Source: Candidatus Kaiserbacteria bacterium
Lineage (GTDB): Bacteria > Patescibacteriota > Minisyncoccia > Phycocordibacterales > UBA918
Direction of reading: 5' to 3'
Assembly: GCA_020428795.1 (NCBI GenBank)
Contig: JAGQME010000006.1
Coordinates: 1 to 33,028, forward strand
Length of the DNA stretch: 33,028 nt
Shown piece by piece: positions 1 to 33,028 of the stretch; within the stretch, counting starts at the first letter, position 1; every line of letters begins with the position of its first letter. Both the position numbers and the translations under genes were made by a program. The notes beneath the pieces are model-generated. The model was not told where the DNA came from. It ran no database searches and saw only the letters and a program-made list of their open reading frames with translations.

Positions 1-864
1 GCCATCCATAGCTACTAGATCTAGACCTGAGAATCGGATAACACCATCTTCTTCGTCACCTAGGTAGTCTGACTTAGAGTCAGCGTCATGTTCAGCGATC
101 ATTTCGCCATCAACCCATAGTGAGAAGTTTTCGAAAGCATCCCATGGGCTTGTGCTTGATGCGCTAGTGAAAGCAAGATCCAATCGTGAGATTGAAGCGT
201 CGCCATCTTCAAAAGTAACAGTGATTTCAGCTACCTCTACATCATTTTGACCTTCCTCAACGTCTGAGTCATCAGCGTCGTCGATTTCAAAGTCTTCTAG
301 AGAAGCTTCGCCTGAAAGCTCTACATCTCCGTTGTCCATGTCACCGTCATCGCCATTGTCACCATCTCCGTTATCAACTGGAGCTGAAGTACAAAGAGCG
401 TTAGCTTTAGCCATTGTTGATGGACCAAAGTGTGGCACTGGGTTTACAAGACCATTTGGTGTAAGGATGTCAGCTCGGTACTTAACTTGGAACTTTTGAA
501 CAGCAGCTGCAGTAGCTGGTCCAAAGTACATAGTTTCAGCTCCAACTGATCCAGCACCAGTAGCGGCAACACGAGTGTCTTCGCTAGCGTTTAGGAATTG
601 TTGTAGTTTCATTACATCGTCACCAGTTGAACCTGATGTCAATGTTCGTGTCCATGTGTAAGGACAAATGCCAGAAGCTACGTTAGTAGCACCCTGACCG
701 ATTTGTGATTGTAATTGGTTGATCGTAGCCATAAGCTTAGCGATCTCTGCTTGAAGTTCTTCAGCAGTTTGCGCCTGTGCAGGAGCAACAGCCATAAACA
801 TCATAGCAATTGCTACAAAAGCTACTGATAGCTTTGAAGCAAAAGATTGTGTAATAACAGTCAT
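1..864 (-). CDS. Secreted peptidoglycan-binding-like surface protein, N-terminal part (truncated by window edge)
   Basis: An open frame runs from ATG at 864 to the left edge without a stop (288 codons visible). Residues 1-31 form a classical signal peptide with a hydrophobic core and an AQA cleavage site. A short helical stretch (about 33-56) follows, then a region with the look of a PG_binding_1 fold (about 75-155: GDDVMKLQQFLN, TMYFGPATAAAVQKFQ, HFGPSTMAKANALC), with two Cys residues near its ends. After that comes a very acidic Asp/Gly/Asn linker (about 158-205) and the beginning of a beta-rich domain. This is a common build for exported Patescibacteria proteins that attach to the cell wall. 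Substrate binding is inferred from the family only. The rest of the protein is not in the window. Confidence 0.85.
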   Translation of the reverse strand, partial: MTVITQSFASKLSVAFVAIAMMFMAVAPAQAQTAEELQAEIAKLMATINQLQSQIGQGATNVASGICPYTWTRTLTSGSTGDDVMKLQQFLNASEDTRVAATGAGSVGAETMYFGPATAAAVQKFQVKYRADILTPNGLVNPVPHFGPSTMAKANALCTSAPVDNGDGDNGDDGDMDNGDVELSGEASLEDFEIDDADDSDVEEGQNDVEVAEITVTFEDGDASISRLDLAFTSASSTSPWDAFENFSLWVDGEMIAEHDADSKSDYLGDEEDGVIRFSGLDLVAMDG

Positions 865-929
865 AATTATAATTATTTTTGTGAACCTTAATTCACGGTG
901 CTCCATTAGCGGAGCGTTTCTAAACTAGT

Positions 930-949
930 AATATGAATTAATTCATATT
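930..949. repeat. 20-bp perfect palindrome upstream of the surface-protein gene
   Basis: The sequence AATATGAATTAATTCATATT is its own reverse complement. It lies 66-85 bp upstream of the start codon at 864, and two small hairpins (881-896 and 900-915) lie between it and the gene. It could be an operator for a dimeric regulator or part of the mRNA leader; the sequence alone does not decide. Confidence 0.6.
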
Positions 950-1003
950 TCGTCACCAGCAGAAGCTCGTAACGTAATATCACTAACTATATATAATGAG
1001 GAG

Positions 1004-1136
1004 CTTTAGAAACCACTCATCAATATAGGTTAGCTGTAATAAAGGTCTGAGTTTCAGTCTTAAGCTTTCAAGTAGGAAAAAGGAATATCGGGAATCAACT
1101 TTTATGAAGCACCGTTGATTAGTGCTTGAGTTTTTT
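1004..1136 (+). ncRNA. Candidate small RNA or orphan leader with overlapping alternative hairpins
   Basis: A TATAAT box at 992-997 would start a transcript near 1004. The transcript ends in a terminator-like hairpin, AAGCAC (1107-1112) pairing with GTGCTT (1122-1127), followed by a run of six T at 1131-1136. A second, mutually exclusive stem, AATCAAC (1093-1099) with GTTGATT (1114-1120), overlaps the first, as in attenuators. A 4-codon frame (MKHR) begins at 1104 within the structure. No clear -35 box is visible and no downstream gene on this strand is convincing, so this is a tentative call. Confidence 0.25.
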
Positions 1137-1623
1137 AATCTGTTGTATGAATGAATATTAGAACTGGCTGGTAGCTTACTATATTCGTGTTCCGATGATA
1201 CTCCTAGAAAAGTAAATCAGGGACTAAATTCGAAATAGCTTTTACACTCCTTTTCTAATTCATTATTTGTCAAAGAACTAATACCTCTATTTGCTAGCTT
1301 TATCTTTCAAAAAAGCGTGCAAATGGCACTCCAATAGTATAGCTTGCTTATTGATTTTGTACGCCTATCAATTTGTGGATAGCGTGAACAAATTTAAGAA
1401 AAACAATACCGTATGGACTGACCGAAAAGAATACGTGTTTAACTACTTAAAGTCAACTAAATATCCCTTTTATGTCTACCTGTTATGACGACCAAGCTAC
1501 TTTCTTCTTACTCTTATTTTTGACCACACAATACAAATATACATATGACAACAACAAAATAAAATCGTCCTAAATCAAGTCTTAAACCTAATGTTTTATA
1601 TTTGTCGTTTAAATAAGCCTGAA

Positions 1624-2511
1624 TGTCTTTTTATGGAATCTGTCCTATATATAAAGACAAAATACAATGATTGAGATTTGCTCAAGTTAACTGCAAAATA
1701 TAAATACTAGAATAGTGAATATCGTGACCAACGTCTTTCACCTTGTCTTTTAACAAGGTTGTCCTCTATCATTGACTGTAACTCTCTTTGAATTGTCTTT
1801 TCACTACAGTCCGTAATAATATCAGAAATGTCTTTTATAGTAGCTTCTCCTTTAGCTTCAATAATCGTCTGAATTCTAGAGCGTCTATCAGCAGTAGCCG
1901 ATACGGTGGTAGTTTTGTTTGGTGTAGTATCGCTATCTTTTTCGGTGGCTACGAGACCCTTAGTAACTGATGTTTTTCGACTACTAATTCTAGCTCTCGC
2001 CGACTCTTCACCAAAGCTAAAGAAGCTTTCATCTGCTTTCTTTTCTTCCACTAAGTAGCTACGCAAACCACGGAGGACAGTGTCTATTTCAACCACTACT
2101 GCTCGCAATACTTCAGGAGCAATTAGCGGGGTAGCTGCCGACACCCTAAAGGTACTTTCAAGGGCAATCAATGACTGAGCGAATTGTTCCAAAACTTCCC
2201 GACTAGCCGATCGCTTAACCTCTAAAGTCCTGAGGGAATGTTCATGGACTAAGTGTGCCTTGCTGGCAATATTACTGACATGAGTTTCTGTCTTTTTGTC
2301 TGATTCGACATTATTCAAAATATAAAAGACAACAGTGACAATTTTCTCTGTCTTTTTAAAAATATACTTATAATAGTTCTCGTCTTGGACCAGCTTTTGA
2401 AAGTTTATGTCGTTAAATGAAATGTCTTTTGTATTCATAGTATCTGTCCTTTATAAAAGTTGAGCTGACATATCGGACAAGTTATTTGTACTATATACTT
2501 TTCTGTCTTTT
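1624..2511. repeat. Eight copies of TGTCTTTT within and around the winged-helix gene
   Basis: Exact copies start at 1624, 1744, 1794, 1829, 2289, 2349, 2423 and 2504, all in the same orientation on the plus strand (AAAAGACA on the coding strand). Inside the gene they fall in all three codon phases (for example K-D in TIKDI, K-T in EKTIQ, K-R in VKRQG), so they are not just one repeated amino-acid word. Related sites are a TGTC...GACA pair at 1641-1659, TGTCCTTT at 2445, and TGACATATCGGACA at 2466-2479. Confidence 0.6.
1707..2438 (-). CDS. Winged-helix (DeoR-like HTH) protein, probable autoregulated transcription factor
   Basis: A 243-residue protein. The last 55 residues (about 188-243) have the look of a winged helix: RRSRIQTIIEAKGEATIKDI, then SEKTIQRELQSMIEDNLVKRQGE as recognition helix and wing. 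The N-terminal 135 residues are mainly helical and may form a dimerisation or sensor bundle; a Ser/Thr/Lys-rich linker (about 145-185) joins the two parts. The ATG at 2438 has a good ribosome binding site (AAAGGA, 8 nt upstream). A promoter (TTGTCA, 16-nt spacer, TATAGT) lies at 2490-2517 and is overlapped by TGTC/GACA half-sites, which suggests the protein controls its own expression. The ligand and other targets are unknown. Similar HTH proteins are common in Parcubacteria but no function is assigned here. Confidence 0.8.
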   Translation of the reverse strand: MNTKDISFNDINFQKLVQDENYYKYIFKKTEKIVTVVFYILNNVESDKKTETHVSNIASKAHLVHEHSLRTLEVKRSASREVLEQFAQSLIALESTFRVSAATPLIAPEVLRAVVVEIDTVLRGLRSYLVEEKKADESFFSFGEESARARISSRKTSVTKGLVATEKDSDTTPNKTTTVSATADRRSRIQTIIEAKGEATIKDISDIITDCSEKTIQRELQSMIEDNLVKRQGERRWSRYSLF

Positions 2512-2524
2512 TGACAACTAGACA
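2445..2524 (-). promoter_or_regulatory. Promoter and candidate operators of the winged-helix gene
   Basis: Read on the minus strand: -35 TTGTCA (2517-2512), 16-nt spacer, -10 TATAGT (2495-2490), expected start near 2483, leader about 45 nt. TGTCTTTTTGACA (2504-2516) overlaps the -35 box. TGACATATCGGACA (2466-2479) lies just downstream of the start. TGTCCTTT (2445-2452) overlaps the ribosome binding site. Spaced TGTC/GACA half-sites at these places fit repression by a dimer; that step is inference. Confidence 0.55.
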
Positions 2525-2583
2525 AGGAGTCTTTTAAGGCGTTTATTTACTGCCCTCATGAGCTATCTACCGTGTTATTATAT

Positions 2584-2592
2584 TGTTATACT
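2584..2592 (+). promoter_or_regulatory. Extended -10 promoter of ftsK
   Basis: TGTTATACT is an extended -10 element (TG-N-TATACT). No good -35 box is seen, which is usual for extended -10 promoters. Transcription would start near 2599 and leave a leader of about 35 nt before the ATG at 2634. Confidence 0.5.
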
Positions 2593-2633
2593 AAAGGGTA
2601 TTTTTGTATTCAGTAATTTTTTGACGGCAAACT

Positions 2634-4880
2634 ATGGCGAAGCGAAAAGCAAGAAAAAATGATAAAAATCGGGAACCACTTTTTAATGATATCTCACCCC
2701 ACGCTAAACAATCTATTGGAGCCCTAGCTATGGGATCACTGGGTGTTTTCTTCTTACTTTCACTTTTTAATTACGCCGGTATGGTCGGCGATTGGACCAA
2801 ACTGACTCTCACCTACCTCTTTGGCGGCGGAGCTTGGTTGGCTCCGATACTGTGTGGTTTTTTTGTTTACGCCTTTTTGAAACCAAGAGAAGATAGCCAA
2901 AAAATAAGCACCTCCAAAATCTCCGGCATCATATTTATGTTTCTTTCAGCCCTTACCCTTTTGGAGATATATAAGGTCGGGGCTGGTGGCAAACTAGGTT
3001 GGTTGATTGAAGCTCCACTTAGTTACCTAATCAAAGACGTGGCGACATCGGTTTTTGCTTTAGCCTTCTTTGGTACAGGGATTTTCTTAACTTTTAATAC
3101 CGGTCTCAAAATGCCGACCTTCTTACGTAAACGTGAGCTTAATAAAGAAGCAGACGACACTATTGATGACGAGGATTTTGATATACCCCTAGAAGCCGAG
3201 GAAGAACAAGAAGCGGAAGAAGAGACCGACGATGAAGAAAAACCGGCCGAAAAATCAGGTAAGAAAAGTGTGACCGAGAGACTTGGTCTAACCAAATCCG
3301 GTAGTGATGATTTTGTGGTCAGTAACTTTGTAGGCACCTACGACGCTCCCCCTCTATCACTCCTTGGTAAAGACAGGGGCAAAGCTAAGACCGGTGACAT
3401 AAAAGCCAACGCCAATACTATTAAAAGAGTTCTAAAAGAATTTGGTATCAACGTAGAGATGGACACGGTCGAGATTGGACCGACCGTGGCCCGTTATGCT
3501 CTAAAACCAGCCCAAGGGGTGAAGATTTCAAGAATTGTCGGTCTACAACGAGAACTAGAACTAAATCTAGCCTCCGGCACAATTCGTATCGAAGCCCCTA
3601 TCCACGGCAAGTCACTGGTTGGTATTGAGGTACCAAATGTAGAAAAAGCTAATATCGGTCTAGCCTCCCTTCTCTCATCCCCAGAGTACACTGACTCACC
3701 AAAACCACTCTTTGTGGCCCTTGGTAAAGACATTACTGGTCACGTACATTTTGCCAACATCGCCCGAATGCCTCACGCCTTGATTGCCGGTACCACTGGC
3801 TCCGGAAAATCAGTCGCTATTCATAACGTCATAATCTCTCTCCTTTTCCGCAACAGCCCTGAACAGCTACGCTTCATAATGATTGACCCGAAGCGTGTAG
3901 AACTTACCCTTTACGATGGAATTCCTCACCTACTATCGCCGGTCATCATAGATGCCAAAAAAGCTCTAATGTCACTGAAGTGGGCAGTAAAAGAAATGGA
4001 ACGACGTTACGATATATTGCAGGCTGAAAAAGTACAAAATCTAGATTCCTATCACAGTAAAATCTACCAACCGGCCAAAGCAGCTTGGGAGAAGAACGGT
4101 GAACAAGAGGAAGAAAAACAAAACCTACCCGAACCACTTCCCTACATCGTGATAGTGATGGATGAATTGGCCGATTTGATGCACAGCTACCCTAGAGAGC
4201 TTGAGGCCTTGATTGTGCGTCTAGCACAGATGAGTCGAGCGGTGGGAATCCACCTAATCTTGGCCACTCAGCGCCCATCGGTAAACGTTATTACCGGTAC
4301 CATTAAAGCTAATATTCCAACCCGAATTGCTCTTCAAGTGATTTCACAAATAGACTCCCGCACCATCCTCGATCAACCGGGGGCCGAAAAACTGCTTGGT
4401 AAAGGTGACATGCTCTTCCTCTCTGGCGAGAGTAGCAAGCCAACCCGTCTTCAATCAGCCTTTATTTCTGAAGATGAGATTAAAAACGTGGTTAATTATC
4501 TTAAAAAACAAGCCGACGCCCACGAATTAGACTGGATTGATCTTGAACCAGGGGCTGGCGCCGGTGACAACAGTATCTTTGGCACCAGTGTAGATGATGA
4601 CGATGACGATCTTTATGAAGACGCTAAACAAGCCGTCAAAGAAGCCGGTAAAGCTTCGACCTCATATCTTCAGCGTAAGCTTCGGATTGGGTATTCCAGA
4701 GCCGCTCGCCTAATAGATATGTTGGAAGAACGGGGCGTAATTGGTCCCCAAAATGGCTCTAAAGGTCGAGAAATATTAGACGAAGCGCCTGATGATGACG
4801 AATATGGGGATACTGAGGATGACAACGAATCAAATGAGGACTACGATGAGACAGAAGATAATGAATTGAACTATCGCTAA
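2634..4880 (+). CDS. ftsK: DNA translocase FtsK/SpoIIIE
   Basis: A 748-residue ATP-driven double-stranded DNA pump that clears chromosomes from the division septum. About four membrane segments lie in residues 27-165. A short, very acidic linker follows (about 172-205, rich in Asp/Glu), much shorter than the E. coli linker. The alpha/beta motor domain has Walker A GTTGSGKS at 386-393 and Walker B ending in DE at 510-511 (IVIVMDELADLM), then ATQRPSVNVITG. A C-terminal winged-helix gamma domain lies near 658-715 (YLQRKLRIGYSRAARLIDMLEERG), which in the family reads KOPS/SRS-type DNA signals. The tail is again very acidic. The next gene starts 6 bp downstream, and recA follows, so the three probably form one operon ending at the terminator at 6475. 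Confidence 0.97.
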   Translation: MAKRKARKNDKNREPLFNDISPHAKQSIGALAMGSLGVFFLLSLFNYAGMVGDWTKLTLTYLFGGGAWLAPILCGFFVYAFLKPREDSQKISTSKISGIIFMFLSALTLLEIYKVGAGGKLGWLIEAPLSYLIKDVATSVFALAFFGTGIFLTFNTGLKMPTFLRKRELNKEADDTIDDEDFDIPLEAEEEQEAEEETDDEEKPAEKSGKKSVTERLGLTKSGSDDFVVSNFVGTYDAPPLSLLGKDRGKAKTGDIKANANTIKRVLKEFGINVEMDTVEIGPTVARYALKPAQGVKISRIVGLQRELELNLASGTIRIEAPIHGKSLVGIEVPNVEKANIGLASLLSSPEYTDSPKPLFVALGKDITGHVHFANIARMPHALIAGTTGSGKSVAIHNVIISLLFRNSPEQLRFIMIDPKRVELTLYDGIPHLLSPVIIDAKKALMSLKWAVKEMERRYDILQAEKVQNLDSYHSKIYQPAKAAWEKNGEQEEEKQNLPEPLPYIVIVMDELADLMHSYPRELEALIVRLAQMSRAVGIHLILATQRPSVNVITGTIKANIPTRIALQVISQIDSRTILDQPGAEKLLGKGDMLFLSGESSKPTRLQSAFISEDEIKNVVNYLKKQADAHELDWIDLEPGAGAGDNSIFGTSVDDDDDDLYEDAKQAVKEAGKASTSYLQRKLRIGYSRAARLIDMLEERGVIGPQNGSKGREILDEAPDDDEYGDTEDDNESNEDYDETEDNELNYR

Positions 4881-4886
4881 CAAAAC

Positions 4887-5303
4887 ATGTCACCCCTGAT
4901 ACTAAAAAATCAATCATTTAATCTAAGACATATTCTCAAGGCCTTTTTCGTATTTTTATTGGCGCTTGGTTTGGTTGTCTACACCGCCTATCAAGCCCGC
5001 TTTATCCTAGCCGGTCCCCAAATATCAATCACCGATCAATTAAGTTCCGCTCAAACTGATCGGGTTATAATACTGGAAGGACGAGCCAATAACATAGTGT
5101 ATATGACCTTAAACGGCCGACAAATATATACCGACCAAGATGGCTATTTTAAAGAATCTCTGGTCTTAGAAAATGGTTATACTGTTAGTACCTTAAGAGC
5201 CAAGGACCGTTATGGTCACGAAGTTTCAGTCCGTCGTAGTTTTGTTTACCTACCAACCGAAACTGAAGAAAATCAAGAAGCAATTGTAGTATTAAATGAG
5301 TAA
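4887..5303 (+). CDS. Small membrane-anchored protein with Ig-like extracellular domain
   Basis: A 138-residue protein with one N-terminal membrane anchor (about 15-35) and a beta-rich domain (about 42-125) facing outside. Phrases such as ILEGRANNIVYMTLNGR, YTDQDGYFKESLVLENGY and LRAKDRYGHEVSVRRSFVY match the pattern of bacterial Ig-like or glucodextranase-B-type domains. It starts 6 bp after ftsK and ends 15 bp before recA, so it is probably co-transcribed with both. No enzymatic motif is visible. Position next to ftsK suggests an envelope or division role, but this is inference. Confidence 0.85.
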   Translation: MSPLILKNQSFNLRHILKAFFVFLLALGLVVYTAYQARFILAGPQISITDQLSSAQTDRVIILEGRANNIVYMTLNGRQIYTDQDGYFKESLVLENGYTVSTLRAKDRYGHEVSVRRSFVYLPTETEENQEAIVVLNE

Positions 5304-5318
5304 TTAATTATATTAAAT

Positions 5319-6392
5319 ATGGCAGCCAAAAAAGCAACCAAGACCGCAAAGACACAGACTATACCCGCTGAAAGTGGAGTCGCAAAAGGAGCCGAAGACA
5401 TAGCCGAAACTCTTCGTAGCATTAAGACAAAATTTGGTGATGACGCCATCATGACTTTGGGTGACACCAAAAAAGTGGATATTGATTCAATCCCAACTGG
5501 ATCAATTGGACTCGATGACGCTCTTGGCATCGGTGGATTTCCCCGTGGTCGTATCATTGAGATTTACGGACCGGAGTCTTCTGGTAAGACTACCCTCTCT
5601 CTCCACGCCGTCGCCGAAGCACAAAAAATGAAAGGTATCTGTGCTTTTATTGACGCTGAACACGCCATGGACCCAGAGTATGCCGAAAAACTGGGAGTGA
5701 AATTGGACGAGCTACTTATTTCTCAACCAAACAACGGTGAACAAGCTCTGGAGATCGTAGAATCTTTAGTGCGTTCCGGCAAGATTGATGTGATAGTAGT
5801 TGACTCAGTGGCCGCCCTAACCCCACGGGATGAAATCGAGGGTGAAATGGGAGCTCACCATGTTGGTAAACAAGCCAGATTGATGAGCCAAGCTTTGCGT
5901 AAACTAACCGCTATCGTAGCCAAGAGCACAACCGTGGTCATATTTATCAACCAGATCCGTATGCAAGTTGGAGTAATGTTCGGTAATCCAGAAACCACTC
6001 CAGGTGGAAAAGCCCTTAAATTTTACACCTCTGTCCGACTAGATATAAGACGAATTGCCCAGATCAAGAAAGGTGACGAAGTAGTTGGTGGTAGACACCG
6101 AGTAAAAGTAGTCAAAAACAAAGTAGCCGCTCCATTCCGTACTACAGAGTTTGACTTGATTTACGGCGAAGGTATTTCAAGAGAAGGAGAATTATTGGCT
6201 CTCGGTGAAAAATACGGCCTAATCAAAAAAGCTGGCGCTTCATACACCTACCTACCACCAGGTGGTGACGAGAGTACCGAAGTTAAATTGGGACGAGGTT
6301 ACGACGCTGCTCGCACCACCCTAAAAGAAGACAAAAAACTCCTTAACGAGCTACAGAAAAACGTCCGTAAAGCTCTTAAAGAAGACGTATAA
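5319..6392 (+). CDS. recA: Recombinase RecA
   Basis: A 357-residue strand-exchange protein that forms filaments on single-stranded DNA and triggers recombinational repair. The Walker [10 protein letters not shown] lies at residues 84-92, Walker B is [12 protein letters not shown], and the conserved loops [20 protein letters not shown] and [22 protein letters not shown] are intact. The N-terminal 25 residues are Lys/Ala-rich and longer than usual. The basic C-terminal part ([22 protein letters not shown]) is normal length. No LexA-type operator was recognised upstream, and the gene seems to rely on the ftsK promoter. A strong hairpin terminator follows. Confidence 0.98.
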
Positions 6393-6474
6393 ACGATACC
6401 AGAAACACCCTCACACCACACCGGTCGCAAGCTAACGAGGTAATTCTAGACGGACTGGTAAAACTAAGTTAGAT

Positions 6475-6518
6475 AATCACAAAACTACCGCTCTGTTGAG
6501 CGTTAGTTTTGTGATTTT
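6475..6518 (+). terminator. Rho-independent terminator after recA
   Basis: A 13-bp stem (6475-6487 with 6504-6516) is followed inward by single mismatched bases and a further 5-bp stem (CGCTC/GAGCG) closed by a TGTT loop. It ends in TTTT on the plus strand. Reading the other way it could also stop minus-strand transcripts from 6593. A weaker hairpin-like stretch ending in TTTTTT lies at about 6535-6571. Confidence 0.8.
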
Positions 6519-6592
6519 AGGTCCCGAATTTGGTCTTTAGCTCGAAAGTTCCTTTGGTCTAAAGCTTTTTTACCCTAATAATCTGATAGGGA

Positions 6593-7321
6593 TTATTTAT
6601 CTTTAACGATGTTGATTACGTCATAGGCGGAATGCTCACCCATCAGTGACTCCGAAAATTGCAAAGTATTTAATCTGTATAGAATCAACAACACCGCTCC
6701 AATCGAAGCCACAAAAGTGGCCTTCATCAGAGAGGCGAAGATCATACCAACCGACGGCAGAGCACTGACCGAAAACAGCAAGATAATGGCAAAAAAGATT
6801 ATTAGTAACCACTGTTCGTCACGGATTCTTTCTTCTCTTAGAGCCACTATTCGTTTCCTTAGCCGTTGACACTCATCGAGACCCTTGATAATTGAACCGA
6901 GGGCCTGATTGGATAATTTACCAACATTTTTATCATCAACAAATTCGTCTAGATAAGCGTGGATGGATTTTAGGGTTACTGATTTTCTGACGTAGTGATA
7001 ATCCCAAATCTTAGATTCTAAAATTAATTTATAGTGATTTACGATTGCCTCACCAATTTTGGCTTGCAACTCCTCGTTTACATGACCACTGGTCCGGTAG
7101 ATATTAGATAACTTACCGTCAAAAGAAGTGACTGCTTCTCGAACAGCGTTAAACCGTGAGGCTTGGTGAGAAATAAAAAAACCGGTAAAAATTGAAAACA
7201 AAAAAGTGGTAGTGGTCAGAAATATCTTATCTATCTCCAAGAGAGATGGGGTGATAAAAAACATCACCGTTAAAACCGGTACCCCGATAATAACAATGCC
7301 AATAAAATGACTACCGTGCAT
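6593..7321 (-). CDS. Integral membrane protein, DUF4239 (bestrophin-like)-type architecture
   Basis: A 242-residue protein with two membrane segments at the N-terminus (about 5-25 and 32-52), a soluble helical middle (about 55-165) and two more segments (about 168-190 and 195-215). This two-plus-two layout, the phrase FFISHQASRFNAVREAV after the second helix and the final short tail resemble DUF4239 proteins. The assignment is by architecture and feel, not by a search. It has its own promoter, with the -10 box only 7 nt before the ATG, so the mRNA is probably leaderless. It lies downstream of the sigma-factor pair on the same strand. Confidence 0.75.
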   Translation of the reverse strand: MHGSHFIGIVIIGVPVLTVMFFITPSLLEIDKIFLTTTTFLFSIFTGFFISHQASRFNAVREAVTSFDGKLSNIYRTSGHVNEELQAKIGEAIVNHYKLILESKIWDYHYVRKSVTLKSIHAYLDEFVDDKNVGKLSNQALGSIIKGLDECQRLRKRIVALREERIRDEQWLLIIFFAIILLFSVSALPSVGMIFASLMKATFVASIGAVLLILYRLNTLQFSESLMGEHSAYDVINIVKDK

Positions 7322-7328
7322 ACTGATA

Positions 7329-7337
7329 ATTGTATCA
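7329..7337 (-). promoter_or_regulatory. Extended -10 promoter 7 nt before the start codon at 7321
   Basis: The minus strand reads TGATACAAT and then 7 nt to ATG. A start about 7 nt after the -10 box would put the A of ATG at the first transcribed base, a leaderless arrangement. No ribosome binding site lies between. Confidence 0.55.
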
Positions 7338-7374
7338 GAGCTCTACGTCGCCATAACTATTATTATCAACCACC

Positions 7375-7707
7375 CTACCCAACCACAGTAGCAATCGGCT
7401 TGTGAAAACGAAGAGTAACTCTAAGCGATAGAGCTGTCATCATAATGACACCAAGTACCAACAAAACGATAAACTCTGTTCCGGTCAAAGCTTCCCACAC
7501 ATATCCAGGAACCCGGCCAACTGGTATGACCAAAAGATTGTGCATAATAGCCGGTATGGATATTAGTTGAGTTAGCCATAACAAGCTTAAAGACAGTAGA
7601 CAGACCTGTATAGACAAAGGTTGTCCAATCATTCGCAGTAAATAAGCGTAGTAGACTCGACGCATGATGGTTTTTCTTACTTTGTTTTCAGAATTTTTCA
7701 TATTCAT
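7375..7707 (-). CDS. Small membrane protein downstream of the sigma factor
   Basis: A 110-residue protein if it starts at ATG 7707. A TTG at 7743 directly abutting the sigma-factor stop would make it 122 residues. A basic N-terminal part (KVRKTIMRRVYYAYLLR) is followed by two predicted membrane segments (about 35-58 and 78-98). It is the next gene after the sigma factor with no room for a promoter if the TTG is used, so translation coupling is possible. Genes in this position often encode anti-sigma factors, but no zinc-binding or other anti-sigma motif is visible, so I do not assign that role. Confidence 0.7.
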   Translation of the reverse strand: MNMKNSENKVRKTIMRRVYYAYLLRMIGQPLSIQVCLLSLSLLWLTQLISIPAIMHNLLVIPVGRVPGYVWEALTGTEFIVLLVLGVIMMTALSLRVTLRFHKPIATVVG

Positions 7708-7743
7708 ACTATATAACTTACTAACCAAATCAAAAAGTTGCAA

Positions 7744-8349
7744 TCAGATACTAAATAAATCTATTTCTCCATCACGACTTTCTTTCTTAAAGGCCGACTT
7801 GGCTCGATGAATTCGTGCTTTAATGGTACCGACTCTCTCGCCGGTTTCCTTAGCGATGGCTTCATGACTGTATCTTTCTAAGTAATGAAGACGTAACACG
7901 AAGACAAAATGACTAGGTAATCTCTTAAAAATCCTCTCAATCGCATCCCTTCTTTCTTCAAAACCAGAGTGATGACTTTTTTCGCCGATAAATTGTTCGA
8001 ATTCGGGGTCAAGATTGGTAAATCGTTGCCCTTGCTTAACCAATCTTTGGTAGCGGGTGAAAGCGGTATTCATCAATATCTTATACGCCCAAGAAGAAAA
8101 TTTGGCTCCGGCTTGGACTGAGAAAGAATCAGCGTTTACGTATATCTTAGTAAAAGTATCTTGAACCACCTCCTTAGCCTCCTCTTCATTATGCAAAATA
8201 CTCATAGCCTTGCGCATAAAGGCCGTCTGGTAACGATCGAGCAACACCCCAAATAACCAAGGTTTAGCCTTAGCCATTATTAAGATATCTTCATCAGCCA
8301 AATCTTTGGCGTTGTCATTATTTGAGAACAGAAACATATGTGATACCAT
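7744..8349 (-). CDS. RNA polymerase sigma factor, ECF/sigma-70 family
   Basis: A 201-residue sigma factor with only regions 2 and 4, as in the extracytoplasmic-function group. Region 2 (about 40-105) includes NEEEAKEVVQDTFTKIY and FSSWAYKILMNTAFTRYQR. Region 4 (about 138-190) includes RLPSHFVFVLRLHYLERYSHEAIAKETGERVGTIKARIHRAKSAF, a clear helix-turn-helix. ATG 8349 is preferred because AGG lies 6 nt upstream; the ATG at 8337 is an alternative. It is divergent from efp across 64 bp and is followed by membrane proteins that may sense the signal. The regulon cannot be read from this window. Confidence 0.92.
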   Translation of the reverse strand: MVSHMFLFSNNDNAKDLADEDILIMAKAKPWLFGVLLDRYQTAFMRKAMSILHNEEEAKEVVQDTFTKIYVNADSFSVQAGAKFSSWAYKILMNTAFTRYQRLVKQGQRFTNLDPEFEQFIGEKSHHSGFEERRDAIERIFKRLPSHFVFVLRLHYLERYSHEAIAKETGERVGTIKARIHRAKSAFKKESRDGEIDLFSI

Positions 8350-8377
8350 TTTGGCCTAGTTGGAAATACTCTGACTT

Positions 8378-8408
8378 TGGTATAGTATCATTTATTGTTA
8401 ATTAACAA
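8378..8408. promoter_or_regulatory. Divergent promoter region for the sigma factor and efp, with a 14-bp palindrome
   Basis: On the plus strand TGGTATAGT (8378-8386) is an extended -10 box for efp, with a leader of about 20 nt. On the minus strand the overlapping TGATACTAT (8390-8382) could serve the sigma factor. A perfect palindrome TTGTTAATTAACAA lies at 8395-8408, inside the efp leader and upstream of the sigma-factor box, well placed to bind a regulator of both. Confidence 0.45.
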
Positions 8409-8413
8409 AGCCT

Positions 8414-8989
8414 ATGGCAGTCCTCTCTTATAACGAAATTACCCCCAAAAAAGTTATCATCTACAATGATGAACCCTGTATAGTGCTTAGTTATCATGTA
8501 TTTAGAAAACAACAGCGCAAACCGGTCAATATCACCAAGCTTAAAGGTCTAAAATCCGGTCGGGCTTACGAAAACACTTTTCATGTTAACGAAACCGCCG
8601 ACGAAGCTGATTTGGAAACCAAAAAAATCACTCTGATTTATCGCAAAGGAGATGAATATTGGTTTCATCCAGTTGGTAAACCGAGTGAACGTTTTTCTCT
8701 CACAGCTGACTTAGTAGGTGAAGCAGGTCAATTCATTAAAGACCGCAGTGATTTAGACGCATTACTGTTTGATGACGAAGTCATTGGTGTTAAGATACCA
8801 ATCAAAGTTGAGCTTAAGGTTAAGGAAGCGATGGAAGCGGTCAAAGGTAACACCTCTTCTGGAGCCCAAAAAGAAGTGACTCTGGAAACGGGAACCAAGA
8901 TAATGGTACCAATGTTTATTGGTGAGGGAGATATTGTGGCTATCAATACTGAAACTGGGCTATACGCTGAAAGAATAGAAAAGGCTTAA
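8414..8989 (+). CDS. efp: Translation elongation factor P
   Basis: A 191-residue, three-domain protein that enters the ribosomal E site and relieves stalling at polyproline. Domain I covers about 1-68, domain II about 69-130, and domain III is recognised by KEVTLETGTKIMVPMFIGEGDIVAINTETGLYAERI. The tip loop of domain I, where other bacteria carry PGKG with a modified lysine (E. coli Lys34), reads VFRKQQRKPVNITKLK here and is one residue longer. So the glycine-proline surroundings are lost, while basic residues remain. This variant is, as far as I recall, usual for Parcubacteria. It has its own promoter and ends at a pair of hairpins. No EpmA/EpmB-type modification gene is seen nearby. Confidence 0.96.
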   Translation: MAVLSYNEITPKKVIIYNDEPCIVLSYHVFRKQQRKPVNITKLKGLKSGRAYENTFHVNETADEADLETKKITLIYRKGDEYWFHPVGKPSERFSLTADLVGEAGQFIKDRSDLDALLFDDEVIGVKIPIKVELKVKEAMEAVKGNTSSGAQKEVTLETGTKIMVPMFIGEGDIVAINTETGLYAERIEKA

Positions 8990-9015
8990 GGGTAATTTTA
9001 GATGGGTAATGAATA

Positions 9016-9048
9016 CCAAACGTCGCCCCCTGCGGGGGCGACGTTTGG
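9016..9048 (+). terminator. GC-rich 15-bp hairpin with 3-nt loop after efp
   Basis: A perfect stem (9016-9030 with 9034-9048) encloses the loop TGC. It is not followed by a T run, so it may act with the next hairpin, protect mRNA 3' ends, or belong to the class of triloop inverted repeats found elsewhere in the window. Confidence 0.6.
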
Positions 9049-9053
9049 ATAAG

Positions 9054-9089
9054 AAAAACAAGCAGAGGCTCTCGCCTCTGCTTGTTTTT
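9054..9089. terminator. Bidirectional terminator between efp and rpsR
   Basis: AAAAACAAGCAGAGGC (9054-9069) pairs with 9074-9089 around a TCTC loop. The T run on one strand and the A run on the other make it suitable for both converging genes, efp on the plus strand and rpsR on the minus strand, whose stop codon begins 2 bp away. Confidence 0.85.
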
Positions 9090-9090
9090 T

Positions 9091-9288
9091 CTAGTGTTTA
9101 ACAAACGGCATTAAAGCCATAAATCTCGCTCTTTTGGTAGCTCTAGCAAAATCTCGTTGACCTTTGGCAGAAAACTTAGTTCGTTTTCGACTGTACATTC
9201 GTGAGTGTGGATTCACAAATGAGTTAAGACGGATAATGTCCTTGTAATCAATATGATTATGGGTGTGGTTAATTTGTTTTTCTTCCAT
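9091..9288 (-). CDS. rpsR: Small ribosomal subunit protein bS18
   Basis: A 65-residue 30S protein that binds next to S6 on the platform. The family signature is clear: YKDIIRLNSFVNPHSRMYSRKRTKFSAKGQRDFARATKRARFMALMPFV. It is shorter than the usual 70-80 residues. I start at ATG 9288; the frame stays open further upstream into ssb, but that extension carries no S18 similarity. No ribosome binding site is visible before 9288. It is the third gene of rpsF-ssb-rpsR, 187 bp after ssb, a longer gap than usual for this operon. The usual next gene rplI (L9) is absent. Confidence 0.95.
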   Translation of the reverse strand: MEEKQINHTHNHIDYKDIIRLNSFVNPHSRMYSRKRTKFSAKGQRDFARATKRARFMALMPFVKH

Positions 9289-9475
9289 GGTGATGTTTAA
9301 AATGATTAAATTTTGAATTTCTGGTTGTTTACTAATTTGAGTGTGCTCAGGATTTTTAGAGTTTCTGGTTGCCCGAGATGCGAGGAAAGTGAGGGATTTG
9401 AAACGAGTCGTACGTCGGTACGGTGAGTGACAAATTACCGATACCTGACAAAGCAGATTGGGTAAATCTGAAGCT

Positions 9476-9922
9476 CTAAAATGGAATGTCGTCTGGATTA
9501 ATGTCTTCCTCTGGATACTCCGGAGCTGGTGGTATAGCGCTATCTTGTGGGTTGTTACCACCAGTTGAGGCTGGCGTACCTCCCCCATCACCTCCTCCGG
9601 TACGTGGTCCAAACTGTACCCGCTCAGCTACGACTTCGGTTCGATAGTGTTTTACACCATCTTTATCCCAACTTCTGGTCTGCATACGACCTTCTACATA
9701 AGCACCGCTACCCTTCTTGAGGTATTTATGGGTTGTGTCAGCCTGTTTACCAAAGACAACTACATTGTGATAATCAACACTTTCCTGTCTCTTTCCGTCT
9801 CTATCATTGTAGACACGATTAGTGGCAATCGAAAATGAACACACGTTCATACCACTTGGTAAGGCCTTTAACTCAGGGTCGCGAGTTAGGTTTCCGTAAA
9901 TCATTGCTTTGTTAAGGTACAT
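9476..9922 (-). CDS. ssb: Single-stranded DNA-binding protein
   Basis: A 148-residue protein that coats single-stranded DNA in replication, repair and recombination. The OB fold covers about residues 1-105 (MYLNKAMIYGNLTRDPELKALPSG, SFSIATNRVY, VDYHNVVVFGKQAD, YLKKGSGAYVEGRMQTRSW, YRTEVVAERVQF). A Gly/Pro-rich linker follows, and the chain ends in the acidic DDIPF tip that recruits partner proteins such as RecO. It lies 26 bp after rpsF, in the usual S6-SSB-S18 order, with no ribosome binding site of note. Confidence 0.97.
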   Translation of the reverse strand: MYLNKAMIYGNLTRDPELKALPSGMNVCSFSIATNRVYNDRDGKRQESVDYHNVVVFGKQADTTHKYLKKGSGAYVEGRMQTRSWDKDGVKHYRTEVVAERVQFGPRTGGGDGGGTPASTGGNNPQDSAIPPAPEYPEEDINPDDIPF

Positions 9923-9948
9923 AAATTTATTGCTTAGAATTGATAAGA

Positions 9949-10512
9949 TTACTTGTCCTCCTCCTTAGCTTCTTCATCTTTATCACCATCTACCGCCTCT
10001 GAATCTGTCTCCTCATCTCCTGCTTCATCCACTTCGTCGGTCTCTTCATCAGCTACATCTTCTTCTTTGTCTACTTTAGTAGCCTTTTCTGAAGCTAGCG
10101 CTTGGTGGAAATAAAATGGATTAGCTTCTTCGGTTTTTGATAGTTTAATAATCAAGTGTCTCAATAATTCTGGGTTGGTTTCAACACTTTCTACTAAATG
10201 TTCCAAAACTGAACTAGTCAACTTGAAACGAATCCAACCGAAGTAGGCGCTTTTAAATTTCCTATTTTTACTATCAATCTGCTTGATAATCTCGTAAGCA
10301 AGCTCAAATCTTTCTGGAGCTTCACTACTGATTATTTCGCCACCATTATTGGTAATTTGTTCCTTGATGGAATCAAACACTCTAGACACTTCCCCTTCAG
10401 CAACCGTTGGAAGAACGTGGAAAGCGATTTCATAAGCAGTTTGTTCATCTAGAACCGCTTCTGAAGCCACTTCGGCTACTGGCATTTTTGTTTCTGACAT
10501 AATTTTTGTCAT
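9949..10512 (-). CDS. rpsF: Small ribosomal subunit protein bS6 with a long acidic tail
   Basis: A 187-residue protein. The ferredoxin-like S6 core spans about 25-125 (YEIAFHVLPTVAEGEVSRVFDSIKEQITNNGGEIISSE, then KFKSAYFGWIRFKLT and LRHLIIKL). The C-terminal 45 residues are almost all Asp, Glu, Ala and Lys. Some S6 proteins carry Glu tails (E. coli adds them after translation by RimK); here an acidic tail is encoded directly. ATG 10512 is chosen, but ATG 10500 (MSETK) is equally possible. The weak extended -10 box TGATAAAAT (10556-10548) would start the operon about 30 nt upstream. Confidence 0.93.
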   Translation of the reverse strand: MTKIMSETKMPVAEVASEAVLDEQTAYEIAFHVLPTVAEGEVSRVFDSIKEQITNNGGEIISSEAPERFELAYEIIKQIDSKNRKFKSAYFGWIRFKLTSSVLEHLVESVETNPELLRHLIIKLSKTEEANPFYFHQALASEKATKVDKEEDVADEETDEVDEAGDEETDSEAVDGDKDEEAKEEDK

Positions 10513-10547
10513 TACTTATAACTCGCCTACACTACAACAAAATCACT

Positions 10548-10599
10548 ATTTTATCAATATTTCAGCCCTATACGCTTGTCTGACTGATAATGATATACT
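10548..10599. promoter_or_regulatory. Divergent promoters for rpsF and the VanY-like gene
   Basis: On the minus strand TGATAAAAT (10556-10548) faces rpsF. On the plus strand TGATATACT (10591-10599) is an extended -10 element, and the ATG of the next gene follows after only 7 nt (10607), which implies a leaderless mRNA. Confidence 0.5.
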
Positions 10600-10606
10600 T
10601 AGATTC

Positions 10607-11545
10607 ATGTCTGACACCGTCCAAAGACGATTTAACTACTCTTCTATATTGATTATAGTCTTTTTATTTGGTGCCATAGTTAGCGCCGGTTATTTATTTT
10701 GGAAGACGGAAACTCTGTCCGCCAAGGTGACAAGCCTAGAGACTGTTCAAAAAGATTTGGAGATGGAGCTGGCTTCCACCACTGTCACCTTGGCGGACAG
10801 AGAGGAATTCATTTCAGAATTAGAAACTGAGCTTGAATCAACCTTAGATGACCTAGAAGATACTGAGGATGATTTGCGTGATGAAAAAAATAAGAACCGT
10901 GAGTTTGCCGGACAAATTGAGGACTTGGCCGGTACAGTAAATGTTTTAGACAGATTATCTAAGACCGATAAAGAACTACTCCAAAAATATTCCAAGGTGT
11001 ATTTTTTGAATGAAAATTTCAGGCCAAGCAAACTGACAGAAATTGATAAGAAATATGTCTATCCGGACCGACAAGCTCAGTTTTTTCACAGCGAGGCTTG
11101 GCCTTTCTTAGAAGACATGCTCAAGGAAGCTAAATCAGATGGAGTGGAACTACTGGTTACTTCTGCCTTCCGTTCATTTGAAGAACAGACTGTACTAAAA
11201 GGTCAGTACACTGTGCAATACGGCAGTGGCGCCAATGCCTTCTCAGCCGACCAAGGTTACTCAGAACACCAACTCGGTACGACCGTTGACCTAACTACCA
11301 CCAGTGTTGGTGGTGCTTACACCAGCTTTGCCCAAACCGAGGCCTTTGCTTGGCTAGCCAAAAACGCCTATCGCTATGGCTTTATTTTGTCTTATCCGGA
11401 AAACAACGTTCACTATGTTTACGAACCATGGCACTGGCGCTTCGTCGGCCGAGACTTAGCCAAATACATCCATCGAAAAAATATTGATTTCTACGATATG
11501 GACCAAAGAGAAATAAATGAGTATTTGATTTCAATTTTTGATTAG
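10607..11545 (+). CDS. Membrane-anchored D-Ala-D-Ala carboxypeptidase, VanY/peptidase M15B family
   Basis: A 312-residue zinc peptidase expected to trim the D-alanyl end of peptidoglycan stem peptides outside the membrane. An N-terminal anchor (about 12-33) is followed by a long coiled coil (about 35-105, acidic heptads) and the catalytic domain (about 130-300). The M15 zinc signature S219-x-H221-xx-G-xxx-D228 (SEHQLGTTVDL) and the distal EPWHWRF (His276) are complete, so the enzyme should be active. The coiled-coil coding stretch holds a 20-bp inverted repeat (10713-10732 and 10783-10802). The next gene starts 6 bp downstream. Confidence 0.9.
   Translation: MSDTVQRRFNYSSILIIVFLFGAIVSAGYLFWKTETLSAKVTSLETVQKDLEMELASTTVTLADREEFISELETELESTLDDLEDTEDDLRDEKNKNREFAGQIEDLAGTVNVLDRLSKTDKELLQKYSKVYFLNENFRPSKLTEIDKKYVYPDRQAQFFHSEAWPFLEDMLKEAKSDGVELLVTSAFRSFEEQTVLKGQYTVQYGSGANAFSADQGYSEHQLGTTVDLTTTSVGGAYTSFAQTEAFAWLAKNAYRYGFILSYPENNVHYVYEPWHWRFVGRDLAKYIHRKNIDFYDMDQREINEYLISIFD
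10713..10802. repeat. 20-bp perfect inverted repeat inside the VanY-like gene
   Basis: CTCTGTCCGCCAAGGTGACA (10713-10732) recurs as its exact reverse complement at 10783-10802, separated by 50 bp. It would fold into a large hairpin in the mRNA, starting about 105 nt from the 5' end of a leaderless transcript. It lies where the protein is a low-constraint coiled coil. Confidence 0.85.
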
Positions 11546-11551
11546 ATTTAT

Positions 11552-11965
11552 ATGAAGGATGAATTATTCCCTAAGCCACCCGATACCTATCATCTTGGCG
11601 ACACGATCGGATTCAAAGTCAAAAATGAAAAAGAATTTACCGACTTGATTGGTGCACAGTATATAAGCCGAGCTGAAGCTGCCGGTTTTACTGCTGAAGC
11701 AGCTAGGCTGATTAGTAGCATAGCTACCCAGCTTTATGATGGTGCTTTTAGGATTCAAGATGTTGATCTAAATGAGCAAGATGAAGTTATATATACAGTC
11801 TACCTTATCGTTGATACCGAATATATGGTTGGAGAATTAGAACATGCCGTACTAGGATTGACCGATGAATTGTCAGAAATGGTGGGTTATGACGTGGATA
11901 TTGAAGATTTGTTTAAGAATTTATTTATAGTAGTCAAAAAAACTGACCCGATAGAAAAACATTAA
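11552..11965 (+). CDS. Uncharacterised 137-residue soluble protein
   Basis: I do not recognise this protein. It has no signal peptide or membrane segment. The sequence is acidic and alternates helices (EFTDLIGAQYISRAEAAGFTAEAARLISSIATQLY) with strands (EVIYTVYLIVDTEYMV), as in a compact alpha/beta fold. The ATG lies 6 bp after the VanY-like gene, so both are likely read from one mRNA and the product may act with the peptidase. It converges on tatD with 28 bp between stops; GATCTAAAGATC in the gap is a small palindrome. Confidence 0.75.
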   Translation: MKDELFPKPPDTYHLGDTIGFKVKNEKEFTDLIGAQYISRAEAAGFTAEAARLISSIATQLYDGAFRIQDVDLNEQDEVIYTVYLIVDTEYMVGELEHAVLGLTDELSEMVGYDVDIEDLFKNLFIVVKKTDPIEKH

Positions 11966-11993
11966 AAAGATCTAAAGATCGGTATTTACAAAT

Positions 11994-12857
11994 TTAAATT
12001 CTGTAAAATGATTTTGCGTTTTCTATTAGCTGTAGGCGGACTACCTCCTCGTCAAAAGACTTTAACTCAGCTATCTTTTTATAGACTTCTTTAACCATCC
12101 AAGGTTCACACCGCTGACCTCGATGAGGTTTTGGTGCCACGTATGGACAATCTGTTTCAGCATGAATTTTCTCAAGCGGTACCCATTTGACTACCTCTTC
12201 ATAATCTTTGGCAAAAGTTATAACGCCAGTGAAGGAAATGGTGCCACCGAGTTCAAAAAACTTATCTGCCTCAGCGATAGTACCAGCGTAGAAATGAACA
12301 TTGAATGATACCTTGGCGTACTGCTTTAGGGTCTCATAGACATCTTGATAAACACTACGACCGGTCGGACTCACCTCGCCTGGCTTAGGGCCACGGGTAT
12401 GAATCATCAGCGGTAAATTAAGTTCATTGGCTAGTTCTATCTGAGCAATAAAAGCCTCTTCTTGAGTTTTGTAAGTATCAGCTGAATTGTGATAATAATC
12501 AAAACCACACTCACCGATACCAACCACCTTTTCACTTTTAGCTAACTTGCGGTACCAGTCTTTGGCAAAAACCTCCCCTTTTGAAGCGAAAGGCTGGCCA
12601 CCCAGCCCAATCTCTTCTTCATCGTGCTGACCTGGAGTAGTTTGGATGGGATGAAGGCCGACGATAGCGTAGCAACGCTCATACTGTTTTGCCAACTCTA
12701 CTGCCCGTGCACTAGTGGTCTCTTTAGTTCCAACATTTATAACTGCCACTTCTTTATCTGTACAGCTTTTAATAACCGCCTGACAATCATCCTTAAACGC
12801 CCCCAAATTCAAATGCGCATGAGTATCAATATATTTAAATCCTTCTGAGGGAATCAT
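11994..12857 (-). CDS. tatD: TatD-family metal-dependent deoxyribonuclease
   Basis: A 287-residue TIM-barrel hydrolase of the amidohydrolase superfamily. Metal ligands are visible in order: THAHLN (HxH) near the N-terminus, GLHP, the bridging Glu in GIGECGFDY, MIHTRG, NVHFYAG and ETDCPYVAP. TatD proteins act as 3'-5' nucleases in DNA repair or as D-aminoacyl-tRNA-deacylase-like enzymes in related groups; the DNase role is from the family. The start at ATG 12857 is preferred to GTG 12896 because a -10 box (TGGTAGAAT) overlaps the latter, so transcription begins after it. An insertion around residues 75-105 (GQHDEEEIGLGGQPFASKGE) is longer than in short TatD proteins. Confidence 0.93.
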   Translation of the reverse strand: MIPSEGFKYIDTHAHLNLGAFKDDCQAVIKSCTDKEVAVINVGTKETTSARAVELAKQYERCYAIVGLHPIQTTPGQHDEEEIGLGGQPFASKGEVFAKDWYRKLAKSEKVVGIGECGFDYYHNSADTYKTQEEAFIAQIELANELNLPLMIHTRGPKPGEVSPTGRSVYQDVYETLKQYAKVSFNVHFYAGTIAEADKFFELGGTISFTGVITFAKDYEEVVKWVPLEKIHAETDCPYVAPKPHRGQRCEPWMVKEVYKKIAELKSFDEEVVRLQLIENAKSFYRI

Positions 12858-12886
12858 GAGGTCTGTCTTTATTTTTTTACAGTACA

Positions 12887-12895
12887 ATTCTACCA
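12887..12895 (-). promoter_or_regulatory. Extended -10 promoter of tatD
   Basis: The minus strand reads TGGTAGAAT. Transcription would start near 12880, about 23 nt before ATG 12857. This site decides the tatD start, because the upstream GTG at 12896 would not be in the mRNA. Confidence 0.45.
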
Positions 12896-12902
12896 CACTC
12901 CA

Positions 12903-12926
12903 AACCTTTCATTCGAATGAAAGGTT
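12903..12926. repeat. 24-bp palindrome, first copy
   Basis: The stem half AACCTTTCATTC is followed directly by its reverse complement. The same 24 bp occurs again at 13295-13318. Here it lies between the 12956 gene and tatD and can act as a terminator hairpin for the former, although no strong T run follows. Confidence 0.7.
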
Positions 12927-12955
12927 GTCGAGATTTCTACGTGTCTTATTATTTG

Positions 12956-13207
12956 CTATTGATGGTACTTATTGAGCCACCAGCGTTTTATAAATGGGAG
13001 CGAGAGCGTCGAGAGAATATAGCCACCAGTCGGGACTAGCGCATTTAACCATGAATCAGTTACACCAATCCGCATCATGAAGGCTACTGCCACCAAATAC
13101 GTAATCACAGCGATAACGCCCCGCCTAATCTTACTCGTTTCCCAGGCTTTATCCATTTCTACTTTGTGATTCCTTTGTAGAATATCTTCAATACCATGCA
13201 TGCCCAT
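12956..13207 (-). CDS. Small two-helix membrane protein of a widespread unnamed family
   Basis: An 83-residue protein if started at ATG 13207 (81 residues from ATG 13201). A polar N-terminal helix (EDILQRNHKVEMDKAWETSKIRR) precedes two membrane segments (VIAVITYLVAVAFMM and NALVPTGGYILSTLSLPFIKRWW). I have the impression that proteins with the pattern DKAWETS...ALVPxxGYILSTLSLPxxKxxW recur in many bacteria without known function. Two further ATGs at 13231 and 13228 overlap a TGTTATGAT -10 box (13235-13227) and so are unlikely starts. The two 24-bp palindromes flank this gene, which makes it look like a self-contained unit. Confidence 0.75.
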   Translation of the reverse strand: MGMHGIEDILQRNHKVEMDKAWETSKIRRGVIAVITYLVAVAFMMRIGVTDSWLNALVPTGGYILSTLSLPFIKRWWLNKYHQ

Positions 13208-13288
13208 AATTTTACAATATAGAATCATCATAACATATTTACATAACTGCCTACGTAAATACCTACGTATATGAATTCATAATTAAAA

Positions 13289-13324
13289 ATACAAAACCTT
13301 TCATTCGAATGAAAGGTTTTGTAT
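13289..13324. repeat. 36-bp palindrome containing the second copy of the 24-bp palindrome
   Basis: A perfect palindrome from 13289 to 13324 with the core CCTTTCATTCGAATGAAAGG. The inner 24 bp match 12903-12926 exactly. It lies between the small membrane protein and the GNAT-like fragment. TTTTGT on both strands makes it a plausible bidirectional terminator. Confidence 0.75.
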
Positions 13325-13381
13325 AGATTATGAATAATATTTTTCTTTTTAAGGTTTAGATTAAATTTAATCTTAGTATTT

Positions 13382-13609
13382 TTAGAGATCGCCTTCATAA
13401 ACAAAATCACTTACTTCTTCGACAAACCCCATTCTGAACCAAAAATTACGAGCATTCGCTAATACATTACTGGCCCGGACTGTATAGCCATATTCATCTG
13501 CAAAAGTCTTGAGGGCACCAATTATTTTTGAATGGACATCATCTTCAAAAGAGTCTTTCTCAATATAATCAATTACTAATTCATCATTAACTATCGCCAC
13601 TCTCAGCAT
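13382..13609 (-). CDS. Short protein resembling the C-terminal half of a GNAT acetyltransferase
   Basis: A 75-residue frame. The end, GYTVRASNVLANARNFWFRMGFVEE, has the look of GNAT motif B, where an Asn-Ala-Arg stretch precedes F-x-x-x-GF. The acetyl-CoA loop (motif A, Q/RxxGxG/A) is missing, so on its own it should not be an acetyltransferase. The ATG at 13609 has a good ribosome binding site (GAAGG, 7 nt upstream). The same reading frame continues upstream through 10 codons to a TAA at 13642-13640 and then into the 32-codon frame at 13738-13640, so the two may be halves of one interrupted gene. The GNAT link is tentative. Confidence 0.55.
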   Translation of the reverse strand: MLRVAIVNDELVIDYIEKDSFEDDVHSKIIGALKTFADEYGYTVRASNVLANARNFWFRMGFVEEVSDFVYEGDL

Positions 13610-13639
13610 ATGTAAACCTTCACAATTAATAACACAAGC

Positions 13640-13738
13640 TTAATCTTCAAAGACAACTGAAGCCTCAAGACCGTGGTCAATTAGAGTATTCTCTAATCGT
13701 TCAATAGGAAATTCTCTTTCTCTTTCTAAAGCTTCCAT
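13640..13738 (-). CDS. 32-residue frame directly after metG, possible N-terminal half of the GNAT-like gene
   Basis: ATG at 13738 lies one base beyond the metG stop (TGA-T-ATG), so it could be translated by coupling. The peptide begins MEALEREREFPIERLEN and ends EASVVFED before TAA. It is in frame with the GNAT-like frame at 13609. It could be a true small protein or the broken-off start of the downstream gene. Confidence 0.4.
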   Translation of the reverse strand: MEALEREREFPIERLENTLIDHGLEASVVFED

Positions 13739-13739
13739 A

Positions 13740-15179
13740 TCAATTATCTAATCTATTAAATAGATTGTTTGGTTTTTTATTATCCAATACAGCTCTCTTA
13801 ATAATTTCATTTGTCTCTGGCATTAACGGATTAAGCATCCGGCCAACGATGTAGAGATTGTGAACCAATTCTTTAATTATTTTCACCGCTGCTTCTTTAT
13901 CAGTTTTTACCAGTTTGAATGGCTCAGTCTCGGTTATTTTCTCGTCCAGCTCCCCTACCTTCTTCCAGACAAAGTCACAAGCCGCCATAAAGTCGAAACG
14001 ATCAAGAGCGTTTAGATACCCACTCTCAAACTGACCGACCTCCGGTTTGGCTATTGGGCCATCTAGGTGTGTCTCCGCCATTTTCATAACCCGAGCCGTT
14101 AGATTACCAAGACCATTTACTAGATTGGCGGTATACCATTCATCCATCTTTTCCCAAGTAAGATCAGAATCATCGGTTGGATGAACATGTCGTAACAAAA
14201 TATAACGAGTTGCATCGATACCATACTTCTCCACTAAATCATACGGAGAAATAACATTACCTAGCGACTTACTCATTTTTTGGCCTCCGCTGTTTATAAA
14301 ACCGTGATAAAAGACTCGGTCAGTAGCTTTAATGCCAGCACTCTTAAGCATGGCTTGCCAAATAATAGATTGGAAACGAACCTGATCTTTACCAGCTAAT
14401 TGTAGGGTTTCACCGTCTGTCCAAAATTTCTTAAAATCACCCTCTTCTTGAGGCCAACCTAATGTTGAAATATAGTTGGTTAGCGCATCAAACCAAACAT
14501 ACATAACATGTTCATCATCACCGGGTACCGGAATACCCCAATCAACTCTGGTTTTTGGCCGAGAAATACTTAAGTCACCTAATCCCCCTTTTACAAATTC
14601 CAGAGCCCATTTTCTTTGCCAATCCGGCATAATGACCGATTCATCAGATAGATAATCGGTTAAATATTGTTCGTAATTTGATAGCTTAAAATAATAATTT
14701 TCTTCTTCAATGGTAATTGGGTCTTGGTTCGGATGATTAGGACAGCGTCCATCAACCAAGTCACTGTCACGCAAAAACATCTCGTCACCTACGCAGTAAA
14801 GTCCCGAATAAACCTTTTTACCGATGTCACCGTTTTCAGCACAACGTTTCCAAATTTCAGCCGCCGCTAATTTGTGGGTTTCATCAGTGGTACGAATAAA
14901 TTTGTCGTAGGATAGATTGAGCGCTCCTTTAAGTTTATCAAACTGAGCAGCATAATAATCGGTGTACTCTTGACGGCCGATGCCTTCGGCATCGGCCTTC
15001 TCGGCAATCTTTTGACCATGCTCATCGGTACCGGTATTGAAAAATACTTCGTGTCCCATCAGTCGCCAATAACGAGCGAGGGTATCCGCTTGGACAAATT
15101 CAAGCGCAAAACCAACGTGCGGATTGGCATTCACATACGGTAGCGTGGTGGTAATATACTTTGCTTTTTTGGTTGACAT
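13740..15179 (-). CDS. metG: Methionyl-tRNA synthetase
   Basis: A 479-residue class I synthetase charging tRNA-Met. The HIGH-type motif is PHVG (NANPHVGFALEFVQADTLARYW), the KMSKS loop is QKMSKSLGN, and the anticodon-binding helical domain follows (about 340-479). The C-terminal tRNA-binding domain found in E. coli MetG is absent, as in short forms. The zinc knuckle seems reduced: YCVGDE and RCPNHP keep two Cys and one His, with Asp in place of one Cys. A triloop inverted repeat (14975-14997) lies in the part coding for EKADAEGIGR. The ATG overlaps the TAA of glyS by one base, so the genes are translationally coupled. Confidence 0.97.
   Translation of the reverse strand: MSTKKAKYITTTLPYVNANPHVGFALEFVQADTLARYWRLMGHEVFFNTGTDEHGQKIAEKADAEGIGRQEYTDYYAAQFDKLKGALNLSYDKFIRTTDETHKLAAAEIWKRCAENGDIGKKVYSGLYCVGDEMFLRDSDLVDGRCPNHPNQDPITIEEENYYFKLSNYEQYLTDYLSDESVIMPDWQRKWALEFVKGGLGDLSISRPKTRVDWGIPVPGDDEHVMYVWFDALTNYISTLGWPQEEGDFKKFWTDGETLQLAGKDQVRFQSIIWQAMLKSAGIKATDRVFYHGFINSGGQKMSKSLGNVISPYDLVEKYGIDATRYILLRHVHPTDDSDLTWEKMDEWYTANLVNGLGNLTARVMKMAETHLDGPIAKPEVGQFESGYLNALDRFDFMAACDFVWKKVGELDEKITETEPFKLVKTDKEAAVKIIKELVHNLYIVGRMLNPLMPETNEIIKRAVLDNKKPNNLFNRLDN
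14975..14997. repeat. 10-bp stem, 3-nt loop inverted repeat inside metG
   Basis: GGCCGATGCC and GGCATCGGCC enclose TTC. On the coding strand the loop is exactly one codon (GAA, Glu) in A-D-A-E-G-I-G. It belongs to the class of tight GC-rich inverted repeats seen at several places in this window. Confidence 0.8.
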
Positions 15180-16576
15180 TATTTTAAATACTCAATTAAT
15201 TCATCAATCGCTACTCGCTTCTGCTCACCGGTATCACGATCACGAACCGTGACCGTGTCTTTCAATTCTGAATTCTCTTCACCTAGAGTCTCAAAGTCAA
15301 TCACAACACAGTGTGGGGTGCCGATTTCATCTTGACGACGGTAACGCTTACCAACATTTCCATTATCATCCCACGCCACCTTGCCAAATTCTTTCTTAAG
15401 AACAGTAAACACTTCCCTGGCCTTTTCTACCAAGTGAGGTTTATTTTTTAACAGTGGCGAGACGGCTACCCGATATGGAGATAGGTCTTTATGTAATTTT
15501 AAGACGGTACGAATATTACCATCCATTTCTTCTTCATGGTAAGCGTCGGAGATAACAGCCATAAACATTCGACCAAGACCAACCGAAGTTTCCAAAATCC
15601 AAGGAATATATTTTTCACCGGTCTCCGGATCGGTATATCTTAAATCGGCACCAGAAAATTCCATGTGTTGAGATAGATCATAATCAGTCCGATCATGAAT
15701 ACCTTCAAGTTCATCAAAACCAAGAGTGGGAAAATTGTATTCAATGTCCCAAGCGTCTTTGGCGTAAAAAACAAGATTATCATGTTGCTTAAATCGTAGA
15801 TTTTCAGGCTTAATACCGATGGAAACATACCAGTCATAGCGTTCTTGTTTGATACGCTTGAAAGCTTCTTCATTCTCATTTGGCTTTACAAAAAACTGAG
15901 TGTCCGCCTGTTCCATCTCTCTAGTTCTAAACAAGAAATTTCGAGGTGATATTTCATTACGAAAGGCTTTACCGATTTGTACCAAACCAAATGGCAATTT
16001 GGGAGACATGGTATCAACCACATTTTTAAAATTAAGGTAAACCCCCTGACAAGCTTCACCCGGTAGATAGACCGGATCATTACCTTCTGAAGTAAAGTCA
16101 CCTAGATTTGATTTAACCAGAAGATTAAAAGCCTTGGCTGAAGTAAAATTCTTTTGACCACATTTTGGACAAGCTATTTTTTCTCTAGCTGAATCAAATA
16201 GTTTGTTTATTTCTGCTTCAGACATTTTTTCATCAGCCGTAATACCAACTCGTTCTAATTCTTTATCCACCCTAATACGAGTATTACACTCTCGACACTC
16301 TGCTAGAGGATCAGAAAACCCCGAGGTGTGTCCACTAGCCTCCCAAACCTTGGGGTGTTTAAACATGCCAGAGTCAAGACCGTAATAATTTTCCTTATCG
16401 TAGACATTGGCCTTCCACCAAGCTCGTTTAAGATTATTAAGTAGTTCGACGCCGTTGGGACCATAATCAAACACACCAGCTAGTCCTCCGTAAATTTCAC
16501 TACCAGGGTAGACAAAACCTCGTCGCTTACACAAAGAGACAATTTTTTCCAACCTTGATTCAGTTTTCTCGTTCAT
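15179..16576 (-). CDS. glyS: Glycyl-tRNA synthetase, homodimeric class II type
   Basis: A 465-residue enzyme charging tRNA-Gly, of the single-chain (alpha2) type found in eukaryotes, archaea and many bacteria, not the alpha/beta type of E. coli. The N-terminal part reads CKRRGFVYPGSEIYGGLAGVFDYGPNGVELLNNLKRAWW. Motif 2 is FRNEISPRNFLFRTREMEQADTQFF, motif 3 is ETSVGLGRMFMAVI, and the C-terminal anticodon domain ends in TVRDRDTGEQKRV. Paired Cys (ECRECNTR, CPKCGQ) suggest a zinc site in the insertion near residues 90-145. It is the first gene of a glyS-metG operon. The 107-bp upstream gap has no ribosome binding site and no promoter I trust. Confidence 0.97.
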   Translation of the reverse strand: MNEKTESRLEKIVSLCKRRGFVYPGSEIYGGLAGVFDYGPNGVELLNNLKRAWWKANVYDKENYYGLDSGMFKHPKVWEASGHTSGFSDPLAECRECNTRIRVDKELERVGITADEKMSEAEINKLFDSAREKIACPKCGQKNFTSAKAFNLLVKSNLGDFTSEGNDPVYLPGEACQGVYLNFKNVVDTMSPKLPFGLVQIGKAFRNEISPRNFLFRTREMEQADTQFFVKPNENEEAFKRIKQERYDWYVSIGIKPENLRFKQHDNLVFYAKDAWDIEYNFPTLGFDELEGIHDRTDYDLSQHMEFSGADLRYTDPETGEKYIPWILETSVGLGRMFMAVISDAYHEEEMDGNIRTVLKLHKDLSPYRVAVSPLLKNKPHLVEKAREVFTVLKKEFGKVAWDDNGNVGKRYRRQDEIGTPHCVVIDFETLGEENSELKDTVTVRDRDTGEQKRVAIDELIEYLK

Positions 16577-16683
16577 ATCAATATTTACTTTGTTTATCTA
16601 GAGTGAATAAAATGAAAATCCATAATAATCGCTACGCTCATTTCTTTATTTAAACTTATAGGTGCTTTGTTTGGCTACAGAGT

Positions 16684-18639
16684 CTATGGTTGAACAACTC
16701 CACTTTCTTGACCAAAACCAGCTTCTCTAGAAAGCGTAGTCTCAACCTCATCGTTTTCAGCCACCACACTATCATTGGTAAATGTATCGGTGGCGGTCAA
16801 AGTTTGGTCATTCACCAATACTGGTGTTTTACCAATTTGTGATGTACTTGGCAATAGAGAGACTTGGAACGAGGCGCTAGCTGAAGCATTTTCGGCAATA
16901 TCACCAATCTGCCACGTAAGGGTTTTGTTTGTTTGATTATATTCAAAAGAACCGGTACCTGAGGTATTGTCTAGCCACTTTACATAGACCGGCAAAGACA
17001 TAGAGACTTTAGCACCACGAACGGCGTTGGCTCCGTTTTCGATTCGTGAAGAAATAGTGTAGGTCGTTGTCTCACCAACCTGAGGTGGCACCGGACCAGA
17101 ATCACTGAAAGGTTGTGTGCCATGACTAGCGCTAGTTAATAGATCAACCTCTGAGTTTACTTTTACGGTACGAACCACACTACCAAGCAACTCTTCATTT
17201 ACCTGACCCTCCGCAACTCGGCGAGCAAAAACGTCTATCTTCATAGTCACTTGTGGATTGGAGTCTATACTGGAATTAGGTTTTACATCGAATTTTATAT
17301 TTCTAGTCGCACCCGGTCGTAGCTGATCAAAATCATAGGTGTTAGCTACATCCCATAGAATAGTGTTATTGGCAGAATCATAATAACCCCCCTTGCTAGC
17401 CTGCACCCCACTATCGATAAAAGCATTACCTGACAGAGTGACCACTGTACGCATATCGTAAACACTGTATGGCAAAGTATTATTGATGGTTATATTTACA
17501 CCGGTTGAATCACCTTTGTTAATCGCCCTCGATTCGCCTGATTCATCACCCATGGTAACACCGATATCCAAAAAGGCTGGTTCGATTTCAAATTCAGTCG
17601 AAGCGTTAGCGAACACAGAAGCAAAATTATTTTTATCTCTTTCGTTAGGGATACCGGCGCTGAAATTCATCACGTGTTGATCGGTTTCCTGACCGATTAC
17701 TTTACCAGTGATTGTTATAGAATGTTGAGTTTCTGGATTAACATCTTTAATTATCCATGTGTTTTGCCCTGAACTCGGAGGTGGGTCGGATTTAACAAAC
17801 TCAAAACCGACCGGATAATCGACTTTGACCATCACCTCTGATAATGGAGTTAGAGAATTGGAAACGATGGTGACTTTATGACTACTTTCTTGACCGGACG
17901 AAACTCGTTTTAATCCATCTACCCGAAAAGAAACCGGCGCTGAACTAACTCTAAATGACTGCGGTTCCGCCTCCTTGAAAAATCTAGCTCCAGAACCCTG
18001 AACCCTGTATTCGATAGAAGCTTTAATAACCTTTTCCTCATTCTCTTCACCAAAGACAGTTACCCGTAACGGCATATTTAGAAATTCACCCGACTGGATA
18101 GTATCGAGAGGAATCCTTTCGGTGTGCAAATCTCTCGGTGTATCCTCAACCGATTTTGTTCCGGGAGGATATTCGATAATTAAGGTAGCCGCCTCCATCG
18201 GGACAGTGTTGTCGTTACGAATACCGACCTGCATTGGCAAGACCTCTCCCCCACCTACTGTAAACGGAATAGTTAGAACCAAAGATATATTATCTCCAGA
18301 AATACTATTCCGGCCAAAGACCAAGAAGAAACTAGAAATAACCATAGCTATTCCAAAAAATATTACACCCACCAAGGCTAGCTTTACTCTATAACCACGT
18401 TTTTTATTTTTTTTCATATCTGACCCACCTAAGACTGGTTCGTATGTTTCCGGTACCGCCTCCGGAATTGGCACTTCGCTCTGGTTTTGTTCATATTTTT
18501 TGGTTATGTCCCAACTAGTCGGAACTGGGGTTTCCTCATCTGACAAAGAATGATGGACATTACCAACACCCGACGTACCTCTCTGGTATAAACGGTTACG
18601 TAACTCTTCGATTTTTTCTTGATCTTTTATGCCACCCAT
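16684..18639 (-). CDS. Single-pass surface protein with DUF11-like beta domains
   Basis: A 651-residue protein if started at ATG 18639; a TTG at 18654 would add five residues. A cytoplasmic Pro/Glu-rich stretch (about 1-80) precedes a basic stop (KKNKKRGYRVK) and one membrane helix (about 88-112). The outer part is a chain of beta-sandwich domains of DUF11/CARDB style, with recurring phrases such as VKVDYPVGFEFV, NPETQHSITITGKV, TVVTLSGNAF and SLPVYVKWLDNTSGTGSFEYNQTNKTLTWQIGDIAENASASASFQVSL. This suggests a structural or adhesive role outside the cell, but no ligand can be read. A perfect extended -10 box lies just upstream, so it is transcribed on its own although it follows recO closely. 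Confidence 0.85.
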   Translation of the reverse strand: MGGIKDQEKIEELRNRLYQRGTSGVGNVHHSLSDEETPVPTSWDITKKYEQNQSEVPIPEAVPETYEPVLGGSDMKKNKKRGYRVKLALVGVIFFGIAMVISSFFLVFGRNSISGDNISLVLTIPFTVGGGEVLPMQVGIRNDNTVPMEAATLIIEYPPGTKSVEDTPRDLHTERIPLDTIQSGEFLNMPLRVTVFGEENEEKVIKASIEYRVQGSGARFFKEAEPQSFRVSSAPVSFRVDGLKRVSSGQESSHKVTIVSNSLTPLSEVMVKVDYPVGFEFVKSDPPPSSGQNTWIIKDVNPETQHSITITGKVIGQETDQHVMNFSAGIPNERDKNNFASVFANASTEFEIEPAFLDIGVTMGDESGESRAINKGDSTGVNITINNTLPYSVYDMRTVVTLSGNAFIDSGVQASKGGYYDSANNTILWDVANTYDFDQLRPGATRNIKFDVKPNSSIDSNPQVTMKIDVFARRVAEGQVNEELLGSVVRTVKVNSEVDLLTSASHGTQPFSDSGPVPPQVGETTTYTISSRIENGANAVRGAKVSMSLPVYVKWLDNTSGTGSFEYNQTNKTLTWQIGDIAENASASASFQVSLLPSTSQIGKTPVLVNDQTLTATDTFTNDSVVAENDEVETTLSREAGFGQESGVVQP

Positions 18640-18669
18640 ACTAAATACATACAATCAATTATTACGTCT

Positions 18670-18678
18670 ATTATAACA
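18670..18678 (-). promoter_or_regulatory. Consensus extended -10 promoter of the DUF11-like gene
   Basis: The minus strand reads TGTTATAAT, a perfect TG-N-TATAAT, directly after the recO stop codon. Transcription would start near 18663, leaving about 24 nt to ATG 18639. Confidence 0.6.
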
Positions 18679-19260
18679 CTATAAATGACTGGCTTTTGAG
18701 GCTTGTTCGGTTAGCCTACTGATCAATACTAAGTCTTCTTTATTACACATTCTGGCTGCCTCCATGACAGTCGGGGCTTCCAAGATGTTTTTAATATTAT
18801 TATTTTTTTCAACGTAACCTAAAGTAGACAATAGTCTAAGTTCAAAAACATCAAGCAATAAGGTCGTTTCTAACTCCGGAGATAAAGTATTTTGCAATAA
18901 CTCTTCCACATCTAAAAAGACTGGGGTTAAAGTAGCCTCCCCATGCACATACCGTCTTAATAATTTGATAATGTGAGCGCATTTAGTCCGGTCTGCTCTG
19001 TTTTTGGCCTCCATAAAAGGATTGCCTCTAGCTTCTACACTACCAATTCGCCAACCACTTTTTCCCTTAAGGAGTGAGACTCTGATTTTTGAGAAATCTT
19101 GTAGAGCGTGACGTTGTCGAGACCGTTCTTCCCTAACACTCTTGGCAGTAGCCCACAACATACCAGCTTCTTCGGTAAACAATAGGAATGATTTGTCCGC
19201 AGTGTTACTTACATTACTACCACAAACAATCGCCTTGGTGGTATAAGTGGCGTAAGACAT
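18679..19260 (-). CDS. recO: DNA repair protein RecO (short form)
   Basis: A 193-residue protein. The N-terminal OB-fold pattern fits RecO: FLLFTEEAGMLWATAKSVREERSRQRHALQDFSKIRVSLLKGKSGWRIGSVE. A helical C-terminal part follows (about 90-190). It is about 40-50 residues shorter than E. coli RecO and lacks the Cys zinc cluster seen in some RecO proteins. In the RecFOR pathway RecO binds the SSB tail and loads RecA; both ssb and recA are present in this window. The ATG lies 4 bp after the ileS stop, so ileS and recO are one operon. Confidence 0.85.
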   Translation of the reverse strand: MSYATYTTKAIVCGSNVSNTADKSFLLFTEEAGMLWATAKSVREERSRQRHALQDFSKIRVSLLKGKSGWRIGSVEARGNPFMEAKNRADRTKCAHIIKLLRRYVHGEATLTPVFLDVEELLQNTLSPELETTLLLDVFELRLLSTLGYVEKNNNIKNILEAPTVMEAARMCNKEDLVLISRLTEQASKASHL

Positions 19261-19264
19261 AGGG

Positions 19265-22200
19265 TTATAACTTTTCTAGATTCACAACAAAGGAATGCTC
19301 GCCGGCTGTCACCGCCTGCCCCTCTGTTTCACTAAACACAATTTCCTTAACACCAACGACAGACTGAATCTCTGACTGAAACTTGGTGATAAAATCAGAT
19401 CCTTCAGAAGTGGTGGCAACGGTAAGTTTAATTTGGTCTTGAGGCATAAGACCTTCGGCCTTGCGCCTATCTTGCAAAGCTCTTATTAGCTCTCGCATAT
19501 CGCCCTCCGACTTGAGTTCTGGGGTAATGACTTCGTCTAATCGAACTTCACTGGCTGAAGTATCAACCGTAACCTTTTTTACATTCACTTCGTCAGAAAT
19601 TATTGGCAACAAATCTTCCTTTAAGTCAATGTTAATAATCAATTCTGCCAATGGTTGACGGACCTTAATTTGAGCTTTGGTTCTAACCTCAAGCGCTTCG
19701 GTCACTATTTTTCTGACCACACTCATATCTTCAATCAAGTTTTCATCTACCAGACCAGCTTCGGGCCAAGCCGCCAAATGTACACTTTCGGCATCACTAT
19801 CTTCACGAACAGCTTGCCATAAGTATTCAGCGTAAAAAGGCATTACCGGAGCCATAACCAGAGATAGTTTACGTAATACATATCGTAAGGTACCTAAGGC
19901 CAATGCCTTATCTGACTGATCGTCCCCCTTTACCCTATCTCTAGAACGACGTAGATACCAGACTGACAAATCGTCAATAAAGTCAGTGACTGGTCTGGTG
20001 GCTTTATCGAGTTCGTAATTTTGGTAGCCTTTGGTACTGTCGGTGATTAGTTCGTTGAGGCGGGCGACAATCCATTTGTCTAAAATATTATCAGAATTGT
20101 CGCCCGCCTTTGAACCATCAGCAAATAATTGATACATAGCCAGCACATTGTGTAGGCGTCCGATATTTTTACGTTGCAATTCTTGGACTTCTTTTTCAGA
20201 GAAATTTAAATCTTCGGCTTTAATAATAGATGAAGACAGCAGATAAAAACGCATTGAGTCGGCACCCTGTCTAGCTACCAATTCCATCGGATCCGGATAG
20301 TTCTGCAAAGATTTACTCATTTTACGACCATCTTCAGCCAAGACAAGGCCGTTGGTTACTACATTTTCAAATGGTGACTTATCAAACAAAGCCACGCCAA
20401 GTACCATAGTCGAATAAAACCAACCTCGGGTTTGATCGATACTTTCGGAAATAAAGTTGGCTGGGAAATACTCTTTCTCAAACACTTCCTTACTTCGGTT
20501 AAGCACAGATTTTGTGAGTGAGGGATCGGATTGTGCAAAAGACTGCTCAAACGCAAATGGGTAGTGGTGCTGTGCATATGGCATAGAACCACTTTCAAAC
20601 CAGCAATCAAACACATCGGGCACTCTCTCCAACCTAGTACCGTCAGTCTCAAACAGTTCAATATCGTCTATGTAAGGTCGATGATAATCCAAGACATAAT
20701 TGTCGTTGTGTGGCATGACCGTAAAACTGACTACTTTCACTTCAGCGTTGCCAAAATAACCATTTTTATCAAGAATTTTTTTAGCCTCTTCAGGATTAGC
20801 ACCGGCAACAACTGATTCTGTCGCAAACAAAGTACACCCGTGTCCAACTAGAAGGATTTTTTTATCTTTATATTTAGCTTCCAGTTCATACATGAGTTCT
20901 CCAACTCTTTTCTGGACGTGCTGGCGGTTTTCAAAACCTTCTATGTCACTAGTGTAACGATCTGCCCAGTTGGGAAACAAGGCTTCATAATCAGACCAAG
21001 TTTTACCATTATAATCTTTTGGCATAACAACCTCACCAAACCGACCATCAACGACAACCGACTCTTCAGCCAAACCAAGTGACTTCGCTACCAATTCTGC
21101 CGTTTGTTTAGTTCGCAAAAATCCAGAGTGAATAATTAAATCAATATCGGCTGGCAATTCAGTAGCAGCTTTAAGCACCTGCTCTCTACCTTTTTCGGTC
21201 AAAGGATCATTATTGCTTGGTTCACAACTAATTTTTCTTTCTAGATTTGATTCTGATTCACCGTGACGCATCAAAAAATACTGATTGCCACTTTGGGGCA
21301 CAAATTCCTGTAACTCCTTAAGTGAACCAAATACCTTATAGTCTTTGGTAACCGGATTTCGCCAAATCGGCAACGGGGCTCCCCAATAACGTTGTCTAGA
21401 CACCGCCCAATCACGGGCTCCATCTAACCACTTACCAAACCGATTAGATCCCACATGTTCTGGCACCCAGTGAACCTTACTGTTTTCAGACACTAACTTA
21501 TCTTTAATAGCTGGTACATCTACAAACCACGAAGTAGTAGCGTAATTCAACAACGGCGTATCACACCGCCAACAATGCGGATAACTGTGAGTGATATTTT
21601 CTTTTCTAAATATCTTACCGGCTTCTTGGAGGGCTTTTAGAATTTCAATATCGGCATCTAGATGAGTGACTTTGGCCTCATCATCATCTTTTGGTTTTAC
21701 TAATTGTCCAGCAAAGTCAGTGATAAAATCTTTAAAGTGTCCGCTTTCGTTGACGTGATGGAAAATCGGCACGTTATGTTTTTGTGCCAATTTCATATCG
21801 TCATCACCGTAGGCTGGTGCCAAATGTACCGCCCCGGTCCCCTCCTCTCCCAACTCAACGTAATCAGCGTGGTAAATGGTCCAAGCCTTATCTTTTTTTT
21901 CCAACTCTTGTCGCTCTAAATAATCAAACGGTGGTTGATACTTTCGTCCCACTAATTCTCTGCCTTTAAATTCTCGCAACACTTTGTAATCTTCAGTACC
22001 AAGTTGAGACAATCTCGCTTTAGCTAAAATAAACTTTTCTGCACCAACCAAAACTTCCACATAATCAAATTCTTCATTTACCGCCGCCGCCATGTTGCCA
22101 GGAAGAGTCCAAGGAGTAGTGGTCCAGACCAACAAACTCATATCAGTCGGCTGATCAGCCTCATCAAGTAACGGCAATTTTACCGTAACAGCAATATCTT

Positions 22201-22846
22201 TGATATCCTTATAACCCTGATTGACCTCAAAATTACTAAGAGTGGTACCACACCGTGGACACAGATGCATACTTTTGAAACCTTCAAACACTAAACCTTT
22301 TTTATTAAGTTCAGAAAATACCCACCAAACACTCTCAGTGTAGGTGCTATCCATGGTTTTGTAGTCGTCTTCCATATCGACAAAACGACCCATACGAGGA
22401 ATAATCTGCTTCCAGTCATCAGCGTATTCCATCACTGTATTTCGAGCCGCCTCGTTGAAATTTTTGACACCAAATTCTTCGATGTCTCGCTTGGTAGCCA
22501 AGCCTAGTTTTTTTTCAATTAGGTTCTCGAGTGGTAAACCATGACAATCCCAACCCCACTTTCGGCGTACCCGATAACCCCGCATTGTCCAAAAACGAGG
22601 CACAGCGTCTTTGATGGTTCCAGCCAAAATATGTCCATAGTGAGGTAGACCGGTCGCAAACGGTGGGCCATCATAAAAAACAAAATCACCTTTAGGCTCA
22701 TTACCCGCCGGTGTACTCAAACTTTTATTAAAAATATCCTTCTCCAACCAAAAGGCCTGAATGGCCTCCTCCCTACGAGCGACTTCGCTTTTAGTTACCT
22801 CCTCTTCGACAGACACTGAGTCTGTTTTTATGTTTTTAGTATTCAT
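19265..22846 (-). CDS. ileS: Isoleucyl-tRNA synthetase (type 2) with an inserted histidine-phosphatase domain
   Basis: A 1193-residue class I synthetase. The HIGH motif is PHYGH at 68-72 in the type 2 context GPPFATGLPHYGHILAGTIKD, KMSKS is at 842-846, and the editing domain lies between. The C-terminal anticodon domain ends normally. Between GSLKELQEF (from residue 507) and the conserved DYHRPYIDDIEL (from 720) there is an extra domain of about 200 residues with all histidine-phosphatase marks: RHGES (Arg527, His528), PLTEKGREQ, HSGFLRTKQTAE, the acid Glu605 in DGRFGEV, and VGHG (His669). The insertion is in frame without any break. Usual type 2 enzymes are about 1000-1050 residues long. The -10 box lies 9 nt before the ATG. 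Confidence 0.97.
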   Translation of the reverse strand: MNTKNIKTDSVSVEEEVTKSEVARREEAIQAFWLEKDIFNKSLSTPAGNEPKGDFVFYDGPPFATGLPHYGHILAGTIKDAVPRFWTMRGYRVRRKWGWDCHGLPLENLIEKKLGLATKRDIEEFGVKNFNEAARNTVMEYADDWKQIIPRMGRFVDMEDDYKTMDSTYTESVWWVFSELNKKGLVFEGFKSMHLCPRCGTTLSNFEVNQGYKDIKDIAVTVKLPLLDEADQPTDMSLLVWTTTPWTLPGNMAAAVNEEFDYVEVLVGAEKFILAKARLSQLGTEDYKVLREFKGRELVGRKYQPPFDYLERQELEKKDKAWTIYHADYVELGEEGTGAVHLAPAYGDDDMKLAQKHNVPIFHHVNESGHFKDFITDFAGQLVKPKDDDEAKVTHLDADIEILKALQEAGKIFRKENITHSYPHCWRCDTPLLNYATTSWFVDVPAIKDKLVSENSKVHWVPEHVGSNRFGKWLDGARDWAVSRQRYWGAPLPIWRNPVTKDYKVFGSLKELQEFVPQSGNQYFLMRHGESESNLERKISCEPSNNDPLTEKGREQVLKAATELPADIDLIIHSGFLRTKQTAELVAKSLGLAEESVVVDGRFGEVVMPKDYNGKTWSDYEALFPNWADRYTSDIEGFENRQHVQKRVGELMYELEAKYKDKKILLVGHGCTLFATESVVAGANPEEAKKILDKNGYFGNAEVKVVSFTVMPHNDNYVLDYHRPYIDDIELFETDGTRLERVPDVFDCWFESGSMPYAQHHYPFAFEQSFAQSDPSLTKSVLNRSKEVFEKEYFPANFISESIDQTRGWFYSTMVLGVALFDKSPFENVVTNGLVLAEDGRKMSKSLQNYPDPMELVARQGADSMRFYLLSSSIIKAEDLNFSEKEVQELQRKNIGRLHNVLAMYQLFADGSKAGDNSDNILDKWIVARLNELITDSTKGYQNYELDKATRPVTDFIDDLSVWYLRRSRDRVKGDDQSDKALALGTLRYVLRKLSLVMAPVMPFYAEYLWQAVREDSDAESVHLAAWPEAGLVDENLIEDMSVVRKIVTEALEVRTKAQIKVRQPLAELIINIDLKEDLLPIISDEVNVKKVTVDTSASEVRLDEVITPELKSEGDMRELIRALQDRRKAEGLMPQDQIKLTVATTSEGSDFITKFQSEIQSVVGVKEIVFSETEGQAVTAGEHSFVVNLEKL
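20058..20109. repeat. 14-bp inverted repeat with 24-bp spacer inside ileS
   Basis: AGGCGGGCGACAAT (20058-20071) recurs as its exact reverse complement at 20096-20109. It is much richer in G and C than the surrounding gene. It codes for parts of AGDNSD and IVARLN in the anticodon-binding region. Confidence 0.8.
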
Positions 22847-22855
22847 ATTATTAAA

Positions 22856-22892
22856 TGTATATCAGACATTATTAATCGGTGTATATCAGACA
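22856..22892 (-). promoter_or_regulatory. Tandem copies of an extended -10 box upstream of ileS
   Basis: The 13-mer TGTCTGATATACA (minus strand) occurs twice, at 22868-22856 and 22892-22880, offset by 24 bp. Each holds TGATATACA, an extended -10 element. The near copy ends 9 nt before ATG 22846, so a transcript from it would have a leader of only about 3 nt; the far one would add 24 nt. Tandem promoters or a double operator are both possible. Confidence 0.5.
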
Positions 22893-22925
22893 CCGCTTAG
22901 AAGAATACCATTTTCTATTTTTTTT

Positions 22926-22961
22926 AAAAGCACAAACCGGGCGACGCATGTCGTCGCCCGG
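22926..22961 (-). terminator. GC-rich terminator hairpin between argS and ileS
   Basis: CCGGGCGACG (22937-22946) pairs with 22952-22961 around CATGT. On the minus strand TTTGTGCTTTT follows. It would end transcripts from argS and the small frame at 23067 before they enter the ileS promoter. Confidence 0.7.
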
Positions 22962-22980
22962 GGCATTCAGTCTAGATCGA

Positions 22981-23067
22981 CTAGAACCACAATTCGTGAT
23001 CGATGTCCTCTTGGACCAACTCGGGCCAAAGGACCAAGACCGTGACCAGAAATATGATAAATTTCAT
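22981..23067 (-). CDS. Possible 28-residue small membrane peptide
   Basis: ATG at 23067 is preceded by a strong ribosome binding site (GGGAGGG, about 4 nt upstream). The peptide is MKFIIFLVTVLVLWPEL followed by an acidic VQEDIDHELWF and TAG. It looks like a lone membrane helix or a signal-like peptide. It sits between argS (52 bp away) and a terminator, in a patch of higher G+C. No homolog is recognised. Small size keeps confidence low. Confidence 0.4.
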   Translation of the reverse strand: MKFIIFLVTVLVLWPELVQEDIDHELWF

Positions 23068-23118
23068 TACACCCTCCCTTTCATTAACAAAAATACAATA
23101 TATCTAATTAAAAATCAA

Positions 23119-24801
23119 CTACATTCGCTCCGGAGCTTTGATACCCAGTACCCAGAGGCCATTTATTAAAGTAAGCGAAACCGCTTTAGCCAAAGCTACC
23201 TTATAAGGAGCAGACTGGTCTTCTTTATCAGCAATTTTTTCTTGAGCGTAGAAAGAGTTGAATTCACTAGCCAATTGGGTTAAGAAAGTCGCCACTTTAT
23301 GAGGCGCTCGCTCGGCGAGCGCCTCCTCGACAACCTCAGCAAACTGATAGACTAATTTTTCGATTCGATAAATTTCGGCTGGCAAATCTTTTATAGAACC
23401 GGTAATCTCATTCTGTTTGGCCTTTTCTAAAGCAGAGTTTATTCTGGCGTTGGTATATTGCAAATAAGGACCAGAGTCTCCCTCAAATGACAACGCTTTT
23501 TCTTTGTCAAAAATAATATTAGAACCAATGCCATGTTTTAGTATCTGATACTTAAGAGCAGCCACCGCAACCTCTTCTGCCAATTCTTCAAGGTTACCAG
23601 TTCGAGCATTGTTGGATTTTTCTTTAGCGGCCACCTCCATCTCCTCTAACAAAGACTCTCCCGTAAGCACATTACCTTTACGAGAAGACATTTTTCCAGT
23701 TGTTAAAGTTAAAAAACCGGTCGGGACATGTTCCAGCTCTCGATTTTTAAATTCTGTAAACAACTCTCTGATAACTGCATAAACTACCTTAAAATACTCA
23801 GTCTGTTCACTGCCGGTAACAATGACCGACAAATCCCAATCCGGTTCCAATTCATTTTTTAGTTTGAAATGACCAATATCCTTAGCTTCGTAAGTCGGAA
23901 TACCCTTTGAACTAATAAAGACACGGGTGTGAAGACCGACCTTATCACCCTCATAAACAATAGCCCCGTCACTCTCCTTGAATACATCACCATTGTGAGC
24001 CTTTACTAATTTTGCGCCAGGTTCACTGACCATTGACTCACATATTTCATGATCAAAGCTGGTCCCTAATTTTTTTAGAATGTCTCCCAAGCTTGCTTTT
24101 GAAGTAGCGATTCCCTGCTCCCTGAGACTGGTAAGCTCCGGATCGGTATTTTCATAAAGCGCTTTATTGATTGACTTAATCTCTTCAGCTTCTTCCGCTT
24201 CGGCTTCATAGGCTTCGTTTCCAACCCGATAAGCTTCACCCAAAGCCAAAATATCACTTGGATTACCACCGGTTTTTCTCAAACCCCAAACTCCCTTGGC
24301 CACTGTTAAGCCAATATCAGACGGGTAATTAAAACGCTTTACTTCAGCGCCACCGTATTCAAACAACCGAGACAAGGACTCTCCGATTATATTACCGACC
24401 AGATTTCCAATATGAAGTGGCTTGAAAAGATTTGGGCTCGTATATTCAAATAACACCCTTTTGCCGACCCAAGAATCATTCTTACCCCAATCCTTACCGA
24501 TTGAATTAATACGATCAATTTCCTTAGCAAAAAAATCACGGGCTAGATAAAAATTCAAAAACCCCGGTCCAGCGATTACAATTTTTTCCACATATTCGAT
24601 CTGGCCGTCTAGGCCCGATAGAAATTGCTCCGCAATTTCTATCGGGCTCTTACCCACCCGCTTAGACAAAACCATAGCCACGTTACAAGCGTAGTCACCA
24701 TGAGCTAAATCACTAGGGTGTTCAACGGTAAAAAACACCTCTTCGCCAAAACCAAGTTCTGTACAAATATTATTAATCGCTGTCTCAATCACTGTTTTCA
24801 T
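23119..24801 (-). CDS. argS: Arginyl-tRNA synthetase
   Basis: A 560-residue class I synthetase charging tRNA-Arg. The N-terminal Add1 domain (about 1-90) is followed by the HIGH-type motif in FEYTSPNLFKPLHIGNLVGNIIGESLSRLFEYGG, the domain with VIVTGSEQTEYFKVVYAVI, the KMSKS-like GKMSSRKGNVLTGESL, and the helical anticodon domain with SGPYLQYTNARINSAL and the C-terminal LALAKAVSLTLINGL-type end. The frame stays open to 25017 upstream, but ATG 24801 (MKTVIETAINNI) is the true start: a -10 box sits 7 nt before it, and a terminator lies beyond. Two perfect triloop inverted repeats lie within the gene (23301-23325 and 24613-24647). Confidence 0.97.
   Translation of the reverse strand: MKTVIETAINNICTELGFGEEVFFTVEHPSDLAHGDYACNVAMVLSKRVGKSPIEIAEQFLSGLDGQIEYVEKIVIAGPGFLNFYLARDFFAKEIDRINSIGKDWGKNDSWVGKRVLFEYTSPNLFKPLHIGNLVGNIIGESLSRLFEYGGAEVKRFNYPSDIGLTVAKGVWGLRKTGGNPSDILALGEAYRVGNEAYEAEAEEAEEIKSINKALYENTDPELTSLREQGIATSKASLGDILKKLGTSFDHEICESMVSEPGAKLVKAHNGDVFKESDGAIVYEGDKVGLHTRVFISSKGIPTYEAKDIGHFKLKNELEPDWDLSVIVTGSEQTEYFKVVYAVIRELFTEFKNRELEHVPTGFLTLTTGKMSSRKGNVLTGESLLEEMEVAAKEKSNNARTGNLEELAEEVAVAALKYQILKHGIGSNIIFDKEKALSFEGDSGPYLQYTNARINSALEKAKQNEITGSIKDLPAEIYRIEKLVYQFAEVVEEALAERAPHKVATFLTQLASEFNSFYAQEKIADKEDQSAPYKVALAKAVSLTLINGLWVLGIKAPERM
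23301..23325. repeat. 11-bp stem, 3-nt loop inverted repeat inside argS
   Basis: GAGGCGCTCGC and GCGAGCGCCTC enclose TCG. It codes for EEALAERAPH just before the anticodon domain, in a gene that is otherwise much poorer in G+C. Confidence 0.85.
24613..24647. repeat. 16-bp stem, 3-nt loop inverted repeat inside argS
   Basis: GCCCGATAGAAATTGC (24613-24628) and its exact reverse complement (24632-24647) enclose TCC. It codes for SPIEIAEQFLSG near the end of the N-terminal domain. A perfect 16-bp stem with so short a spacer inside a coding region is very unlikely by chance. Confidence 0.9.
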
Positions 24802-24808
24802 AGACGTT

Positions 24809-24817
24809 ACTATACCA
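24809..24817 (-). promoter_or_regulatory. Extended -10 promoter 7 nt before argS
   Basis: The minus strand reads TGGTATAGT, then 7 nt to ATG 24801. The first transcribed base would be at or next to the A of ATG. No ribosome binding site fits in this gap. The terminator of the upstream unit ends only a few bases before the box. Confidence 0.55.
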
Positions 24818-24823
24818 AAAGAA

Positions 24824-24856
24824 ACAAAAAAACGCTTGCGTACGGTACGCAGCGTT
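24824..24856 (-). terminator. Terminator of the GC-rich small gene
   Basis: On the minus strand AACGC-TGCGTA pairs with TACGCA-(A)-GCGTT around CCG, followed by TTTTTTTG. A second GC-rich hairpin (24873-24891, 8-bp stem, GAC loop) precedes it, right after the stop codon at 24899. Confidence 0.75.
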
Positions 24857-24898
24857 ACATACTGGAGTGGCGGGAGCGCCGACGGCGCTCCTCCCTGG

Positions 24899-25135
24899 TC
24901 AGTTCTTCTGAACCTTCCTTCGGCGACGTCTCTCGACGATGCCTTGGACGGCCTGCGGATCGGCGGCCGAACCGACGAAAAAGCAGTTGTGATCATGGCG
25001 CCGAGCCGCATCGGCAACCGACAGAGCCGGCCGGCGACCAGACCAACCAGGCGATGTCCTTACCACAATTCCCCGGAGATACCGGTTGGATGCGTGGCGG
25101 GATACGTGCCCCTGGTTCGGATTGTTTCTATCCAC
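24899..25135 (-). CDS. Uncharacterised small Arg-rich protein in a GC-rich island
   Basis: A 78-residue frame from GTG 25135 to TGA. The start has ribosome binding sites (AAGGG and AAGGA) 4-11 nt upstream. An own promoter (TGTTATAGT at 25192-25184, and a perfect TGCTATAAT at 25210-25202 farther up) and a hairpin leader (TGCAAC/GTTGCA, about 25157-25173) precede it, and two terminator hairpins follow. The product is basic, with RRPALSVADAARRHDHNCFFVGSAADPQAVQGIVERRRRRK, and no known domain. Its base composition is clearly richer in G+C than neighbouring genes, which suggests different origin or selection. A structured RNA is an alternative, but I see no RNase P, tmRNA or SRP signature. Confidence 0.5.
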   Translation of the reverse strand: MDRNNPNQGHVSRHASNRYLRGIVVRTSPGWSGRRPALSVADAARRHDHNCFFVGSAADPQAVQGIVERRRRRKVQKN

Positions 25136-25183
25136 TTTCCTTCCCTTCTTTTTTATCCTGCAACCAAATGTTGCAAGTCTAAT

Positions 25184-25210
25184 ACTATAACATACAATTT
25201 CATTATAGCA
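25184..25210 (-). promoter_or_regulatory. Two tandem extended -10 boxes before the GC-rich small gene
   Basis: The minus strand holds TGCTATAAT (25210-25202), a perfect extended -10 consensus, and TGTTATAGT (25192-25184). The nearer box would start a transcript at about 25177, with a 42-nt leader containing a small hairpin and the ribosome binding site. Confidence 0.55.
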
Positions 25211-25234
25211 ATCTTTTTCTTAGAAAATAGCCGT

Positions 25235-26392
25235 CTATTCGATCCGAATCTCTAGTGGTTTATCCGGACTAGCCCCAATATTGGCTATCTCAAACACTTC
25301 TCGCCCCAAGACCTGACCCCGCTCAGTTTCCACACTACAGCGCCACTTACCCGCTTGATAGTTACTGACCTGAGAGTAACCACGATAACCATTTGAACTA
25401 CCACCATTAATCTTGTATTGAATATAGGCATGCTCTACCCAATCACCATCATTATTTTTGTACTCCCAACGGTGAAAAATATCGGTATTTAGCTTGGTTG
25501 GAGCAAACACACTGGCAAAACAATACACGTCAGTAGCTAGCTTTGGATAGAATATTTTGTCTGATTGTCTAAATGGATGCCACCAGTCGTTCTCCACCCA
25601 TTTAAGTTGGTAGGTGCCATTCTCAAACCGGACCACACTGTGATAGACTCCCAACTCTTTAAGCGATAGCGGAATCGGTGGAATAATGTTGGTGAAATAT
25701 AAAAAGTTAAAAGTCATATAAATACCACCCACCGTCAGTACAATCGCCCGCATTTGCATATCCATGAATCTAGGAATAATGCGATACAGAAATTGGATAC
25801 AGAAATACATTATAAATAGTGCCAACAAACCACTACCAATAAAGATCCAAGCCCCCATGTGGCCAGTCAGGACAGGGATTAACAAAACCATGTAGGCCAT
25901 AAGACCCACAAAGAAAATGGCTAGGTTATAGATCAAACGAGAAGAACGATCTTTAATAGTTTCATTTCCGTAAATAGCCAACAGAATGATTAACAAAAAC
26001 GGCCAACTCTGAAGCCAGGCTCCGCTCCGACCATAAAAAATCAACATTCCAGAAAGGAGTCCGCCAAAAGAAAACTGTACTAAAAGTGGTAGATATTTTC
26101 GGCCAAGTGGTGTGATTTTTTCCGGTAATTTTTCAGCCACACTAGCGTACAAGAGAACAATCGAGATAAAGGCTAAAACCACGTAAGAGGCCAAAACAAA
26201 ATTATCAAACCATTCGTCTACCCGATTTAGAGTCAGGTTGTCTATTACAAAACCAAAGATAAAAGAAACAGTCATCCAGTGACGCATGATGTTGGATAGA
26301 TAACGCCTTGGTCGCTTGGGTCGGTTTGGTACGATTGGCAGAACCTCAACCTCTTCGACGACATTATCTGAGGATTTAATATCAAATGACAT
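25235..26392 (-). CDS. Polytopic membrane protein with C-terminal DUF2914 domain
   Basis: A 385-residue protein. The N-terminal 45 residues are cytoplasmic and basic-proline rich (PNRPKRPRRYLSNIMRHW). About eight hydrophobic segments lie between 40 and 255. The C-terminal 110 residues match the DUF2914 pattern: VYCFASVFAPTKLNTDIFHRWEYKNNDGDWVEHAYIQYKINGG, then GYRGYSQVSNYQAGKWRCSVETERGQVLGREVFEI. DUF2914 domains are found outside the membrane or attached to membrane proteins; function is unknown. The promoter has both -35 (TTGTAT) and -10 (TACAAT) boxes, and the ATG follows the -10 by 6 nt, so the mRNA is probably leaderless. Confidence 0.88.
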   Translation of the reverse strand: MSFDIKSSDNVVEEVEVLPIVPNRPKRPRRYLSNIMRHWMTVSFIFGFVIDNLTLNRVDEWFDNFVLASYVVLAFISIVLLYASVAEKLPEKITPLGRKYLPLLVQFSFGGLLSGMLIFYGRSGAWLQSWPFLLIILLAIYGNETIKDRSSRLIYNLAIFFVGLMAYMVLLIPVLTGHMGAWIFIGSGLLALFIMYFCIQFLYRIIPRFMDMQMRAIVLTVGGIYMTFNFLYFTNIIPPIPLSLKELGVYHSVVRFENGTYQLKWVENDWWHPFRQSDKIFYPKLATDVYCFASVFAPTKLNTDIFHRWEYKNNDGDWVEHAYIQYKINGGSSNGYRGYSQVSNYQAGKWRCSVETERGQVLGREVFEIANIGASPDKPLEIRIE

Positions 26393-26398
26393 TTCTTT

Positions 26399-26426
26399 AT
26401 TGTACTAGAGACGGCTTTATATACAA
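26399..26426 (-). promoter_or_regulatory. Promoter of the DUF2914 gene, leaderless spacing
   Basis: The minus strand reads TTGTAT, 16-nt spacer, TACAAT (26404-26399), 6 nt, ATG. The -35 box begins within the T run of the preceding terminator. Confidence 0.55.
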
Positions 26427-26454
26427 AAAAAGAGGCCGAGCGCAGGGCTCGGCC
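26424..26454 (-). terminator. Strong terminator between glyA and the DUF2914 gene
   Basis: GGCCGAGC (26434-26441) pairs with 26447-26454; on the minus strand TCTTTTTTTG follows. Together with the hairpin at 26537-26578 it encloses about 80 bp with no gene, which could be the body of a short RNA, but no promoter for it is convincing. Confidence 0.8.
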
Positions 26455-26536
26455 AGTTGGTCAGGGAGGTCGCCCGGAGGACGAGTGCACATATTGCCAT
26501 AGAGCACTTAAAAAGTAAAGGACTCTAAACCAGACC

Positions 26537-26578
26537 AACCAAAAACCTTCCATTTAAATAAATGGAAGGTTTTTGGTT
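26537..26578. terminator. 19-bp stem terminator after glyA
   Basis: AACCAAAAACCTTCCATTT (26537-26555) pairs with 26560-26578 around AAAT. A and T runs on both sides allow termination in either direction. The ACCTT/AAGGT core resembles the 24-bp palindromes at 12903 and 13295 but the middle differs. Confidence 0.8.
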
Positions 26579-26597
26579 TTAGTTTGGATATTAAAAT

Positions 26598-27866
26598 CTA
26601 AACATGCACCTCAGGCACCGGAAAGGCCTCACAGATTGCCTGAACCTCTTTTTGAATCTCAGCTTTCTTAGCTTCGTCATCTTTACTTTTCATAGCCATA
26701 ATCATCAGCTCCGCCAATCTAGTAGCTTCCTTTTCCATCATTTTTCTGGTTGTCATAGCCGGTGTACCAAATCTAATACCAGACGGGTCCATAGCAGTAC
26801 GAGTATCGCCAGCAATCATGTTTTTGTTTAAGGTAATACCTACCTCATCCAAAACAATTTCGGCCTCCTGTCCGGTTATACCAAGCGAACCGTACACATC
26901 AGCCAGCAGTAGGTGGTTATCGGTACCACCACACAACAGTCGTATGTCGTGATTTTTGAAGACAGACTCCATCGCCTTGGCATTTTTTATAATTTGTTTA
27001 GCGTACTCTTTGAAGGCTGGTGTCAAAGCCTCGCCAAAGGCTACGCCTTTGGCGGCAATAATGTGCATATGCGGACCACCTTGCATACCCGGAAATACAG
27101 TCTTGTTTATTCTTTTGCGAATTTCCTCGTCTTCACGGATCAAAATCATTCCACCCCGTGGACCACGCAGAGTCTTGTGAGTGGTAGTGGTTATTACATC
27201 AAACCCATCATCAAAAGGGTTACGAGCCACACCGCCAGCAATCAATCCGGCAATATGAGCCATATCAGCTACTGTATACGCCCCGACTTCTTTGGCAATT
27301 TCTACAAATTTTTTGTAATCAAGCTCTCGGCTATAAGCGGAAAAACCCGCTAAGATTATTTTTGGTTTTTCTTTCAAAGCCACTGCTCGTAATTCATCAT
27401 AATCAATTTCTCCAGTCTCGATATCTTTCATTTTGTATCGCACAAAATTAAAGACTTTGTTCACAGAGGTAGTCGGATGTCCGTGGGTAAGATGACCACC
27501 ATGAGACAAATCCATACCTAGGACGGTATCACCAGGTTCCATCAAGGCAAAGTACATAGCCACATTGGCAGCCGCTCCACCCAGAGGCTGAACATTGGCA
27601 TACTTAGCTTTAAAAAGTTCTTTGGCCCGCTCGATGGTTATAGTTTCCATCGCATCGGTATACTCTTGTCCACCGTAATAGCGTCGCCCTGGATAGCCTT
27701 CTGAGTATTTGTTGGTAAAGATAGAACCATTGGCTTCCAATACCGCTCTTGAGACATAGTTCTCACTAGGAATTAACTCAATCCCTCGGGCCTCACGGGC
27801 TTCCTCCCCCACCAAGGTGGCGTAAATTTCTGGGTCTTGGTCTTTTATAAATTTATATTCATTCAT
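26598..27866 (-). CDS. glyA: Serine hydroxymethyltransferase
   Basis: A 422-residue PLP enzyme: serine plus tetrahydrofolate gives glycine plus 5,10-methylene-tetrahydrofolate, the one-carbon donor for ThyA. The family sequence is complete: SENYVSRAVLEANGSIFTNKYSEGYPGRRYYGG, the PLP lysine in TTTTHKTLRGPRGGMIL, FPGMQGGPH, and the folate-side LLCGGTDNHLLLADV. A triloop inverted repeat (27032-27054) lies in the part coding for AAKGVAFGEAL. It has its own extended -10 box (27966-27958) next to the thyA stop, giving a leader of about 85 nt with an AT-only hairpin but no ribosome binding site. Confidence 0.98.
   Translation of the reverse strand: MNEYKFIKDQDPEIYATLVGEEAREARGIELIPSENYVSRAVLEANGSIFTNKYSEGYPGRRYYGGQEYTDAMETITIERAKELFKAKYANVQPLGGAAANVAMYFALMEPGDTVLGMDLSHGGHLTHGHPTTSVNKVFNFVRYKMKDIETGEIDYDELRAVALKEKPKIILAGFSAYSRELDYKKFVEIAKEVGAYTVADMAHIAGLIAGGVARNPFDDGFDVITTTTHKTLRGPRGGMILIREDEEIRKRINKTVFPGMQGGPHMHIIAAKGVAFGEALTPAFKEYAKQIIKNAKAMESVFKNHDIRLLCGGTDNHLLLADVYGSLGITGQEAEIVLDEVGITLNKNMIAGDTRTAMDPSGIRFGTPAMTTRKMMEKEATRLAELMIMAMKSKDDEAKKAEIQKEVQAICEAFPVPEVHV
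27032..27054. repeat. 10-bp stem, 3-nt loop inverted repeat inside glyA
   Basis: CGCCAAAGGC and GCCTTTGGCG enclose TAC. On the coding strand the loop is exactly one codon (GTA, Val) in A-K-G-V-A-F-G. Confidence 0.8.
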
Positions 27867-27957
27867 AGATAAAATAATAATCTGTGTAAAAACTAGCTCT
27901 ACATCTACAACTCTGAATGAATGTCGTTAAATCATAATATTGTTTATATTATTCGCT

Positions 27958-27966
27958 ATTCTAGCA
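27958..27966 (-). promoter_or_regulatory. Extended -10 promoter of glyA
   Basis: The minus strand reads TGCTAGAAT just after the thyA stop codon. It would give an 85-nt leader before ATG 27866; the first part of the leader can form an AT-only hairpin (ATAATAT/ATATTAT). Confidence 0.45.
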
Positions 27967-27970
27967 TAAA

Positions 27971-28963
27971 TTACTTTGCTTCATCCTCATCCTTACTTTT
28001 AGTGAAGTCTCTTTTATAACCACCACCAATTACAGTGAGATCAGCCTTGATGGCATCATGTGACTCGTAATCACTTAAGGTCACGTGTTCTGGTCTGAAG
28101 TTGTCAAGCGAAGTAACCTCTTTACTAATCTCAATTTTAGGGAACGGTAACGGCTCTCGATTGAGTTGCTCTCTGGCTTGATCAAAGTGAGTGCTGTAAA
28201 CATGAACGTCACCAAAAGTATGAACAAACTCTCCTGGTTCGTACCCAGTAATCCTGGCCACTACATGCATCAATAATGCATAACTGGCGATATTAAATGG
28301 TACCCCGAGAAAGATATCCGCCGATCGTTGATAAAGCTGTAAACAAAGGCGTCCGTCCTTGATATTGAACTGGAACATATTGTGACAAATTGGAAAACGA
28401 CAAGCTTCACCTGGTTTGGCCATACCATAAAGATTTTCTGGGTTCCAAGCAGTCAAAACCGCATTATGGCAACTAGGGTCATCTTTTAACTCTTGGACTA
28501 TCCACCCTAATTGATCAACCTTCCGGCCATCAGAAGCTGGCCAGCGTCTCCATAACTCTCCGTAGATATGTGGTAATTCACCATGCTCTTTAGCAAAAGT
28601 ATCGTCATTAGCAATCTTATCAACAAACTCCTCTTTGGTTAGTTCCGGTAACTCATTTTTTTTAGCTTTTTCGGAATAGATATAGTAAGGATAATCATCC
28701 CAAATATGAACATTATTATCTACAAGATACTTAATGTTTGATTGTCCAGAAAGAAACCAATAAAGCTCATGTAAAACGCCCTTCCAGTAGACTTTTTTGG
28801 TAGTCAAAAGAGGAAAACCATCTTTGGAATCAAAACGAAACTGACGACCAAACTGACTGTACGTTTTTGCACCAACTCCAATGTCGGTCTGCTCCTCTCC
28901 TTCATTGAGTAGCTCCTGCATTAGGTCTAAATATTGATATTCTGGGTGTTTTTTTTCTGACAT
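27971..28963 (-). CDS. thyA: Thymidylate synthase ThyA family, divergent phosphate site
   Basis: A 330-residue protein. Normal ThyA converts dUMP and methylene-tetrahydrofolate to dTMP and dihydrofolate. The nucleophile Cys193 (FPICHNMFQF), Arg213-Ser214 (QLYQRSAD), Asn224 (VPFNIASYA, dUMP selection), the Trp of HIWDDY, and FGDVHVYSTH are kept. But the first phosphate arginine (DRT in other enzymes) is Ile28 in TDIGVG, and the two arginines donated by the partner subunit (SRR) are His166-Asn167 in SCHNAVLTAWN. The chain also continues 19 residues beyond the usual end (IKADLTV), whose free carboxylate normally closes the active site. An insertion at about 80-120 resembles the long L. casei form. 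It follows the HIT gene by 6 bp. Confidence 0.93.
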   Translation of the reverse strand: MSEKKHPEYQYLDLMQELLNEGEEQTDIGVGAKTYSQFGRQFRFDSKDGFPLLTTKKVYWKGVLHELYWFLSGQSNIKYLVDNNVHIWDDYPYYIYSEKAKKNELPELTKEEFVDKIANDDTFAKEHGELPHIYGELWRRWPASDGRKVDQLGWIVQELKDDPSCHNAVLTAWNPENLYGMAKPGEACRFPICHNMFQFNIKDGRLCLQLYQRSADIFLGVPFNIASYALLMHVVARITGYEPGEFVHTFGDVHVYSTHFDQAREQLNREPLPFPKIEISKEVTSLDNFRPEHVTLSDYESHDAIKADLTVIGGGYKRDFTKSKDEDEAK

Positions 28964-28969
28964 ATTATT

Positions 28970-29440
28970 TTAATTATTACTGAAATAATCTCTCAATTTG
29001 GTAGCAAACTCTTTTCTAACATCTGTATCTGCGTCTTGTGAATATTTATGCAGAGTATAAAGATAATCGTTTTTATACCTAGGAAACACATGTAAATGGT
29101 AATGCCAAACATCTTGATTTCCGGCTGGTTCATTATGCTGACGGACACTAACACCATCGCATTCATAAACTTTCTTCATAGCAATTGCTAAACGTTTTGA
29201 AAAAATATGAATTTTAGCTAAAATTTCATCTGGGATATCATACAAGTTTTCATAGACTTCGTTTGGTACTATCAACGCAACACTATGATTATTGGGCCAC
29301 TGTTTGGTAGAAATAAATGCTGTCAAAATCTCATCACGATAAAAAACATAAGGCTCTTGATCACCATATTTAGGTACAGGCTCACCAGCTACAAGTAATT
29401 TAAAAGGATTAATATATTCTGATGGGGCGTGATTGTACAT
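28970..29440 (-). CDS. HIT-family nucleotide hydrolase or transferase
   Basis: A 156-residue protein of the histidine-triad superfamily. The motif HYHLHVF (in QDVWHYHLHVFPRYKND) supplies the catalytic histidine. The N-terminal part (FYRDEILTAFISTKQWPNNHSVALIVPNEVYENLYDIPDEI) fits the HIT fold. These enzymes cleave nucleoside phosphoramidates, dinucleoside polyphosphates or similar; the exact substrate cannot be read. It sits 10 bp after dcd and 6 bp before thyA, so it is part of the CYTH-dcd-HIT-thyA operon, which suggests a nucleotide-metabolism role. Confidence 0.92.
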   Translation of the reverse strand: MYNHAPSEYINPFKLLVAGEPVPKYGDQEPYVFYRDEILTAFISTKQWPNNHSVALIVPNEVYENLYDIPDEILAKIHIFSKRLAIAMKKVYECDGVSVRQHNEPAGNQDVWHYHLHVFPRYKNDYLYTLHKYSQDADTDVRKEFATKLRDYFSNN

Positions 29441-29450
29441 ACTTAATTTC

Positions 29451-30041
29451 TTATTTTTTCTTAACCTTTTTAACCACTCTACTTTTACGTGCTAACGGGC
29501 CTGATTTTGGTGGCACGTACCCAACAATGTTATTTAAATGGTAGCGTCCAGTCTGCTTATAGTTCCTCTTAGTAGTATTGCTCAAAGGTGAAAAAGTCAG
29601 TTGGGCTATTTCCATACCCGGTCTCAATATAATCGGCACGTTATTTAGATTACAAAGTTCCAAAGCAATGTTTAGGTAGTGACCCGGATTAACGATACTG
29701 GCTGAATTGTGAACAATCAGACCAATTCTAGCCAAACTAGACTTACCGTTTACTTCGATAAGATATTGATCCGAACCAAATTTTTCTTTGGAATAACCCA
29801 AGATACTAACACCAGGATGTAGCACGAACTCAGCGCCGTCTTTGATTTCAATTGTCTGGGTCTGGGGGTAAATTCCCTTAGCCGGATCAATCGCTTTGGT
29901 GGAGTGAGCGTCGTTGATAATAAAAGTATTACCCAGTCTAATATCATAACTGGCCGGCTGAAGTCTTTTAACCTCAAACGGTTCTAGGGTTATAGAACCC
30001 TTCTTTACCTCAGCGTGAATATCTTTGTCAGCTAAAAACAT
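29451..30041 (-). CDS. dcd: dCTP deaminase / dUTPase superfamily protein
   Basis: A 196-residue trimeric-fold protein. The signature GKSSLARIGLIVHNSASIVNPGHYLNIALELCNL holds the substrate-binding Ser/Arg (SSLAR) and the catalytic Glu (ALELCN). The N-terminal LQPASYDIRLGNTF is also typical of Dcd. It would turn dCTP into dUTP, or into dUMP if bifunctional, feeding thymidylate synthesis. The last 25 residues are basic (PLARKSRVVKKVKKK), a tail not usual in E. coli Dcd. It starts 12 bp after the CYTH gene and ends 10 bp before the HIT gene. Confidence 0.93.
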   Translation of the reverse strand: MFLADKDIHAEVKKGSITLEPFEVKRLQPASYDIRLGNTFIINDAHSTKAIDPAKGIYPQTQTIEIKDGAEFVLHPGVSILGYSKEKFGSDQYLIEVNGKSSLARIGLIVHNSASIVNPGHYLNIALELCNLNNVPIILRPGMEIAQLTFSPLSNTTKRNYKQTGRYHLNNIVGYVPPKSGPLARKSRVVKKVKKK

Positions 30042-30053
30042 ATTTGTAAATAA

Positions 30054-30728
30054 TTACTCAATCTCAAACACCTTGTCTGTTCCGTAATATTCTGGCCAAT
30101 TTTGGTTATAAAAATCGAACATTCTGGCTAAACGATCTTGACTCAACTCTTCTACTCCGAGCTCGGTCATTAAAGCATCTAGCTCGGTGCGCACTAGTTC
30201 TAACTCATCTGATGAATCAACGATTTTTTCAAACTCAGCCAAGTAACCATAGCCGGCGTTTTTATCAAAACAAACATTGGCACCTTTATAGGTAAATTCC
30301 TCACGTTGTCGTGACCACTTGGCTTGATAAACATAACCAGCCGATTGTACTAACTGATCTAATTCATCCAGACTAATCGCCACCGGTTCTTCAAACTCTA
30401 AACGTGTGACCGTATTAAAACTAGTTCCACCATCGACCGAGGCTTTAACGACCAGCAACACCTCATCATCTCGCTGGCGAGTCCGAACCGAAAAATCACT
30501 CCCCTCTGCAACTATTTTCTCAAATTTTGATAATAGCTCCGGAGCAAATAAATGCTTGGTTTTAGAAAATAATTCTTTTATATCTCCCCCTTCAAAATAA
30601 TGATTTAACTGAGCGTTAGTAGAAATAAGCTTGCAATCACTATCTAATTCCTGCATTTTATTTTTTATTTCGTCAGCTCTTTCCTTAGCTCCGAGTAGAC
30701 TTTTTATTTCAACTTCGTAATGTGCCAT
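30054..30728 (-). CDS. CYTH-domain (triphosphate tunnel) protein, CyaB/ThTPase-like
   Basis: A 224-residue protein. The start YEVEIKSLL is the ExExK signature. Further charged strands line the expected tunnel: FSVRTRQRDDEVLLVVKAS, TRLEFEEPV, YQAKWSRQREEFTYKG, and VCFDKNAGYGYLAEFEKI. CYTH enzymes hydrolyse or transfer triphosphate groups (thiamine triphosphate, tripolyphosphate, ATP to cAMP). The substrate cannot be deduced. It is the first gene of the operon leading to dcd, HIT and thyA and has the promoter TGTTAAAAT (30761-30753). Confidence 0.92.
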   Translation of the reverse strand: MAHYEVEIKSLLGAKERADEIKNKMQELDSDCKLISTNAQLNHYFEGGDIKELFSKTKHLFAPELLSKFEKIVAEGSDFSVRTRQRDDEVLLVVKASVDGGTSFNTVTRLEFEEPVAISLDELDQLVQSAGYVYQAKWSRQREEFTYKGANVCFDKNAGYGYLAEFEKIVDSSDELELVRTELDALMTELGVEELSQDRLARMFDFYNQNWPEYYGTDKVFEIE

Positions 30729-30752
30729 ATTTTTAGATAATTTAATAAAAGT

Positions 30753-30810
30753 ATTTTAACACCTAAAAAAGCCTCCACCAAAAGACAAACCAAATCGCCT
30801 GTGTCATAAT
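30753..30810. promoter_or_regulatory. Divergent promoters of the CYTH-dcd-HIT-thyA operon and folA
   Basis: On the minus strand TGTTAAAAT (30761-30753) would start the CYTH operon with an 18-nt leader. On the plus strand TGTCATAAT (30802-30810) lies 6 nt before the ATG of folA at 30817, which implies a leaderless mRNA. An AAAAGACA word (like the motif around the winged-helix gene, one copy only) lies at 30780-30787. Confidence 0.5.
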
Positions 30811-30816
30811 CTCTAT

Positions 30817-31347
30817 ATGTACACCAACATCGAAGAAGACAGATCATACACAGTCGTAATAGTGGCAGCGATGAGTAAATACAATCGTGCGATTGGTATG
30901 AATAATAAGCTTTTATGGCATGTACCGGCTGACTTAAAGCGGTTTATGACCCTCACATTGGGAAAACCGGTTATTATGGGTCGCAAGACCTTTGAATCGA
31001 TTGTGGAAATAATCGGTAAACCCTTACCAAAGAGGCAGAATATCGTGGTTACTAGAAATAAAGATTTTAAATACGACGGTGTAGAGGTGGCTAGTTCACT
31101 TGAAGAAGCTCTCTTAATCGCCAGTGCTTCTGATCCCACCGAAATCCACATCGGTGGTGGAGCCGAGATGTATAAACAATCACTACCATACGTGGATAAA
31201 ATCTATCTGACTGTATTTGATGACCAAAAAGAGGGTGATACTTTCTTTCCTGTTTTTGAAAGTGAGTTTGTTGAAGTTGATCACACTTTGCCCTATAAAT
31301 ACAAAAACATAAACTATGAATGGGTTGATTATGCTAGAAAATTTTAA
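30817..31347 (+). CDS. folA: Dihydrofolate reductase
   Basis: A 176-residue NADPH-dependent enzyme that restores tetrahydrofolate from the dihydrofolate made by ThyA. Diagnostic parts are VVIVAAMSKYNRAIGMNNKLLWHVPADLKRFM (with the catalytic Asp in PADLKRF), GKPVIMGRKTFESI, NIVVTRN, and IHIGGGAEMYKQSLPYVDKIYLT. The start at 30817 is needed because the first beta strand begins by residue 11; the -10 box sits 6 nt upstream. The gene is divergent from the operon holding thyA. A hairpin (ATTTAAAC/GTTTAAAT, 31374-31395) follows. Confidence 0.97.
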   Translation: MYTNIEEDRSYTVVIVAAMSKYNRAIGMNNKLLWHVPADLKRFMTLTLGKPVIMGRKTFESIVEIIGKPLPKRQNIVVTRNKDFKYDGVEVASSLEEALLIASASDPTEIHIGGGAEMYKQSLPYVDKIYLTVFDDQKEGDTFFPVFESEFVEVDHTLPYKYKNINYEWVDYARKF

Positions 31348-31373
31348 AATGGTCCGACTTTTAGGATTATTTA

Positions 31374-31395
31374 ATTTAAACCCGTACGTTTAAAT
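31374..31395 (+). terminator. AT-rich hairpin after folA
   Basis: ATTTAAAC (31374-31381) pairs with GTTTAAAT (31388-31395) around CCGTAC. Only ATATT follows, so as a terminator it is weak. Confidence 0.4.
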
Positions 31396-31420
31396 ATTGG
31401 GAAATATTTGAAGTTAGATA

Positions 31421-31458
31421 CAAAAACACCCGAAGGCTATTAGAGCATAGCTTCGGGT
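31421..31458 (-). terminator. Terminator of the GC-rich gene at 31540
   Basis: ACCCGAA (31428-31434), bulged G, GCTAT pairs with ATAGC-TTCGGGT (31447-31458). On the minus strand GTTTTTG follows. A GC-rich hairpin lies between this terminator and the gene (31477-31505). Confidence 0.75.
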
Positions 31459-31476
31459 ATGATACACGGGTGTGAC

Positions 31477-31505
31477 TGGGCGCACTCACTTCGTTCGTGC
31501 GCCCA
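31477..31505. repeat. GC-rich inverted repeat downstream of the 31540 gene
   Basis: TGGGCGCAC (31477-31485) pairs with 31497-31505. The inner bases continue the pairing with two mismatches to a TTC triloop (AC-TTC-GT), as in the triloop class. Confidence 0.65.
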
Positions 31506-31539
31506 TGTCAATATCGGTGCCGGTCGGCGGTCTCGCCGG

Positions 31540-32133
31540 TTAGGCGGCCTGACGGCCTTCATCTAGGTCAGCGAAAGCTGTTTTCAGAGCGTGGAAATTT
31601 CTGTCGATGCGTCGGTCGCCTGTAGTGGCATGAACGACACCTGAACGAACGAAATTGAGCCATGCCTCGTCCGGCAGTTCTCTAGGAAGCAACACAATGT
31701 GTCGCTGGGCCCTTTGCACCATTCCCATCTTTTCACTGCCCACATATACGTATTTGTGACCGCCGAGACCCGAGGAACGCAGTCTCCTTTCGATGCAAGA
31801 CTGCAGGGTCGGCGGTTCCAGACCCAGAAGGCGACTGAAGGGGGTCTGTATTTTGCTCACCATATACTGAAAAGCCCCATCCACGCCCTGTGGCACTGTA
31901 CTGATTATCAGAATATTCTTCGCTTGTCTTGACAGAGTACGGACTTTGGTCAAGCTCAAATGCTTGAGATGATCTCCCTCCGGGGCTTCCAAAAAGTGCA
32001 CGTGGTATCTCCTCGTTTTTTTTGTGCCTTTTGAGCACTGATGATGAGAAAGCAATCGTTTTGCACCGGATTTTTCGCCAGTACGATACGATTTCCTTCT
32101 CGATGAACTTTCCCATCCTCTAAGACGAGCCAT
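31540..32133 (-). CDS. Uncharacterised basic protein in a GC-rich island
   Basis: A 197-residue protein that I do not recognise. The N-terminal 45 residues are very basic and Ser/Lys/Arg-rich (SSSRRKSYRTGEKSGAKR); the rest alternates helices and strands (AKNILIISTVPQGVDGAFQYMVSKI, HKYVYVGSEKMGMVQRAQRHIVLLPRELPDEAWLNFVRSGVVHATTGDRRIDRNFHALKTAF). No membrane segment is seen. The gene is clearly richer in G+C than the flanking folA and rplK, suggesting transfer or a different selection. ATG 32133 lies within a hairpin that could hide it (32129-32157). Own terminators lie downstream. It occupies the place next to rplK where rplA is usual. Confidence 0.65.
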   Translation of the reverse strand: MARLRGWESSSRRKSYRTGEKSGAKRLLSHHQCSKGTKKTRRYHVHFLEAPEGDHLKHLSLTKVRTLSRQAKNILIISTVPQGVDGAFQYMVSKIQTPFSRLLGLEPPTLQSCIERRLRSSGLGGHKYVYVGSEKMGMVQRAQRHIVLLPRELPDEAWLNFVRSGVVHATTGDRRIDRNFHALKTAFADLDEGRQAA

Positions 32134-32157
32134 CTTCGACTTTCTTACAAAGATGGC
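32129..32157 (-). promoter_or_regulatory. Hairpin covering the start codon of the 31540 gene
   Basis: GCCATCTT (minus strand, 32157-32150) pairs with AAGATGGC (32136-32129), an 8-bp stem that contains the ATG at 32133-32131; the loop is 13 nt and holds the only purine-rich stretch that could bind the ribosome (AAGAAAG). This would allow translational control, for example by temperature or a binding protein. The structure is visible; the role is inference. Confidence 0.5.
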
Positions 32158-32217
32158 CGGGGTCTTAAAAAATAGGTATTAAGCCGTGGCTAAACTACCA
32201 TAAAATATAGAAAAGTC

Positions 32218-32258
32218 AAATAAACGGCCCAAATCTAATAGATTTGGGCCGTTTATTT
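32218..32258. terminator. 19-bp stem, 3-nt loop terminator between rplK and the GC-rich gene
   Basis: 32218-32236 pairs perfectly with 32240-32258 around AAT; the inner stem half is AAACGGCCCAAATCT. A/T-rich ends on both strands permit bidirectional action. It probably ends the rplK transcript together with the hairpin at 32265-32323. Confidence 0.75.
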
Positions 32259-32264
32259 ATTTCC

Positions 32265-32323
32265 CCCTAAATTCCTAAACCCGCAAAATGCAGTGCATTT
32301 TGTAGGTTTAGGGTATTTTAGGG
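32265..32323. repeat. Composite three-part inverted repeat after rplK
   Basis: Three nested arms: CCCTAAA (32265-32271) with TTTAGGG (32317-32323), CCTAAACC (32274-32281) with 32305-32312, and CAAAATGC (32284-32291) with 32295-32302 around AGT. The motif CCTAAA occurs repeatedly in the arms. It would form one long interrupted hairpin in RNA or a cruciform in DNA. Confidence 0.7.
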
Positions 32324-32345
32324 TCAAATTTTATCAATCTTTTGA

Positions 32346-32771
32346 CTAATCTTTTACAGCCACTCCCATACTCCTTGCAGTACCGGCAATTATTTTCATT
32401 GCCTGTTCAATTGAAGAAGCGTTTAGGTCTGGCATTTTTTCTTCAGCAATCTGTCTTAACTGAGCCTGTGACAACTCACCCACCTTAGCATTAGGAGCCT
32501 TTGGTGAACCCTTTGGTTTACCAATGGCTTTAAGGATCAAGCGTGAAGCTGGTGACACTTTAAGAATAAAGGTAAAAGTTCTATCATCATAGACAGTTAG
32601 TTCAACTGGCACCACTTCACCCATTCTTTCACGGGTTTGTTCATTAAACTGGTTAACAAATTCACCAATATTAATACCAGCCTGTCCCAGCACCGGACCA
32701 AGTGGTGGAGCTGGAGTAGCCTTCCCACCTACGGCTTGGACTTTAATCTTTTTTACTATTTTTTTAGCCAC
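32346..32771 (-). CDS. rplK: Large ribosomal subunit protein uL11
   Basis: A 141-residue protein at the base of the ribosomal stalk, in the GTPase-associated centre. The N-terminal domain reads [39 protein letters not shown], and the rRNA-binding C-terminal domain includes [49 protein letters not shown]. The start codon is GTG (32771); a CATAAT box (32787-32782) 10 nt upstream would leave a leader of only about 3 nt. The usual partner rplA (L1) does not follow; a terminator and an unrelated gene do. Confidence 0.97.
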
Positions 32772-32800
32772 GTTAGTTTTTATTATGAGTGATTAACGAA

Positions 32801-33028
32801 TTAGAAAATCTTAAGTCCCTCTCTCTCCGACCAAATATGCAACAAATAAAGATGCGTAAGTCCGTAACAGGAAATAGAGTAGGATAAATTCTCAACTTTG
32901 AACCAGCGTTCCATAACCGCCAGCTCGGTAGAAGCTCCGCTATCGTACAAGAAATAACTGGTTTTAGCAAGTGAGCAAACACCCGAAGGGTATATTGCGA
33001 ACTTGGTTCCTAATTTTTTCTCCCCTTG
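32801..33028 (-). CDS. Possible C-terminal end of an unknown protein (truncated by window edge)
   Basis: A frame open from the right edge to TAA at 32803-32801 (75 residues visible). It includes KFAIYPSGVCSLAKTSYFLYD and AVMERWFKVENLSYSISCYGLTHLYLLHIWSEREGLKIF. The composition is protein-like, but I do not recognise a family, and nusG or secE, which often precede rplK, are not indicated. The 29 bp between its stop and the rplK start hold the rplK -10 box. An open frame of this length can occur by chance. Confidence 0.3.
   Translation of the reverse strand, partial: QGEKKLGTKFAIYPSGVCSLAKTSYFLYDSGASTELAVMERWFKVENLSYSISCYGLTHLYLLHIWSEREGLKIF

Follow-up and report, generated by a model that had tools for sequence, protein, structure and literature searches.

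The locus raises the question of why a single 8-base motif is repeated so densely in and around one gene, and what the repeats do. The window, that is, the whole stretch of DNA analysed (33,028 nucleotides), contains ten copies of TGTCTTTT, nine of which lie within 1624-2511 and the remaining one at 30780, while dinucleotide shuffles of the whole window yielded a mean of 2.49 copies and a maximum of 8. In its genome (G000; 855,644 bases in 44 contigs), 72 copies were counted against 44 for the reversed-pattern control, and outside the cluster no 900-bp stretch held more than two when the genome-wide list of copies was read by eye. Given the copy rate outside the cluster, a Poisson model puts the chance of at least nine copies in 888 bp at about 6e-17. 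The original prediction had described a motif far above chance, which the shuffles and the Poisson figure confirm, as does the density elsewhere in the genome, with 9 of the 72 copies falling in 0.9 kb. It had also counted eight exact copies in one orientation; the eight on the plus strand are indeed exact, but a ninth, inverted copy lies on the minus strand.

The site array and the encoded protein

The cluster extends over a gene on the minus strand (1707-2438), established from its open reading frame, translation, structure model, structure comparison and orthologues. Its 3' flank holds one TGTCTTTT site at 1624-1631 on the plus strand, obtained by motif search, and the inverted pair TGTCCTATATATAAAGACA at 1641-1659, to which no strand is assigned. 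Within the gene, plus-strand copies occur at 1744-1751 (VKRQG codons), 1794-1801 (EKTI codons; AARGACA at the same column in 25 of 44 orthologues), 1829-1836 (KDI codons; 37 of 44), 2289-2296, 2349-2356 (KKTE codons; 33 of 44) and, across the first codons, 2423-2430. By arithmetic on their coordinates, these six fall in all three codon phases, as had been claimed. The reversed copy on the minus strand occupies VVFY codons at 2324-2331, with TGTCYTT at the same column in 9 of 44 orthologues. Further upstream, TGTCCTTT at 2445-2452 on the plus strand, reading AAAGGACA on the minus strand, stands directly before the ATG and therefore overlaps the Shine-Dalgarno-like AAGGA, so that the paired site predicted for the ribosome binding site is present. 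Another TGTCTTTT copy (2504-2511, plus strand) is located between the hexamers of a promoter-like pair, TTGTCA-16-TATAGT, at 2490-2517 on the minus strand (-35-like TTGTCA at 2517-2512, -10-like TATAGT at 2495-2490), which was recognized by consensus match only (10/12). Beyond it, an open reading frame at 2634-4880 on the plus strand, which we take from its sequence to be ftsK-like, starts divergently, and a similar divergent start was seen by eye upstream of several orthologues. An Rfam search returned one tRNA in stretch L055 and nothing in the window.

It can be observed that the array accompanies the gene throughout the family. Within the gene and 250 bp on either side, as far as contig ends allowed, at least three TGTCYTT sites on either strand were found at 46 of 46 family loci, two of them with truncated genes; the check on orthologue surroundings thus favours the original prediction. 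The truncated genes (L049, L051) were left out of the 44-gene counts, and L009-L016 and L018 were dropped before counting as duplicates of L001-L008 and the window. At the 44 loci, with a median of 8 sites each (3-11), density was 7.3/kb in coding sequence, 9.2/kb in the 200 bp upstream, 5.9/kb in the 150 bp downstream and 0.43/kb in the flanking rest. When synonymous codons were shuffled within each gene, 234 sites were observed against 80.5 +/- 6.4 expected, with a maximum of 101 in 1000 shuffles, pooled figures which overstate independence because orthologues share ancestry; taken singly, 38 of the 44 genes displayed an excess significant at 0.05 and 6 did not. Against the same shuffles, AAAGACA/TGTCTTT was the most over-represented 7-mer of all. 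Coding-strand AARGACA reached 199 against 71.4 expected (2.8-fold) and TGTCYTT in the opposite orientation 35 against 8.8 (4.0-fold), whereas the corresponding ratios in 105 neighbouring ORFs were only 1.27 and 1.21. AAAGACA alone was approximately two-fold over expectation in the neighbouring genes (34 vs 16.7), and the reversed control ACAGRAA was two-fold over in the gene itself (29 vs 14.4). Since both orientations are enriched, the signal is not that of a strand-specific RNA, and an RNA signal was rejected for this reason.

Beyond the family, 22 loci from nine other families of the order gave AAGGACA/TGTCCTT as the top 7-mer (73 vs 18.7), at TGTCYTT densities of 7.2/kb in coding sequence, 11.4/kb upstream and 0.30/kb in the rest; no downstream excess was present at these 22 loci, with 1 site in 3.3 kb. 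Altogether, the loci in which arrays were read represent 17 families of the order. Twenty control loci from other classes, found via the winged helix, carried 0-3 sites each, with no comparable enrichment; in some of these, the reported domain match was not the winged helix, and the whole ORF was taken as the matched one. The array is under selection as DNA, in both orientations. It covers promoter, coding region and 3' flank and is kept around orthologues, as expected of the spread array of binding sites that had been proposed. Two regular layouts were considered and rejected. A palindrome of fixed spacing, AAGGACA-N6-12-TGTCYTT, is confined to 13 of the 49 family genomes, and the unit is therefore a single site rather than one palindrome. 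Helical phasing gave no clean period in the adjacent-site spacings when judged by eye, and the peaks at 24, 35, 37 and 56 bp resemble conserved codon positions.

The product of the gene is a single-copy winged-helix protein of 243 residues. An AlphaFold2 model from nine orthologues (mean pLDDT 75, pTM 0.50) predicts a four-helix bundle at approximately 20-135 (helices at 20-43, 51-72, 80-100 and 108-138), a low-confidence linker at 133-178 and a winged helix at 178-243. In this model the C-terminal domain has a winged-helix fold, residues 178-243 superposing on many winged helices with Z of approximately 10-11.7 and rmsd of 1.1-2.8. The superposition on Zalpha (Z 11.7, rmsd 1.1, 62 residues) had made Z-DNA binding a candidate, but MarR, FeoC and LmrR types reach Z of about 10, and the domain was treated as a generic winged helix. 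Pfam and NCBIfam returned only weak matches, all in the C-terminal part (TrmB, HxlR, DeoR, ArsR), PHROGs only weak winged-helix matches, and a PDB-sequence search no match. No ParB-type DNA-binding domain was found, Pfam giving weak winged-helix and other HTH matches only, and neither Pfam nor NCBIfam matched any domain of LexA type, the S24 peptidase included. Conservation along the protein is highest at the winged-helix residues, and K202, D203, K214, T215, Q217, R218, R236 and W237, among which are helix and wing positions, are invariant in 25 sequences.

Regarding the N-terminal bundle, superposition of this one model (pTM 0.50) on Avd and S23-type bundles gave a VIA Z of 15.0 both with Avd 8ub8_C (rmsd 2.0, 111 residues, 14% identity) and with 2rld_B, where Z of approximately 13 is the level named for helical bundles in the structure-comparison output; Foldseek alone gave no match with E < 0.001. 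PF05635 was not matched at E<=1 among the Pfam matches listed for 9 family members, and profile-profile comparison revealed no similarity to five PF05635 proteins from relatives (hhalign E 0.056, probability 1%), so that the Avd-type bundle is a shared fold at most. The protein would probably multimerise via this bundle.

Of the 49 family genomes, 46 have an orthologue, always as a single copy, and orthologues were found in 256 of the 297 genomes of the order, representing 149 of 166 genera. In a sample of the phylum, 70 of 286 genomes gave a match; beyond the class, most matches comprise the winged helix alone, in proteins of approximately 330-370 residues with another N-terminus. Several of these other-class proteins, presumably Fic-like, end in a similar winged helix (SEDTVLRDLKSLL..GSTKSSRYEL) and carry no TGTCYTT array (L307, L308, L311, L313, L320 and others). 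In one genome placed outside the class, a related protein (L255, G518:C65) has 7 TGTCYTT in gene and flanks.

The motif at the putative origin and elsewhere in the genomes

The same motif recurs at a second place. One of several other places with paired TGTCCTTT sites in the genome of the window is C10:43994, in an intergenic region that also contains parS-like palindromes and DnaA-box-like repeats. The pattern GTTTCAYRTGAAAC, which we take to be the parS consensus, was matched in 39 of 49 family genomes and clusters at one place per genome among the matches listed. Thirty parS loci were anchored on the best DnaA-box group, the motif being ignored in the choice of anchor, and 90 of the 105 TGTCYTT in these loci were located within approximately 600 bp of parS sites. 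TGTCYTT stands exactly 6 bases before the first DnaA box in 21 of the 30 loci, rising to 26 when TGTCC or TGTCYY variants are included, and a second DnaA box follows at +26 in 23 of 30, with at most two mismatches. The typical origin composite consists of TGTCCTTTATCCACCTATCCAC, four bases and then GTTATCCACA. TGTCYTT is also present near parS without an abutting box and is thus not simply the edge of a DnaA box.

Across the order, the exact 14-mer TGTCCTTTAYMCAC was matched 49 times and its reversed pattern 5 times; the 49 matches come from 48 of 297 genomes, leaving 249 of 297 without it, a figure which covers the exact form only. Sites resembling parS were present near TGTCCTTTAYMCAC at 25 of the 30 loci read, while one of the 49 matches (G009) lies beside the protein's own gene and not at the origin. 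The +6/+26 spacing was found again in several families, for example as TGTCCTTTATACACATATCCCCAGAGTTATCCACAG (L223, L224). The exact composite occurs in 44 of 256 genomes with the detected protein and in 4 of 41 without it (Fisher p 0.36); as its frequency is alike in both, co-occurrence does not link protein with motif. No composite is present in two families whose sampled genomes, 14 in total and a small number, all lack the protein: neither f25 (G072, G150, G201, G239, G270, G295, G318) nor f86 (G133, G191, G231, G263, G290, G313, G334) has a detectable orthologue or an exact origin composite. Near parS-like sites in L216, L240 and L241, TGTCCTTTA or TGTCYTTTA forms a close, iteron-like direct repeat of three (offsets 0, 18-19 and 30). 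Clusters of TGTCCTT/AAGGACA with a DnaA-box-like sequence were also observed at L055 2635-2704 (G000:C10:34134-34203) and at G019:C1 ~98960-99000, 6-10 kb from the parS/oriC place in each genome, flanked by genes which we take to be exonuclease III-like and CCA-adding-enzyme-like.

In ten genomes from ten genera, TGTCCTTTA occurs 102 times, as does its reversal, so there is no over-representation and only its placement is unusual. By our own count, the gene accounts for 28 of the 102 (from nine loci, G237 being left out) and the vicinity of parS for 26, the latter in eight of the ten genomes; G153 and G097 have second motif clusters without parS. On the 227-kb contig of G019, the densest place is the array, with 9 sites in 1.2 kb, and the next-densest lies 6 kb from parS. 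On this contig, parS is located at 92-93 kb, and the cumulative GC skew declines to approximately 95 kb, fluctuates, and climbs beyond 135 kb. For G050, a single contig of 981,549 bases with a TGTCYTT background of 0.33/kb, the skew of sampled stretches is negative to 72 kb, positive from 96 to approximately 450 kb and negative from 500 kb, and parS, DnaA boxes and TGTCYTT occur together at 83-84 kb, within the 72-96 kb switch. A constant distance between array and origin was considered and rejected: the first three genomes gave 101-125 kb and others 69-181 kb, the second cluster of G153 being roughly opposite the gene. At the 9 gene loci examined, no parS-like site was found and DnaA-box-like matches were scattered, the array motif being TGTCYTT and not DnaA boxes. 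The alternative that had been put forward, a partition- or origin-like array, consequently divides: the partition site finds no support, because canonical parS sites exist elsewhere in the genomes and none is present at the gene loci that were read, and the array itself is not an origin, but the same motif does abut DnaA boxes at the putative origin. Taken as a whole, the earlier reading of a spread operator or origin-like array is partly supported.

Within stretches L055-L124 of the window's genome, 101 of 123 motif matches lie inside ORFs and 22 outside, with no clear theme of a wider regulon among them beyond the origin-linked places. In L062 (1244-1399; G000:C12:7743-7898), AAAGACA-N7-TGTCTTTT stands just downstream of one gene, presumably umuC-like, and AAAGGACA-N9-TGTCCTTA beside a TATAAT-like box upstream of another, which we assume to encode a putative surface protein. 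An SOS/LexA-like regulon, prompted by the sites near umuC-like and exonuclease III-like genes, was rejected, as no peptidase was matched and most of the recurrent sites are at the origin. An ORF that we take to be dnaA-like is present on the same chromosome.

Explanations for the shared motif

The motif shared by the gene and the putative origin suggests an undescribed protein tying origin control to its own gene. The reading that we favour, with somewhat better than an even chance, is that of an undescribed core DNA-binding protein of this order of Patescibacteria, which would bind oriC and its own gene, the latter serving for autorepression and as a dosage-linked sink. The C-terminal winged helix would recognize single TGTCYTTT sites and be connected by a flexible linker to the N-terminal four-helix bundle of Avd-like fold, which probably brings several subunits together. 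One binding place would be oriC, where TGTCCTT is followed, beside parS, by two DnaA boxes at fixed spacing (+6, +26) and abuts the nearer one; the other would be the array of approximately 8 sites on the promoter, coding sequence and flanks of the gene. Occupation of the promoter and ribosome-binding site would repress synthesis of the protein, the array could tie free protein to replication as a dosage-linked sink, and through the level of free protein, origin activity or origin architecture might be coupled to replication. The encoded protein is the presumed binder because the array follows this gene and not its neighbours and because helix and wing residues are invariant. Autorepression is suggested by the overlap of sites with promoter-like hexamers and the ribosome-binding site, while titration and an effect on initiation are proposed by analogy with datA and UBP/ucm. 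More tentatively, and with somewhat less than an even chance, the protein may be a second origin-recognition protein, ancestral to the whole order, which marks oriC together with DnaA via the fixed TGTCCTT-DnaA-box composite. Its own coding sequence would be kept as a site reservoir; a single piece of DNA would then serve as gene, message and titration locus, and the free level of the protein would be coupled to replication of the gene.

A plain autoregulator, with a long operator at its own gene only and the TGTCCTT at oriC belonging to another factor or to DnaA recognition, is unlikely. Sites overlapping the promoter-like hexamers and ribosome-binding site, a density that is highest upstream (9.2-11.4/kb) and the lack of a broad regulon, most own-genome matches in the stretches read being inside ORFs, would all accord with it; however, repression would not need sites throughout the coding sequence and, within the family, in the 3' flank as well, and the same 7-mer stands beside DnaA boxes at fixed spacing. 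This spacing, which points to initiation, also tells against a nucleoid or segregation factor, for which the array and the oriC sites would seed a condensed nucleoprotein complex of a centromere-like or Noc-like kind instead of controlling initiation. Such a factor would suit the multi-site array, the sites among parS, the predicted fold like that of a multimer-forming family and the divergent ftsK-like neighbour, but a separate canonical parS is already present and the protein is without a ParB-like domain, and we consider this explanation distinctly improbable. That another protein binds TGTCYTTT, the gene being a mere location of sites, is more doubtful again: the array follows this gene in the families read, the winged-helix residues are the protein's most conserved part, and other-class proteins sharing the winged helix alone have no array, against which stands the composite in 4 of 41 genomes without detected protein. 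An artefact of composition or codon use (Lys/Asp/Thr-rich coding) or an mRNA-level signal, to which the predominance of AARGACA on the coding strand and the two-fold excess of AAAGACA in neighbouring genes might point, can hardly be credited, since synonymous shuffles preserving protein and codon use yield one third of the observed count, the opposite orientation is the more enriched (ratio 4.0), and sites also occur upstream and at oriC.

The favoured reading of an origin- and self-binding protein would yield a testable oriC consensus for one order and turn an unannotated, near-universal protein into a candidate origin factor, and the array provides an unusual case of a coding sequence under selection as a set of binding sites. 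The two families without detectable protein, f25 and f86, are natural test cases for how a genome manages without it. In the open-licence full-text literature, no paper evidently on replication-origin control (origin, DnaA, ParB, skew) in Patescibacteria, Parcubacteria or the candidate phyla radiation was found, and nothing further came from searches for the Avd fold or for transcription factors of Patescibacteria. Control of chromosome replication in these small, mostly uncultured bacteria appears little studied.

Relation to known systems

Plasmid iteron initiators and Vibrio RctB are winged-helix proteins with binding repeats both at the origin and in the promoter of their own gene. The present case resembles them in its winged helix and in repeats at both places, but differs in the DnaA boxes within the composite, the dnaA-like gene on the chromosome and the sites throughout the coding region. 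Avd, a pentamer that acts together with a reverse transcriptase, lacks a winged helix. Likeness to the Avd and 23S rRNA intervening-sequence (PF05635) bundles is confined to the predicted N-terminal fold (Z 15.0, rmsd 2.0, 111 residues); unlike these, the present protein has no Pfam match to the family, an hhalign probability of 1% and a winged helix. ParB-parS partition differs in that the array loci have no parS palindrome and the protein no ParB-type domain.

In E. coli, datA is an off-oriC cluster of DnaA sites that can act as a sink, and the dnaA gene is repressed through DnaA boxes (PMC5835720). As with datA, a cluster outside oriC shares its type of site with oriC, TGTCYTT occurring both in the array at the gene and beside the DnaA boxes and parS. 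Unlike datA, the array is made up of TGTCYTTT sites, not of DnaA boxes; it covers the gene of a protein other than DnaA, coding sequence and surroundings included, and titration is here proposed by analogy. Sulfolobus UBP is reported to be a non-initiator protein that binds the conserved ucm element in origins plus other genomic sites (PMC12141716). The two are alike in having a candidate non-initiator DNA-binding protein, a separate conserved element in the origin and sites elsewhere, but UBP/ucm is archaeal with hundreds of genomic sites (PMC12141716), whereas the recurrent sites here are mainly those of the protein's own gene and the origin region. The protein, motif and in-gene array match no family compared here, and, judged from sequence, the system would work as a regulator that is associated with the origin and has its own titration site.
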